A stretch of 64,000 nucleotides of DNA from Pseudomonas graminis (lineage in GTDB: Bacteria; Pseudomonadota; Gammaproteobacteria; Pseudomonadales; Pseudomonadaceae): NCBI RefSeq assembly GCF_013201545.1, contig NZ_CP053746.1:1155001-1219000 (forward strand). The letters are read 5' to 3'. The notes beneath the pieces are model-generated. The model made no database searches and was not told where the DNA came from. It saw only the letters and a list, made by a program, of their open reading frames with translations. Both the position numbers and the translations under genes were made by a program. Positions 1 to 64,000 of this stretch are shown here, piece after piece. How positions within the stretch are numbered: position 1 is the stretch's first letter; every line of letters begins with the position of its first letter.

Positions 1-1118
1 CCGCGATCCACCACTTCACCATCTATACGCACGCCGCCGGATGCCAGCAGGTCGCGAGCGACCGCAGAGTTCTTAACCAGCCCCGCCTTATTGAGTACAG
101 CAGCAATCGGCATGTCTTCGGCTGCAGCCACGTCGATCTCCGGAAGATCTTCCGGGAGCTCCCCATCCTTCATACGATTGCCAGCAGAACGATGGGCAGA
201 AGCCGCAGCGTCTTCACCATGGAAGCGCGCGACAATCTCTTCGGCCAGCTTGATCTTGATATCGCGCGGATTCGCCCCGGCTTCGCAATCCGCCTTAAAG
301 GCAGCGATCTCTTCCATGGATCGGAAGCTCAGCAGCTCAAAGTAACGCCACATCAGCGCATCGGGGATAGAGACGAGCTTGCTGTACATAATGCCGGGCG
401 CTTCCTGGATACCTACGTAGTTACCCAGCGACTTGGACATCTTCTTGACCCCGTCCAACCCTTCCAACAACGGCATCGTCAGAACACACTGAGCTTCCTG
501 ACCATAGGCACGCTGCAGCTCACGCCCCATCAGCAAGTTGAACTTTTGATCGGTGCCGCCCAGCTCGACGTCTGCGCGCAAAGCTACCGAGTCGTAACCC
601 TGCACCAGCGGATAGAGGAATTCGTGGATGGCGATCGACTGGTTCGACTTGTAGCGCTTGTCGAAGTCATCGCGTTCCAGCATGCGCGCCACGGTGTATT
701 GGGAAGAAAGCCGGATGAAATCTGCAGGACTGAGTTGATCCATCCAGGTGGAATTGAAGGCCACCTCGGTTTTGGCCGGATCCAGAATCTTGAATACCTG
801 AGCCTTGTAGGTCTCTGCATAGTCGAGCACTTGCTCGCGCGTAAGCGGGGGACGGGTCGCGCTCTTGCCGCTCGGATCGCCAATCATCCCGGTGAAGTCG
901 CCGATCAGGAAAATTACCTGATGCCCGAGATCCTGGAATTGACGCAGCTTGTTAATGAGCACCGTGTGTCCAAGGTGCAGGTCGGGCGCGGTTGGATCAA
1001 AACCGGCCTTGATGCGAAGCGGCTGCCCACGCTTGAGCTTTGTGATCAGCTCGGCCTCGACCAGGAGTTCATCTGCACCACGCTTGATCAGCGCTAGCTG
1101 CTCTTCAACCGACTTCAT
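1..1118 (-). CDS. tyrS: Tyrosyl-tRNA synthetase, C-terminus cut by window edge
   Basis: Class I aminoacyl-tRNA synthetase that charges tRNA-Tyr in the cytoplasm. The minus strand reads [19 protein letters not shown] from an ATG at 1118. It shows the class I ATP-binding signature [19 protein letters not shown], and the KMSKS loop ([12 protein letters not shown]) near 380-410. The last visible part, near 20-100, looks like the S4 RNA-binding domain ([16 protein letters not shown]). About 372 codons are present; the usual Pseudomonas length is about 399, so only the extreme C-terminus is missing. It is divergent from the M23 peptidase gene, the same arrangement as in P. aeruginosa. The call is secure. 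Which of the two Pseudomonas tyrS paralogues it is rests on gene order alone. Confidence 0.95.
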
Positions 1119-1230
1119 AACCGCCCCGTAATGCCTTATTTCAAAGGGAAACAACCATACAAGATCAGCGCCCAAATACAAGTTCTGACAATAGGAGCAT
1201 GACGAATCGCGGAGCGAGCCGATCACAAGC

Positions 1231-1259
1231 TTGCCTCAGGCGAGATTTGGTTATATTTT
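1231..1259 (+). promoter_or_regulatory. Candidate sigma-70 promoter of the M23 peptidase gene
   Basis: TTGCCT at 1231-1236 and TATTTT at 1254-1259 are 17 bp apart, about 70 bp before the chosen start codon. The surrounding sequence is markedly A/T-rich. The match is moderate and found by eye. Confidence 0.35.
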
Positions 1260-1329
1260 ATACAGTTATTTCATCTTCATCATGTCATTCATCTTTTCCA
1301 TTTCATCTTTTTCAAAGTCAAAATTACCT

Positions 1330-2763
1330 ATGACCGACACTCCGCCTAAAGCGCCACCGCTTTATCCGAAGAGCCACCTGCTCGCAGCCAGCGGTATCGC
1401 CGCGCTGCTTAGCCTGGCTCTCCTTGTATTTCCATCCAGCGACGTCGAAGCCAAACGAACAAACCTTACGCTGGAACTCGACACACCTGCCGATCAGATC
1501 GAGCAAGAACAAGACGCTCAAGAACAGACTCAAGCCACAGACGCGCCCGTAGATTCTCCGTTCGCTCAGATCGAAGGTGATGCGGCTGAGCCGGTCGAAA
1601 CAGCCAAGACCTCGAACGACAGCAAGGCCGCGCCCAAAGAGATTGCTACTGCCAAGGTCCCGACGCACCGGGAAGTGGTGGTATCGAAGGGCGATACGCT
1701 GTCGACATTGTTCGGCAAAGTCGGTCTGCCCGCGACGGCAGTGCACGATGTGATTGCCAGCGACAAGCAAGCCAAGCAGTTCAGCCAGTTGAAAAATGGC
1801 CAGGTGCTGCAGTTCGAACTGTCGCCTGAAGGCAACCTCAAGCAACTGCACAGCAAGCTGAGCGAGACAGAAAGCATCAGCCTGTCTCGTACAGACAAGG
1901 GCTACACGTTTACCCGTGATGTGAGTAAACCCAACGTCCGCACTGCCTATGTGCATGGCATGATCAACAACTCGCTGTCGCAATCCGCCCAGCGTGCAGG
2001 CCTCAGCCATACCATGACCATGGAGATGGCAAACATCTTCGGCTACGACGTCGACTTCACCCAAGACATCCGCAAGGGTGACGAATTCGATGTGATCTAC
2101 GAGCAGAAGGTCGTCAATGGCAAGACGGTCAGTACGGGCAATATTCTTTCGGCGCGCTTCGTAAACCGCGGCAAGACTTACACCGCTGTGCGTTATACGA
2201 ACAAGCAGGGCAATACCAATTATTACACCGCAGACGGCAACAGCATGCGTAAGGCATTCATCCGCACGCCAGTCGAATTCGCCCGCATCAGCTCGCTGTT
2301 CTCATCCGGTCGCAAACACCCGATCCTGAACAAGATTCGCGCCCACCAAGGCATCGACTACGCTGCACCTCGTGGCACCCCCATCAAGGCGACCGGCGAT
2401 GGCAAAGTCATTCTTGCCGGGCGGCGCGGCGGCTATGGCAATACCGTGATCATTCAGCACGGTGAAACCTACCGAACGCTGTACGGCCACATGCAAGGTT
2501 TTGCCAAGGGCATCCAGTCCGGATCCAGCGTCAAGCAGGGTCAAGTCATTGGCTATATTGGAACCACCGGCCTGTCGACGGGTCCTCATGTCCATTACGA
2601 GTTCCAGGTAAACGGCGTTCATGTCGATCCATTGGGGCAGAAGCTGCCGATGGCTGATCCGATCGCCAAGTCCGAAAAACAGCGGTTTATGCAGGAGAGC
2701 CAACCTTTGATGGCTCGCATGGACCAGGAAAAGGCCACCATGCTGGCCTCGAGTAAGCGCTGA
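1330..2763 (+). CDS. M23 family murein endopeptidase (MepM-like), membrane anchored
   Basis: Predicted 477-residue envelope peptidase that cuts peptidoglycan cross-links. Residues about 12-32 form one hydrophobic anchor (LLAASGIAALLSLALLVF). An acidic Pro/Gln-rich linker follows, then a LysM-like/OapA-type region around 105-190, then the M23 domain. The zinc ligands are visible as H339-x3-D343 (HQGID) and H420-V-H422 (GPHVHYEF), so the enzyme looks catalytically intact. An in-frame start exists at 1231, but MTDTPPKAPPLYPK at 1330 gives the usual family N-terminus and puts the membrane segment near the end, so 1330 is preferred. Only 3 bp separate it from anmK, so the two murein genes are probably cotranscribed. 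Confidence 0.9.
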   Translation: MTDTPPKAPPLYPKSHLLAASGIAALLSLALLVFPSSDVEAKRTNLTLELDTPADQIEQEQDAQEQTQATDAPVDSPFAQIEGDAAEPVETAKTSNDSKAAPKEIATAKVPTHREVVVSKGDTLSTLFGKVGLPATAVHDVIASDKQAKQFSQLKNGQVLQFELSPEGNLKQLHSKLSETESISLSRTDKGYTFTRDVSKPNVRTAYVHGMINNSLSQSAQRAGLSHTMTMEMANIFGYDVDFTQDIRKGDEFDVIYEQKVVNGKTVSTGNILSARFVNRGKTYTAVRYTNKQGNTNYYTADGNSMRKAFIRTPVEFARISSLFSSGRKHPILNKIRAHQGIDYAAPRGTPIKATGDGKVILAGRRGGYGNTVIIQHGETYRTLYGHMQGFAKGIQSGSSVKQGQVIGYIGTTGLSTGPHVHYEFQVNGVHVDPLGQKLPMADPIAKSEKQRFMQESQPLMARMDQEKATMLASSKR

Positions 2764-3858
<1,095 letters not shown>

Positions 3859-3876
3859 GCGCAACGCCCGAAATGC

Positions 3877-3905
3877 AAAACGCCGCGCAAATGCGCGGCG
3901 TTTTT
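3877..3905. terminator. Bidirectional rho-independent terminator between anmK and erpA
   Basis: Perfect GC-rich stem CGCCGCGC/GCGCGGCG with a short loop, flanked by AAAA on the left and TTTTT on the right. It can therefore end both the rightward anmK transcript and the leftward erpA transcript. Confidence 0.9.
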
Positions 3906-3921
3906 GTGTGTACCGGCTGGA

Positions 3922-4272
3922 TCAGATCGAAAACGAAGAGCCACAGCCACAAGTAGTCGCGGCGTTTGGGTTCTTGATCACGAAGCGAGAGCCTTCCAGA
4001 CCCTCCTGATAATCCACCTCCGCACCTGCCAGGTACTGGAAGCTCATAGGGTCGACCACCAGGCTGACGCCCTCGCGCTCGACGATCGTGTCATCTTCGG
4101 CAACGTCTTCATCAAAGGTGAAGCCGTACTGGAAACCCGAACAACCGCCACCGGTCACGAAGACGCGGAGCTTCAGGCGATCATTGCCCTCTTCGTCGAC
4201 CAGGGTTTTCACCTTGTGCGCGGCACCGTGGGTGAATTCCAAAGCCACAGGGGTAAAGGATTCAACGCTCAT
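3922..4272 (-). CDS. erpA: Iron-sulfur cluster insertion protein ErpA
   Basis: 116-residue A-type Fe-S carrier that hands clusters to target apoproteins. The three conserved cluster cysteines are C44 ([10 protein letters not shown]) and C108/C110 ([11 protein letters not shown]). A TTG two codons upstream (4278) is in frame. The ATG at 4272 is preferred because GGGAG lies 9 nt before it and the product then matches the usual family length. It is transcribed toward anmK, with which it shares the terminator. Confidence 0.95.
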
Positions 4273-4363
4273 GCTCAAAATCTCCCGGCGCTAAGCCGTC
4301 ATAATGCGTAACGTCGCGCATTATCCGCTTCTCCTAGAAAATTGGTCAACTATTGTCACGGCA

Positions 4364-4434
4364 GCCACAAGCCGCAAGCGACAAGCTGCAAGAAACAGCC
4401 TGCTATCGGCTTACAACTTGAGGCGCGCAACTTG
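4364..4434. repeat. Imperfect palindrome built of 7-bp units (GCNNCAA-type)
   Basis: The left arm reads as four consecutive heptamers: gccacaa, gccgcaa, gcgacaa, gctgcaa (4364-4391). The right arm (4408-4434) carries the complementary series, as in ttacaac and ttgaggc. The whole can fold into a long imperfect hairpin. The same architecture recurs at 46220-46301. It lies between the erpA and argC genes. Confidence 0.7.
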
Positions 4435-4440
4435 ACGCCG

Positions 4441-5475
4441 TTAAGGCAACATCCCCGCGTGGGACAGACCCAGGCGTTCATCCAGGCCAAACATGATGTT
4501 CATGTTCTGCACGGCCTGGCCCGAAGCGCCTTTGACCAGGTTATCGATGACCGACAGCACCACCACCAGATCGCCATCCTGCGGACGATGCACGGCCATA
4601 CGACATACGTTCGCGCCGCGTACGCTCCGGGTTTCCGGATGGCTGCCGACCGGCATCACGTCGACGAACGGCTCATTGGCATAACGCTTTTCGAACAACG
4701 CCTGCAGATCGACCGATCTGTCAACGACGGTCGCGTACAAGGTGGCGTGAATGCCACGAATCATCGGCGTCAGGTGCGGTACGAACGTTAGCCCGACATC
4801 GCCGCCTGCAGCACGACGCAGCCCTTGGGTGATTTCGGGAAGATGGCGATGCCCTTTTACGGCATAGGCCTTGAAGCTCTCGCTGGTTTCGGAATACAGC
4901 GAGCCCACACTGGCGCCGCGTCCTGCACCACTGACGCCCGACTTACAGTCGGCGATCAAACTCGACGGATCGGCCAGGCCCGCTTCGAGCAGTGGAAGAA
5001 ACCCCAGCTGGGTTGCGGTCGGATAGCAACCCGGTACCGCAATCAGACGTGCGCCCTTGATGTGCTCGCGATTAACTTCCGGCAGGCCGTAGACCGCCTC
5101 GTCGAGCAGTTCCGGCGCGCCGTGGGGCTGGTTGTACCACTTGGCCCACTCGACCGGATTCTGCAGACGGAAGTCGGCGGAGAGGTCGATGACCTTGGTG
5201 CCAGCGGCGAGGAGTTCGCCCGCCAGCGCATGTGCGACTCCGTGAGGCGTGGCGAAGAACACCACGTCGCATGCGCCGAGCACTTTGACATCCGGCACGC
5301 TGAATGCCAGACCGTCATAGTGACCGCGCAGGTTCGGATACATGTCAGCGACAGGCAGACCTGCCTCGGAGCGCGAGGTGATCGCAACCACTTCAGCCTC
5401 CGGATGTTGCGCCAGAAGACGCAGCAACTCGACGCCGGTGTAACCCGTGCCGCCGACGATACCGACCTTGACCAT
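4441..5475 (-). CDS. argC: N-acetyl-gamma-glutamyl-phosphate reductase
   Basis: 344 residues. NADPH-dependent reduction of N-acetylglutamyl-phosphate, third step of arginine synthesis. The N-terminal Rossmann motif is [11 protein letters not shown]. The active-site cysteine is C150 in [16 protein letters not shown], and the substrate-site GHRHLPEI is present. The longer in-frame reading to 5532 is rejected because MVKVGIVGG at 5475 has GAGGGG just upstream and gives the standard length. The gene is divergent from hemJ. The heptamer repeat lies just past its 3' end. Confidence 0.95.
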
Positions 5476-5608
5476 AACCTGCCCCTCAACGAAACCACTG
5501 GAAAGCCGCTGATCATATGGGCCGATCGCCAATGGGACAACCGCGAACGTGACGTACGGGCGCCGATGCCACTACTATTTGGCACCGTGTCCCTGGAAAA
5601 AAACCAAA

Positions 5609-6034
5609 ATGCTCTATCTCTGGATCAAAGCGCTGCATATCGTCGCGATGGTGTGCTGGTTCGCCGCCCTGTTCTATCTGCCGCGATTGTTCGTCTATCA
5701 CGCCATGAGCGAAGACGCCGTAAGCCGCGAGCGTTTCTGCACCATGGAGCGCAAGTTGTACCGGGGCATCATGATGCCCGCGATGATCGCTACCCTGATT
5801 TTCGGGATCTGGCTAATCGTCCTCGCACCGGGTTTCCTGCAGCAAGGCTGGTTGCACGCCAAGCTCACCCTCGTCGTCCTGCTGATTGGCTATCACCACG
5901 TCTGCGGCGCGCAGGTCAAACGCTTCGCCCGTGGAGAACCAGGTCGCAGCCATGTGTTTTATCGCTGGTTCAACGAAGTACCCGTGTTGATCTTGCTGGC
6001 GGTGGTCATTCTGGTTGTCGTCAAACCGTTCTGA
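5609..6034 (+). CDS. hemJ: Protoporphyrinogen IX oxidase HemJ, integral membrane
   Basis: 141-residue four-helix membrane protein. HemJ oxidises protoporphyrinogen IX to protoporphyrin IX in haem synthesis in bacteria lacking HemG/HemY. The N-terminus MLYLWIKALHIVAMVCWFA carries the conserved His10. Further family residues are in the FVYHAMSE and GWLHAK segments. The helices fall at about 5-25, 52-72, 80-100 and 120-140. An in-frame upstream start (5549) would add a non-hydrophobic tail not seen in the family, so 5609 is used. Family length and topology agree. Confidence 0.9.
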   Translation: MLYLWIKALHIVAMVCWFAALFYLPRLFVYHAMSEDAVSRERFCTMERKLYRGIMMPAMIATLIFGIWLIVLAPGFLQQGWLHAKLTLVVLLIGYHHVCGAQVKRFARGEPGRSHVFYRWFNEVPVLILLAVVILVVVKPF

Positions 6035-6078
6035 CGCGCATCGCTCACATCATATGAACTCAAGACAAGGAAGCCGGC

Positions 6079-6993
6079 ATGGCGGAGCACTTCAAGATCG
6101 TTTTCGAGGGACAGTTGCGAACAGGGGTTGAGCTGGAAACTGCACGTCTGAACCTGGCGCAGCTGTTCAAGACCGACGTGTCCGGCGTTGATCGTCTCTT
6201 CACCGGGAAACCCGTGACCATCAAGCGCAGCCTGACGCGGGACGACGCGCAGCGCTATCTCGCCGCGCTGAACGATGCAGGCGTCGAAGGCCGTATCGAG
6301 CTTGAGGAGCCAGTGTCACTGAGCCTTGATGAAGTGGTGGAAGACGTTCCCCAGCGTCCGGCATTCGAACCTGCAGCATCGCCCTACGCACCGCCGCGCA
6401 CACCGGTCGCACAAGACTGGCCCGCCGTGGGCGAATTGAAGGTGTTCTCCATTCAGGGGCGAATCGGCCGCTTGCGCTATCTGGCGTGGAGTCTGGCGCT
6501 GGTGGCAGTTGGCCTGCTGGTCGCCGCCCTGTGCGTCGGCGTTCTAAGCGTTTCGCTGGTGGCAGGCGGACTGCTCGGCACCGTTGCCCTCGTCGCGTTC
6601 GTGGTTGTCAGCATCCAGATCGGCGCCCAGCGGTTGCACGATGCCGGTTGGTCAGCCTGGTTGCTGTTGCTGAATCTGGTACCGGTAGTGGGCAGCTTCT
6701 TTCCGATCGTGATGATGGCCGTCCCCGGCAGCACGGGCCCGAATAGGTATGGTCCGCCGCCGCCAGGTAACACACCGCGCGTCAAGGTCCTCGCCATCCT
6801 GTGGCTTGCGGTGCTTGCGCTGGTGTTTATCGTCGCGATGATGGGTGGCATGGAGACTGTTCAAGAGCAGGTCGAAGCCACCACCAGCGAATACGAGGAA
6901 GCGCTGCCGTACGACGATGACACGGAACAACCGGTCGTTCCCGTTGATCCTGTAGATATTGGTGACTCGTCCGACAGCAACGACGACCAATAA
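6079..6993 (+). CDS. DUF805 membrane protein with N-terminal soluble domain
   Basis: 304 residues of unknown function. Residues 1-78 form a soluble alpha/beta segment (HFKIVFEGQLRTGVE) of the kind often fused to DUF805 in Pseudomonas. A Pro-rich linker follows (85-118), then DUF805 starting at FSIQGRIGRLRYL (123-135). Hydrophobic helices lie at about 134-155, 158-182, 192-214 and 236-256. QRLHDAGWSAW (184-194) is the classic DUF805 signature. The C-terminus is strongly acidic (EEALPYDDDTEQP). It is followed 55 bp later by the SDR gene on the same strand. No role can be inferred from context. Confidence 0.8.
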   Translation: MAEHFKIVFEGQLRTGVELETARLNLAQLFKTDVSGVDRLFTGKPVTIKRSLTRDDAQRYLAALNDAGVEGRIELEEPVSLSLDEVVEDVPQRPAFEPAASPYAPPRTPVAQDWPAVGELKVFSIQGRIGRLRYLAWSLALVAVGLLVAALCVGVLSVSLVAGGLLGTVALVAFVVVSIQIGAQRLHDAGWSAWLLLLNLVPVVGSFFPIVMMAVPGSTGPNRYGPPPPGNTPRVKVLAILWLAVLALVFIVAMMGGMETVQEQVEATTSEYEEALPYDDDTEQPVVPVDPVDIGDSSDSNDDQ

Positions 6994-7048
6994 CTATCTG
7001 GCAGCAAGGACGCTGTCTAAATACGAGCTGCAAACACTGGAGAATTGC

Positions 7049-7834
7049 ATGACCCGTTACGCCATGGTCACAGGGGCATCCAGCGGTATTGGCCTGGCGA
7101 TGGCCGAAGCCCTCGCCCGCCGGGGTCGAAACCTTATTCTGGTGGCCAGGCACCGGGAGATGCTCGAGAGCATCGCAATCGAGTTCACCCAACGCTTTGG
7201 TGTAGAGGTGCTGTTCCGCGCCTGCGATCTGGGTGAGCCACTGCGCCTCTCGGGCTTTCTGCTTGAACTTGAGGAAGGCTCGCGAAGTATCGATTTGCTG
7301 GTCAACTGCGCGGGTATTGGCAACAGCGGGCCGTTTCTAGCCCAAGAGTGGGCGCAGGAGCAGGACCTGCTCGACCTTAATGTGCTCGCGTTGACGCGCC
7401 TCTGTCACACAGTTGGCAACCTGATGGCGGTGCAAGGCGGTGGCCAGATCCTCAACGTTGCGTCGATCATGGGCTTTCAACCCGGGCCGTGGATGAGCAC
7501 CTACGCCGCGAGCAAAGCGTATGTACTGCATTTTTCCGAAGGGCTTCGCGAGGAACTGCACAAAACCGGCGTGAAGATTTCGGTGTTGTGCCCCGGGCCG
7601 ACGCGAACGGCGTTTTTCCGCACCGCACAGCTGGACGCCGGCAAGTTCACCCACGACAGACACATGACCGCCGAGGAAGTTGCGCTGTACACGGTTCGCG
7701 CGCTGGACAAGAACCGTGCGGTGATCATTCCCGGTTGGCGTAACAGGCTGCTGACACGCCTTCCGCGCTTTGCCAGTCGCTGGATGACGCGAAAACTCTG
7801 GGGCTCGATTCTCAAATCTCGTACGTCAGTCTGA
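7049..7834 (+). CDS. Short-chain dehydrogenase/reductase
   Basis: 261 residues. Classical SDR with the NAD(P)-binding motif TGASSGIG (9-15), NCAG (87-90) and the catalytic S139, Y152 and K156 (YAASK). The C-terminus carries a basic, hydrophobic tail (RNRLLTRLPRFASRWMTRK), which suggests membrane association. The substrate is unknown. The frame is open back to 6959, but the ATG at 7049 has GGAG at good distance and starts with the usual MTRYAMVTGASSGIG. An upstream start would overlap the DUF805 gene. Confidence 0.88.
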   Translation: MTRYAMVTGASSGIGLAMAEALARRGRNLILVARHREMLESIAIEFTQRFGVEVLFRACDLGEPLRLSGFLLELEEGSRSIDLLVNCAGIGNSGPFLAQEWAQEQDLLDLNVLALTRLCHTVGNLMAVQGGGQILNVASIMGFQPGPWMSTYAASKAYVLHFSEGLREELHKTGVKISVLCPGPTRTAFFRTAQLDAGKFTHDRHMTAEEVALYTVRALDKNRAVIIPGWRNRLLTRLPRFASRWMTRKLWGSILKSRTSV

Positions 7835-7920
7835 AGCAGCACATCGCAACAAACGTCTGGGCGTGACACGGGACGCTCAGTACACTGCCTTCATCCCCCT
7901 CGAAACGGAGCAAGAAGGCT

Positions 7921-8259
7921 GTGGATACTTTGTTCACCAAGATCATCAACCGGGAAATTCCGGCGAAGATCATCTATGAAGATGATCAGGTACTGGCTTT
8001 TCACGACATCGCCCCACAGGCGCCAGTGCATTTTCTGGTCATTCCGAAGAAGCAGATCGCCACCCTTAACGACGTGACTGAAGATGATAAGGCCCTGCTG
8101 GGCCATATCCTGTTCACGGCGCAGCGCCTGGCGAAAGAGCTGGGTTGCGAGGATGGCTTCCGCGTGGTCATGAACACCAACGAAAAAGGCGGGCAGACCG
8201 TTTATCACATTCATATGCACGTGCTGGGTCAGCGCCAGATGAACTGGCCGCCGGGCTGA
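7921..8259 (+). CDS. HIT-family nucleotide-binding hydrolase (HinT-like)
   Basis: 112 residues, starting at GTG (7921). The histidine-triad motif is complete: H96-I-H98-M-H100-VL. The start [18 protein letters not shown] (here [14 protein letters not shown]) and [20 protein letters not shown] are HinT/PKCI-type, so purine nucleoside phosphoramidase activity is expected. The length is that of a stand-alone HIT protein. GAGCAAGAAGG upstream supports the GTG. Confidence 0.9.
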
Positions 8260-8385
8260 GTCATTCCATTCATGCTTCGTCGCCCCGTCGCAGGCGTGCT
8301 CTGCGCCTCGGCGGGCTGATGCCGGACAAGCCCGGTTACGTCGTTTGAGGTAGACTGGCCACCGTGGATTTACCCGGAGGCGCCC

Positions 8386-9033
8386 ATGGCTACCGAACGT
8401 CACTATTCCCCTATCGACCGCTTTCTGCTTCAGGCCGACGCTGCGATGAAGACGCTGCTGCCCGTCAGCGCGCACGCACACCGTCCCTCGCCTGCCATCG
8501 TTCAACCCGACGTCAAGATGAATGAGTCCGACACCCGGCATGTAGCCGGGCTCATGCGCATCAACCACACTGGCGAAGTCTGTGCTCAGGCGTTGTACCA
8601 GGGGCAGGCGCTTACTGCGAAACTGCCTCAGGTACGCAAAGCCATGGAGCACGCCGCCGAGGAAGAGATCGACCACCTTGTGTGGTGCGAGCAACGCATT
8701 CACCAGTTGGGCAGTCACACCAGTGTGCTCAACCCGCTGTTCTACGGAGCTTCGTTTGGTATTGGCGCGGTGGCTGGCCTGATCAGCGATCGAATCAGCC
8801 TGGGCTTCGTTGCCGCGACGGAAGATCAGGTGTGCAAGCATTTGAATGAGCATCTGGAGCAATTGCCGGTCGAGGACGAGAAGTCCCGGGCGATTCTCGA
8901 ACAGATGCGCGCCGACGAGGAGCATCACGCAGAGAGCGCGATCGAGGCAGGCGGTTTCCGCTTCCCGGCGCCAGTGAAATTCGGCATGAGCCTGATCGCC
9001 AAAGTCATGACCAAGACCACCTACAGGATCTGA
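8386..9033 (+). CDS. coq7: 3-demethoxyubiquinol 3-hydroxylase
   Basis: 215 residues. Diiron oxygenase of ubiquinone synthesis, membrane associated. The carboxylate/His ligands are in place: E64 (HTGEVCAQ), E94 and H97 (EEEIDH), E146 (ATEDQVC), E178 and H181 (DEEHH). These form the two E-x2-H repeats of the COQ7 family. CCCGGAGGCGCCC before the ATG is a good ribosome-binding site. It is convergent with speD across a shared terminator. Confidence 0.95.
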
Positions 9034-9095
9034 TCGGATCTGCGGCGACCGGCTTCACTTACGGGGCAAGGTAATCGCTGGAGGCTGGAAACAAG

Positions 9096-9123
9096 AAAGG
9101 CGCCTGAAGGGGCGCCTTTTTTT
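9096..9123. terminator. Terminator between coq7 and speD
   Basis: Stem AAGGCGCC/GGCGCCTT with loop TGAAGG, followed by seven Ts on the plus strand. It is strong for coq7. In the opposite direction the T run is short (three), so it is weaker for speD. Confidence 0.88.
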
Positions 9124-9135
9124 ATCGCTGAAACC

Positions 9136-9930
9136 TTAGACCGGCATGTTGCGGCCGTAGAAGATTTCGAGCATCTCGTGCTTCACGCGGCCAGTGACCT
9201 GCTCGCGCTGCTCAGCGGAGAGATTGCTGGTGGCGTCGCCGAACAGGTAGTTGTCCAGTTCGAATTGCTTGAGCAGCATTTTGGTATGGAACAGGTTCTC
9301 CTGGTACACGTTGACGTCAGTCATCTGATAGCTGTCGCGCGTGTCGTCGGAAAGGTAATTCTGGATCGAGTTGATCTCGTGGTCGATGAAGTGCTTCTTG
9401 CCTTCGACGTCACGGGTGAAACCGCGCACGCGATAATCGACGGTCACGATGTCGGACTCGAACTTGTGGATCAGGTAGTTCAGCGCTTTCAACGGCGAGA
9501 TCACGCCACAGGTCGACACGTCGATATCCACACGGAAGGTGGCGATGCCGTCAACAGGGTGAATTTCCGGATAGGTGTGAACCGTGATGTGGCTCTTGTC
9601 CAGGTGCGCAAGGATGGTTTCCGGCAGCGGACCCGGCGATTCTTCGATCTGGCTGTCAGTCGGCGTAACCGGCTGCTCGGAGATCAGAATGGTCACACTG
9701 GCGCCTTGTGGGTCGTAGTCCTGACGCGCAATGTTCAGGATGTTCGCGCCAATGATATCGACGACATCGGTGAGAATCCGCGTCAGGCGTTCGGCGTCGT
9801 ACACGCTGTTGATGTACTCGACGTAGGCCTGCTGGTCCTGCGGGGTTTCCGCATAGCAGATGTCATAGATGTTGAAGCTCAAGGTCTTGGTCAGGTTATT
9901 GAACCCGTGGAGCTTGAGTTTGCTTTTCAC
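9136..9930 (-). CDS. speD: S-adenosylmethionine decarboxylase proenzyme
   Basis: 264 residues. Makes decarboxylated AdoMet, the aminopropyl donor for spermidine. The self-cleavage site is visible as LDK112-S113-[10 protein letters not shown]113 should become the pyruvoyl cofactor. The product matches the E. coli-type long AdoMetDC. The ORF is open to an ATG at 9975, but GTG at 9930 ([17 protein letters not shown]) gives the standard Pseudomonas N-terminus and follows a GAGAG element. Upstream lies a structured leader of about 165 nt. The polyamine link is shared with the glutathionylspermidine-synthase-like gene at 61 kb. Confidence 0.94.
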
Positions 9931-10101
9931 CGTTAAAAACTCTCTATATGGGTGCGGCGCTGGCCGCGTGATCAAGCATGCCCGTCAACTGAGCCCGGCT
10001 CAGCTGCGTAGGACGGTTAACACCTCTTCGCGTTGGCGATTTTGGTTGTCTGGTCGGAGGCGAGCCGGCTATCCGGCGGTCGCGCCCTGAAAAAGGGGCG
10101 C
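9931..10101 (-). promoter_or_regulatory. GC-rich structured 5' leader of speD
   Basis: Three perfect short inverted repeats lie in this gene-free stretch. They are GCGCCC/GGGCGC (10082-10101), GCCGG/CCGGC (10064-10077) and CTGAGC/GCTCAG (9989-10003). If transcription starts just below the CATAAT box at 10102-10107, all three would be in the speD mRNA leader. Function is inference. Confidence 0.4.
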
Positions 10102-10107
10102 ATTATG
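10102..10107 (-). promoter_or_regulatory. Candidate -10 box of speD
   Basis: CATAAT on the minus strand, about 170 bp upstream of the GTG start. The -35 at 17 bp spacing (TGGCAT) is a poor match, so this is tentative. Confidence 0.3.
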
Positions 10108-10165
10108 CAGACGTCAGAAGTCGCATGCCATAGCCTGCACCGCTTTTGTGAAAATTGAGCGTTGC

Positions 10166-10588
10166 TCAGCCCAGTTCGATGATCTCGTAATCGTGGGTGA
10201 TTTCGACGCCGGCGTTACCCAGCATGATCGACGCCGAGCAGTATTTCTCGGCCGACAGCTCGATCGCTCGCTTGACCTGCGTTTCTTTCAGACCGCGCCC
10301 TTTAACCACGAAGTGCAGATGGATCTTGGTGAAGACCTTGGGATCCTCGTTGGCGCGCTCGGCTTCCAGAAACGCCTCGCAGCTCTCGATAGGCTGGCGG
10401 GCTTTCTTGAGGATGCTGACCACGTCGTAGTTGCTGCAGCCACCCAAACCGATCAGCACCATTTCCATCGGGCGAACACCCAGGTTGCGACCGCCGCTTT
10501 CTGGCGGGCCGTCCATCACGACCACGTGGCCGCTGCCGGACTCACCGAGGAACATTGCCTCACCCGCCCATTGAATACGCGCCTTCAT
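10166..10588 (-). CDS. OsmC/Ohr family protein (YhfA-like)
   Basis: 140 residues. OsmC-fold protein with the two redox cysteines C51 (GLGGCSNYDV) and C117 (EKYCSAS), as in peroxide-reducing OsmC/Ohr proteins. The overall sequence (MKARIQWAGEAMFLGES) is the YhfA-like branch rather than Ohr itself, and its substrate is not established. The start at 10588 is chosen because the extension to 10630 lacks family support. It is divergent from vfr, adjacent to crp in E. coli as well (yhfA-crp), which supports the branch assignment. Confidence 0.88.
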   Translation of the reverse strand: MKARIQWAGEAMFLGESGSGHVVVMDGPPESGGRNLGVRPMEMVLIGLGGCSNYDVVSILKKARQPIESCEAFLEAERANEDPKVFTKIHLHFVVKGRGLKETQVKRAIELSAEKYCSASIMLGNAGVEITHDYEIIELG

Positions 10589-10794
10589 CACCGGACTCCA
10601 ATGCTTGAAAAATGGCGGCCAGCTTAGCACAGGGTTTTACTGTCGCTGAGTAGACCGGGCATGCCCGAAAACGACGGAAATGTAGGAAATATCTGAAAAA
10701 ATGGCTAATTGCCGGTCTTGAACTGCATCAAATCGGAAATACTGCCGATACCTCTAAGAATGCCTCAGGGCGCAGTTTTTTACGGGATACAGCC

Positions 10795-11439
10795 ATGCTC
10801 GCCGTGCCGCCTCCGAACAAGATGAAAATCGCCGACAAACTGCTGCCCCATTCCCAGCGGCGAAAATGCCCGGCGAAGAGCAACATCATTTGCGCAGGCG
10901 AGGAATCGGATTCGCTGTACTTGATCATAAAGGGCTCGGTGACGATCCTGATCGAAGATAACGAAGGCCGCGAGATGATAGTGGCCTACCTCAATACCGG
11001 GGATTTCTTTGGCGAACTAGGGCTTTTTCAGCAGACGGCCGCCGGTGCACAGCGCAGCGCCTGGGTGCGCGCCAAAACCGAATGCGAAGTGGCCGAGATC
11101 AGCTACGCCAAGTTCCGCGAGCTCAGTCAGCATGATCCCGAATTGATGTACGCCATCGGTGCGCAGATCGCCGAGCGGCTGCGCAATACCACGCGCAAGG
11201 TCGGCGATCTTGCGTTTCTGGACGTCACTGGCCGCGTTGCCCGCAGCCTGCTCGATCTGTGCAAGCAGCCTGACGCGATGACTCACCCCGATGGCATGCA
11301 GATCAAGATCACTCGCCAGGAGATTGGCCGTATCGTGGGGTGTTCGCGGGAGATGGTCGGTCGCGTGCTCAAGGCGCTCGAAGAGCAGAACCTGGTTCAT
11401 GTTCGGGGCAAAACCATGGTTGTGTTCGGTACTCGCTAA
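10795..11439 (+). CDS. vfr: cAMP-responsive virulence regulator Vfr (CRP family)
   Basis: 214 residues, exactly the Vfr length. The cyclic-nucleotide pocket [10 protein letters not shown] includes E74, with R87-S88 (QRSAWVRAK) at the phosphate-binding site. The helix-turn-helix is [21 protein letters not shown] (about 172-192). From about residue 87 on it is very close to known Vfr. The first 45 residues ([21 protein letters not shown]) look more diverged than I expect from P. aeruginosa and P. syringae Vfr. Global regulator of virulence, twitching and quorum sensing in P. aeruginosa. It is convergent with the lipoate-ligase-like gene. Confidence 0.92.
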
Positions 11440-11465
11440 CGACGTGACCGATGCCCGCAGCTGAA

Positions 11466-12161
11466 TCAGATCCCGGCGAGCAGTCGCGTGTAGCGTTCGC
11501 TTAAGCGGTGGAGAAAATCCGGCACTTCGAACAGTTCGTGCAAAGCGATATGGCTCTCTGCTTTGCAGCGCTGATCCAGCTCGCACGTCTCGTTAAAACG
11601 ATTGACCGCATTCACCATTGCCACGCGTTCGTCATCCAGCAGCATCGCAGCATGAGCCAACACCACCGGCCGCTTGCCACCCTGACTCTGCCGCCAGCGC
11701 TGCGCCGTACCGACCATCTTGCGAGCGTTGAGGTTGACGTTGAAACGGCCATCGCAGAAGGCACCTTCGACTTCGCCCAAGGATGCATTGCCACCCAATT
11801 CAATCAGCGTATCGAGGATCGGCTGACACAGGCGCATGTAAGCGTTTTCGATGCGGTCGCGATCCAGGTCGGTGTCCGGCTGCACATACACAAGCGCCAC
11901 ATTCACCGTCGAGGGCGATTGCGGCACGGGCTCGCCGCCACTTTCACGCAACAGCACAGGCCAGCCACTGTCGGCGAGCGTTTCGCTGGCCTCAGTGAAG
12001 CCGGGAAGACGGCTCAACCGCCGCGGCATGACCAACGCGCGATCCTTAGGCCGCCAGAACAGCAAACCACTATCGGCGTGCCCATCACACACCGATGCCA
12101 GCAGATCCTGCTCAGCCTTGAGGCCGGCTTCAACGCAGGTGTCCAAAAGCTGAAGGGTCAT
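11466..12161 (-). CDS. Lipoate-protein ligase A family protein
   Basis: 231 residues with the BPL/LPL catalytic fold. The substrate-loop equivalent RESGGEPVP is at about 72-80, and FCDGRFNVNLNARKMVGTAQRWRQ carries the conserved lysine of the LplA/LipB superfamily. It lacks the C-terminal accessory domain of E. coli LplA. It could be a lipoyl/octanoyl transferase or an amidotransferase-type paralogue; the sequence does not decide. GGAGGCAGC precedes the ATG. It is about 50 bp downstream of trpC on the same strand and may be cotranscribed with trpGDC. Confidence 0.8.
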   Translation of the reverse strand: MTLQLLDTCVEAGLKAEQDLLASVCDGHADSGLLFWRPKDRALVMPRRLSRLPGFTEASETLADSGWPVLLRESGGEPVPQSPSTVNVALVYVQPDTDLDRDRIENAYMRLCQPILDTLIELGGNASLGEVEGAFCDGRFNVNLNARKMVGTAQRWRQSQGGKRPVVLAHAAMLLDDERVAMVNAVNRFNETCELDQRCKAESHIALHELFEVPDFLHRLSERYTRLLAGI

Positions 12162-12210
12162 GCTGCCTCCTGACGCAAGTGGCGATGGCTTTCTGGCCTA
12201 GAACGATAGA

Positions 12211-13047
12211 TCAGTCCAGCCCGCCGGACTTGATCGCCGTGCCTTTCTCCGGGAAAAACAGCCGCTGCAGTTCCACGCCCGGCTTCTCGGCGCGCATGAA
12301 CGCCTCGCCAACGAGGAAGGAATAGACGTCGTTGATCTCCATCAGCTCGACATCGGCGCGGTTGAGGATCCCGCTTTCAGTGATGACCAGACGATCACGG
12401 GGAATACGTGGCAGCAGATCAAGCGTGGTTTCCAGACTGACATCGAACGTGTGCAGGTTGCGGTTGTTGACGCCCACCAGCGGGGTGTCGAGAGTTTTTA
12501 GTGCTCGCTCCAGCTCGTCGCCATCGTGGACTTCAACCAGCACGTCGAGGCCGACACCTTTGGCAACCGAGGCCAGTTCGGCCATCTTCACGTCATCCAG
12601 TGCCGAAACAATCAGCAGAATGCAATCGGCGCCCAATGCCCGCGCTTCGACGATCTGGTAAGGGTCGATCATGAAGTCCTTGCGGATCACCGGCAGCGAA
12701 CACGCCGCCCGGGCTTGCTTCAGATACTCGTCAGCGCCCTGGAAGAAATCGATATCGGTCAGCACAGAAAGACAGGTAGCCCCGCCCGCTTCGTAACTCT
12801 TGGCGATTTCCGCCGGCTGGAAGTTTTCGCGGATCACGCCTTTGCTCGGCGAAGCCTTCTTGATTTCTGCAATGACGGCCGGCTGCTTGCGCTTGGCCTG
12901 AGCAATCATCGCGGCAGCAAATCCACGCGGTGCATCGGCTGCTTTCGCCAGAGTTTCCAACTCGGCGAGGCTGACGCTGGCACGGCGTGCAGCGACTTCC
13001 TCGACCTTTCGGGCCAGAATCTTTTCCAACACCGTCGGCACACTCAT
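12211..13047 (-). CDS. trpC: Indole-3-glycerol phosphate synthase
   Basis: 278 residues. Closes the indole ring from carboxyphenylamino-deoxyribulose-phosphate. Monofunctional (beta/alpha)8 enzyme with [13 protein letters not shown] near residue 58, [25 protein letters not shown] and ITESGI. Its start codon overlaps the trpD stop (ATGA), which implies translational coupling. Third gene of trpGDC. Confidence 0.96.
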
Positions 13048-14093
13048 TCTTCATTCTCCTGCTTGAATACCGCGGTAAAGGCACCCAGTTCTTCCAGCTT
13101 TTCGCGGGCCAGGCCCGTGTGCAGTGCGTCGTGTGCCAGCGCCACGCCTTCCTTCAATGACGAAGCATGGTCAGCTGCGTAAAGCGCAGCGCCGGCATTG
13201 AGCACGATCATTTCAGCGGCTTTCTGACCGTGTTCGGATTTGCGCCGACCCAGCGCGTCGCGGATCAATTCCAGCGATTGCGCCGGGCTGTCGACCACTA
13301 GGCCGAACAGGCTCTGGCTCTTCATGCCCAAGTCTTCCGGCTGTACCCAGTACTCCGTCACTTCGCCGTTCCTCAGTTCCGCGACGAACGTCGGTGCGGC
13401 AAGGCTGAATTCGTCCAGGCCATCCTGGGAGTGCACGACCAACACATGTTTGCTGCCCATGCGCAGCAGCACTTCGGCCAATGGCCTGCACAGCGCCTGA
13501 CTGAACACGCCGACCACCTGATGCTTGACGCCGGCCGGGTTGGTCAGTGGACCGAGCATGTTGAACAGTGTGCGCAGGCCCAGTTCCTTGCGTGGTCCGG
13601 CGGCGTGTTTCATCGCGCCGTGATGGGTTTGGGCGAACATGAAACCAATGCCGACGCTGTCGATGCAGCGCGCCACTTGCACCGGGGTCAGGTTCAGGTA
13701 AACGCCTGCGGCTTCCAGTAAGTCAGCGCTGCCACTCTTGCCGGAGACCGCGCGATTGCCGTGCTTGGCGACTGTGCAACCCGCCGCCGCGATCACGAAC
13801 GAGGCAGCGGTCGATACGTTGAAGATGTTCGCGCCATCGCCGCCTGTGCCGACGATGTCGACCACGCCTTCGAGGGTTTTGAGTTGGACCTGATCCGCCA
13901 GCTCGCGCATGACCGACACCGCACCGACAATCTCGTCGATGCTTTCACTCTTCATGCGCATGCCCATCAGAAATGCGCCGATCTGCGCCTGGGTGCACTG
14001 GCCGGTCATGATCTCGCGCATGACGTCGCGCATTTCATCGGTGCTCAGGTCCAGTTGATTCACAACCCGGCTCAGCGCCGTTTTGATATCCAT
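13044..14093 (-). CDS. trpD: Anthranilate phosphoribosyltransferase
   Basis: 349 residues. Transfers the phosphoribosyl group of PRPP to anthranilate. Shows the family PRPP/Mg motifs [14 protein letters not shown] and [30 protein letters not shown] at 14093 is the usual N-terminus. An ATG two codons upstream (14099) sits at a better distance (7 nt) from AAGGA and may be the one really used. Frame extension to 14210 overlaps trpG and is rejected. Coupled to trpC by a 4-bp overlap. Confidence 0.95.
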
Positions 14094-14109
14094 TGCCATG
14101 TCGAAGTCC

Positions 14110-14709
14110 TTAACCCTGACGGGTGCCGCCGGTCTGCTTGAGGAAGTTGGCGAACAGCTCGTGGCCCTGCTCGGAAAGAATCGATTCAGGGTGAAACTGT
14201 ACGCCCTCAACGTTCAGGGTTTTGTGACGCAAGCCCATGATTTCATCAACGGAGCCGTCTTCGTGCCGGGTCCAGGCGGTCAGCTCGAGACAGTCGGGGA
14301 GCGTCTCGCGCTTGACCACCAGCGAGTGATAGCGGGTCACGGTCAGCGGATGCTTGAGACCTTCGAAAACGCCTTTGTCTTCGTGAACCAGCTCGCTGGT
14401 CTTGCCGTGCATGACTTGGCGCGCACGCACCACGTCACCGCCAAACGCCTGACCAATCGACTGATGGCCCAGGCAGACGCCGAGCACGGGCAGCTTGCCC
14501 GCGAAGTGTTTGATCACGTCAATGGACACGCCCGCTTCATTGGGCGTGCACGGCCCGGGGGAGACGACAATGCGTTCGGGATTCAGGGCTTCGATCTCGG
14601 CGACGGTCATTTCGTCATTGCGAATCACTTTGACGTCGGCACCCAGCTCGCCCAGGTACTGCACGACGTTGTAGGTGAAGGAGTCGTAGTTATCGATCAT
14701 CAGCAGCAT
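14110..14709 (-). CDS. trpG: Anthranilate synthase component II, glutamine amidotransferase
   Basis: 199 residues. Class I glutamine amidotransferase supplying ammonia to TrpE. The catalytic cysteine is C79 in [12 protein letters not shown], and the His/Glu pair is in VQFHPESIL. The first gene of trpGDC. It is preceded by a 162-bp untranslated stretch that starts with the Trp-rich leader peptide at 14872-14916. TrpE is encoded separately at 17.2 kb, the normal Pseudomonas arrangement. Confidence 0.96.
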
Positions 14710-14846
14710 GGTGCTTAACCTTTTGAATTACTGACTTCTAACGTGGCCTTCTGTTTTCTGACCGCAGTTGCACGCAGAGAGGTCGCAGGACGGGTTCCGG
14801 CGAGGCACTGCAAAACCGAGGCATCAGAAGGCATATCAATACAGAT

Positions 14847-14859
14847 CCGGCAGGGCCGG
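14847..14859 (-). promoter_or_regulatory. Candidate attenuator hairpin of trpGDC
   Basis: CCGGC-CCT-GCCGG stem-loop starting 12 nt after the stop of the trpG leader peptide. It corresponds in position and stem sequence to the hairpin after the trpE leader (18732-18745). There is no run of Ts after it, so a simple intrinsic terminator is not shown. Confidence 0.4.
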
Positions 14860-14871
14860 CGGGGGAAATAG

Positions 14872-14916
14872 TCAGGCGCGCCAACGCCAACGGGCGTGGC
14901 CCTTGATAACGCGCAT
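14872..14916 (-). CDS. trpG leader peptide MRVIKGHARWRWRA
   Basis: 14-codon reading frame 163 bp upstream of trpG, with two Trp codons (TGG) in the pattern RWRWRA just before the stop. The peptide upstream of trpE (18756-18800) is the same length and ends ARWRWRA too, with shared VIK. Two independent copies, each before a Trp-pathway operon, support ribosome-mediated attenuation. As I recall, attenuation of trpE and trpGDC has been reported in P. putida. An in-frame ATG at 14958 would give a 28-residue form. Neither start has a strong ribosome-binding site. Confidence 0.72.
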   Translation of the reverse strand: MRVIKGHARWRWRA

Positions 14917-15180
14917 CAAGAAGCTGCTGACAATCGACACAGGAAAGGTCTCGTTCATACGTTGCCGCACAGTAGCGTACCGCCGCAGGGCGCGCAATAT
15001 CGCAGTGCCCGTATGGCCCGGCCCGGCGGCCGATTGGCAGGAACCGGGCGCCTGCAAGATGCAGATCGCAGCTTGAAGACCAGTACAGAATATTCGCCGT
15101 GAATGCCACTGCATCGTGGGCGATTTGTGTCGCGGCTGCTACCTTCTCGTACTGCACTGAAAACAATAAGGGATGCCCCC
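14917..15180. other. Divergent intergenic region between trpG leader and estA
   Basis: 264 bp without a credible gene. It must hold the leftward trpGDC promoter and the rightward estA promoter. I see no convincing -35/-10 pair in either direction. Open frames here have no recognisable product. Confidence 0.6.
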
Positions 15181-17121
15181 ATGCTCAAAGCCACACTGCG
15201 CTGGCCGTTCGCGGCTTGCCTGCTCTCGCTCGCCTGCTCCTCGGCCCTGGCCGCCTCTTCCCCCTACTCCACGATGATTGTGTTCGGCGACAGCCTCGCC
15301 GACGCCGGGCAGTTTCCCGATGCGGGCGGACCACCGGGCGCCACCTTGCGCTTCACCAACCGCACCGGCCCGACGTACCTGAACGGCAGCGGCGAGACAT
15401 TCGGTCTGAACTCATCGACGTTGCTGGGCGGAATGCTAGGCGTGGCGCCCGGGGATCTGCAGGCGTCGACCTCCCCCGTTCGCGCGGCGCAAGGGCTGGC
15501 GGACGGCAACAACTGGGCCGTGGGCGGCGACCGGACCGATCAGATTCTCGCGGCGATCACCACCCAATCACAGGTTGCCAATACCGACGCGGCGACGGGC
15601 GTCACCACGGTGTTCCGGACGCGACCCGGTTATCTGGTTGAAAACAGCTCCCGGGCTGACCCGAACGCGCTCTATTACCTGACCGGGGGCGGCAACGACT
15701 TCCTTCAGGGCCGAGTGCTGAGCCCGGGACAGGCCGTCAACGCGGCAAACAACCTGGCCAACGGCGCACAAATCCTGTCCCAGGCCGGCGCGCGTTACAT
15801 CATGGTCTGGCTGCTGCCGGACATCGGCCGTACACCAGCGGTATTCGGCACGCCATTGCAGGTGGCGTCGACGTTGCTGAGCGGGGTGTTCAACCAGCAG
15901 TTGGTCAACCGTCTGGGGCAAATCGATGCCGAGGTCATTCCGCTCAATGTGCCGGGGCTCATACGTGATGTTCTGAGCGATCCGGCGCGCTACGGGTTGG
16001 CAGCCGATCAGAACCTGGTCGGCACCTGTTTCAACGGTAACAACTGCACCGCCAACAGCGTTTTCGGGATTGGCGGCCTGACGCCGGATCCGACCAAGCT
16101 GCTGTTCAACGACGGCGTGCACCCGACCGTTGCGGGCCAGCGATTGATTGCCGACTACGGGTATTCGATTCTGTCCGCACCGTGGGAGATCACCCTGCTG
16201 CCGGAAATGGCCAACGGCACGTTGCGCGCGCAGCAGGATGAACTGCGCAGTCAGTGGCTGGCGGACTGGGGCAACTGGCAGAACGTCGGTGAATGGCGCG
16301 CCATCGTCGCCGGTGGCGGTCAGAAGATGGATTTCGACGCGCAAGGCAATTCAGCAAGCGGAGACGGTCATGGCTACAACCTCACGGTGGGCGGCAGCTA
16401 TCGTTTCGCTGACGACTGGAGAGCAGGCCTGGTGGCGGGCGCTTATCGGCAAACCCTTGAAGCCGGTGCCAAAGATTCGGACTACAAACTCAACAGCTAT
16501 ATCGCGACCGCATTCGTGCAGTACCAGGCGCAACACTGGTGGGCAGACCTGGCGGCCTCGGGCGGCAAACTCGACTACGACAACCTCAAGCGCAAGTTCG
16601 CGCTGGGCATCAGTGAAGGCGCAGAGAAAGGCGACACCAAAGGCGATCTGTGGGCAGTGAGTGGGCGCGTGGGCTTCGATCTGGCCGAGCAGAGCAGTCG
16701 CTGGCATTTCTCGCCGTTCATCAGCGCCGACTATTCACACGTCAACGTTGATGGTTACTCGGAGAACAGTGCTCGCGCGACGGCACTTAATTACGACGAC
16801 CAGACACGCAAGTCGAAGCGGCTGGGCGCGGGGCTGCAAGGCAAATTCGACGTCACACCGCAGACTCAAGTGTTTGGTGAAGTGGCCCATGAACGCGAGT
16901 TCGACACCGATCAGCAGGACGTGACCATCGCGCTGAACAGCGTGCCGGGGGTGGACTTCGATCTGAAAGGCTATGACCCACAGCGCAGCTTGAATCGCGC
17001 AAGCCTAGGCATGAGCCAGAAGCTGGCGCCCGACCTCACACTGCGTGCCGGTTATAACTGGCGCAAGAATGATGACGTGACGCAGCAAGGGATAAATCTG
17101 GCGGTGAGTCTGGATTTCTGA
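15181..17121 (+). CDS. estA: Autotransporter GDSL esterase EstA
   Basis: 646 residues, the same length as P. aeruginosa EstA. Signal peptide at 1-25 ([12 protein letters not shown]). The N-terminal GDSL esterase passenger has catalytic S38 (FGDSLADAG) and the D311-x2-H314 pair (NDGVHPT). The C-terminal beta-barrel translocator is from about 370 to the end and finishes with a typical outer-membrane Phe (NLAVSLDF). EstA stays on the cell surface and in P. aeruginosa affects rhamnolipid production and motility. AAGGGA precedes the ATG. An upstream in-frame extension to 15103 is rejected because it would bury the signal peptide. Confidence 0.95.
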
Positions 17122-17165
17122 AGCCCCTATCTGAAGCCCCTAGTGGGGATTTGTGTTCGGCATAA

Positions 17166-17189
17166 AAAACGGCGCCTTGGCGCCGTTTT
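17166..17189. terminator. Bidirectional terminator between estA and trpE
   Basis: Stem AAAACGGCGCC/GGCGCCGTTTT around a TT loop: symmetric, GC-rich core with A and T flanks. It serves the converging estA and trpE transcripts. Confidence 0.9.
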
Positions 17190-17205
17190 CATGTGCAGAC
17201 TACCT

Positions 17206-18687
17206 TCAAGCCTCGGGCGTTTGCTGCGCCAGCGCCACCGCGCGGAACATCGCGCGGCGCTTGTTGAGGGTTTCTTCCCACTCCAGCGCCGGGACAGAAT
17301 CGGCGACAATGCCGCCACCGGCCTGCACATGCAGCTCGCCGTTCTTGATTACCGCGGTACGAATGGCAATTGCGGTGTCCATGTTGCCGTTCCAGGCGAA
17401 GTAACCCACTGCGCCGCCGTACACACCACGCTTGACCGGCTCCAGCTCGTCGATGATTTCCATCGCGCGAATCTTCGGCGCGCCCGACAAGGTTCCCGCC
17501 GGCAAGATGGCCCGCAGCGCATCCATCGCCGTCAGGCCGTTTTTCAGCTGACCCGTGACGTTGGACACGATGTGCATGACGTTCGAATAACGCTCGATGA
17601 CCATCTTCTCGGTGAGTTTCACCGAACCGACTTCCGAAACCCGCCCGGTGTCGTTGCGCCCCAGATCAATGAGCATCAGGTGCTCGGCGATCTCTTTGTC
17701 GTCAGACAGCAAGTCGACTTCCAGCGCGTGATCTTCTTCTTCGGTGGCGCCACGGGGACGCGTCCCGGCAATCGGGCGCACGGTGATCAGGTTGTCCTCG
17801 ACCCGCACCAGCACTTCCGGCGAACTGCCGACGACGTGGAAGTCACCGAAGTTGAAGAAGTACATGTAAGGCGTTGGATTGAAGCAACGCAGCGCGCGGT
17901 ACAGGTCGATCGGCGCGGCCGAGAAGTCGATGGACATGCGCTGGGACGGCACGACCTGCATGCAGTCGCCCGCGAGGATGTATTCCTTGATGGTGTCGAC
18001 GGCTTTTTCATAATCCGACTGGGTGAAGCTGGAGCGGAACACCGGGTCCGCCGCCTGTGGACGGGTCAGGTCCAGCCCACGGCGAGGCGTGATCGGCTGA
18101 CGCAGTTTCTCCATCAGCGCTTCGAGTCGCGCCAGGCCGCCTTCATAGGCGTCAGGCTGGGCCGGATCAACGAGGACGATCGCGTGCATCTTGCCAGCCA
18201 GGTTATCGAACACCACGACGGCATCGGACACCATCAGCAGAATATCCGGCACGCCCAGCGGGTCAGGATTTGGGCACTTGCCCAGACGCGGCTCGACATA
18301 GCGCACGCAGTCATAACCGAAATAGCCCACCAGGCCGCCGTTGAAGCGCGGCAGACCGGCGATGGTCGGAACGTTGTAGCGGGCCTTGAAAGTCTCGACG
18401 AAGTCCAGCGGGTCTTCGACTTCGAGGCGCTCGATCTCGGCACCGTCGTGGGTCACGCGGACGGTGTGGTCATGCACGCGCATGACCGTGCGGCATGGCA
18501 GCCCGATGATCGAATAACGCCCCCACTTCTCCCCGCCCTGGACCGACTCAAGCAGGTAGGAGTTGGGCTCGTCAGCGAGTTTCAGATAGATCGACAGCGG
18601 GGTGTCGAAATCGGCCAGGGTTTCGTAGGCAAGGGGAATGCGGTTGTAGCCTTCAGCGGCCAAACGCAGGAATTCTTCGCGGGTCAT
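17206..18687 (-). CDS. trpE: Anthranilate synthase component I
   Basis: 493 residues. Converts chorismate to anthranilate with TrpG. The N-terminal Trp feedback site includes [18 protein letters not shown]. The chorismate-binding domain has [48 protein letters not shown] and GGAVGYF. The start at 18687 follows GAGGCTGAT. The 68-bp gap to the upstream leader peptide holds a GC hairpin. Physically separate from trpGDC but controlled by a matching leader. Confidence 0.96.
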
Positions 18688-18731
18688 ATCAGCCTCGTGG
18701 TGTGAGGGAAAACGGTCAGGGATGCAAACGC

Positions 18732-18745
18732 GCCGGGGCTCCGGC
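18732..18745 (-). promoter_or_regulatory. Candidate attenuator hairpin of trpE
   Basis: GCCGG-AGCC-CCGGC stem-loop beginning 10 nt after the trpE leader stop, followed by GCGTTTGC. The right arm GGCGCG can alternatively pair with the GCGCGCC at the end of the leader coding region, a possible antiterminator. The T run is weak. Confidence 0.45.
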
Positions 18746-18755
18746 CAGATTCAAG

Positions 18756-18800
18756 TCAGGCGCGCCAACGCCAGCGGGCCAGGGCCTTGATGACTTTCAT
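18756..18800 (-). CDS. trpE leader peptide [14 protein letters not shown], in frame with gph
   Basis: 14 codons with two TGG codons (RWRWRA) directly before the stop, 68 bp upstream of trpE. It matches the trpG leader at 14872-14916 in length, in the VIK and ARWRWRA residues and in distance to a following GC hairpin. It has no strong ribosome-binding site of its own. It is the last 14 codons of the gph reading frame, so ribosomes finishing gph would translate it. Confidence 0.72.
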   Translation of the reverse strand: MKVIKALARWRWRA

Positions 18801-19589
18801 CCAGAGTTTGCGAGTGACCACCACGATGGATTCTCTAAAGGAGGGGGACTTGAGGTCGGGCAACGTTATCTCAGCGCCCTGCGCTAAGCAACCGGCAGAA
18901 CTGCCCGGAATCAGCCTGCGCAAATCGTCGATCACCAGTGCCGGTGACTCTTCCGCGATCGGGCGGCCGTGGTTGTAGCCGTAACTCAATGCCACACAGG
19001 TGACACCCGCCGCTTTCGCCGCCAGCACGTCGTTGCGCGAGTCACCCACGAACAGCGACTGTGACCCCGGTACGCCGGCCATTTTCATGACAAAGAACAG
19101 CGCCGCCGGGTCGGGCTTCTGCTGCGGCAGCGTGTCGCCACCCACGATCCAGCGAAAGAACCGGCCGAGTTTGAGATCATCCAGCAAGGGCGCAACGAAC
19201 CGCTCAGGCTTGTTGGTGATCAGCGCCATTTCGACGCCCATCTTCTGCAGCCATTTCAGGGTTTCGCGCACACCAGGGTAGACCTTGGTCAACGCGTGGC
19301 TGCCGCTGTAGGCCTCCATGAAAATCGCCAGCGCAGCCTCCGTAGACTCTTCATCCACGGCGGTGTGGTCCATGCCGTTCGCCAACGCGCGGCGTACCAG
19401 CACGCGCACGCCGTTGCCAATCCAGTCACGCACCCGTTCGATGCCTGCCGGCGACCGGCCAAGCTGGATCAGGGTTTTATCCACAGCTGCAGCCAGATCC
19501 GGCACCGAGTCGACCAGTGTGCCGTCGAGGTCGAACATGATCAGCTTGGGCAGACGGCCCGGAAACAGCTGCTCGAAGCCGCTGGTCAA
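18756..19589 (-). CDS. gph: Phosphoglycolate phosphatase with C-terminal leader-like extension
   Basis: 277 residues. HAD-superfamily phosphatase that removes 2-phosphoglycolate. [14 protein letters not shown] is the nucleophile motif [10 protein letters not shown] motif II, and [16 protein letters not shown] motif IV. The HAD fold ends by about residue 235. The last 40 residues include [18 protein letters not shown] and the Trp-rich tail that doubles as the trpE leader peptide. The start is TTG at 19589, overlapping the rpe stop (TTGA). An internal ATG at MFDLDG would cut the N-terminus. Operon order is rpe-gph-trpE. Confidence 0.9.
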
Positions 19590-20257
19590 CGGGCCAACGC
19601 CAGTTCTGCGTGCATCTTCGCAATGACTTCGCGGTAATCAGGCGCGTTGAAAATAGCCGAGCCTGCGACGAACGTGTCGGCACCGGCTGCGGCGATCTCA
19701 CGGATGTTATTGACGTTGACGCCGCCGTCGATCTCCAGACGGATGTCGCGACCGGACGCGTCAATGAGCGCACGCGCCTCACGCAGCTTGTTGATCGTGC
19801 CGGGGATGAATTTCTGACCGCCGAAGCCCGGGTTGACGCTCATGAGCAGAATCATGTCGACCTTGTCCATGACGTATTCGAGCAGGTTCAGCGGGGTCGC
19901 CGGGTTGAACACCAGACCCGCCTTGCAGCCGCCTTCGCGGATCAGTTGCAGGGAGCGATCGATGTGCTGGGTCGCTTCCGGGTGGAAGGTGATGAAGGTT
20001 GCCCCGGCTTCGATGAAGTCGCCGATGATGCGATCCACCGGGCTGACCATCAGATGAACGTCGATGGGCGCGGTGATGCCGTATTTGCGCAAGGCCGCGC
20101 AGACCATCGGTCCGATCGTCAGGTTGGGGACGTAGTGGTTGTCCATGACGTCGAAGTGGACGATGTCGGCGCCAGCGGCCAGCACGTTGTCGACTTCCTC
20201 TCCCAGACGGGCGAAATCGGCGGACAGAATCGAAGGAGCAATAGCGAAGGGCTGCAT
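19586..20257 (-). CDS. rpe: Ribulose-phosphate 3-epimerase
   Basis: 223 residues. Interconverts ribulose-5-P and xylulose-5-P. TIM-barrel motifs [41 protein letters not shown] and EIDGGVN include the metal-binding His/Asp residues. Start MQPFAIAPS at 20257 follows AAAGGTG; the longer frame to 20305 is not family-like. It overlaps gph by 4 bp. Confidence 0.95.
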
Positions 20258-20454
20258 GACGCACCTTTTATGAGCGAAATCACGGTGGCGCGCATTGTAC
20301 TCCAAGAGTTTGAAACGTGCGTTGGGGACGCAAGCGAGTGAGTCAAGAGGCTTGATGCAGGCGGCGTGAACGGCACTAGGCCCAGTGCAACAGAAGTGCG
20401 CACCGGGCCCAGGCTTGATTCAGGATTCAGAGTCAACAGATGACGACTGAAACC

Positions 20455-21447
20455 TTACACGGTCTCGACCAGCAGACGAGGACGTGAGCTCAGGGCGTAA
20501 CGGGCCAGACCAAAGCTCAACGCAGCGCCGATGATCAGCATGAAGAACGTGCCCCATGCTGCTTTGGAGACTTGCTTGGCCGCGACATCTGCCGCTTCAC
20601 GGGCCTGTTGCTCGGCCTGCGCCTTCAGCTCTGCGACTTTCGCGGCCGCTTGCTGATACGCCTGCGCATAGTTGTCGACGATCTGCTGCGCCTCCGCTTT
20701 GCTCTTGCCGGTGCGGGCCGCAACGATGTTGACCAGCGCGTCTTTGTCGGCGGCGTTCAAGGCCGGTTCGCCGGCTTTCTGAACGCGATCAAACCACTGC
20801 TTCAACTGATCGCCCGCCTGGGCTGGATCGGTAGACGCCTGTTCTGCTGTCTGCTTGGCATCGGCGCCAGCCACGTCAGCTTTCTGATCCAGCTTCGAAG
20901 GGTCGAGCTCTGGCTTGCCGGACTGCTTCAGGGTGGTGTCCAGCTGTGATTTCAGGCTGTCCCAATCCAGGCTGATGCCGTTCTTATCCAGCTGTTGCTT
21001 GATGCTCTGGCCCACACCCGGTGCGGCAGCGGCAACGCCGTCGGCCGCCAGGGAGATGCCCTTGCCGGCGATGTTGCCGGCAGTGCCGACGAGCGAGCCG
21101 GCCAGCGACGCGAGGAGCCAGGTGGTCAGCAACGTGCTGACCGTCCAGCTGAGCAAACCATGCAGACCACCACGGTCCGGCGCGGTACGGCCCGACACCC
21201 AGGCACCGGCGGCAATGGCCACCAGGGTACTGATGAACAACCAGGCGCCGGCGCCCTTGCCGAAACCGCTGAGTGGGTTGCCCTGGGCCATCGGATCAAG
21301 CGCGCCTGCGCCGATCGCCGTGCCAAGCACGCTGAGCACCAGGTAGGTCACCAACGTGATTGCCGCACCGGCAAACACCGATCCCCATGACACACGGAAT
21401 GGCGAAGCGTTGCCCAGAACGGCAGATGTTGCGTAGGTCGAAGCCAT
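20455..21447 (-). CDS. Membrane protein of unknown function with long central helical domain
   Basis: 330 residues, family not recognised. Three hydrophobic segments lie at about 24-48, 66-85 and 98-122, and one near 298-316. Between them is a hydrophilic, Ala/Gln/Lys-rich helical stretch (about 145-295) with coiled-coil character (AAAKVAELKAQAEQQAREAADVAAKQ). The Gly-rich first half resembles small stress-linked membrane proteins. It is divergent from a PAS-LuxR regulator whose other neighbour is a CsbD protein, so a stress-envelope role under that regulator is plausible but unproven. GGAGGAAATTTTC precedes the ATG. Confidence 0.75.
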   Translation of the reverse strand: MASTYATSAVLGNASPFRVSWGSVFAGAAITLVTYLVLSVLGTAIGAGALDPMAQGNPLSGFGKGAGAWLFISTLVAIAAGAWVSGRTAPDRGGLHGLLSWTVSTLLTTWLLASLAGSLVGTAGNIAGKGISLAADGVAAAAPGVGQSIKQQLDKNGISLDWDSLKSQLDTTLKQSGKPELDPSKLDQKADVAGADAKQTAEQASTDPAQAGDQLKQWFDRVQKAGEPALNAADKDALVNIVAARTGKSKAEAQQIVDNYAQAYQQAAAKVAELKAQAEQQAREAADVAAKQVSKAAWGTFFMLIIGAALSFGLARYALSSRPRLLVETV

Positions 21448-21463
21448 GAAAATTTCCTCCGGT

Positions 21464-21519
21464 GCAGGGGGTGCACATCACTCGTGCAACCGACGTGTCA
21501 GTGCAAATGCACCCCCTGC
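21464..21519. promoter_or_regulatory. 12-bp inverted repeat in the promoter of the membrane protein gene
   Basis: GCAGGGGGTGCA (21464-21475) and its exact complement TGCACCCCCTGC (21508-21519) face each other 32 bp apart. Between them is the perfect dyad GTGCAAATGCAC (21501-21512, partly overlapping the right arm). A single CAGGGGGTGC also occurs at 23296-23305 before the CsbD gene. Confidence 0.6.
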
Positions 21520-21605
21520 GTTGATATGGGCGAGCCTGCGAGGGCGGACTCACCGCGTCTTGTAAGACGTGAAACCAGTTTGATCAGCGCGTTGAGGGAT
21601 GTGAT

Positions 21606-21672
21606 GGCGCATTTGCACCGCTTCGTCTGGTGCATTCGCACCGACCCTCGCGGACACGGCTGCACTAAGCTT
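21606..21672 (+). promoter_or_regulatory. Bipartite dyad operator plus sigma-S-like -10 upstream of the PAS-LuxR gene
   Basis: Dyad A GGCGCATTTGCACC (21606-21619) and dyad B GGTGCATTCGCACC (21629-21642) are 23 bp apart centre to centre. The -10-like CTAAGCTT (21665-21672) starts 36 bp after the start of dyad B. The same arrangement recurs at 23257-23323, including a 12-nt identical core CGTCTGGTGCAT. Binding by the adjacent regulator is inference. Confidence 0.6.
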
Positions 21673-21760
21673 CAGCACTAAGGCTTTGCCAGCCGGTCGG
21701 ATAGCGTGGAGCGCCCGGCTGACCGAAGCCCGACCGCATTGAGACGTCAGGAGAGCAAGC

Positions 21761-23254
21761 ATGTCAGAGGCCATCCTCGCCAGAGAAACCAACCGCCGCC
21801 AGTTGCAGCAGATCATCTCGGGTCTGTCGGACGGGGTGATGCTGGTGGAGGTCGATCAGACCATCATCTGGGCCAACGAAGCGGCGCTGCTGATGCATGG
21901 CGTCGAAGAGATCAGCGAACTGGGCGCCAACGGCGAGGCCTATCGCGATAAGTTCTCCCTGCGCTATCGCAACAACCATCCTTTGGACGTCGATCAATAT
22001 CCGATCAGCCGCGTGGCGGCAGGCGAAGTGTTCAGCGACGTGCTCATCGAGGTCAGCAAGATCGGTGAAGAAGAGGAGCGCAGCTGGGTCCATCGCGTTC
22101 GCAGCATGGTGCTTGAAGACAGCACCGGCACGCCCGAATCGCTGGTGCTGATCCTCGCCGACGCAACGGAGTGGGCCGGTGCCGAGCAGCGCTTCGAGAA
22201 GACCTTCAACGCCAACCCCGCCCCTGCGGTGATCTGCCGCCTGAGCGATCTGCGCTTCATCAAGGTCAATCAGGGCTTTCTGGAGATGACCGGGCATTCG
22301 AGAGAGAGCGTGATTGGCCGCTCGGTGTACGAAGTGGACGTGCTGGAAAACGCCGAACGCAAGGACCTCGCCATCGAGCGTCTGAATCAGGGCGCGACCA
22401 TCCCGCAGATGCAGGCAGAGCTGAAGCTGCCGGAGGGCGGTACCAAATTGGTCATCGTCGCCGGGCAGCCGCTGGACATGAACGAAGAAGATTGCATGCT
22501 GTTTTCGTTCACCGACCTTGAGCCGAGACGCAAAGCCGAAACCGCGCTGCGCCAGAGCGAAGAGCGTTTTGCCAAGGCGTTCAAGCTAACGCCGGTGCCG
22601 ACACTGGTGTGTACGGCGGATCGACAACAGATCGTCGAAGCCAACGAGGCGTTTGTCAGCACCCTGGGTTACACCCCGCAGGAGCTGATCGGCCGGACCG
22701 TCGCCGAGCTGGGCTTCATCGAAGACGGCGCTGTGATGGACGGGCTGTTCAACGTCCTGGAAACCACCGGCCGCGTCGACGGGCTCGACCTGAAAGTCCG
22801 CAAGAAAGGCAGCGAGTCGCTGGACTGCGTACTGGCCGCTGACACCGTGACGATTCAGGACAACGCTTGCTACCTCTTCGTACTGATGGACATTACCGAG
22901 CGCAAGCGATCCGAGCTTGAGCTGGTCGAGGCCATCGAAACGGTGATGCAAGACGCCTCGTGGTTCAGCCAGACGTTGATCGAAAAGCTGGCCAATGCCA
23001 AGCGCGTCAACACCCGGCAGTTGCCCAGCGCTTCATTCACCGACCTGACCGCTCGCGAGCGAGATGTGCTGAGTTTGATCTGTGAGGGGCTGGCGGACAA
23101 AGAGATCGCTGCACGGTTGAACCTGGCGCTCAACACCATTCGCAACCACGTCGCGACGGTGTATTCCAAGCTGGACGTGCACAGCCGGGCGGAAGCCATC
23201 GTTTGGGCGAGGGAGCGAAATCTGTTCGCCAATCAGGGCAAAGGCAAACGCTGA
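21761..23254 (+). CDS. Triple-PAS LuxR-type transcription regulator
   Basis: 497 residues. Three PAS-like sensor segments in a row: about 14-130 (IISGLSDGVMLVEVDQTIIWANEAA), 145-265 (FEKTFNANPAPAVICRL) and 270-390 (FAKAFKLTPVPTLVCTADRQQ). The LuxR/NarL helix-turn-helix is at about 428-486 (LTARERDVLSLICEGL, NTIRNHVATVYSKL). No receiver domain, transmembrane segment or autoinducer domain is present, so it is a cytoplasmic one-component sensor. Its ligand is unknown. It lies between a divergent membrane protein gene and a CsbD gene, with shared dyads in both flanking intergenic regions. GGAGAG precedes the ATG. Confidence 0.85.
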   Translation: MSEAILARETNRRQLQQIISGLSDGVMLVEVDQTIIWANEAALLMHGVEEISELGANGEAYRDKFSLRYRNNHPLDVDQYPISRVAAGEVFSDVLIEVSKIGEEEERSWVHRVRSMVLEDSTGTPESLVLILADATEWAGAEQRFEKTFNANPAPAVICRLSDLRFIKVNQGFLEMTGHSRESVIGRSVYEVDVLENAERKDLAIERLNQGATIPQMQAELKLPEGGTKLVIVAGQPLDMNEEDCMLFSFTDLEPRRKAETALRQSEERFAKAFKLTPVPTLVCTADRQQIVEANEAFVSTLGYTPQELIGRTVAELGFIEDGAVMDGLFNVLETTGRVDGLDLKVRKKGSESLDCVLAADTVTIQDNACYLFVLMDITERKRSELELVEAIETVMQDASWFSQTLIEKLANAKRVNTRQLPSASFTDLTARERDVLSLICEGLADKEIAARLNLALNTIRNHVATVYSKLDVHSRAEAIVWARERNLFANQGKGKR

Positions 23255-23256
23255 GT

Positions 23257-23323
23257 GATGCAAATGCGCTAATGCGTCTGGTGCATAGTCACCTTCAGGG
23301 GGTGCTGTCCGGACCCTACGCTA
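23257..23323 (+). promoter_or_regulatory. Bipartite dyad operator plus sigma-S-like -10 upstream of csbD-like gene
   Basis: GATGCAAATGCGCT (23257-23270) and GGTGCATAGTCACC (23280-23293) are 23 bp apart. CTACGCTA (23316-23323) starts 36 bp after the second dyad starts, identical spacing to the copy at 21606-21672. It begins 2 bp after the regulator gene stop. Confidence 0.6.
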
Positions 23324-23391
23324 TGGGTGTGGCTGACGCAGTTGGGTCAGCGAGACATCCATCACTGAAACTCATTTTCTGGAGCCAAGAT

Positions 23392-23649
23392 ATGAAAAGC
23401 GAACAAGTGAAGGGCGTACTGGCACAGGCAGCTGGCAAGGCCCAAGACGTCTTCGGCAACCTGACCGGTGACGAGCGCACGCAAATGGAAGGCAAGGCAC
23501 GTCAGGCGGCGGGTGAATTGCAGGAGCGTTACGGTGATCTGCTGGACGAAGTCGCAACCTTCACCCAGCAACGCCCGCGCACCACGTTAATGGTGCTTGC
23601 CGGCCTCACGCTGACCGTGGGCTGGTTGCTGGCCCGTCGTCGCGGCTGA
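23392..23649 (+). CDS. CsbD-like stress protein with C-terminal membrane helix
   Basis: 85 residues. The CsbD-type helical segment VKGVLAQAAGKAQDVFGNLTGDERTQ-like region (7-30) is followed by a second repeat KARQAAGELQERYGDL. One transmembrane helix lies at about 63-81, then RRRG. Proteins of this family are typically general-stress induced; biochemical function is unknown. The ATG at 23392 follows TGGAG. Longer in-frame starts would extend into the regulator gene and the dyad element. Confidence 0.82.
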   Translation: MKSEQVKGVLAQAAGKAQDVFGNLTGDERTQMEGKARQAAGELQERYGDLLDEVATFTQQRPRTTLMVLAGLTLTVGWLLARRRG

Positions 23650-23672
23650 GGTTCATGGCCTGACCAGCCTGA

Positions 23673-24821
23673 TCAATACGCCGCGCGGTAGATTTTCTCG
23701 ATGTCGGCGGCGGTCAGTTTCCGTGGATTGTTGCGCATCAGGCGCTCGATCTTGCTGGCCTCCTCGGCCATCGCGGGAATGGCGTCTTCAGGCACGTTGA
23801 AGCTGCGCAGGCCGGACGGGATTTCCACCGCGGCGCACAAGTCGGCCATGGCTTTCACCGCCAGGTCGGCGGCGTCCTTGTCGCTCAAATGTGCGACGCG
23901 GACGCCCATCGCGTCGGCAACGTCGCGCATCCGTTCGACGCAAGCCAGCTTGTTCCACTCCATCACATACGGCAGCAACAGCGCGTTGCTGACGCCGTGG
24001 GCAATGTTGAAACGCCCTCCCAGCGGATACGCCAGTGCATGCACCGCCCCAACCCCGGCATTACCGAACGCCATGCCGGCCATGAGGCTGGCGGTGGCCA
24101 TGTCTTCTCGCGCTTGCAGGCTGGACGGATTGGCGTAGGCCTTGGGCAGCGCCTTGACGATCAGCTTGATGGCACCCAGGGCGATGGCGTCGGTGATCGG
24201 CAAAGCATTCACTGATAGATAGGCTTCGATGGCGTGCACCAGCGCGTCGACTCCGCTGGCCGCCGTGACACTGCGCGGACAGGTCAGGGTCATCAAGGGG
24301 CTGACCAGCGCGACGTCGGGCAACAGGTAATCGCTGACGATGCCTTTTTTCAGCTGTGCCTGCTTGTCTGAAAAAATCGCCACGTTGGTGACTTCTGAAC
24401 CGGTACCGGCCGTGGTCGGGATGGCAATCAGCGGCGGGCCTTTGCGCTTGACCAGATCAACCCCGAACAACTCGGTCAGCGGCCCTTCGTGATTGGCGAA
24501 CGCCGCGACGCCCTTGGCGATGTCGATGGCACTGCCGCCGCCCACGCCGATCAGGCCGTCGTGACCCCCCTCTCGGAAGGCGCGCGTGCAGTCCTCAACA
24601 ATAGAAATTTCGGGTTCGGGTTTGACCTGATCAAACAGGCCATAACGACGACCGCCCAATTGCGCCAGCGCGAGATCGACGGTCCCGGATTTGACCAGTA
24701 TCGCGTCGGTGACGATCAGCGGGTTTTGAACGTTGAGCCGGGTCAGCTCGGCCGACAGCTGCTCGATGGCGGCGGGGCCGGTGATCAGCTTGTTGGCGAT
24801 CTTGAAAGCAGAAACACTCAT
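23673..24821 (-). CDS. Iron-containing alcohol dehydrogenase
   Basis: 382 residues, type III (Fe-ADH) family. NAD-binding GVGGGSAIDIAKG and TTAGTGSEVTNVA. The metal-ligand region has DALVHAIEAY, GAVHALAYPLGG and IAHGVSNALLLPYV. The substrate is not fixed by sequence. It lies next to the 4-aminobutyrate/5-aminovalerate transporter genes on the same strand, so a hydroxy-acid such as 4-hydroxybutyrate is a reasonable guess; lactaldehyde or a simple alcohol is also possible. No close operon spacing to agtD (222 bp with a REP), so it may be a separate unit. Confidence 0.85.
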   Translation of the reverse strand: MSVSAFKIANKLITGPAAIEQLSAELTRLNVQNPLIVTDAILVKSGTVDLALAQLGGRRYGLFDQVKPEPEISIVEDCTRAFREGGHDGLIGVGGGSAIDIAKGVAAFANHEGPLTELFGVDLVKRKGPPLIAIPTTAGTGSEVTNVAIFSDKQAQLKKGIVSDYLLPDVALVSPLMTLTCPRSVTAASGVDALVHAIEAYLSVNALPITDAIALGAIKLIVKALPKAYANPSSLQAREDMATASLMAGMAFGNAGVGAVHALAYPLGGRFNIAHGVSNALLLPYVMEWNKLACVERMRDVADAMGVRVAHLSDKDAADLAVKAMADLCAAVEIPSGLRSFNVPEDAIPAMAEEASKIERLMRNNPRKLTAADIEKIYRAAY

Positions 24822-24986
24822 CGGGCTCGTCCTTTACGTTGTTGTTGGAGACGGGGCTCTTTTACAAGGCAGGGTTGGCATGCGCTGAGTCAAACATAGA
24901 CCGGATCGTGGGATGCGTCAGTTTTGTGATGCGGGAAGAGCCCTCGGTGTGCGCTATTAATCTTGCGGTGTGGCACCTGGCGCTTT

Positions 24987-25008
24987 CCCGGCTAAAGCCG
25001 GTCCTACC
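24987..25008. repeat. Single REP-type palindrome
   Basis: CCCGGCTAAAGCCGGTCCTACC contains the inverted core CCGGCTAAAGCCGG followed by the TCCTAC head typical of Pseudomonas REP elements. It lies in the gap between the Fe-ADH gene and agtD. No inverted partner is nearby, so it is a singlet. Confidence 0.65.
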
Positions 25009-25043
25009 ATTCGCGTTACAGCCAGTGCCCCAATGGGTGTTGA

Positions 25044-25868
25044 TCACTCCACCGCCGTGCGCAGTTTCTCGCTGCGGCCGCGCAGCCATTCGAGCACCAG
25101 CAACAGCACCACCGAGAAACCGATGAGCAAGGTGGCTGCGGCGGCAATGGTCGGGCTGAGGTTTTCGCGGATACCGCTGAACATCTGCCGCGGCAAGGTC
25201 GCCTGGCCCGGGCCTGCGAGGAACAGCGTGACCACTACTTCATCGAACGAGGTCGCGAACGCAAACAGCGCCCCGGAGATCACGCCCGGCGCAATCAGCG
25301 GCAGGGTCACACGCCGAAACGCCGTCGTCGGCGAAGCACCCAGGCTGGCCGCTGCACGCACCAGGTTGTAGTTGAAACCCTGCAAGGTGGCCGACACGGT
25401 GATGATCACGAACGGCACACCCAACACGGCATGCACCAGGATCAGCGAGATGTAGCTGTTGCCCAGACCCAGCGGCGCAAAAAACAGGTAGCTCGCTACC
25501 CCGACAATCACCACCGGCACCACCATGGGCGAAATCACCAGCGCCATCACCAGCGCCTTGCCGGGGAAGTTGCTGCGGGTCAGTCCGATTGCCGCTAACG
25601 TCCCGAAACCCATTGCCAGCACCGTGGCAGCCGGCGCGACGATCAGGCTGTTTTTCAGCGCGCGCATCCACTCCGCCGAACCGAAAAAGTCCTGATACCA
25701 GTGCAGCGAAAAGCCCTGCAGCGGGTAGACCAGAAAGCTGCCGGAGTTGAACGACAGCGGCACGATCACCAGCACCGGCAGCACCAGAAACAACAGAATC
25801 AACCCGCACAGCGTGCGCAGCGTGTAATGCCAGACCCGCTCGATGGGCGAGGAATAAGGGCTCAACAT
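25044..25868 (-). CDS. agtD: ABC transporter permease AgtD (PotC-like)
   Basis: 274 residues with about six transmembrane helices. The inner-membrane permease motif is RAAASLGASPTTAFRRVTLPLIAPG (the EAA loop that contacts the ATPase). Homologous to spermidine/putrescine PotC. By gene order and family it matches AgtD of P. aeruginosa, part of the 4-aminobutyrate/5-aminovalerate importer. GAGGAGAACGACC precedes the ATG. It is 11 bp downstream of agtC, and both belong to the leftward agtABCD unit. Substrate assignment rests on synteny. Confidence 0.85.
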   Translation of the reverse strand: MLSPYSSPIERVWHYTLRTLCGLILLFLVLPVLVIVPLSFNSGSFLVYPLQGFSLHWYQDFFGSAEWMRALKNSLIVAPAATVLAMGFGTLAAIGLTRSNFPGKALVMALVISPMVVPVVIVGVASYLFFAPLGLGNSYISLILVHAVLGVPFVIITVSATLQGFNYNLVRAAASLGASPTTAFRRVTLPLIAPGVISGALFAFATSFDEVVVTLFLAGPGQATLPRQMFSGIRENLSPTIAAAATLLIGFSVVLLLVLEWLRGRSEKLRTAVE

Positions 25869-25879
25869 GGTCGTTCTCC

Positions 25880-27127
25880 TCAGCTCAGACGCAGGCGGCT
25901 GGCGCCGACCAGCCAGTTATAGATCAGGTACAGCACGACGGTCGCCAGCAGCAACAACCCGCCCAGCGCCGTCGCCATGCCCCAGTTGATGCTGGTGTTG
26001 GTGTAGAACGCCACGAAATAACTGACCATCTGATCGTTCGGGCTGCCGAGCAGCGCCGGAGTGATGTAGTAGCCGATGGCAAGGATGAACACCAACAGAC
26101 AGCCCGCACCCACACCGGCGTAGGTCTGTGGGAAGTACACCCGCCAGAAGCTCGCAAACGGGTTGCAACCCAGAGAGATCGCGGCGCGCATGTAGGTCGG
26201 CGAGATGCCTTTCATCACGCTGTAGATGGGCAGGATCATGAACGGCAACATGATGTGCACCATCGAGATGTAAACGCCGACCCGGTTGAACACCAGCTCC
26301 AGCGGCTTATCGATAATGCCCATGGCCATCAGCGCGCCATTGATCAGGCCGCTTGATTGCAGCAACACGATCCACGCAGCGACGCGCACCAGGATCGACG
26401 TCCAGAAGGGCAACAGGACCAGGATCATCAGTAAATTGCTCTGCCGTGCAGGCAGGTTGGCCAACAGGTACGCCAGCGGATAGGCCAGCAACAGACAGAT
26501 CACGGTGATCACCAGGCCCATCCAGAAGGTGCGGGCGAAGATGTCGAGGTAAATCGCCTGATCGGGCGTCGCCGGCGCCACTTCACCGAGGTCATCGATG
26601 CGGTGGTCGACAGCGGCCAGTAAATAATAGGGGGTGAAGCTTGAGGTGTTGCGGCGGATCGCCTGCCAGTACGCGGGGTCGCCCCAGCGTTCATCAATGG
26701 CTTCCAGCGCTTCCTTATAAGAAGCCGGCTCTTCCTTGAATGGCATGGCGCGGGCGGTTTTTGCCAACAGACTGCGGTAGCCCGCCAACTCCTGGTTCAG
26801 GCGTTTGGACAGATCGCCCAGCGTCTGATTCTTGCGCGCTTCGGCCAGGTCCTGGCTCGCGGCTTTGTACACCGATTCCGGCGGCAGCCCCTTGCCGTCC
26901 CATTTCGCCACTTCCACCACAGTGAGCGGCATGCCACCCACCACTTCGGGGTTGCTGACGCTTTTGTAGAGCAGCGCCGCAATCGGCACGAGAAACACCA
27001 GCAGCAGGAAGATCACCAATGGCGCGATCAACGCCTGAGCCTTCCAGCGATTGACGCGCTCGGCACGGGCCAGGCGTTGCTTCAGGGTCGGGCTGGCGCC
27101 TTCAGTCAGGGGCACGGCGGTGGCCAT
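25880..27127 (-). CDS. agtC: ABC transporter permease AgtC (PotB-like) with large periplasmic insert
   Basis: 415 residues. The first helix is at about 34-55 (ALIAPLVIFLLLVFLVPIAALLY). A hydrophilic stretch of about 130 residues then faces the periplasm (60-195) before the remaining helices (about 200 on). Typical PotB permeases are about 275-300 residues, and the excess is this insertion. The EAA motif is MRAAISLGCNPFASFWRVYFPQT. Partner of AgtD; substrate by synteny with P. aeruginosa. TGGAGTTCACT precedes the ATG. Confidence 0.85.
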   Translation of the reverse strand: MATAVPLTEGASPTLKQRLARAERVNRWKAQALIAPLVIFLLLVFLVPIAALLYKSVSNPEVVGGMPLTVVEVAKWDGKGLPPESVYKAASQDLAEARKNQTLGDLSKRLNQELAGYRSLLAKTARAMPFKEEPASYKEALEAIDERWGDPAYWQAIRRNTSSFTPYYLLAAVDHRIDDLGEVAPATPDQAIYLDIFARTFWMGLVITVICLLLAYPLAYLLANLPARQSNLLMILVLLPFWTSILVRVAAWIVLLQSSGLINGALMAMGIIDKPLELVFNRVGVYISMVHIMLPFMILPIYSVMKGISPTYMRAAISLGCNPFASFWRVYFPQTYAGVGAGCLLVFILAIGYYITPALLGSPNDQMVSYFVAFYTNTSINWGMATALGGLLLLATVVLYLIYNWLVGASRLRLS

Positions 27128-27238
27128 AGTGAACTCCAGAATCTCTCAACAATGAGTGCGTCCCCTGCCCCGCCTTCAGACAGTTCAGACGACGCACCCG
27201 GATCTAACTCACAACGGAACGCTTACAGGGCTGCGATC

Positions 27239-28270
27239 TTATTTCGCCGCCCACGAGTTGAAGCGCTGTTCCAGCGACTCACCGAAGTCAGCCCAGAACT
27301 TCACGTCGATCTGCACCTGGTCCTTGATGTTCTCAGGGGTGGTCGGCATGTTTTTCAGGGTCTCAGCGCTCAGCAACGGGACTGCGCCCGTGTTGGCCGG
27401 ACCGTAAGCGATGTTTTCGGAGTAGATTTTTTGTTGCTCTGGCTTGAGTGAATAAGCGATGAATTTCTTCGCCTCTTCGGCGTTTTTCGCGCCTTTCGGA
27501 ATCGCCCACGCGTCGAAGTCATACACGCCGCCGGTCCAGACCACTTTCAGGTTGCTCTCTTTCTGCACGGCTGCGATGCGACCGTTGTAGGCGGAGCTCA
27601 TCACAACGTCGCCCGACTGCAGATATTGCGGCGGCTGGGCGCCCGCTTCCCACCACTGAATGCTCGGCTTGAGCTTGTCCAGCATCTTGAAGGCGCGGTC
27701 CTGGCCTTCCTTGGTCCCCAGCACTTTGTAGACGTCTTTCGGCGCAACACCGTCAGCCATCAAGGCGAATTCCAGGGTGTATTTGGCGCCCTTGCGCAGG
27801 CCACGCTTGCCCGGGAAGTTCTCGGTGTCCCAGAAATCAGCCCAGCCGGTCGGTGCGGATTTCAGCTTGTCGGCGTTGTAGGCCAGCACGGTCGACCAGA
27901 CGAAAAAGCCCACGCCGCATTCAGAGATTGCGCCTTTAACGTAGTTGTCCTTGTTGCCGAGATCGACCGATGCCAGCGACTCGAACATGTCTTCGTCACA
28001 GCCACGGGACAGCTCGGGCGATTCCACTTCCACCAGATCCCACGTCACGCTCTTGGTGTCGACCATGGCTTTGACCTTGGCCATTTCACCGTTGTATTCG
28101 CCAGCGATGATTTTGCCGTTGCCGGCTTTTTCCCACGGCGCGTAGAAGGCCTTTTCCTGGGCCGCCTTGTTCGCGCCACCGAAGGAAATGACCGTCAGGT
28201 CCGCTGCCATGGTTTGCGCAGCGCACATCATGCCGACCGATAAGGCGGTGAGCTTCAATGTCTTGAGCAT
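27239..28270 (-). CDS. agtB: Periplasmic substrate-binding protein AgtB (PotD-like)
   Basis: 343 residues. Signal peptide 1-22 (TALSVGMMCAAQTMAADL), then a two-lobed PotF/PotD-type binding protein (LTVISFGGANKAAQEKAFYAPWEK). It contains EYNGEMAKVKAMVDTKSVTWDLVEVE and WAIPKGAKNAEEAKKFI. Expected to capture 4-aminobutyrate/5-aminovalerate in the periplasm for AgtCD; which Agt letter applies follows my memory of the P. aeruginosa operon. It is 111 bp upstream of agtC. Confidence 0.85.
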   Translation of the reverse strand: MLKTLKLTALSVGMMCAAQTMAADLTVISFGGANKAAQEKAFYAPWEKAGNGKIIAGEYNGEMAKVKAMVDTKSVTWDLVEVESPELSRGCDEDMFESLASVDLGNKDNYVKGAISECGVGFFVWSTVLAYNADKLKSAPTGWADFWDTENFPGKRGLRKGAKYTLEFALMADGVAPKDVYKVLGTKEGQDRAFKMLDKLKPSIQWWEAGAQPPQYLQSGDVVMSSAYNGRIAAVQKESNLKVVWTGGVYDFDAWAIPKGAKNAEEAKKFIAYSLKPEQQKIYSENIAYGPANTGAVPLLSAETLKNMPTTPENIKDQVQIDVKFWADFGESLEQRFNSWAAK

Positions 28271-28360
28271 CAGTTTTTCTCTCCACGAACAATGTTGGTT
28301 AAGCGATGGGGCGATTTGGCTCGCCTCTGGTTTCTTCGGTTGACGCGTAATGCGGGCGTA

Positions 28361-29485
28361 TCAATGCGCATCCAGCAACGGGTCCAGCGCGCGCGCGTGC
28401 TCGACCTGCCATCCAATGGGCACAACATCGCCAACGCTCAGGGCCGGATCCAGCTCGGCGATGGGCTGCTTGACGAAGAAATCGGTTTTGCCGGCGACTT
28501 CCAGGCGCACGCGCACGTGGTCGCCCAGGTAGATGAATTCGGCAACACGGCCGGAGAAGCGGTTGACGCAACTTTCGCTGCGGCCGTTGAGGTTTACGCG
28601 CTCGGGACGAATAGAGAGCGTGACCGGGCTGCCGGTCGCACCGACGTTGATCGCCAGCGCTTCGACTTTTTCGCCGCGCGCCAGGCCCACCACACAACGG
28701 TCGCCGCTCTGGCTGAGCAACGTGCCGCTGATGCGGTTGTTCTCGCCGATGAAGTTGGCGACAAAGGTATTTTTCGGCTCTTCATAAAGGGTGCGCGGTG
28801 GGGCGATCTGCTGGATCTCGCCCTGGTGGAACACCGCGACGCGGTCAGACATGGTCAGCGCTTCGCCCTGATCGTGGGTGACGTAGACAACGGTCACGCC
28901 CAGACGCTGATGCAGGTGCTTGATTTCCATCTGCATGTGTTCGCGCAGTTGTTTGTCGAGCGCACCGAGAGGTTCGTCCATCAGCACTAGCTGCGGCTCG
29001 AACACCAATGCGCGCGCCAGCGCCACACGCTGTTGCTGACCACCCGACAACTGCGCAGGGTAACGATGGGCGAAGGTCCCGAGCTGCACCATGTCGAGGG
29101 CGCGTTTGACCTTTTCGGCGACGTCGGTCTTGCTCATGCCGCGCACCGACAGCGGAAACGCGAGGTTCTCGGCGACCGTCATGTGCGGGAACAGCGCGTA
29201 GTTTTGGAACACCATGCCGATGTCGCGCTTGTGCGGCGGCACATTGTTGATTGAACGGCCCGCCAGCAGGATCTCGCCAGCAGTAGGCGTCTCGAAGCCG
29301 GCGAGCATCATCAGGCTAGTGGTTTTGCCGGAGCCGGACGGCCCGAGCAGGGTGAGGAATTCGCCTTTGCAGATATCCAGGTTGAGGTCTTTGACGATCA
29401 GGGCTTCGCCGTCGTAGCTTTTTTGCACACCGCGAAAGCTGACCAGAACATCACTTGCCCCAGCGCTTGAATCGACGTTGCTCAT
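28361..29485 (-). CDS. agtA: ABC transporter ATP-binding protein AgtA (PotA-like)
   Basis: 374 residues. Walker A GPSGSGKTT (48-56), signature LSGGQQQR (146-153), Walker B LVLMDEP (167-172), switch His H204 and a C-terminal TOBE domain. Drives uptake through AgtCD. The start at 29485 (MSNVDSSAGASDVLVSF) follows AAGGTGTGGGCA. The ORF is open to 29548 but the extension is not family-like. First gene of the leftward agtABCD operon; a GTAGGG/CCCTAC dyad lies 110 bp upstream. Confidence 0.88.
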   Translation of the reverse strand: MSNVDSSAGASDVLVSFRGVQKSYDGEALIVKDLNLDICKGEFLTLLGPSGSGKTTSLMMLAGFETPTAGEILLAGRSINNVPPHKRDIGMVFQNYALFPHMTVAENLAFPLSVRGMSKTDVAEKVKRALDMVQLGTFAHRYPAQLSGGQQQRVALARALVFEPQLVLMDEPLGALDKQLREHMQMEIKHLHQRLGVTVVYVTHDQGEALTMSDRVAVFHQGEIQQIAPPRTLYEEPKNTFVANFIGENNRISGTLLSQSGDRCVVGLARGEKVEALAINVGATGSPVTLSIRPERVNLNGRSESCVNRFSGRVAEFIYLGDHVRVRLEVAGKTDFFVKQPIAELDPALSVGDVVPIGWQVEHARALDPLLDAH

Positions 29486-29594
29486 TGCCCACACCTTTGT
29501 TTGATCCACCGTGGGGATCAAGCCTAGATGAGCCTGAAGGCCGCGCAAATCGGGGCGTAAGAGAGAATGACCTAGGTGGGATGGAAGGTTTTGG

Positions 29595-29610
29595 GTAGGG
29601 ATTGCCCTAC
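29595..29610. promoter_or_regulatory. Perfect dyad GTAGGG-ATTG-CCCTAC upstream of agtA
   Basis: Six-bp perfect inverted repeat with a 4-bp spacer, 110 bp upstream of the agtA start and between the transporter and agtR. NarL-type regulators bind short dyads of this size, so it is a candidate AgtR operator. No experimental support in the sequence. Confidence 0.35.
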
Positions 29611-29668
29611 AGGGATGGCGGGGATAGGTATGTCGCCCGGAAGTTATTTATGGCCTGGTCTGGCGTCT

Positions 29669-29730
29669 TCGCGAGCAAGCTCACTCCTACAGGGGATCGC
29701 AATAACCTGTAGGAGTGAGCTTGCTCGCGA
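29669..29730. repeat. REPIN: two REP sequences in inverted orientation
   Basis: Two 25-bp arms that are perfect complements of each other (29669-29693 and 29706-29730) flank a 12-bp spacer. Each arm contains GTAGGAGTGAGCTTGCTCGC, a well-known Pseudomonas REP core. Found between agtA and agtR, past the agtR 3' end. Such elements are moved by RAYT transposases, none of which is encoded here. Confidence 0.85.
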
Positions 29731-29775
29731 TAGCGTTTTACGAAGCACCACAGGAAGTCGTTTTTAGACACGCAA

Positions 29776-30405
29776 TCAAACCAACTTGTGCTCCATCGCA
29801 TACTTCACCAGCTCGGCCAGCGAATTGATTTTCAGCTTTTGCATCAGGCGCGCCTTGTGGGTGCTGATGGTCTTGCTGCTCAGCGCCAGTTGCTGGGCGA
29901 TGTCGTTGACGTTCGCGCCTTGGGCCAGGCGCTCGAACACTGAAAACTCGCGTTCGGACAGCAACGAGTGCAAAGGCCGGCTGTCCGTCAGACCGACTTC
30001 AAACACCATGCGATCGGCCAGGTCCGGGTCGATATAACGCCCACCCGCGGCCACACGCCGGATCGCTGTCAGCAGCAACGCAGGATCGCTGTCCTTGGTG
30101 GCGTACCCAGCGGCGCCGACCTTCAAGGCCCGCGCGGCCATTTGCGCTTCATCGTGCATCGACAGCACGAGAATCGCAGGCGGATTGTTCAACGCGCGAA
30201 TTCGCGGGATCGCCTCCAGGCCGTTGACGCCCGGCATGGAAATATCCAGCAGCACGACCTCGCACGGGATGTGGCGCAAAGCCTCCAGCAACTGCTCGCC
30301 ATTGCTGGCCTCCCCGACCACTTGCAGATCTTTCGCCAGGCCGATCAGCTGTTTGATGCCCTCCCGGACAATCGTGTGGTCTTCGGCAACCAATACGCGA
30401 ATCAA
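29776..30405 (-). CDS. agtR: NarL-family response regulator AgtR
   Basis: 209 residues. Receiver domain 1-120 with phospho-acceptor D54 (VVLLDISMPGVNG), acidic pair E8-D9 and K103-type switch (GYATKDSD). C-terminal LuxR-type helix-turn-helix at about 145-205 (LSEREFSVFERLAQG, TISTHKARLMQKL). Overlaps agtS by 4 bp. In P. aeruginosa AgtSR responds to 5-aminovalerate/4-aminobutyrate and, as I recall, AgtR is also linked to sensing of peptidoglycan fragments. Assigned by family and synteny. Confidence 0.86.
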   Translation of the reverse strand: MIRVLVAEDHTIVREGIKQLIGLAKDLQVVGEASNGEQLLEALRHIPCEVVLLDISMPGVNGLEAIPRIRALNNPPAILVLSMHDEAQMAARALKVGAAGYATKDSDPALLLTAIRRVAAGGRYIDPDLADRMVFEVGLTDSRPLHSLLSEREFSVFERLAQGANVNDIAQQLALSSKTISTHKARLMQKLKINSLAELVKYAMEHKLV

Positions 30406-32471
30406 TGCACGTGCTCCTCAGCGACCGGGTCCAGCGGAATGTGGATGCGCAAGGTTGTGCCTTCACCGGGCAAGGTGTCCAGATGCAATTGCCCACCCAT
30501 GATCAGCACCCGCTCGCGCATGCCCACCAGCCCGAACGACGCAGGACGTTCGGCGCGCTGATCGAAACCCTTGCCGTCATCGGCGATGCGCATGCACAGG
30601 ACGCGGTCGCTCAGCGTCAGGCTCAGCTCGACCGTATGCGCTTCGGCGTGACGCATGACGTTGGTCAGCGACTCCTGAAGAATGCGAAACAGCCCGATGG
30701 CCGTTGCGTCCGGCAGGCTAGGCAGATTGTCCGGCACCTGCACCAGGCAGGGGATCTGGGTGCGCGCTTCAAAGCGTCGGGCCTGCCACTCGATGGCCGA
30801 GGCAATGCCTGCATCGAGAATCGGTGGTCGCAGCGCGGTCGCCACGTCCCTCACCAACTGGAACAACTGGGCAATCAGGCGCTTCATGCTGTTCAAGCGA
30901 TCCCGCAGGCCAGGGTCGAGATCGGCGTAGGCCAGTTCACACATGGACGTTTCGAGCTTGAGCACGGTCAGCATCTGACCCAGCTCGTCGTGGACTTCCC
31001 GGGCGATTCGGGCCTTTTCTTCTTCGCGCACGGTTTCCAGGTGCGCCGAAAGCTCGCGCAACTGCTCGGCGAGCACCTGCAAGCGCGCTTCACTTTCTTG
31101 CAGCGCAGCGAGGGACCGACGCCGTTCGGTCACGTCGGTGATGAACACCACCAAGTACTCGGCGTCGCGAAAGCGCAGAAAGCTCAGCGACACATCGGCA
31201 GGCAGGATGCTGCCATCGGCGCGCACGCAATTGCTTTCATAGTTCTGCGGCCCTTCCTCGGTGGAGCGCGCGGTTTTCCACAGATTGAGCCAGCGATCCA
31301 TGTTCAGCCCCGGCTCGAAATCAATCAGCGGCCGGTCCACCACCCCACCCGGCGCATAACCCAGCATGGTTTCGGCGGCCTGATTGGCGTAGCGCACATG
31401 GCTGTCCCAATTGACCCAGAGAATGCCGACGGTGCTCTGATCGATGGAGAACTGCGCCAGCCGCAATGCCTCTTCGCCGGCCAGGCGCCTGGCGATGTCA
31501 TCCCGGGCGGCGAGTAATTGTTTCTCCAGTTGCTGCTGTTGTTTGCGCTGCCAGTAAACGATCGCGGCGCTGGCCATGAGCAGGACCAACAGCAGCAGCG
31601 CGATGTTCTTCCACAGCCCCGGCGATTCACTGATTTGCGGGTATTTGGGCAGCAGCCATTGCGTGTGTAACTGTTCGAGATCCCGGGCCGGAATGGCGCT
31701 CAATGCCTGGCTGATGATCTCGGCGAGCTGTGGCGTGTCACGTCGGGAAGCCACACGCAGCAACTGCGGGAAGCCAATGTCGCCAACCACGGCGAGCCCG
31801 GCAAACTCGGCTTCCCGGGACAGACGGCTGAGCTGCGCTTCATCGATCACGGCGTATCGCGCCTGCTGACTGAGCAAGAGCTGCAACGCCTGACGCTCCA
31901 GCGGCACGCCTTGCAGATTGAGGTGGGTGTAGTTGCTGCGCAGGTAGTCAGCGGTGGCGCTGGGCATGCGTACGGCGACGCGCGCCTGGCTGTCGAGCTT
32001 TTCCAGATCCACCGCACCGGTGCCATCACGTTCGCCGACGATCAGTTGCGGCACGCGCATGTACGGATCGGAATACAGCCACAGGCGCAAGCCGGCGGGC
32101 GTCTGGGTCAGGCCGGGTGCGAAGTCGATCTGGCCGTCGACAAGGGCTTTTTCGAGCTCGGCCTGATCGGCATAGCTGCGCCACAGCAGCTCCATTTGAA
32201 GGGTCTTTCCCATGAGATTGATGAGGTCGACGTTCGCGCCGGACAACTGCTGCGCACGACGATCAAGCTGGGCGTAAGGCGTCTGAAGGACGAGCCCGAC
32301 GCGCAATTGCCCACGGTGGGTCAGCCAGTCCCGCTGTTCGCGACTCAAAGGGTCGGCCTGCGTGGGCGAGGCGGCGGCATGGTGCGACATCAGCAACGCG
32401 ATCAGCATCAGGCCGATCAAGAGCGCGCCGGTATCGCCGATAACCCGAAGGCACCGCGCGTGGATTCTCAA
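30402..32471 (-). CDS. agtS: Sensor histidine kinase AgtS with periplasmic solute-binding domain
   Basis: 689 residues from the TTG at 32471. N-terminal membrane/signal segment (ALLIGLMLIALLM), periplasmic SBP_bac_3 domain about 40-280, second helix 287-309, PAS domain about 335-447, HisKA_3 with H494 (REVHDELGQ), and HATPase at about 575-685 (NVMRHAEA, DDGKGFD, FGLVGMRERV). TTG at 32471 has GGAG 8 nt upstream. The frame is open to another TTG at 32567. The amino-acid-binding type sensor fits detection of aminovalerate-like ligands. Overlaps agtR. Confidence 0.85.
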   Translation of the reverse strand: MRIHARCLRVIGDTGALLIGLMLIALLMSHHAAASPTQADPLSREQRDWLTHRGQLRVGLVLQTPYAQLDRRAQQLSGANVDLINLMGKTLQMELLWRSYADQAELEKALVDGQIDFAPGLTQTPAGLRLWLYSDPYMRVPQLIVGERDGTGAVDLEKLDSQARVAVRMPSATADYLRSNYTHLNLQGVPLERQALQLLLSQQARYAVIDEAQLSRLSREAEFAGLAVVGDIGFPQLLRVASRRDTPQLAEIISQALSAIPARDLEQLHTQWLLPKYPQISESPGLWKNIALLLLVLLMASAAIVYWQRKQQQQLEKQLLAARDDIARRLAGEEALRLAQFSIDQSTVGILWVNWDSHVRYANQAAETMLGYAPGGVVDRPLIDFEPGLNMDRWLNLWKTARSTEEGPQNYESNCVRADGSILPADVSLSFLRFRDAEYLVVFITDVTERRRSLAALQESEARLQVLAEQLRELSAHLETVREEEKARIAREVHDELGQMLTVLKLETSMCELAYADLDPGLRDRLNSMKRLIAQLFQLVRDVATALRPPILDAGIASAIEWQARRFEARTQIPCLVQVPDNLPSLPDATAIGLFRILQESLTNVMRHAEAHTVELSLTLSDRVLCMRIADDGKGFDQRAERPASFGLVGMRERVLIMGGQLHLDTLPGEGTTLRIHIPLDPVAEEHVH

Positions 32472-32610
32472 ACTGTCGTCTCCATTTCCCTGAATCCCGT
32501 GCCGATCATGCGCTGTGTCTGGCGCTCCCTGTGGAGCCGATTGCCTGGCCTGACAAACCGCCGTCAACCCATTAGTCTGCTGGAATTGTTTCCGGCCTTT
32601 GGAATACTCG

Positions 32611-33594
32611 ATGTCCTACACCCTTCGCGCACTATTTCCTGCGCTGTGCCTGACGCTGATACTACCTTGCTCGCCGCTGGTGGTGGCTGCGGACCCGACG
32701 CCGGATAAAGACGCCAAGCCGGCTGAAGCGCCGGTCGAGCGGGCCGCACTGCCGTCGCGCACTGAAGAAGACACCCTGGCGCTGGAGCGTCAGGTGCCGC
32801 AAGTCGAGCAACAACAGTTGCAGGCGGGCGACGAGACCTTTCTGGCCCTGTGGAAACCGGCGAACGTCGACGAGCCCAAAGGTGCGGTGATCATCGTGCC
32901 GGGCGCCGATGAGTCAGCAGACTGGCCGACGGCGGTGGCACCGTTGCGACGCAAGTTGCCGGACGTCGGTTGGTCCAGCCTCAGCCTGAGCATGCCGGAC
33001 GCTCACAACGACGGTATTTTCGCCCGCGCGGTGGATGCACCAGCGGCGGCGAGTGACGGCGATAAAGCAAAGGACGCAGCGGGAAAAGCCCCCGACCCTG
33101 CGGCCACCGCTGAAGCGGACGCTGCAGCGGCTGCCGAACAGGCCACCGCCCAGGCCGAGATCGCCAAGGCAAACGCCGAGAAAATCTTCGCCAGGATCGA
33201 CAGCGCGGTGGCGTTTGCCCAGCAGAACAAGGCACGCAGCATCGTCCTCCTCGGCCACGGCAAAGGCGCTTATTGGGCGGCGCGTTACATGAGCGAGAGG
33301 CCCTCGCCGGCTGTTCAACGCCTGGTAATGGTCACGGCCGTGGACACGGGCAAGGAAACGCCATCGCTGATGGAGTTGCTGCCCACACTGAAAGTCCCGA
33401 CGGCCGACTTCGTCAACAAGGATCGTCCGGTGCCACGTCAGCAGGCACAAGACCGCCTGGACGCGAGCAAGCGAAGCAAAAACGCGCGGTTCACCCAAGT
33501 CGCACTGAGCGCCATTCCCGGCAACCCGGCGATGGAACAGGACCAACTGTTTCGTCGGGTTCGGGGATGGTTGGAAGGGGATGCAGCGAAGTAA
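32611..33594 (+). CDS. DUF3530 family exported protein
   Basis: 327 residues. Signal peptide 1-27 (LCLTLILPCSPLVVAADP). A hydrolase-like fold is suggested by GAVIIVPGADESADWPT and IVLLGHGKGAYWAARYM (GHGKG, where alpha/beta hydrolases would have G-x-S-x-G, so the nucleophile serine is absent). Residues about 140-190 are an Ala/Asp/Lys-rich low-complexity insert. Function unknown. Divergent from agtS, convergent with djlA. Confidence 0.8.
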   Translation: MSYTLRALFPALCLTLILPCSPLVVAADPTPDKDAKPAEAPVERAALPSRTEEDTLALERQVPQVEQQQLQAGDETFLALWKPANVDEPKGAVIIVPGADESADWPTAVAPLRRKLPDVGWSSLSLSMPDAHNDGIFARAVDAPAAASDGDKAKDAAGKAPDPAATAEADAAAAAEQATAQAEIAKANAEKIFARIDSAVAFAQQNKARSIVLLGHGKGAYWAARYMSERPSPAVQRLVMVTAVDTGKETPSLMELLPTLKVPTADFVNKDRPVPRQQAQDRLDASKRSKNARFTQVALSAIPGNPAMEQDQLFRRVRGWLEGDAAK

Positions 33595-33608
33595 CCCTGA
33601 TCGCCTGC

Positions 33609-33635
33609 GATGCTGCCTGCGCTCAGGGCAGCATC
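33609..33635. terminator. Stem-loop between convergent DUF3530 and djlA genes
   Basis: Perfect 9-bp stem GATGCTGCC/GGCAGCATC with a 9-nt loop in the short gap between converging genes. There is no T run, so it may be a weak or rho-assisted terminator. Confidence 0.45.
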
Positions 33636-33650
33636 AACGAAACAAAAGCG

Positions 33651-34424
33651 TCAGCGAAACCCGCGTCGATCGCGAATCACCGCGTAGGCGTGATGCAATT
33701 CGCGGGTTTTCTCGGTGGCATCACGAACCTGTATCTGGTTGGCGCCGCTGCCGGCGATCTTGTCCGGGTGATGCCGACTCAGCAAGCGACGATAGGCCCG
33801 CTTGATCTGCGCCGGTTCGGCATCGGCTTTCACGCCCAGCAACCGGAGCGCATCCTGAAACTCGCCGCCACTGCTGGCGGGCGCGCCCCGCGAACGCTGC
33901 TCGTCTTCGGTCGATGACAAGCCTTCGACCTTGTCCGCCGTCCAGCCCAGCCATTTGCCCCACAGCACAATCAGTTCACGCTCGGTGCGCGACGCCCTGC
34001 CATCCGCCCACGCCATGCGCCAACAGGCACGCAACAAACCTTCTGCGGCGTGGGGCTGTGTTTTAAGGCGCGTGAGGTGAACACGCAAATTGTCGCGCCC
34101 GTCCTTACCCCGATTAAACGCCTGAATTGCCCGTCGTTGCGCCGCCTCGCCGAGGTCCAGTCGGCGCATTTCAACGCGCGCCTGCTGAATGTGCCCGTCG
34201 ACCACCCGACCATCGCTCTTCGCCAGACGCCCCAGCATGATGAAAATAAGCTCGTCATCCTGCGGCACGCTGCGGCCATTGGCACGCTCGCGCATCTCCG
34301 CCCAGCTGCGGAAATGCAGTCGCCGATCAAGCGCCTGCCCAAGAAGTGCGCCGAGCATGGCGCCGGGAATGCTGGCAATCAAATAGCCGACGCCACCGCC
34401 GACCACCGTGAATGGCCACAGCAT
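33651..34424 (-). CDS. djlA: DjlA-like membrane-anchored J-domain protein with TerB domain
   Basis: 257 residues. N-terminal glycine-rich membrane helix (3-32, GGGVGYLIASIPGAMLGALLG), TerB-like helical domain about 50-170, and C-terminal J domain 188-257 with the HPD motif (SRHHPDK). It should recruit DnaK to the inner membrane. It begins exactly where murU ends, with no spacer. It is the last gene of amgK-murU-djlA. Confidence 0.9.
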   Translation of the reverse strand: MLWPFTVVGGGVGYLIASIPGAMLGALLGQALDRRLHFRSWAEMRERANGRSVPQDDELIFIMLGRLAKSDGRVVDGHIQQARVEMRRLDLGEAAQRRAIQAFNRGKDGRDNLRVHLTRLKTQPHAAEGLLRACWRMAWADGRASRTERELIVLWGKWLGWTADKVEGLSSTEDEQRSRGAPASSGGEFQDALRLLGVKADAEPAQIKRAYRRLLSRHHPDKIAGSGANQIQVRDATEKTRELHHAYAVIRDRRGFR

Positions 34425-35132
<708 letters not shown>

Positions 35133-35151
35133 TCAATTGCAGTCCATTCCG

Positions 35152-36195
35152 TTACACAACAGATGCTGGTTTTGCCTGTGTCGGTTTTGTATGGCCAAGG
35201 CTGGTCAGCAGATTACTCAGTTCAACCAGCTCCGGGCGTCGCGCCAACACCGCTTCTATATAAGAGAAGAAGCGCGGCACATCGGCGACGTAGCGTGGCT
35301 TGCCATCACGGTGGCAGATGCGGGCGAAAATACCGATCACCTTCAAATGCCGCTGCACGCCCATCAAATCGCTGGCACGCCGGAATTCATCGAATTCGTC
35401 CTGCACCGGGATGCCCGCCGCAGCGGCCTTGTTCCAGTACAGCTGGAGCCAGGCCGCTACACGCTCCTCCGGCCAACTCAGGAAGGCATCCTTGAACAGG
35501 CAGGTGATGTCGTAGGTGACCGGGCCGTACACCGCGTCCTGAAAATCCAGCACGCCAGGGTTCGGTTCACTGAGCATCAGGTTGCGCGGCATGTAGTCAC
35601 GGTGCACCAGCACCTTCGGCTGGGCCAGCGCGCTTTCGATCAGCAGATCGCTGACTGCCTGCCAACTGGCCTGCTGCGCCTGATCGAACTCCACGCCCAG
35701 ATGACGCTTTACGTACCACTCGGGAAACAGCTCCAGCTCGCGGCGCAACAGTGCCACGTCGTAACTCGGCAACGGCGCGTCCATCGGCAGTTGCTGGTAG
35801 GCGAGCAGTGCGTCGATTGCGTCACTGAACAGCTGATCGGCATTTTGCTCGTCGATCACATCCAGATAAGTCTGACGACCCAGGTCATTCAACAAAAGGA
35901 AGCCCTGATTCAGGTCTTCGGCATAAATTTTCGGAACATTAATGCCCGACCCGCTCAATAAATGAGCGATATCCACGAAGGGTTTGCAGTTTTCCTGTGG
36001 GGGCGGAGCATCCATGACAATAAAAGTGCGGCCCTCCCCCTCCCAGCGAAAGTAACGTCGGAAACTGGCGTCGCTGCTGGCAGCAGTCAACGTGGCCGGG
36101 GGTATCGGGCCCCAGTTCTGGGCCTCGAATAAACGCGGGAGCTGCTCATCGAGCCAAACTTTCAGGTGTTGCAGGCGTACATCTTGATCTGGCAT
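35152..36195 (-). CDS. amgK: N-acetylmuramate/N-acetylglucosamine kinase AmgK
   Basis: 347 residues. Anomeric sugar kinase giving MurNAc-1-phosphate, of the aminoglycoside phosphotransferase fold. Catalytic D200 in HRDYMPRN and Mg-binding VLDFQDAVYGP are present; the N-terminal nucleotide loop is ASSDASFRRYF. With MurU and AnmK it forms the Pseudomonas MurNAc salvage route. It is divergent from lptD. Confidence 0.94.
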   Translation of the reverse strand: MPDQDVRLQHLKVWLDEQLPRLFEAQNWGPIPPATLTAASSDASFRRYFRWEGEGRTFIVMDAPPPQENCKPFVDIAHLLSGSGINVPKIYAEDLNQGFLLLNDLGRQTYLDVIDEQNADQLFSDAIDALLAYQQLPMDAPLPSYDVALLRRELELFPEWYVKRHLGVEFDQAQQASWQAVSDLLIESALAQPKVLVHRDYMPRNLMLSEPNPGVLDFQDAVYGPVTYDITCLFKDAFLSWPEERVAAWLQLYWNKAAAAGIPVQDEFDEFRRASDLMGVQRHLKVIGIFARICHRDGKPRYVADVPRFFSYIEAVLARRPELVELSNLLTSLGHTKPTQAKPASVV

Positions 36196-36324
36196 TGCAA
36201 GGGTCTCCGACGGCGCTAGCCGTCAAGCGGGTCATGCTTTATTATCCGACATCTTTTTCAGCCCATCGAGAGGCGTGCGGCCCCCCCGCGGGCAGATGGC
36301 GCGCAGGAAGCCCGGACTAATAAG

Positions 36325-39159
36325 ATGGCATTGAAATCCCCCGCGTTTCGTAAAAAATTTCCGTTGCTCGTAACCGGCAGTCTGCTGGCGATGCAACCCT
36401 TGGCCGTCCCGTACGTGGTTGCCGCCGAACAGTATGACTGCTCGGTGTCTGCAACAGGTGCATGGGATTGCTCCCCGAAAACCAACGCAGCCCAGTTGCC
36501 TCCGCGCCCCGTGCACGACGCCAACAGTGTTTCGTCCAACAGCAGCACGGCAGATGGCGCTCAGACGACCACCACCTCCGATGGCGAAGTCGTGCCCAAA
36601 ACGATGCTGGTCACCGAGGCCAAGGGCCGTGGCCTGAAGTCGCGCAGCGCCGATTACAGCCACCTGGACTGGGTGCCGCGCGAGAAGCTGACCGCAGCCC
36701 AACTGGCTGAGACCGGTCCGTATTGCTCGGGCGCCTATGTCGAACCGATCCGTCCGGGCATGGACGACAAGACGCCGAAGAGCGACGCACCGACTTTCAT
36801 CGGCGCCAAGGCTTCGCGTTATCAGCAGGAAGAACAGGTTGCGACCCTGGCAGGTGACGTTGTCCTGCGTCAGGGCAGCATGCAGGTAGAGGCTGACGAA
36901 GCCAGCCTGCATCAGGCCGAGAACCGTGGCGAGCTGAACGGCGATGTCCGTCTGCGCGACAACGGCGCCCTGATCGTCGGCGACCATGCTGAAGTTCAGC
37001 TCGACACCGGCGAAGCCAAAGTCGACAACGCCGAATACGTGCTGCACAAGAGCAACGTTCGCGGTAACGCGCTGTACGCTCGTCGTGCCGAGAACGCGAT
37101 CATCCGCTTGAAGGACGGCACGTACACCACGTGTGAACCGAACAGCAACGCGTGGACGGTGAAGGGCAATAACATCACCCTGAACCCGGCCACCGGCTTC
37201 GGTACGGCCACCAACGCCACACTGCGCGTTCATGACATCCCGATCCTGTACACGCCTTACATCTATTTCCCGATCGACGACCGTCGCCAGTCCGGCTTCC
37301 TGCCACCGACCATCGGCACGAGCACCGACACGGGCTTCTCGTTGCTCACTCCGTACTACTTCAACCTGGCGCCGAACTACGACGCCACGTTGTACCCGAC
37401 CTACATGGCCAAGCGCGGCATGTTGCTGGAAGGCGAGTTCCGCTACCTGACCAAGAGCAGCGAAGGTCAGTTCGGTGCGGCTTACTTGAATGACGACGAT
37501 GATGATCGCAAAGACCAGTCGGACTACAAAGACACTCGCTGGTTGATCAACTGGCAGGATCGCAGTGGTCTGGACTCGCGTCTGACCAGCAAGATCGACT
37601 ACACCAAGGTCAGTGATCCTTACTACTTCAAGGATCTGAAAAGCGGTCAGGAAGGTGTGAGCACCAGCGACTACCTGAACCAGCAAGGTGCGCTCTACTA
37701 TCGTGGTGACAGCTACACCGCGACGCTGAATGCGCAGCAGTATCAACTGACCACCGTGACTCAGATCACGCCATATGCTCGTCTTCCCCAGCTGACCTTG
37801 AACGGTACGTTGCCATATCGTCCTGAAGGCCTGAAGTTCGATTACGAGACAGAGTTGGTTCGCTTTGATCGAGATTTGAGAACGGGCAATTACATCGATG
37901 AAGACGGCGGCCCGTTGAATCCGGACGGCTCCATAGGTACAACTCGACTCGACAACAATATTTCTGGGCTTGCACGCGCAAACGGCGACCGCCTGAACCT
38001 TGCTCCATCGATCAGCTTGCCTCTGACTGCTAGCTACGGTTTTGTGACACCAAAGCTGAAATACGTTTACACCAAATACGATCTGGATCTCGATGGGAAG
38101 GGCAAAGATTATCTGGCTTCCAATGCCAATCTAACCTCGACAACTCGTGAGAACTTCGACAGCGGCGTTGACCGCGCGGTGCCGATCTTCAGCGTCGACA
38201 GCGGCTTGTACTTTGATCGCAACACCAACTGGTTCGGTAAAAACTACCGCCAGACTCTGGAACCTCGTGCGTACTATCTCTATGTTCCAGAGAAAGATCA
38301 GGGCGATATTCCGATCTTCGACAGTGGCGAAACCACCTTCAACTACAGCTCGCTGTTCCGCGACAACCGCTTCGTCGGCTCCGACCGCATCGGCGACGAA
38401 AACAAACTCTCGCTGGGCGTGACCAATCGCTGGATCGAAGACAACGGTTTCGAACGTCAGCGCGTGAGCATCGGCCAGGCGGTGTACTTCGCCGACCGCA
38501 AGGTGCAACTGCCAGGTATTGCTTTCGAAGACCGCAAGGACGCTCAGTCCGACGTGTCGCCGTATGCACTCGAATATGAGTACCGCTTCAACCGTGACTG
38601 GCGTGCAAACTCGGACTTCAACTGGGACCCGGACAGCCGCAGCACTCGCTCCGGCAGTGCAATGCTCCATTACCAGCCTGAAGACGAGCCGGGCAAGATC
38701 ATCAACGCCGGCTATCGCTATCGCAACGACCAGATCCGTTACGATCAGACAACCGGTAAATGGAGCGTAGGCGGAGGTGACTACGGGACACCGGGTACGC
38801 CCGGCTACATCAAGGACTACTACAAAATTCAGCAACATGACTTCTCGGTCATCTGGCCTGTGGTTCCGCAGTGGAGCGCAATTGCCCGCTGGCAGTTCGA
38901 CTACAACCGCGACCGCACCCTCGAAGCCTTTGGTGGTTTTGAATATGACAACTGCTGCTGGAAGCTACGTCTGATCAACCGGTACTGGGTCGACTATGAC
39001 GAGTCCAGCCAAGAGATACCGCAGAACGAAAAAGGCGACCACGGCGTCTTCCTACAAATCGTGTTGAAGGGACTTGGTGGCGTCGTTGGCCAAAAAGTTG
39101 AAAGCTTCCTCGACAAAGGCATCCAAGGTTATCGTGAACGTGAAGACCAAGCTTTCTGA
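36325..39159 (+). CDS. lptD: LPS-assembly protein LptD
   Basis: 944 residues. Outer-membrane LPS translocon partner of LptE. Signal peptide 1-34 ([18 protein letters not shown]). Pre-barrel cysteines C39 and C49 (QYDCSVS, WDCSP). OstA/LptA-like N-domain about 155-270, then a 26-strand barrel. DNCCWKLRL near the end has the vicinal cysteines that pair with the N-domain in LptD. Length is typical for Pseudomonas. A stretch around 37780-38150 uses rarer codons (AGA, ATA, CTA) than the flanks. First gene of the lptD-surA-pdxA-ksgA-apaGH operon. Confidence 0.95.
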
Positions 39160-40462
39160 TTGTCTGCGCCCGCTGATGCTGGGCGCGCTGCTTATCGGTT
39201 CTGTTGCGCACGCTGAAGTGCGCACCATCGACAAGGTAGTTGCCATCGTCGACAACGACGTGGTCATGCAAAGCCAGCTCGACCAGCGCACCCGTGAGGT
39301 TCAGCAAACCATCGCCAAGCGCGGGCAAGGCGTTCCGCCTGCCAGCGCTCTGGAATCACAGGTTCTGGATCGTCTGATCCTGGAAAACCTGCAGATCCAG
39401 ATCGGCGAACGCTCCGGCATTCGCATCAGCGATGAAGAGCTGAACCAGGCAGTTGCCACCATTGCTCAACGCAACAACATGAGTGTTGACCAGTTCAAGG
39501 CTGCACTGACCCACGACGGGCTGTCCTACACCAGCGCACGTGAGCAGATTCGCCGGGAAATGATCATCAGCCGTGTGCGTCAGCGCCGGGTTGCCGAGCG
39601 CATTCAGGTCTCGGAGCAGGAAGTGAAGAACTTCCTGGCTTCCGATCTGGGCAAAGCTCAGTTTTCTGAAGAATTTCACCTGGCCAACATTTTGATCCCG
39701 ACGCCGGACAGTGCGACGTCGGATCAAATTCAAGCTGCTGCAGCCAAAGCCAAGGACCTCTACGGCAAGCTGCAACAGGGTGCGAACTTCGAGCAGATGG
39801 CGATCGCGTCGTCGGCCAGTGAAAGTGCGCTGGACGGTGGTGACATGGGTTGGCGTAAAGCCGCTCAGCTACCGCCTCCGTTCGGCGACATGCTGTCGTC
39901 CATGCGCCCGGGCGAGGTCACCCCTCCTGCGCGTACGCCGGGCGGTTTCATCATCCTCAAGCTGTTGGAAAAACGCGGCGGCGAGACTCAGACCCAGATG
40001 CGCGACGAGGTTCACGTTCGTCACATCCTGATCAAGCCAAGCGAAATCCGTAGCCCAGCCGAGACCAAGCTGCTCGCGCAACGTATCTACGACCGCATCC
40101 AGAATGGCGAAGATTTCGGCGAACTGGCGAAGAGCTTTTCCGAAGACCCGGGTTCCGCGCTTAACGGCGGTGAGATGAACTGGGTTGACCCGCGCTCGCT
40201 GGTTCCGGAGTTCCGCGACGTTATGAATGAGACACCTCAGGGTGTCGTCTCCAAGCCGTTCGAGACCCAATTTGGCTGGCACGTTCTGGAAGTCCTCGGC
40301 CGTCGTTCGACTGACAGCACCAGTCAGGCGCGTGAACAACAGGCAATGACCGTACTGCGTAACCGCAAATACGACGAAGAACTGCAAACCTGGCTGCGTC
40401 AGATCCGTGATGAAGCCTACGTCGAGATCAAGCTCCCCGGAGCTGATCAGGCGGCCAAGTGA
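39140..40462 (+). CDS. surA: Periplasmic peptidyl-prolyl isomerase/chaperone SurA
   Basis: 440 residues. Chaperone for outer-membrane proteins including LptD. GTG start at 39140, 20 bp inside lptD, gives signal peptide [19 protein letters not shown]...AHA (about 1-25). SurA N-domain ([18 protein letters not shown]), first parvulin domain about 170-275 ([12 protein letters not shown]) and second about 285-385 ([18 protein letters not shown]). A GTG two codons upstream (39134) is an alternative start. Coupled to pdxA by a 4-bp overlap. Confidence 0.93.
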
Positions 40463-41448
40463 AACCCCAGCGTTTCGCCCTGACACCCGGCGAGCCCGCC
40501 GGCATTGGTCCTGACCTTTGCCTGTTGCTCGCCGCACAGTCCCAGCCCCATCCCCTGATTGCCATTACCAGCTGTGACCTGCTCACCGAGCGGGCCGCCC
40601 AGCTGGGCGTGGCCGTTAGCCTGATTTCCGTCACACCCGCCGCATGGCCTGATGTCCCCGCCCCCGCTGGCAGTCTGTATGTCTGGGACACGCCGGTTAA
40701 CGCGCCGGTAGTTGCCGGCCAGCTCGATAAAGCCAATGGCAGTTTCGTGCTCGAAACCCTGACCCGAGCCGGTCAGGGCTGCATGGACGGCCATTTCGCC
40801 GGCATGATCACAGCGCCGGTGCACAAGGGCGTGATCAACGACAGTGGCATCGCATTTTCCGGCCATACTGAGTTCCTTGCGGAGCTGACCCATACCGAAC
40901 AAGTGGTGATGATGCTTGCGACCGGTAATCTGCGCGTGGCGCTGGTGACCACTCATCTGCCCCTGCGTGACGTCGCCGACGCGATCACTGTTGAGCGGCT
41001 GGAGCGTGTGACGCGCATCCTGCACGCGGATCTGGTCAACAAATTCGGCATCGCCCGCCCGCGGATTCTGGTCTGTGGCCTAAACCCGCATGCCGGCGAG
41101 AGTGGCCACCTGGGCCGCGAAGAAATCGACATCATTGAACCTACTCTGGCGCGTCTGCGCAGCGAGGGGCTGGACTTATATGGCCCGCTGCCCGCCGACA
41201 CGCTCTTTACCCCCAAATATCTGGAGCACTGCGACGCGGTGCTGGCGATGTACCATGACCAAGGCCTGCCCGTGCTGAAGTACAAAGGCTTCGGCGCCGC
41301 CGTCAACATCACGCTGGGCCTGCCGATCATTCGCACCTCCGTGGATCACGGCACAGCGCTGGATCTGGCGGGCACCGGCAAGATCGACGCCGGCAGCCTC
41401 AGGGTCGCTCTGGAAACCGCCTATCAGATGGCCGAGACCCATTCATGA
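40459..41448 (+). CDS. pdxA: 4-hydroxythreonine-4-phosphate dehydrogenase
   Basis: 329 residues, GTG start overlapping the surA stop (GTGA). NAD-dependent step of pyridoxal phosphate synthesis. Family motifs [50 protein letters not shown] and [15 protein letters not shown] include the three metal-binding histidines. Overlaps ksgA by 4 bp. Confidence 0.95.
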
Positions 41449-42251
41449 ACGAGCAATTCCAACACAAGGCGCGCAAGCGTTTTGGCCAGAACTTCCTGCA
41501 CGATGCCGGCGTGATCGACAAGATCCTGCGCTCCATTCGTGCCAAGGCCGAAGACCGCATGCTGGAAATCGGCCCGGGGCAAGGCGCCCTGACCCAAGGC
41601 CTGCTGAACAGCGGCGCACAGCTGGACGTCGTGGAACTCGACAAAGACCTTGTGCCGATCCTCATGCATCAGTTCGGCAGCAAGCCGAATTTCAGCCTGC
41701 ATCAGGGTGACGCGCTGAAGTTCGACTTCACCAGCCTGAACGCCGCACCCAACAGCCTGCGTGTCGTCGGCAACCTGCCGTACAACATCTCGACGCCGCT
41801 GATTTTCCACCTGCTGCAGAACGCCTACCTGATCCGCGACATGCACTTCATGCTGCAGAAAGAAGTGGTCGAGCGTCTGGCGGCAGGCCCTGGCGGCGGT
41901 GATTGGGGTCGCCTGTCGATCATGGTTCAGTACCACTGCCGCGTGGAGCACCTGTTCAACGTCGGCCCGGGGGCATTCAATCCGCCGCCGAAAGTGGATT
42001 CGGCCATCGTTCGCCTGGTGCCCCATGAAACCCTGCCGCACCCGGCCAAGGATCACCGCGTGCTCGAACGCGTCGTCCGCGAAGCCTTCAACCAGCGCCG
42101 CAAGACACTGCGCAACACGCTGAAAGCCCTGCTGACCAGCGAAGAAATCACCGAAGCCGGTGTCGATGGCAGCCTGCGTCCGGAACAACTGGACCTCGCG
42201 GCGTTTGTTCGCCTGGCCGACATGCTCAGCGAAAAGCCTGTCGCCGCCTGA
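41445..42251 (+). CDS. rsmA: 16S rRNA (adenine1518/1519-N6) dimethyltransferase
   Basis: 268 residues (KsgA). Dimethylates the two adenines near the 3' end of 16S rRNA. SAM motif [19 protein letters not shown] (catalytic N-x-PY) and the start RFGQNFLHD are intact. ATG overlaps the pdxA stop. Standard operon position between pdxA and apaG. Confidence 0.96.
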
Positions 42252-42368
42252 CCTTCTGGGGACATGTCCGGTCAAAGCCTCAGTGCTCGTTTATCCGTTA
42301 CATGTCCTAGACTGACTTTCAACCGGACCACTTCCGGCTTCTCCGCTTTCGCTTTTAAGGCCTCTTGC

Positions 42369-42749
42369 ATGTCTGATTCTCGTTACCAGGTCGACGTCAG
42401 CGTCGAGACCCGTTTCCTAGCAGAACAATCACAGCCTGAGCACAACCGCTTCGCCTTCGCTTACACCATCACCGTGCACAACAACGGCGAGCTGCCAGCC
42501 AAGTTGCTGTCGCGCCATTGGGTCATCACCGACGGCGACGGTCAGGTTGAAGAGGTTCGCGGCGACGGCGTCGTAGGTCAGCAACCGCTGATCCAGCCTG
42601 GGCAAAGTCACACCTACACCAGCGGCACCGTGATGACCACCAAGGTGGGCAATATGCAGGGCACTTATCAAATGCTCGCAGAAGACGGCAAGCGCTTTGA
42701 TGCTGTCATTGCACCATTCCGTCTGGCCGTACCGGGGGCGCTGCACTGA
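42369..42749 (+). CDS. apaG: Co2+/Mg2+ efflux-associated protein ApaG
   Basis: 126 residues. Fibronectin-type beta fold. [42 protein letters not shown] segment and [16 protein letters not shown] are family hallmarks. Start at 42369 chosen over 42264 because it gives the canonical N-terminus. Overlaps apaH by 1 bp. Precise function remains unclear. Confidence 0.94.
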
Positions 42750-43630
42750 TGGCAGTTTACGCAGTCGGTGACCTGCAGGGCTGCCTTGAGCCGCTGAAGT
42801 GCCTGCTCGAACGCGTGGCATTCGAGCCTGGCAAAGACACGCTCTGGCTGGTTGGCGACCTCGTCAACCGAGGCCCGCAGTCATTGGAAACCCTGCGTTA
42901 TCTCTACGCCATGCGCGACTCCATCGTCTGCGTGCTGGGCAATCATGACCTGCACTTGCTGGCGGCCGGTCGCAACATCGAGCGCCTGAAGAAAGGCGAC
43001 ACGCTGCGGGAAATCCTCGAAGCGCCAGACGCGGTCGTGCTGCTTGACTGGTTGCGCCAACAGAAGCTGATGCATTACGACGCCGAACGAGACATTGCAC
43101 TGGTGCATGCCGGAATCCCGCCGCAATGGACGCTGAAAAAGGCGCTGCGCTGCGCTGAAGAAGTAGAAGAGGCATTGCGCGATGACAATCGCTTCGAGCC
43201 CTTTCTCGACGGCATGTATGGCAACGAACCTGCCAAGTGGGACAAGGACTTGCAAGGCGTCACTCGGCTGCGGGTCATCACCAATTACTTCACGCGCATG
43301 CGTTTTTGCACCAGCGACGGCAAGCTCGATCTCAAAAGCAAGGAAGGACTCGACAGTGCGCCGGCGGGTTACGCGCCGTGGTTCAAGCACAAAGAGCGCA
43401 AAACCAAAGGCATGGGTATCATTTTTGGTCACTGGGCCGCACTTGAAGGCCGATGTGATGAGCCTGGCGTGTATGCACTGGATACGGGCTGTGTCTGGGG
43501 CGGCGCAATGACCCTGCTCAACGTCGACACCCGCGCGCTGATTCGCTGCGAATGCGACGAGCGCGGCAACGCAAAAGCACCCACCCCCGAGGCATCCCCT
43601 GTCAGCGAGCCGACGCCGCTGCAGCAGTAA
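42749..43630 (+). CDS. apaH: Diadenosine tetraphosphatase ApaH
   Basis: 293 residues. Symmetrical Ap4A hydrolase (gives two ADP). Metallophosphatase motifs [36 protein letters not shown] and [10 protein letters not shown] are present. The C-terminal Pro/Thr-rich tail (about 273-293) extends past the E. coli end. Translation overlaps apaG. Confidence 0.95.
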
Positions 43631-43684
43631 ACTCTCCCTACGTTCTCGACCGTTCGAGGACCCGACGGCCCAGGAGCCCGAGCC

Positions 43685-44005
43685 ATGACTGACTTCAAAC
43701 GCATTTCACCCGAACAAGTCCACGCCCTGCGCGAACAAGGCGCCGTGCTGGTGGACGTGCGTGACGCGCAAACCTACGCGACCCAGCACATTCCGGAATC
43801 GCATCACCTCGACAACCATTCCATCGCAGACTTCATCCGCCAGGCCGATCTAGACAAACCGCTGGTCGTTCTCTGCTACCACGGCAACTCCAGCCAGAGC
43901 GCAGCGGCCTATCTTGTAGGCCAGGGCTTCTCCGAGGTCTACAGCATGGATGGCGGTTTCGAGTTGTGGAAAGCCAAATTTCCAGACGAAACCGCGCAAG
44001 GCTGA
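43685..44005 (+). CDS. glpE: Thiosulfate sulfurtransferase GlpE
   Basis: 106 residues, single rhodanese domain. Active-site C64 in the six-residue loop [18 protein letters not shown] and [10 protein letters not shown] match GlpE. It is 54 bp past apaH, so likely the last gene of that operon. Followed by 287 bp without a gene. Confidence 0.93.
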
Positions 44006-44120
44006 TCGAAAAATATTTTTGCTGACCGCTATCCCGCGTCCTACGCGGGCTCGCGCCCTCATCTGACGAACGGGTATGCCCTGTTCATCCCCATTGCTTC
44101 TTTCTGTGCCCGAATCCGAA

Positions 44121-44128
44121 CTACTCTT
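44121..44128 (+). promoter_or_regulatory. Candidate sigma-S-type -10 upstream of prkA
   Basis: CTACTCTT matches seven of eight positions of a CTAYRCTT sigma-S box, 165 bp before prkA. No clear -35. A role in stress expression of prkA is inference from family behaviour. Confidence 0.28.
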
Positions 44129-44292
44129 AGCCTCAGGCCATCCGAATCAGGGGAGAGCCGGTACACCGGCGCGTGGGTCATCGGTCGCTACTTTTATGGT
44201 GTTTGGGGGGTAATGGCAGCTGCGTGATCGGCTTCCATCCAGCATCAACTGACGATCCGCCGCCGGCTCCACGTATCGAGCGAGGTGACGTC

Positions 44293-46215
44293 ATGAGTAT
44301 TTTTAGCCACTTCCAACAACGCTTTGAATCGACACGGCAGGAAGAGCTCTCGCTACAGGAGTATCTCGAGCTCTGCAAAACCGATCGCAGCGCATACGCT
44401 TCCGCCGCAGAACGTCTGCTAATGGCCATCGGTGAGCCTGAGCTGTTCGACACGTCGACCAATTCCAGGCTGTCCAGAATCTTCTCCAACAAGGTCATTC
44501 GGCGCTATCCCGCGTTCGAAGAATTCCACGGCATGGAAGACTGCATCGAGCAAATCGTCTCGTACTTCCGCCACGCCGCCCAGGGCCTTGAAGAGAAGAA
44601 ACAGATCCTTTACCTGCTCGGCCCTGTTGGCGGTGGTAAATCGTCCCTGGCTGAAAAACTCAAATCGCTGGTTGAAAAAGTACCGTTCTACGCCATCAAA
44701 GGGTCCCCGGTTTTCGAATCCCCTTTGGGCCTGTTCAAACCCACCGAAGACGGGACGATCCTCGAAGAGGACTACGGCATTCCGCGCCGGTACCTGAACA
44801 CCATCATGTCGCCATGGGCGACCAAACGACTGGCCGAGTTCGGTGGCGACATCAGTCAGTTCAAAGTCGTGAAGCTTTACCCTTCCATCCTCAACCAGAT
44901 CGCCGTCGCCAAAACCGAGCCCGGTGACGAGAACAACCAGGACATTTCGGCGCTGGTGGGTAAGGTCGATATCCGCAAGCTTGAGGAATACCCACAGAAC
45001 GACGCCGACGCTTACAGTTATTCGGGCGCGCTGTGCCGGGCCAACCAGGGCCTGATGGAATTCGTCGAGATGTTCAAGGCGCCGATCAAGGTGCTTCACC
45101 CGCTGCTGACCGCCACCCAGGAAGGTAACTACAACAGTACCGAAGGCCTGGGCGCGATCCCGTTCACCGGTATTTTGCTGGCCCACTCCAACGAATCGGA
45201 ATGGCACAGCTTCCGCAACAACAAGAATAACGAAGCCTTCATCGACCGGATCTACATCGTCAAGGTGCCGTACTGCCTGCGGGTCAATGACGAAATCAAG
45301 ATTTACGACAAATTGCTGTTCAACAGCTCCCTGTCCAAAGCCCACTGCGCGCCGGACACCCTGAAAATGCTTGCGCAGTTCACCGTCCTGTCGCGGCTTA
45401 AAGAGCCGGACAACTCCAACATCTATTCGAAGATGAGGGTCTACGACGGCGAGAACCTCAAGGACACAGACCCGAAAGCCAAGTCGATTCAGGAATACCG
45501 CGACAGCGCCGGCGTCGACGAAGGCATGAACGGCCTCTCTACACGGTTTGCGTTCAAGATCCTGTCGAAGGTCTTTAACTTCGATCCCCATGAGATCGCC
45601 GCCAACCCGGTTCACTTGCTGTACGTGCTGGAGCAGCAGATCGAGCAGGAGCAATTTCAGGCCGAAACCCGCGAGCGGTATCTGCGTTTCATCAAGGAAT
45701 ACCTGGCGCCGCGCTACATCGAGTTCATCGGCAAGGAAATCCAGACCGCCTACCTCGAGTCGTACAGCGAATACGGCCAGAACATCTTTGACCGCTACGT
45801 GCTGTACGCCGACTTCTGGATTCAGGACCAGGAGTACCGCGATCCGGAAACCGGCGAGATCCTCAACCGGGTGGCGTTGAACGAGGAGCTGGAGAAAATC
45901 GAGAAACCGGCTGGCATCAGCAACCCGAAAGACTTCCGCAACGAGATCGTCAACTTCGTGCTGCGTGCCCGCGCCAATAACAACGGCAAGAACCCAACCT
46001 GGCTGAGCTACGAGAAGCTGCGGGTGGTGATCGAGAAGAAAATGTTCTCGAACACCGAGGACTTGCTGCCGGTCATCAGTTTCAACGCCAAGGCCAGCAA
46101 AGAGGATCAGCAGAAGCACAACGACTTTGTCACACGAATGGTCGAGCGGGGCTACACCGATAAACAGGTAAGGCTTCTTTCCGAATGGTACCTACGGGTC
46201 CGGAAATCGCAGTAA
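44293..46215 (+). CDS. prkA: PrkA-type serine protein kinase (YeaG)
   Basis: 640 residues. AAA-type ATPase domain with Walker A GPVGGGKS (110-117), then the PrkA kinase-like C-domain. E. coli YeaG acts with YeaH in nitrogen starvation and stress. ORF is open to 44173, but MSIFSHFQQRFES after GAGGTGACGTC at 44293 is the family start. First of prkA-yeaH-spoVR, a stress unit conserved in Proteobacteria. Confidence 0.92.
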   Translation: MSIFSHFQQRFESTRQEELSLQEYLELCKTDRSAYASAAERLLMAIGEPELFDTSTNSRLSRIFSNKVIRRYPAFEEFHGMEDCIEQIVSYFRHAAQGLEEKKQILYLLGPVGGGKSSLAEKLKSLVEKVPFYAIKGSPVFESPLGLFKPTEDGTILEEDYGIPRRYLNTIMSPWATKRLAEFGGDISQFKVVKLYPSILNQIAVAKTEPGDENNQDISALVGKVDIRKLEEYPQNDADAYSYSGALCRANQGLMEFVEMFKAPIKVLHPLLTATQEGNYNSTEGLGAIPFTGILLAHSNESEWHSFRNNKNNEAFIDRIYIVKVPYCLRVNDEIKIYDKLLFNSSLSKAHCAPDTLKMLAQFTVLSRLKEPDNSNIYSKMRVYDGENLKDTDPKAKSIQEYRDSAGVDEGMNGLSTRFAFKILSKVFNFDPHEIAANPVHLLYVLEQQIEQEQFQAETRERYLRFIKEYLAPRYIEFIGKEIQTAYLESYSEYGQNIFDRYVLYADFWIQDQEYRDPETGEILNRVALNEELEKIEKPAGISNPKDFRNEIVNFVLRARANNNGKNPTWLSYEKLRVVIEKKMFSNTEDLLPVISFNAKASKEDQQKHNDFVTRMVERGYTDKQVRLLSEWYLRVRKSQ

Positions 46216-46219
46216 GGCA

Positions 46220-46301
46220 GCTGCAAGCGTCAAGCTACAAGCTGTAGGAAGAAAGCGCGTCAACCGCTTCTACTTGCAGCTTGCGGCTCACAACTTGAAG
46301 C
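46220..46301. repeat. Second heptamer palindrome in the prkA-yeaH gap
   Basis: Left arm heptamers gctgcaa, gcgtcaa, gctacaa, gctgtag (46220-46247). Right arm ttgcagc, ttgcggc, tcacaac, ttgaagc (46274-46301), which is its imperfect complement. Same unit structure as 4364-4434. It fills nearly all of the 101-bp gap inside the operon. Confidence 0.72.
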
Positions 46302-46316
46302 TCCCCGGAGGGGCCT

Positions 46317-47588
46317 ATGAGCTATGTGATCGACCGACGTCTCAATGGCAAGAACAAGAGCACGGTAAATCGGCAGCGCTTTCTTCGCCGTTACCGTGAC
46401 CACATCAAGAAAGCAGTAGAAGAAGCCGTCAGCCGGCGCTCTATTACTGACATGGAGCACGGCGAACAGATCAGTATTCCGGGGCGGGATATCGACGAGC
46501 CGGTCCTGCACCATGGTCGCGGCGGCAAGCAGACGGTGGTTCACCCGGGTAACAAGGAGTTCACCACCGGTGAGCACATCGCCCGTCCGCAAGGAGGCGG
46601 TGGTGGAAAAGGGCCTGGCAAGGCGGGCAACTCCGGCGAAGGCATGGATGAGTTCGTGTTCCAGATCACCCAGGAAGAATTCCTCGAATTCATGTTCGAG
46701 GACTTGGAGCTGCCCAACCTGGTCAAGCGCAACCTGAGCGGCACGGACACGTTCAAGACCGTTCGCGCAGGCATCAGTAATGAAGGCAATCCTTCACGCA
46801 TCAACATCATCCGCACACTGCGCTCGGCCCATGCGCGGCGTATTGCACTGTCCGGCAGCAGCAGGGCCAAGCTGCGGCAGGTGCAGGCTGAACTGGAACG
46901 CCTGAGGATCGAGGAGCCCGACAACTTCGGCGACATCCAGGAACTGGAAATCGAGGCCGCAAAACTTCAGGCGCGGATCCGTCGCGTCCCGTATCTGGAC
47001 ACCTTCGACCTCAAATACAACCTGCTGGTCAAACAGCCGAACCCCAGTTCCAAAGCCGTGATGTTCTGTCTGATGGACGTTTCCGGGTCGATGACCCAGG
47101 CGACCAAGGACATCGCCAAGCGCTTCTTCATCCTGCTGTATCTGTTTCTCAAGCGTAACTACGACAAGATCGAAGTCGTCTTCATCCGCCACCACACCAG
47201 CGCGCGGGAGGTCGACGAAGAGGAATTTTTCTATTCACGGGAAACTGGCGGCACCATCGTTTCCAGCGCATTGAAGCTGATGCAGGAGATCATGGCTGAA
47301 CGCTACCCCACCAACGAATGGAATATCTACGCAGCCCAAGCCTCGGACGGCGACAACTGGAACGATGACTCGCCTATTTGCCGCGACATCCTGATCAAAC
47401 AGATCATGCCTTTCGTGCAGTACTACACCTACGTCGAAATCACCCCGCGCGAACATCAGGCGCTGTGGTTCGAATACGAGCGCATCGGTGAAGCCTTCGC
47501 CGACACGTTCGCCCAGCAGCAGCTGGTCTCTGCCGGTGATATCTATCCGGTGTTCCGTGAACTCTTCCAGCGCAGGTTAGTGACATGA
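46317..47588 (+). CDS. yeaH: YeaH, DUF444 von Willebrand-A-type protein
   Basis: 423 residues. Central [12 protein letters not shown] linker at about 95-106 and a C-terminal vWA-like domain with a MIDAS-type D254-V-S-G-S (DVSGSMTQ). Partner of PrkA in the same operon. Overlaps spoVR by 4 bp, so translation is coupled. Molecular role unclear. Confidence 0.9.
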
Positions 47589-49147
47589 CCGCTAGAGAGC
47601 AGAAGCGCCAACCCCTCTCCACGGGTTCAGAGTGGACGTTCGAACTGATCCAGGCCTATGACCGGGAAATCAGTCGCATCGCCGAACGTTATGCGCTGGA
47701 CACTTACCCCAACCAGATTGAGGTGATCACCGCCGAGCAAATGATGGACGCCTATGCGTCTGTCGGCATGCCGCTGGGTTATCACCATTGGTCCTACGGT
47801 AAACACTTCCTCAGTACGGAAAAGTCCTATTCGCGCGGACAGATGGGTCTGGCCTACGAGATCGTCATCAACTCCGACCCGTGCATCGCCTATCTGATGG
47901 AAGAGAACACCATCTGCATGCAGGCACTGGTTGTGGCCCACGCCTGCTACGGGCATAACAGCTTTTTCAAGGGCAACTACCTGTTCCGCACCTGGACCGA
48001 CGCCAGTTCGATCATCGATTACCTCGTGTTCGCCAAGCAGTACATCATGCAGTGCGAAGAGCGTCACGGGATCGATGCGGTCGAGGATCTGCTCGACTCG
48101 TGCCACGCGCTGATGAATTACGGCGTCGATCGCTACAAGCGGCCCTACCCGATTTCGGCAGAAGAAGAACGCCGCCGCATGAAGGATCGGGAGGAGCATC
48201 TGCAGAAGCAGATCAACGATCTGTGGCGCACGATTCCGAAAAGCGCGAGCAAGAACGACAAAGAGGATTTCTCACGCTTCCCCGCCGAGCCTCAGGAAAA
48301 CATCCTCTACTTCATCGAAAAGCACGCCCCCTTGCTGGAGCCTTGGCAGCGTGAAGTGGTGCGCATCGTCCGCAAGATCGCCCAGTATTTCTACCCGCAG
48401 CGTCAGACCCAGGTCATGAACGAGGGTTGGGCCACCTTCTGGCATTACACACTGATGAATGATCTGTACGACGAAGGGCTGGTGACTGACGGCTTCATGC
48501 TGGAATTCCTGACCTCCCACACCAGTGTTGTCTACCAGCCGGGTTTCGACAGTCCCTACTACAGCGGTATCAATCCCTACACCCTGGGCTTTGCCATGTA
48601 TCAGGACATCCGGCGGATGTGCGAGCACCCGACCGAAGAGGACCGCCAGTGGTTTCCTGATCTGGCCGGTACTGACTGGCTGACGGCGGTGAAATTTGCG
48701 ATGAGCAGCTTCAAGGACGAGAGCTTCATCCTGCAGTACCTGTCGCCCAAGGTGATCCGAGACCTGAAGCTGTTCAGCATCCTCGACGATGATCAGAAGG
48801 ATGATCTCCTCGTGCCCGCCATCCACGATGAAACCGGCTACAAGGTGATTCGTGAAACCCTCGCCGCGCAATACAACCTCGGCAACCGCGAACCCAACGT
48901 ACAGATCTACAGCATTGACCGTCGCGGCGACCGCTCCCTGACCCTGCGTCATCAACAGCACGACCGTAAACCCCTCGGCGATTCCACGGACGAAGTGCTG
49001 AAGCACCTGCACCGGCTGTGGGGTTTTGATATCCATCTGGAAACGCTGCAAGGTGACCAGGTGATGAAAGTCCACCATGTGCCACCGAGAAGCGAACACG
49101 CTGACAGTGAATATTCCCGGCTGGACCTGGCGGTCGTCCACTTATAG
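47585..49147 (+). CDS. SpoVR family protein (YcgB)
   Basis: 520 residues, full length. Typical blocks [34 protein letters not shown], [47 protein letters not shown] and [21 protein letters not shown]. Named for a Bacillus spore-cortex gene, but in Gram-negatives it is part of the PrkA-YeaH stress unit. Function unknown. Coupled to yeaH. Confidence 0.9.
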
Positions 49148-49217
49148 ACCCTGAGTGTTTCCAGCCTCCGCGATCGCGACTTAAGGTTTATCCTGTCGCC
49201 CTCACGGAGGCTTTTTT

Positions 49218-50447
49218 ATGCAGATTTATAAAGTTGGCGGCGCAGTACGCGATCGCCTGCTTGGCAAACCGGTCACTGACATCGACTGGGTAGTAGTGGG
49301 TGCGTCGACCGAAGAGATGCTGGTCAAGGGCTATCGCCCAGTGGGAACAGATTTTCCCGTTTTCTTGCATCCGCTGACCGGTGAGGAATACGCGCTGGCT
49401 CGCACAGAACGCAAGACCGGCAAAGGATACGGCGGCTTTGTTTTTCACGCCCATCCGGATGTCACCCTTGAACAGGATCTGATCCGTCGAGACCTGACGA
49501 TTAATGCAATTGCCGAGGACAAGAACGGTCAACTGACCGATCCTTACCACGGCCAGCAGGACCTGGAAGCCCGAGTATTGCGTCACGTTTCCCCCGCGTT
49601 CGCCGAAGATCCTCTGCGTGTCTTGCGCGTGGCCCGCTTCGCCGCGCGCTATGCCCCCGACGGTTTTACCATCGCCCCGGAAACCCTCGAACTGATGCGT
49701 CAGCTGAGTAGCTCGGGTGAACTTGAAGCGCTGACACCGGAACGCAGCTGGAAGGAAATCTCCCGGGCACTGATGGAAAAAGAGCCGCAGGTGTTCATCG
49801 AGGTCCTGCGTGAATGCGGCGCCCTGAAGGTGCTGATGCCGGAAGTTGACGCGCTGTTTGGCGTGCCTCAGCCGGAAGCCCATCACCCTGAAATCGACAC
49901 CGGTTTGCACGTTCTCAGCGTGTTGCATCAGTCCGCCCTGCACCGCCAGCCGCTAAGCGTGCGCTGGGCTTGCTTGCTGCACGACTTGGGCAAGGGACTC
50001 ACGCCGCAAGAGGAATGGCCGCGTCACATCGCCCACGAGCACAAAGGACTCAAGGCGATCAAGGCAATGAATCAGCGCTTCAAGGTGCCGAGGGACTGCC
50101 AGGAACTGGCGCTGCTGGTGGGCGAATATCACACCCACGGCCATCGCGCGCTGGAGCTGAAGCCGTCAACATTGCTGGATCTGCTGCAGAGCTTTGACGT
50201 GTATCGCCGCCCGCAACGCTTCGAGGAATTCATCGCTGCCTGCGAAATGGACGCCCGAGGCCGCAAAGGATTTGAGGAGCGCACCTATCCGCAAGCCGAA
50301 TATCTGCGCGGTGCTGCCGAAGCGGCGCGGCAAGTGGCGGTTCAGCCACTATTGGAGAAAGGTTTTCAGGGCCAGCAATTAGGCGAAGCGCTCAAGCGAG
50401 AGCGGCTGGATACGCTGAAGGTGTACAAGGCGTCGTATCAGCTTTAA
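49218..50447 (+). CDS. cca: CCA-adding tRNA nucleotidyltransferase with HD domain
   Basis: 409 residues. Repairs and builds tRNA 3' CCA ends. [10 protein letters not shown] and DIDWVVVG (metal-binding DxD) in the head, [10 protein letters not shown] for primer/NTP binding, and HDLGKG of the HD phosphodiesterase/phosphatase domain near 255-260, as in E. coli Cca (about 412 residues). CACGGAGGC precedes the ATG. Convergent with folK. Confidence 0.95.
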
Positions 50448-50494
50448 GCCGCTGAGTTGGCCGCGGCGCCGTCGAGCTGAATGTCGGACGCCTG

Positions 50495-51022
50495 TTAGAC
50501 CGCAGGAAGCAGGATGGCCGGGGTGAGCTGCTCGCCGCGCCATTCGAAGGCAACCGGCCAGAGCTTCTGATCGATTTTCGCTTCAGCCCACAGCTGGGCA
50601 AACGCCACACCGGCCTCAGGGTGCAGACGCTGCGGCGCGATGAGCGACAACGGCCACAGCACGAACGCATTTTTGAGGATTTCAGCGCGGGGCAGAATCA
50701 GGCCGTCGAAGTTGCCGACCTGTTCGCCATACAGCAGGACGTCGATATCCAGCGGCAGCCCCTTGCGATCAGGAGCATAACGACCGTTATCGGCTTCGAT
50801 GAATTTGAGGCGGCGGTCCAGTTCGGTCAGCGGCAGATCTGTCAGTGCCGAAACCACCAGGTTGAAAAACGGCCCGCTCTTGATCCCCACCGGGTGACTT
50901 TCGAACACCGGCGAGAGGGTCATGTCGGTGAGGAAGTCGGCAAGAGCGTCGAGGCCGGCGCACAGATGGCGCTCCCGCTCGACATTGCTGCCCAGTCCCA
51001 AAAAAATCCGTGTCAGCGACAT
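50495..51022 (-). CDS. folK: 6-hydroxymethyl-7,8-dihydropterin pyrophosphokinase
   Basis: 175 residues. Transfers pyrophosphate from ATP in folate synthesis. GLGSNVERERHL, FFNLVVSALTDL, GRYAPDRKGLPLDIDVLLYG are diagnostic. The frame is open to 51289 but the start at 51022 gives the family length and overlaps folB by 10 bp. Pseudomonas usually carries a second folK elsewhere near panB (family knowledge), so this may be the paralogue partnered with folB. Confidence 0.9.
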   Translation of the reverse strand: MSLTRIFLGLGSNVERERHLCAGLDALADFLTDMTLSPVFESHPVGIKSGPFFNLVVSALTDLPLTELDRRLKFIEADNGRYAPDRKGLPLDIDVLLYGEQVGNFDGLILPRAEILKNAFVLWPLSLIAPQRLHPEAGVAFAQLWAEAKIDQKLWPVAFEWRGEQLTPAILLPAV

Positions 51023-51366
51023 CCGCGCTCGATCTCCACCCCAACGCCCTTCGCCGCTGGCACGGCTCCCGGCTTGGTCAATTTGAGGTGCAGCCAGGGA
51101 ATATTGAACTCGTTCATCAGAACTTCGGCGAGTCGCTCGGCAAAGGTCTCGACCAGCTGAAATTGAGAGGCTTTGGCGAATGCCTGAATCCGTGCGGACA
51201 CACTGGCGTAATCGAGCGCTTTGCTCAGGTCGTCGCCTGCAGCTGCAGGCCGATTGTCCCAGGCAAAACTTAGGTCCAGGCGCAGGCACTGGCGAATGCC
51301 ACGTTCCCAGTCGTAGGCGCCGATGACGGTATCGACCTCCAGACCTTCAATGAAAACTCTGTCCAA
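51013..51366 (-). CDS. folB: Dihydroneopterin aldolase FolB
   Basis: 117 residues from a TTG (51366) that has GGAGAG at proper distance. An ATG at 51390 is possible but adds an unusual tail. Motifs [21 protein letters not shown] and [16 protein letters not shown] identify FolB. It acts just before FolK in folate synthesis. Divergent from plsY, overlaps folK. Confidence 0.92.
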
Positions 51367-51440
51367 GCCTGTCTCTCCGTTGCACGACAAGGGCGCGATG
51401 CGCCGTTAGAATCAAGGCAACCTCGCCCGGAATGGTTAGC

Positions 51441-52010
51441 ATGTTTTGGTTACTGGCGGTCCTCGCCTACCTGCTCGGCTCACTGTCATTCGCCATCCTG
51501 ATCAGCCGCATAACCGGTCGCCCGGACCCGCGCGCCAGTGGCTCGGGCAACGCTGGCGCGACCAATATGCTGCGCCTGGCCGGCAAGAAACTCGCGGTAC
51601 TGACGCTGATCGGCGACGTCTGCAAAGGCATGATCCCGGTGCTGATCGCCAGAGGATTGGACCTCGACCCACGACTGCAAGCCTGGATCGGACTGTGCGC
51701 AGTGCTGGGGCATCTGTTCCCGCTGTACTTCCGTTTTCGTGGCGGCAAAGGCGTGGCCACGGCCGCCGGCATGTTGCTGGCCTTGTACCCGCCGGCTGCC
51801 CTGCTCGCCATCGGCGCCTGGCTGCTGACGTTCTACCTCACTCGCACCAGCTCGTTGGCTTCGTTGATCGCCACGCCGCTGACGCTGCCGCTGCTCGCAT
51901 GGCAGGAACCCCACGCGTTACTGCCGATGAGCGTGTTAACGCTGCTCATCGTCTGGCGCCATCGGGGCAATCTACGCGACCTGTTTGCCGGGCGCGAACG
52001 GCATTTCTGA
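51441..52010 (+). CDS. plsY: Glycerol-3-phosphate acyltransferase PlsY
   Basis: 189 residues, about five membrane helices. Acylates glycerol-3-phosphate with acyl-phosphate. PlsY motifs [12 protein letters not shown] and [13 protein letters not shown] are intact. ATG at 51441 gives the P. aeruginosa length; ATG at 51432 is three codons longer. Convergent with tsaD. Confidence 0.94.
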
Positions 52011-52058
52011 AGCTACGCCCTGCCACAACCCCAACCAGGCGCTCGAACCGATTTGCCA

Positions 52059-53084
52059 TCAAAGACCGGGCAACTGCTCCATCGGCCAACGCGCCTGCAC
52101 AGTAATGCTCAGACTTTCCCTCTGCCCTGCCTGCAAACGCTGGCAGCCGGCAAAGGCGATCATCGCGCCGTTGTCGGTGCAGAACTCAGGCCGGGCGTAA
52201 TAAACATTTCCGCCCAGGCCATCGAGCATCTGTTCCAGCGACAAACGTAACGCCTTGTTTGCGCTCACGCCGCCGGCGATGACCAGACGCTTGAGCCCCG
52301 TCTGCTTCAGCGCGCGTTTGCACTTGATGGTCAAAGTGTCCACCACCGCCTGCTGGAAGGCCAGCGAGATGTCGCAACGGGTTTGCTCGCTGTCGTCCCC
52401 GGTACTTTGGCACTGCTGCCAGGTGTTCAAGGAGAACGTCTTCAAGCCGCTGAAGCTGAAATCCAGCCCGGGGCGGTCCGTCATCGGACGCGGAAAGACA
52501 AAGCGCCCGGCCACACCGGATTGCGCCAGACGGGAAATCTCCGGCCCCCCCGGGTAATTCAGGCCCATCATCTTCGCGGTTTTGTCGAACGCTTCGCCGG
52601 CGGCGTCGTCCAGGGTTTCGCCAAGCAACTCGTAGAGACCAATGCCATCGACGCGAACAAGCTGCGTATGGCCACCGGAAACCAACAAAGCGACGAACGG
52701 AAACTCAGGGGGATTTTCTTCCAGCATGGGGGCCAGCAAATGCCCTTCCATGTGGTGCACACCCAGAGCCGGGATGTCCCACGCAAAGGCCAACGCCTGT
52801 GCGCATGAGGCCCCCACCAGCAGAGCTCCGACCAGTCCTGGGCCAGCGGTATAAGCGATGGCATCGATCTCGGTCACGGCGCAGTCTGCCTCGGCCAACA
52901 CCTGACGAATCAAGGGCAGCATGCGTTTCACGTGGTCACGGGAGGCAAGCTCCGGGACCACTCCGCCATAGACGCGGTGCAGGTCGATCTGGCTGAATAA
53001 TGCGTCGGCAAGCAGCCCGCGTTCGCTGTCGTACAGCGCGACACCGGTCTCATCGCAGGAAGTTTCCATTCCCAGTACTAGCAT
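52059..53084 (-). CDS. tsaD: tRNA t6A threonylcarbamoyltransferase subunit TsaD
   Basis: 341 residues. With TsaB and TsaE it installs t6A at position 37 of ANN-decoding tRNAs. Iron-binding H111 and H115 (VHHMEGH), [11 protein letters not shown] at the start, [10 protein letters not shown] and [10 protein letters not shown] are all present. ATG at 53084 follows AAGGCG. Divergent from rpsU, the usual Pseudomonas and enterobacterial order. Confidence 0.95.
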
Positions 53085-53170
53085 GGGGTACGCCTTGTTG
53101 GGGCTGAATTCGAAGGCGCGCATAATAGTCGCCGCTCATGCCTGCGACCAGTGCTTTTCGATCAGAGGCT

Positions 53171-53199
53171 TTGCATTCCGCGAAGCAAGGGGTTAACAT
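53171..53199 (+). promoter_or_regulatory. rpsU: Candidate sigma-70 promoter of rpsU
   Basis: TTGCAT (53171-53176) and TAACAT (53194-53199) with exactly 17 bp between, about 80 bp before rpsU. Fair match to the consensus; not tested. Confidence 0.42.
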
Positions 53200-53280
53200 C
53201 CGCAACCCTTAAAAACCGACGTACTTAGTGCAAGCGTTGCAGTAAGCGTTGACCCCGGTAATGAATGAAGGTAGCTCTGG

Positions 53281-53496
53281 ATGCCAGCCGTCAAAGTTAA
53301 AGAGAACGAACCCTTCGACGTAGCTCTGCGTCGTTTCAAGCGCTCCTGCGAAAAAGCCGGTGTTCTGGCTGAAGTTCGTAGCCGCGAATTTTACGAGAAG
53401 CCGACTTCTGAGCGTAAGCGTAAAGCAGCAGCTGCTGTTAAGCGTCACGCCAAGAAAGTACAGCGCGAACAGCGCCGCGCCGTTCGTCTGTATTAA
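53281..53496 (+). CDS. rpsU: Small ribosomal subunit protein bS21
   Basis: 71 residues, very basic, [26 protein letters not shown] at the N-terminal half and RRAVRLY at the end. First gene of the rpsU-dnaG-rpoD macromolecular synthesis operon. Confidence 0.97.
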
Positions 53497-53526
53497 TACA
53501 GACGTCTGACGCAAGCTTCTGCCTTG

Positions 53527-53545
53527 CCCGGCCTTCAAAGCCGGG
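53527..53545 (+). terminator. Stem-loop between rpsU and dnaG
   Basis: CCCGGC/GCCGGG stem with a 7-nt loop, 30 bp after rpsU. Without a T run it may act as a partial terminator or RNA-processing site. E. coli has a terminator in the equivalent place. The rest of the 262-bp gap shows nothing clear. Confidence 0.45.
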
Positions 53546-53758
53546 CTGTCGGCAGTTGCAGTTCTAGCCTCACGCAACACCGATCAAGCAACACAAGACA
53601 GAGGCTGTTGACGCCGCAGATGCGACCGAGACAAACCCCGTCGATTTCTTCCAGCCTGATTCAGGCCGCGTTGACCCGTCTACACTGACCAAGCAACCGT
53701 CGTTACGGTTTGGATTCGCCACGATCTTTCTGGCGGGGCGCCTGATGATGAGAACGCC

Positions 53759-55726
53759 ATGGCCGGACTGATTCCCCAAGGTTTTATTGACGACCTCCTG
53801 AACCGCACCGACATCGTCGATGTTGTCAGCTCACGCGTTCAATTAAAAAAGACCGGCAAGAACTTCAGCGCCTGTTGTCCTTTCCATAAAGAGAAGACAC
53901 CGTCGTTCAGCGTCAGCCCGGACAAACAGTTCTATTACTGCTTCGGCTGTGGTGCGGGTGGTAACGCCCTCGGCTTCATCATGGACCACGACAACCTGGA
54001 TTTTCCCCAGGCCGTCGAAGACCTGGCCAAAGCGGCCGGGATGGAAGTCCCACGCGAACAAGGCGTCAAAGGGCAAAAGCCCCGACAGCCTACCGATTCG
54101 CCGCTCTACCCCCTATTAACAGCCGCCGCCGATTTTTACCGGGCCGCGCTGAAGAGCCATCCAACGCGAAAATCTGCGGTGGAATACCTGAAAGGCCGCG
54201 GCCTGTCAGGTGAGATTGCCCGCGACTTCGGACTGGGCTTCGCCCCTCCTGGCTGGGACAACCTCTACAAGCACCTTAGCAGCGACACCCTTCAGCAGAA
54301 GGCGATGATCGATGCCGGCTTGCTGATCGAAAACGCCGAAACCGGCAAACGCTACGACCGCTTCCGCGACCGTGTGATGTTTCCCATTCGCGACAGTCGC
54401 GGCCGAGTGATCGCATTTGGCGGGCGGGTATTGGGCGACGACAAGCCCAAATACCTGAACTCTCCTGAAACCCCGGTGTTTCATAAGGGTCAGGAGTTGT
54501 ACGGTTTATTCGAAGCTCGCAAATTTAACCGTAACCTGGACGAGATTATCGTCGTCGAAGGCTACATGGATGTCATTGCACTGGCCCAACAGGGCTTGCG
54601 CAATGCCGTTGCGACGCTGGGTACGGCGACCAGCGAAGAGCATTTGAAACGGCTGTTTCGTGTGGTGCCGAACGTTCTGTTCTGCTTCGACGGTGATCAG
54701 GCTGGCCGAAACGCTGCCTGGCGCGCACTGGAAGCGACGATTCCCGGTTTGCAGGACGGCCGGCGCGCGAGGTTTCTGTTCCTGCCCGAAGGGGAGGATC
54801 CCGACACCCTGGTGCGCGCCGAAGGCACTGACGCGTTCAAGGCGAGAATCAACCAGCACGCACAACCGCTGGCTGACTATTTTTTCGAGCAACTGACCAA
54901 GGAGGCCGATCCGCGCTCCCTGGAAGGCAAGGCGCACATGGTGACACTGGCCGCGCCGCTGATCGAAAAGGTGCCGGGCGCCAATTTGCGCGAGCTAATG
55001 CGCCGACGACTGAAAGAGATCACCGGGCTGGACACCGCCGCGGTCAACCAGTTGATGCAGTCCGCTCCGGCGGAGGCTCAGCCCAGCTACGATCCGGGCT
55101 TCGATTACGAGGCCGTGCCGGATTACGGTGATTATCAGCAGCCCGATTACCAGGTGCAGCAGGAATGGACGCCGAACGCGCCGGGCGGTCAGCAGAAAAA
55201 ATGGGACAAGAAGCCGTGGGACAAAGGCAAGAAATGGGACAAGAACGGCAAGCGTCCTGATTTTGAGCCTCGTGGGCCACGCACACCGGCGACGGTTGAG
55301 CCGCCGGCGCTGACAGCACTTAGAACCTTGCTGCATCACCCTGAACTGTCAGCGCAGGTTGCCAACGCCAGTACGTTCGCCGATGAAGAAAACGTGTATT
55401 CGCAGCTTCTGGTGGCACTTATCGACGCCACACAGAAAAACCCGAAGCTGCGCACCATGCAGTTGATTGCCCGCTGGCATGGCACCGATCAAGGACGATT
55501 GTTGCGTCAACTGGCGGAAAAGGAATGGCTGATCTCGGCCGATAACCTTGAACAACAGTTTTTCGACACTATAACTAGCTTGTCTGCCCGCCAACGCGAG
55601 CGACATCTGGAGCAATTGATCAGGAAGGAACGGCAGTCAGGTCTGAGCGCGGAAGAAAAAGTTCAGCTGCTCAACCTGTTAAATCGCAAAGTTCCTGCAC
55701 AAACCCCGACCTCAACTGGCGTGTGA
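53759..55726 (+). CDS. dnaG: DNA primase DnaG
   Basis: 655 residues. Makes RNA primers at the fork. CHC2 zinc domain ligands C40, H43, C61, C64 (CCPFHKEK, YCFGCG). Toprim domain VVEGYMDVIAL and FDGDQAGRNA. Lys/Trp-rich linker (KKWDKKPWDKGKKWDK) at about 475-500 before the C-terminal DnaB-binding domain. Second gene of the operon. Confidence 0.97.
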   Translation: MAGLIPQGFIDDLLNRTDIVDVVSSRVQLKKTGKNFSACCPFHKEKTPSFSVSPDKQFYYCFGCGAGGNALGFIMDHDNLDFPQAVEDLAKAAGMEVPREQGVKGQKPRQPTDSPLYPLLTAAADFYRAALKSHPTRKSAVEYLKGRGLSGEIARDFGLGFAPPGWDNLYKHLSSDTLQQKAMIDAGLLIENAETGKRYDRFRDRVMFPIRDSRGRVIAFGGRVLGDDKPKYLNSPETPVFHKGQELYGLFEARKFNRNLDEIIVVEGYMDVIALAQQGLRNAVATLGTATSEEHLKRLFRVVPNVLFCFDGDQAGRNAAWRALEATIPGLQDGRRARFLFLPEGEDPDTLVRAEGTDAFKARINQHAQPLADYFFEQLTKEADPRSLEGKAHMVTLAAPLIEKVPGANLRELMRRRLKEITGLDTAAVNQLMQSAPAEAQPSYDPGFDYEAVPDYGDYQQPDYQVQQEWTPNAPGGQQKKWDKKPWDKGKKWDKNGKRPDFEPRGPRTPATVEPPALTALRTLLHHPELSAQVANASTFADEENVYSQLLVALIDATQKNPKLRTMQLIARWHGTDQGRLLRQLAEKEWLISADNLEQQFFDTITSLSARQRERHLEQLIRKERQSGLSAEEKVQLLNLLNRKVPAQTPTSTGV

Positions 55727-55740
55727 GGTCATAGCTCGGG

Positions 55741-55746
55741 TATAAT
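55741..55746 (+). promoter_or_regulatory. rpoD: Consensus -10 box in front of rpoD
   Basis: Perfect TATAAT 48 bp before the rpoD start, in the dnaG-rpoD gap. The -35 region (TGGCGT) is weak. Suggests an internal operon promoter. Confidence 0.45.
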
Positions 55747-55793
55747 CCCCGGCTTGTTTTTTGCCCGCCAAGACCTTCAGTGGATAGGGTGTT

Positions 55794-57638
<1,845 letters not shown>

Positions 57639-57653
57639 GCGACACGTCGTACC

Positions 57654-57680
57654 AAAACCCCCGGCATTGCTGGGGGTTTT
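57654..57680 (+). terminator. Rho-independent terminator of rpoD
   Basis: AAAACCCCC/GGGGGTTTT stem around a 9-nt loop, 16 bp after the rpoD stop. The whole macromolecular synthesis operon probably ends here. Confidence 0.9.
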
Positions 57681-57772
57681 GCGTTTTAAGGAATAAATTT
57701 CCGGCAGAGTGCCACTGTTGTCCAGCGCGGCTACACTCGATTGATTCTCATCCATGAATCACCGAGGCTGCC

Positions 57773-60700
57773 ATGATCTGGATGCCGGCCATTGCTCTCT
57801 TGTGCTTGCTCGCCCCCGCTGCAATCAGCGCCCAGACGGTGCTTGGCGATGGCCAAAACAGGCAGGCGATCCATCAAGAGTGGCTGCCCGGCGAGGATGC
57901 TGAACCTGGGAGTGCACCCGGCGTAAGCCTGCATTCGCCCACTCACTTGATCAGCAACCGATTCGCAGGTATCGATCAACGCCGCCAACCTGAGGAATTA
58001 ATCGGACTGGACGATTCTCCACCCCTATCGCAGGCGGTCACTCACTCCAGCGAGCGCAGCAAGCTCTGGCACGAGTTTTTGCTGATCGGACTTCCCGGGC
58101 TGCTGGTTCTGATAACGGTGCTGGCCATTGTGGTGCGGATCAACCGTCGCCTCAGCTCGGAAATCTCTCGCCGAATTGCCCTTGAGCAGGAGCTGCGCAG
58201 CAGCGAATACCACTATCGCGGGATGATCGAAAGCCTTTCGGCCATCGCGTGGGAAGCCAATACTCACGACTACTCCTACAACTACGTCTCACCGCACGCG
58301 CAGGATTTGTTGGGGTATCCGCTGCACCAGTGGCGGAGGCCCGGATTCTGGCGGAGCATCGTTCATCCGGAAGACGTCGACTACGCACAGACCTACTGCG
58401 ACCGCGAGGTGGCGGAGGGCAACGATCACAGTGTCGATTATCGAGTCCTGAGTGCCGACGGCAGGGTGGTCTGGATCCGCGACATTGTGAGCATGATCGG
58501 CTATGGCCAAGAACCCTTGATGCGCGGGCTGATGATCGACATCAGCGAAGCCAAGCAGACCGAAGAAGCTCTGCGCCTGTCGGAAGGGAAATTCGCCTCG
58601 GTGTTCGCGCAATGCCCTGACATGCTGGTCATCGCGCGTCTTTCCGACGGCTGCTTTCTGGAGGCCAATCCGGCTTTTGTAGAGCAAATCGGCGTCAGCC
58701 TGGACGACGTGGTAGGGCGCGTGCCCTCCGAGCTGAATATCTGGGGCATTCCCGACATCGGCCACAGTCTGCTGCAACGCCTTCAAAGGGGCAGCATCCG
58801 CAATCTGGAAATGCCGTTTCGGCGCAGCGACGGCCGTCTGTTCACCGGGCTTCTGTCAGCCGAGCCCTTCGACCTGGACTCCACTGCCGCAGTGGTTGTC
58901 GTGGTGAGGGACATCACGCCGCTCAAAGAGGCCCAGCAACAGCTGCAGATGTCCGAAGAGAAGTTCGCCAAGGCATTCCACTCCTCCCCCGACGGCCTGC
59001 TGATCACACGGCAAAACGACGGATTGCTGGTGGAGGTGAACGACGGTTTCAGCCGCATCACTGGTTATCACAGCTCGCTATCGCTGGACCGTACCACCCT
59101 TGACCTGGGCATTTGGGTAGACCTGAACGAGCGACAGCAACTGCTCGAGCAGTTGAGGCGCGACGGCTTTGTGAAGGACTTTACCAGCCACATCCGTCGC
59201 AGGGATGGTCAGATCCGCCTGTGCGAGATTTCCGCGCGACCGCTGCCGATTGCCGGTGAGGACTGCATGCTCACCATCGCGCGTGACATCACCGACCGCC
59301 ATCAGATGCAGGAAAAGTTGCAACTGGCCGCGACGGTATTCGAAAGCACAGCGGAAGGCGTCTTGATCACCGACACCCGACAGCGGATTAACGCAGTCAA
59401 CCGGGCCTTCAGCGAGATCACCGGCTACAGCGAACAGGAAGCGCTCGGCGACACGCCGCGATTGCTGGCATCCGGACTTCACGACAGCGCGTTCTACGCC
59501 GCCATGTGGTACCAACTGACCGCAGAGGGTCATTGGCAGGGCGAGATCAGCAACCGGCGCAAGAATGGTGAGATCTATCCGAGCTGGCTGACCATCAGCG
59601 CTGTGCGCAATCGCGATAAGTTCATCACCCACTTCGTTGCGGTGTTCGCTGATATCTCAAGCCTGAAGCAGGCTCAGGCCCGCCTCGACTACCAGGCGCA
59701 CCACGACCCGTTGACCGGCCTGCCGAACCGGACGCTGTTTGAAAGCCGACTGCACGCCGCGCTGACCCACTCAAGAGCGGCCTACAGCCTCGGCGCGGTG
59801 TTGTTTCTGGACCTGGATCGTTTTAAACACATCAATGACAGCCTCGGCCACCCCGTTGGTGACCTGCTATTAAAAAGCATTGCGGTGCGCCTGAAGGAGA
59901 ACCTGCGCGACATCGACACCGTCGCGCGGCTCGGTGGCGATGAATTCATCATCCTGTTGCCGGGCCTGCAAAATCCGACCGACGCCGAAGTCGTCGCCAC
60001 CAAGCTGCTCAACAGTTTTTCGGCGCCGTTTCAGGCGGGCGATCACGAGTTCTTCATGAGCACCAGCATCGGCAGCGCGCTTTTTCCCACAGACGGAGCG
60101 GACGTCGCCACGCTGATCAAGAATGCCGACGCGGCGATGTATCGGTCGAAGGCCAAGGGGCGCAACCGGGTCGAGCACTACACCCGCGATCTGACCGCTC
60201 AGGCCAGCGAGCGGATTGCTCTGGAACAGGAGCTGCGGCGCGCTATCGAGCGTAACGAGTTCACCCTTTCTTACCAACCCAAAATCAGTTTGCTGACACA
60301 CCGGTTGGTCGGCGCCGAAGCGCTGATACGCTGGTTCCACCCCACCTTTGGCGACGTCCCACCCGAGCGGTTCATCCCGCTCGCAGAAGAAAACGGCATG
60401 ATCCTGCAGATCGGCGAGTGGGTGCTCGATACGGCCTGCCAGCAATTGCACGAGTGGAACCAGCGCTACGATGTGTTTGGCCCGCTGTCGGTAAACCTTG
60501 CCGGCGCTCAATTGCGTCAGCCCAATCTGGTCAACAAGGTCGAACGACTGCTGCTTCAGCAACAGTTACAACCTGGCTGTCTACAACTGGAAATCACTGA
60601 AAACTTCATCATGTCGCAGACCGAAGAGGCGCTTTCCGTCCTGCATCGCCTAAAAACACTAGGCGTACAACTGGCCATCGACGACTTTGGCACCGGCTAC

Positions 60701-61021
60701 TCATCGCTCAGTTACCTCAAGCGCCTGCCGCTGGACATCCTCAAGATCGACCAATCGTTCGTGCGCGGCTTGCCTGATGACCCCCACGATGCGGCGATTG
60801 TGCGCGCGATCATTGCGCTGGGACGCAGCATGCAACTGACAGTCATCGCAGAAGGCGTCGAAACCCTCGACCAGCAGCAATTCCTGGCAGACGAAGGCTG
60901 CGAACAAATTCAGGGCTACCTCGTCAGCCTGCCCCTGCGCGCGGAGCAATTCAGTGCGACATTTCTTCGTACAACCGTTTCAGACGTTTCGGATGGCACA
61001 GCGCGTAAACCGTCGTTATAA
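57773..61021 (+). CDS. RmcA-like PAS-GGDEF-EAL cyclic-di-GMP protein, short periplasmic domain
   Basis: 1082 residues. Signal-like segment 1-20, a periplasmic stretch of only about 80 residues, one membrane helix (101-123), four PAS domains (about 140-265, 275-390, 400-515, 525-650), GGDEF at 721-725 (RLGGDEF, intact) and EAL at 849-851 (GAEALIRW), with DDFGTGYSSLSYLKRLP and IAEGVET also intact. Both catalytic signatures look functional, so net activity cannot be told. P. aeruginosa RmcA occupies the same place after rpoD but carries a full periplasmic binding domain (about 1245 residues as I recall), which is absent here. Confidence 0.88.
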   Translation: MIWMPAIALLCLLAPAAISAQTVLGDGQNRQAIHQEWLPGEDAEPGSAPGVSLHSPTHLISNRFAGIDQRRQPEELIGLDDSPPLSQAVTHSSERSKLWHEFLLIGLPGLLVLITVLAIVVRINRRLSSEISRRIALEQELRSSEYHYRGMIESLSAIAWEANTHDYSYNYVSPHAQDLLGYPLHQWRRPGFWRSIVHPEDVDYAQTYCDREVAEGNDHSVDYRVLSADGRVVWIRDIVSMIGYGQEPLMRGLMIDISEAKQTEEALRLSEGKFASVFAQCPDMLVIARLSDGCFLEANPAFVEQIGVSLDDVVGRVPSELNIWGIPDIGHSLLQRLQRGSIRNLEMPFRRSDGRLFTGLLSAEPFDLDSTAAVVVVVRDITPLKEAQQQLQMSEEKFAKAFHSSPDGLLITRQNDGLLVEVNDGFSRITGYHSSLSLDRTTLDLGIWVDLNERQQLLEQLRRDGFVKDFTSHIRRRDGQIRLCEISARPLPIAGEDCMLTIARDITDRHQMQEKLQLAATVFESTAEGVLITDTRQRINAVNRAFSEITGYSEQEALGDTPRLLASGLHDSAFYAAMWYQLTAEGHWQGEISNRRKNGEIYPSWLTISAVRNRDKFITHFVAVFADISSLKQAQARLDYQAHHDPLTGLPNRTLFESRLHAALTHSRAAYSLGAVLFLDLDRFKHINDSLGHPVGDLLLKSIAVRLKENLRDIDTVARLGGDEFIILLPGLQNPTDAEVVATKLLNSFSAPFQAGDHEFFMSTSIGSALFPTDGADVATLIKNADAAMYRSKAKGRNRVEHYTRDLTAQASERIALEQELRRAIERNEFTLSYQPKISLLTHRLVGAEALIRWFHPTFGDVPPERFIPLAEENGMILQIGEWVLDTACQQLHEWNQRYDVFGPLSVNLAGAQLRQPNLVNKVERLLLQQQLQPGCLQLEITENFIMSQTEEALSVLHRLKTLGVQLAIDDFGTGYSSLSYLKRLPLDILKIDQSFVRGLPDDPHDAAIVRAIIALGRSMQLTVIAEGVETLDQQQFLADEGCEQIQGYLVSLPLRAEQFSATFLRTTVSDVSDGTARKPSL

Positions 61022-61036
61022 TCCGCGGCCTACTGA

Positions 61037-61113
<77 letters not shown>

Positions 61114-61116
61114 AAT

Positions 61117-61143
61117 AAAAAGCCGCGCATTGCGCGGCTTTTT
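61117..61143. terminator. Terminator after the tRNA gene
   Basis: AAAAAGCCGCGC/GCGCGGCTTTTT stem-loop with a 3-nt loop, directly after the tRNA. Also able to end the leftward transcript of the glutathionylspermidine-synthase-like gene. Confidence 0.9.
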
Positions 61144-61182
61144 CGTTCTTGCGCGGTACATACCGCCGGGCTCATCACAACC

Positions 61183-62340
61183 TCAATCAATCACCACATG
61201 CGGCAAAAACCGGCTGCTGTCTTTGGTGATCAAACTGTCGTCTTCACGAATCCCGATCCCCGAAGCCATATCCCCCACCACCCACGATCCGATCAGCGTG
61301 TAGCTGTCGCCAAAACGAGGCAACGGCGCGAATTCCTGAAGGATGTAGGGCGCATCGTTGTAAGGGCCGTCTTCGAAAATGACTTGATCAGTCGGCGTGC
61401 GAATTTCGATGTTGGCGCCTTCGCGGGAAAAGTATGGCTTGCGCACCCAGCCCTTTGGCACTGCAGATTGCGGGTACTTATCGACGAAGGACGGTAGCAG
61501 ATTGGGATGCCCTTCATTGAATTCCCAAAGCAACGGCAGGATGCCTTTGTTGGAGATGATCGCCTTCCAGGCAGGCTCGATGAACTGCGTGTCGCACTGC
61601 GGGATGGCCTGGCCGTGGGGCTCATGGAAGACATGCTCCCAGGCGTGCAGCTTGAAGATACGTTCGATCCAGCGGCCTTCGAGATCGACGAATCGGCCGT
61701 TGGCATTCAGGCCGATGTCTTCGATGTCGATGTGGCGGGTTTCGATGCCGGCGTGCTCGGCCATTTTGCGCAGGAATTCGGTCGTACCCCTGTCTTCTAT
61801 CGAGCCTGACATGCACGAGAAGTAGAAAGCCCCGCCCTCCCTGATTGCCGCAAAAGCCCGGACCAGGTCTTCCGCCATCGAGTTGAACTGTGAAGCGTGG
61901 GCCGGCAATACGCCGCGCTGGATCTGCTCTTCAAGCCAGATGAGCTGAAATGCGCCCGCCTCATACGCTGACGTAGGTGTGTCCATGTTGGCTTCCAGCA
62001 GTTTGGCCGGGTTCACGCCGTCATAGCTGAAGTCAAAGCGGCCATACAGATGCGGGTGGCCTTCCTTCCATGAGGTGCGGACCAGGTCGAAGAACGTATC
62101 CGGAATAGCCAGCCGAGTCAGCAGCTCTTCGCTCTCGACGACCTTCTCCACGATGTCCAAGCACATGGCATGAAGCTCTTGAGTCGGCGCCTCAATGTCG
62201 CGTGTGATCTGCGCTTCGGTGAACTGGTAGTAGGCCCGCTCATCCCAGTAGCGCTCGCCGTCGATGGTGTGAAAGTTAAACCCTTCACGCTCGGCTGTCT
62301 GGCGCCAGTCAGGACGTTCCTGGATGCTGATCCTTTTCAT
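61183..62340 (-). CDS. Glutathionylspermidine synthase-like ATP-grasp protein (YjfC/YgiC type)
   Basis: 385 residues. Matches the C-terminal synthetase half of GspS, without the amidase domain. HLYGRFDFSYDG, LLEANMDTPTSAYEAGAFQLIW and ILPLLWEFNEGHPNLLPSF are family blocks; GREGANI-like loop is SREGANIEI. Real substrate of stand-alone members is unknown. Start at 62340 follows AGGGACG. Lies downstream of a DUF1190 lipoprotein, as in E. coli yjfMC and ygiBC. Confidence 0.88.
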   Translation of the reverse strand: MKRISIQERPDWRQTAEREGFNFHTIDGERYWDERAYYQFTEAQITRDIEAPTQELHAMCLDIVEKVVESEELLTRLAIPDTFFDLVRTSWKEGHPHLYGRFDFSYDGVNPAKLLEANMDTPTSAYEAGAFQLIWLEEQIQRGVLPAHASQFNSMAEDLVRAFAAIREGGAFYFSCMSGSIEDRGTTEFLRKMAEHAGIETRHIDIEDIGLNANGRFVDLEGRWIERIFKLHAWEHVFHEPHGQAIPQCDTQFIEPAWKAIISNKGILPLLWEFNEGHPNLLPSFVDKYPQSAVPKGWVRKPYFSREGANIEIRTPTDQVIFEDGPYNDAPYILQEFAPLPRFGDSYTLIGSWVVGDMASGIGIREDDSLITKDSSRFLPHVVID

Positions 62341-62354
62341 GGGTAACGTCCCTG

Positions 62355-63080
62355 TTAGCCGCCGAAGCTTGAGCCGCTGCTTTTGCCACCCCACCCGCTG
62401 CGAGCGGTGGCCTGGCTGCCGAAACCGCCACGGGAAACGGAAGACGAGACCGATGAATTGCGGCCCAGGGTGCTTTTGCTGTAAGTCCCGGTCGAGCTGG
62501 TTCGCGCCTGAGTGGAGTTGCCGAAGGTCTTGCCCCGCTCGATCTGGCGCGACAATGTGGACGTCTGGTAACCCCCTCGGGAGTCCCGCTCCTGGTAAAT
62601 CGGCTGGGAGTAGTAACGACCGCCGCCGCCAGTGAATCCGTTGACCATGTTGCTGACGAGCATGCCCATCAGGAATCCGTTTACCCCGGAACCAAAGCCA
62701 CCACCGCCGCCACCCGACTGCTCGGCCTGCGCCTTCGCTGCGTCGACCTGTGACTTGGGAAGCTCACCGGAAACTTCCAGCTGGAAGCCCCCGAGCTTGG
62801 GCGTGAATTTGCCATCGGCATTCTGCTGGCAGTAATCAGGGACGAAATCTGCTTCGCAGGCTGTCTTGTCGTCGTAGGTCGGGGCTACGCGGCGGTGCTC
62901 CGCCAGCGCGCTCATGTAGGCGTCCGAGCAGACATCGACCGGGACTTTCTGATCGACACAGGCTTGTACCGACGGGTAGGTCTGCTGCGCGGAAACTTCC
63001 ACAGTGTCGGACTTGCTGCACGCGCTGATCGCCAGCGGCAGGGTGCTGGCCAGGACCAGCTTGAGGGAACTACGTCTCAT
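62355..63080 (-). CDS. DUF1190 lipoprotein (YgiB/YjfM type)
   Basis: 241 residues. Signal ends in lipobox ISAC (C21), so a lipoprotein. Cys-containing core 35-85 (ACVDQKVPVDVC, ACEADFVPDYC) followed by a Gly/Ser-rich low-complexity C-terminal half. Pairs with the synthetase-like gene 14 bp downstream. Function unknown. Confidence 0.87.
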   Translation of the reverse strand: MRRSSLKLVLASTLPLAISACSKSDTVEVSAQQTYPSVQACVDQKVPVDVCSDAYMSALAEHRRVAPTYDDKTACEADFVPDYCQQNADGKFTPKLGGFQLEVSGELPKSQVDAAKAQAEQSGGGGGGFGSGVNGFLMGMLVSNMVNGFTGGGGRYYSQPIYQERDSRGGYQTSTLSRQIERGKTFGNSTQARTSSTGTYSKSTLGRNSSVSSSVSRGGFGSQATARSGWGGKSSGSSFGG

Positions 63081-63106
63081 CGATAACTCCTTTCGATAAC
63101 AGGCGA

Positions 63107-63532
63107 TCAGGTCGACGGCGTCATGCAGGCCGAGTTGAGAAAACCGACACTGATCGAGACGCTGGCGGCATAGATCGCCGCAGCAAGCTCGCCTCGGGTG
63201 ATGCGTGCGGAAAGATCCTTGAGGACCATGCTGGTCGCGGTAAACGCCAGCAACTGTACGACTGCCGCAATGACTGCCCAGATCACCACATCCAGTACGC
63301 TGATGCTGTAGGTGATGACGTTGCTGGCAGGCAGGGCGAAACCGATGAGCGCACCGCCCAGGGCGACAGCCGCAGCTACATTGCCCTCACGAATCTGGGC
63401 GAACTCCTTGTGCGGCGTCAGACGTGTGTAGGCCATCTGAAACAATGCGAACAACCCGCCGGCCACAATGATGTAGACCACAAAACTCAGCAACGACTGG
63501 AAGCTGACGGACATACGAAGCGCTTCAAGCAT
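63107..63532 (-). CDS. DUF350 membrane protein (YjfL type)
   Basis: 141 residues with about four helices (about 17-37, 52-72, 78-102, 118-138). YTRLTPHKEFAQIREGNVAAAV and GFALPASNVI mark DUF350. GGAAG precedes the ATG. Same cluster as the DUF1190 and DUF2491 genes. Confidence 0.86.
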   Translation of the reverse strand: MLEALRMSVSFQSLLSFVVYIIVAGGLFALFQMAYTRLTPHKEFAQIREGNVAAAVALGGALIGFALPASNVITYSISVLDVVIWAVIAAVVQLLAFTATSMVLKDLSARITRGELAAAIYAASVSISVGFLNSACMTPST

Positions 63533-63544
63533 TTTTACTTCCTT

Positions 63545-64000
63545 TTAAATGACGGTGAAATCAGTGGACTGCAGGGTCACGCCGACCGACGTGGTGAAGG
63601 AGACAACGCCCTCCTCGTCTTCCTCGACAGACAGCAACAAAAATTCGCGTCGGTCCACCAGGCCCGTGTCCCGCGCGTACAACATGCTCAGGTGTTTGAT
63701 GCGGTACGCACCGTCAGGGCTGACGACCTGCTCGTCCATGGGCGTGAGCTCGGTCTGGCCTTCTTCCGTGCCCCACTGACGCCCGTACTCCCAGCCGTCA
63801 TGTTCGAACACCGGCAGACCGACGCTGGACTCAGGCCCCACGAGGCGCTTGAGCTCCGCCTCGCTGTTGATCGTGACGACGCTGCTGTAGCCGAACAGGA
63901 TGATGTCCTGGACGTCTTCAGCGGCAGGCCCGTTCATCATGACTTGCAGCCAGTAATCTTCGTCCTCGAAGTAGAAGCGCACCAGACGAACCGATTGCCC
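63545..64000 (-). CDS. DUF2491 protein (YjfK type), N-terminus cut by window edge
   Basis: At least 151 codons are open to the window end with no stop, so the real start lies beyond 64000. An internal GTG at 63982 (VRFYFEDEDYWLQV) is not taken as start because coding continues upstream as GQSVRL. E. coli YjfK is about 219 residues. It heads the DUF2491-DUF350-DUF1190-synthetase row. Function unknown. Confidence 0.82.
   Translation of the reverse strand, partial: GQSVRLVRFYFEDEDYWLQVMMNGPAAEDVQDIILFGYSSVVTINSEAELKRLVGPESSVGLPVFEHDGWEYGRQWGTEEGQTELTPMDEQVVSPDGAYRIKHLSMLYARDTGLVDRREFLLLSVEEDEEGVVSFTTSVGVTLQSTDFTVI

Follow-up and report, generated by a model that had tools for sequence, protein, structure and literature searches.

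The window, a 64,000-nucleotide stretch of Pseudomonas graminis DNA, contains two pairs of 14-bp dyads, 23 bp apart centre to centre: one pair lies upstream of the gene of a triple-PAS LuxR-type protein and the other upstream of csbD. Judged from sequence comparisons, we give a probability of about 0.75 to the reading that each pair is a tandem operator of the adjacent PAS-LuxR protein, on which two dimers would act by class II-type activation within a local regulon. The conserved target of the element is the gene downstream of the regulator, which encodes a DUF1652 or a CsbD protein. The features are listed in Table 1.

Table 1. Positions of genes, dyads and promoter-like hexamers; rows are numbered in window coordinates, except for the last row, which uses the coordinates of the individual loci
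Feature	Position	Strand	Remarks
Divergent membrane protein, 330 aa	20455..21447	-	no Pfam family
Third, degenerate copy	21485..21513	-	in the presumed 5' leader of the divergent membrane gene; first dyad GTGCATTTGCAC
-10-like hexamer CAAACT, divergent membrane gene	21577..21582	-	30.5 bp from the centre of dyad 1; nominal +1 near 21570
Upstream bipartite element	21606..21642	+	between the divergent promoters; 0 mismatches to the genus pattern
Upstream dyad 1	21606-21619	+	GGCGCATTTGCACC, direct reading
Upstream dyad 2	21629-21642	+	GGTGCATTCGCACC, direct reading
-10-like hexamer TAAGCT, regulator gene	21666..21671	+	59 bp from element start; nominal +1 near 21678
PAS-PAS-PAS-GerE (LuxR-type HTH) one-component regulator, 497 aa	21761..23254	+	Pfam
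Downstream bipartite element	23257..23293	+	directly 3' of the regulator stop codon, 5' of csbD; deeply conserved copy
Downstream dyad 1	23257-23270	+	GATGCAAATGCGCT, direct reading
Downstream dyad 2	23280-23293	+	GGTGCATAGTCACC, poor dyad
-10-like hexamer TACGCT, csbD	23317..23322	+	59 bp from element start; nominal +1 near 23329
CsbD-family small protein, 85 aa	23392..23649	+	Pfam PF05532, 59.7 bits, gathering score 40
Burkholderia copies without TANNNT	L224 3533, 1833; L225 3540, 1841; L234 3576		GATCCT-like or GATCAT-like, by eye

The stretch CGTCTGGTGCAT is identical in the upstream and the downstream element of the window, and in both a box begins 36 bp downstream of the first base of the second dyad: CTAAGCTT (21665-21672) in front of the regulator gene and CTACGCTA (23316-23323) in front of csbD. 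Dyad pairs 23 bp apart at both genes, with an identical 12-nt core and a box at 36 bp, had been claimed in a preliminary description of this DNA; the pairs are present at the positions it gave, and direct reading confirms core and box. The exact 12-nt core of the window is not general across the genus. The same description mentioned a partial third copy: it does sit 5' of the divergent gene, and is more than a single dyad, as a second half exists too. The dyad GTGCATTTGCAC alone is conserved in the three closest relatives (L017-L019), the second half varies and no -10 hexamer is found at the proper distance; the third copy was thus rejected as a full promoter element.

The regulator has PAS_8 matches in three stretches, followed by a C-terminal GerE helix-turn-helix (PF00196, residues 429-483), the domain order that defines PAS-LuxR proteins. 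The Pfam result contains neither an autoinducer-binding domain, as would be expected of a quorum-sensing LuxR protein, nor the receiver domain of a NarL/FixJ response regulator. Its closest named orthologs are from Pseudomonas sp. CFBP 13711 (98%) and P. graminis (97% and 96%); the relatives listed bear generic names (helix-turn-helix transcriptional regulator, PAS domain S-box protein) or borrowed ones (MalT, DesR). Among 25 family members from Alpha-, Beta- and Gammaproteobacteria, 68 positions are invariant, including Cys245 and Trp401-Phe402 of the linker, and these residues are a possible redox or ligand site. The csbD product belongs to the CsbD family, with a PF05532 score well above gathering. 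For the membrane protein, 120 of 194 relatives were listed and those with a name are from Pseudomonas and Serratia; some homologues are labelled TIGR04086 family membrane protein. A genome labelled as the same species (G020) matches the window through rpe (88%); further on, weak short matches around the gene 3' of csbD are all that is found, and the membrane gene, the regulator and csbD have no match. The cassette at 20455-23649 looks like a block that is either present or absent.

The window has no excess of single dyads: 13 were found, 11.2 were expected and 33 of 100 shuffles had as many. The paired pattern GCANNNGCRCYNNNNCGTCTGGTGCA occurs without mismatch at just two places in the 5.5-Mb genome (5.52 Mb), both at this locus, and the sole site with two mismatches is the third copy (minus strand, 21510-21485); at three mismatches there are 13 matches, the background level, as the reversed-pattern control gives 17. 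With a broader pattern, the two matches without mismatch are again both here, and of five matches with two to three mismatches (reversed control: 0) one is the upstream element read on the opposite strand. In its bipartite form, the element is not a product of chance in this genome. The genome also holds 59 matches to the single dyad, and a single-dyad regulon found no support at the six places inspected, namely five of these 59 matches and one weak bipartite match: five of the six lie inside reading frames of at least 150 aa, one of them at the very end of its frame, and at the sixth (362343) just a 106-aa frame is listed.

A wider regulon was searched for in 149 Pseudomonas genomes with a stricter pattern and three mismatches allowed. 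This gave 91 matches, of which 70 adjoin the regulator gene, in 57 of the 75 genomes that have the regulator; some of these 70 are one element counted on both strands. Off-locus matches are at background level, because their number is similar in the 75 genomes with the regulator (12), in the 74 genomes without it (9) and in the reversed control (6 in all 149 genomes). The regulon is local: no excess is found elsewhere at the sensitivity used, which leaves room for weaker or single-dyad targets. The genome scans also bear on the reading of the palindromes as a repetitive or RNA-level feature, such as a REP-like repeat or a terminator, which their location between genes as inverted repeats would suit. 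To this we give hardly any credence, as the palindromes are not repeated elsewhere in the genome, hold a fixed position relative to the -10 hexamer, and Rfam has no family at the locus except for two matches below their gathering scores. These two matches were the only ones, and a small RNA between element and csbD in the window is likewise without Rfam support.

To follow the element across the genus, we sampled 149 Pseudomonas genomes, including the one studied here, identified the regulator at E <= 1e-60 in 75 of them and took the flanks of all 75. A second set consists of 80 named loci; these are best matches, biased towards near relatives, and may overlap in species with the 75 genomes. 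Flanks were scanned with the pattern GYGCAWWTGCACY-N9-RGTGCRWWNGCNCC and the element was called present at five mismatches or fewer. Directly after the stop codon of the regulator, it is present in 74/75 genomes and in 75/80 named loci. In the 75-genome set the copies have one to five mismatches, in contrast to the best places of the controls, with 7-12 for reversed flanks and 8-11 for coding sequence. In the downstream copies, information content is mostly 1.3-2 bits per column over dyad 1 and the left half of dyad 2 and lower over the right half of dyad 2, which is poor at the csbD gene of the window and in most downstream copies of Pseudomonas; the spacer and the stretch up to the -10 hexamer are largely under 0.5 bits. 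Strain kinship does not explain the conservation, since the dyad columns are high and much of the spacer is low.

The gene that follows the downstream element in the 75 genomes encodes DUF1652 (PF07865) in 62 cases, CsbD together with DUF1652 in ten and CsbD alone in two, one of which is the window; none was found in one genome. This single genome without a csbD or DUF1652 gene after the regulator (L099) also has no element. Among the named loci, the element is found at all 74 that have csbD or DUF1652 next to the regulator, and it is absent from five (L024, L028-L031) of the six loci that have neither; the sixth (L019) keeps it although csbD is gone. The nominal leaders between downstream start and open reading frame range from 27 to 165 nt in Pseudomonas. 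The preliminary description had expected conservation in orthologous promoters, and the dyads are indeed conserved, with fixed spacing to the -10 hexamer; its assignment of the dyads to the PAS-LuxR gene and its neighbours, rather than to random places, is borne out by the genome scans. On both points on which it had staked the element, conservation and non-random occurrence genome-wide, the outcome favours the element. Autoregulation, which it proposed, is not what is conserved: the conserved target is the gene downstream of the regulator, which it overlooked.

The distance between element and -10 hexamer was counted with the G of GYGCA as position 0, which places the dyad centres at 5.5 and 28.5. 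A TANNNT hexamer is found at 58-60 in all 149 downstream copies (at 59 in 140 of them) and at 59-61 in 72/83 upstream copies, the remaining 11 having none there. On the divergent side, 72/72 loci with both element and membrane gene have a CANAC motif, which starts 30.5 bp from the proximal dyad centre in 35 loci and 31.5 bp from it in 37; the distance from the motif to the ATG varies widely (nominal leader 10 to 124 nt). Placing the hexamer at -12 to -7 would centre the dyads at about -42.5 and -65.5 from the nominal starts. Two dyads at these positions are the layout of class II activation in which a LuxR-type protein has a second dimer bound farther upstream. By sequence and nominal position, a palindrome with an AWWT core (GTGCAWWTGCAC) lies over the -35 position, dyad 2 being centred at about -42.5. 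Matches to TTGACA at a spacing of 16-18 reach at most 4/6 in the 75-genome set, and thus no -35 box is recognisable. A C at -13, just before the -10 hexamer, is the usual mark of sigma-S promoters; it is present at 13 of the 15 scoreable upstream hexamers (of 19) and at 10/74 downstream hexamers, so that the sigma-S link suggested in the preliminary description is a candidate reading only.

These distances suggest the following mechanism. Two dimers of the PAS-LuxR protein, the presumed binder, would occupy the two dyads, whose centres lie near -65.5 and -42.5 relative to the expected start, and the proximal dimer would take the place of a -35 box and recruit RNA polymerase to the -10 hexamer at its fixed distance. 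A signal sensed by the PAS domains, presumably one of stress, would turn on the gene that directly follows the regulator, which encodes CsbD in the window and DUF1652 in most Pseudomonas examined, and the same signal would switch on the divergent membrane-protein gene where it is present, and perhaps the regulator gene as well.

The same protein on the same sites might instead be a repressor, its dimers at -42.5 and -65.5 blocking RNA polymerase until the signal arrives. A dyad over the -35 position would suit a repressor equally well and the third dyad of the window is 3' of the presumed membrane-gene start. A repressible promoter would, however, be expected to have a -35 box of its own, and none is seen (at most 4/6 matches); the spacing to the -10 hexamer is fixed on up to three promoters; and PimM and CfaR are activators according to PMC4380410. 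We therefore regard repression as improbable and activation by the PAS-LuxR protein as the preferred reading.

Conservation of the upstream element is patchy: it is present in 19/75 genomes and in 64/80 named loci. Where the membrane gene is present, the element is found in 17/17 (75-genome set) and 55/55 (named set) cases; where it is absent, in 2/58 and 9/25. On a tree of the 75 proteins, the upstream element occurs in two separate clades (3/3 and 16/21 members), equivalent to at least two changes by gain or loss. The regulator's own CACTATCCT hexamer is kept in several loci without upstream element (L052, L055 and L071). The element may act on the divergent gene, on the regulator gene or on both. 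It might even serve the membrane gene only, so that the regulator would be autoregulated in no lineage; its strict association with the membrane gene, the retention of the regulator -10 hexamer in element-less loci such as L052 and L055 and the report that PimM and CfaR do not regulate their own genes (PMC4380410) all agree with this. Against it, the hexamer on the regulator side holds its 59-61 spacing in most upstream copies and 11 loci (two plus nine) retain the element without the membrane gene, and we consider an exclusive role for the membrane gene rather unlikely. The upstream copy is probably a lineage-specific extension to the divergent gene, perhaps also to the regulator. The link between the regulator and its downstream gene is the general and probably older part, as the downstream element is conserved and the upstream element patchy. 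Of the autoregulation proposed earlier, there remains an element 5' of the regulator in the window; autoregulation is not the conserved part, as the upstream element is limited to 19/75 genomes and tracks the membrane gene.

Outside Pseudomonas, 321 genomes of Gammaproteobacteria yielded one further regulator ortholog past 1e-40, and the family of this ortholog has 12 orthologs in 81 genomes (four genera). The relatives of these halomonad orthologs are named Kushneria, Salinicola and Halotalea; the four that were compared share 43-58% protein identity. The paired dyad is present in 12/12 halomonad orthologs (L211-L222), within about 50 nt of the stop codon, and the copies of L220 and L221 are nearly Pseudomonas-like (GCAAATGCACTAG-N6-TAGTGC). 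The -10-like hexamer at 59-60 is TATATT in six loci, TATCTT in three and TAAAGT in one; in the remaining two it reads, by eye, CAGAAT.

In the halomonads, the element probably precedes, instead of a gene, a predicted RNA of the CsrB/RsmZ type. In L211, no obvious reading frame is seen in the stretch after the element, and at all 12 loci the 215-300 nt examined behind the element contain a GGA-rich stretch that partly folds into short hairpins (for example L220:3012-3226). Over the 12 loci, repeated GGA was counted 48 times in hairpins, compared with 16.5 +- 4.2 in shuffles (maximum 31 in 200 shuffled sets). Among single loci, L217-L219 and L222 stand out (0-3 of 200 shuffles), the values for L220 (10 of 200 shuffles) and L221 (7 of 200 shuffles) are borderline, and the six Kushneria-like loci L211-L216 are not significant singly (18-95 of 200 shuffles). 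Aligned with each other, these six keep most GGA motifs; 8/71 predicted pairs are changed on both sides and the covariation term of -0.41 is weak. Rfam returned no relevant match in the eight halomonad loci searched (L211 and seven others of the 12). The halomonad loci thus share with CsrB/RsmZ-type sRNAs several GGA hairpins in a stretch without obvious gene, but differ in the lack of an Rfam match and in having the dyad pair as predicted operator rather than a GacA site, which is TGTAAG-N6-CTTACA.

Of 22 matches on plasmids or chromids, 12 loci were fetched, five betaproteobacterial and seven alphaproteobacterial. The betaproteobacterial loci (Variovorax, Comamonadaceae and three Burkholderia) all have the element, with 4-6 mismatches, and each has one csbD-facing copy with TANNNT at 59; five further Burkholderia copies, facing a second csbD or the regulator, have no TANNNT at this position (Table 1). 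The gene order in Variovorax is element, csbD, membrane-protein homologue (53%), regulator. The tandem element is thus kept in register with the -10 hexamer from Pseudomonas to the halomonads, and in one copy per locus in Burkholderia and relatives.

In the alphaproteobacterial orthologs, the element was found in 0/7 at seven mismatches or fewer. CsbD genes adjoin alphaproteobacterial orthologs too. In Novosphingobium (L232 3450-3710), a stretch resembles, by eye, a diverged element of the same spacing and is absent from the scan at up to seven mismatches; no dyad pair was seen in the Microvirga stretches printed. Two Rhizobium loci (L231 3498-3745 and L233 3528-3655) share a different motif between genes, ATTGGTATTTT and CCAATCTGCA, located 3' of the regulator; this may be the operator of the alphaproteobacterial branch. 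In the recognition helix, the 25 proteins compared all have T459, R461 and N462; 6/7 alphaproteobacterial proteins read VNRR and the other proteins VHSR or LHSR, a difference that is no more than suggestive. In Microvirga (L229 763-5470), CsbD, PhnA-like and YsnF/AvaK-domain genes come after the regulator, and in Rhizobium tumorigenes (L233 3650-4779) CsbD, BON-domain and DUF992 genes; perhaps these neighbourhoods are a wider stress cassette.

It counts against the operator reading that the co-occurrence of dyads and regulator is all by physical linkage, and a transcription factor other than the PAS-LuxR protein could bind the dyads, as their tie to the regulator is linkage alone. Yet the elements adjoin the regulator gene in Pseudomonas, halomonads and betaproteobacteria despite differing other neighbours, and the off-locus matches in Pseudomonas are at background; a different factor is accordingly very unlikely. 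Further points against the operator reading are the poor right half of dyad 2, the alphaproteobacterial orthologs examined, in which the element was not found at up to seven mismatches, its retention without csbD in L019, the 11 upstream and five Burkholderia copies that have no TANNNT at the expected place, and the limited spread of the window's 12-nt core in the genus. With the PAS-LuxR protein as the predicted binder, the data can be read as an ancient regulator-operator cassette of Beta- and Gammaproteobacteria, its wiring frozen and its output swapped between CsbD, DUF1652, the membrane protein and, in the halomonads, a CsrB/RsmZ-like RNA through which the PAS signal would reach Csr without GacA; to this wider picture we give even odds.

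In the open literature (most subscription journals are outside this coverage), we found no description of the combination of regulator and element. A widespread but generically named regulator thereby gains a precise predicted operator, a fixed promoter geometry and a list of targets, so that the signal of its PAS domains can be searched for with a simple csbD or DUF1652 reporter. CsbD and DUF1652, both small proteins of unclear function, gain a dedicated predicted controller and the halomonad RNA, if a true CsrB analogue, would be a new input to Csr regulation.

Activators of the LuxR and NarL/FixJ classes bind at about -42.5 and -65, as known for the lux box, UhpA and FixJ. The regulator described here shares with them the helix-turn-helix family and a similar operator geometry, and differs in having no listed autoinducer-binding or receiver domain. 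CsbD genes are known to be controlled by stress sigma factors. The target in the window is a Pfam CsbD protein, as are the CsbD/YjbJ general-stress proteins; the difference is the dedicated one-component regulator with its own operator that is predicted here. PimM has one PAS domain and the present regulator three. According to PMC4380410, the site of PimM is CTVGGGAWWTCCCBAG, a palindrome around AWWT that typically overlaps the -35 box, and the dyad with its AWWT core agrees with this layout. Streptomyces PimM and CfaR further resemble the system described here in the combination of a PAS sensory part with a C-terminal GerE helix-turn-helix and in a 16-bp palindrome with AWWT centre at or adjoining the -35 box (PMC4380410). 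In contrast to PimM and CfaR, the arms are GGTGC here rather than CTVGGG, two dyads stand at a fixed 23-bp spacing, some lineages have dyads beside the regulator's own gene as well, and the predicted targets are small stress-type genes rather than antibiotic or phytotoxin clusters.
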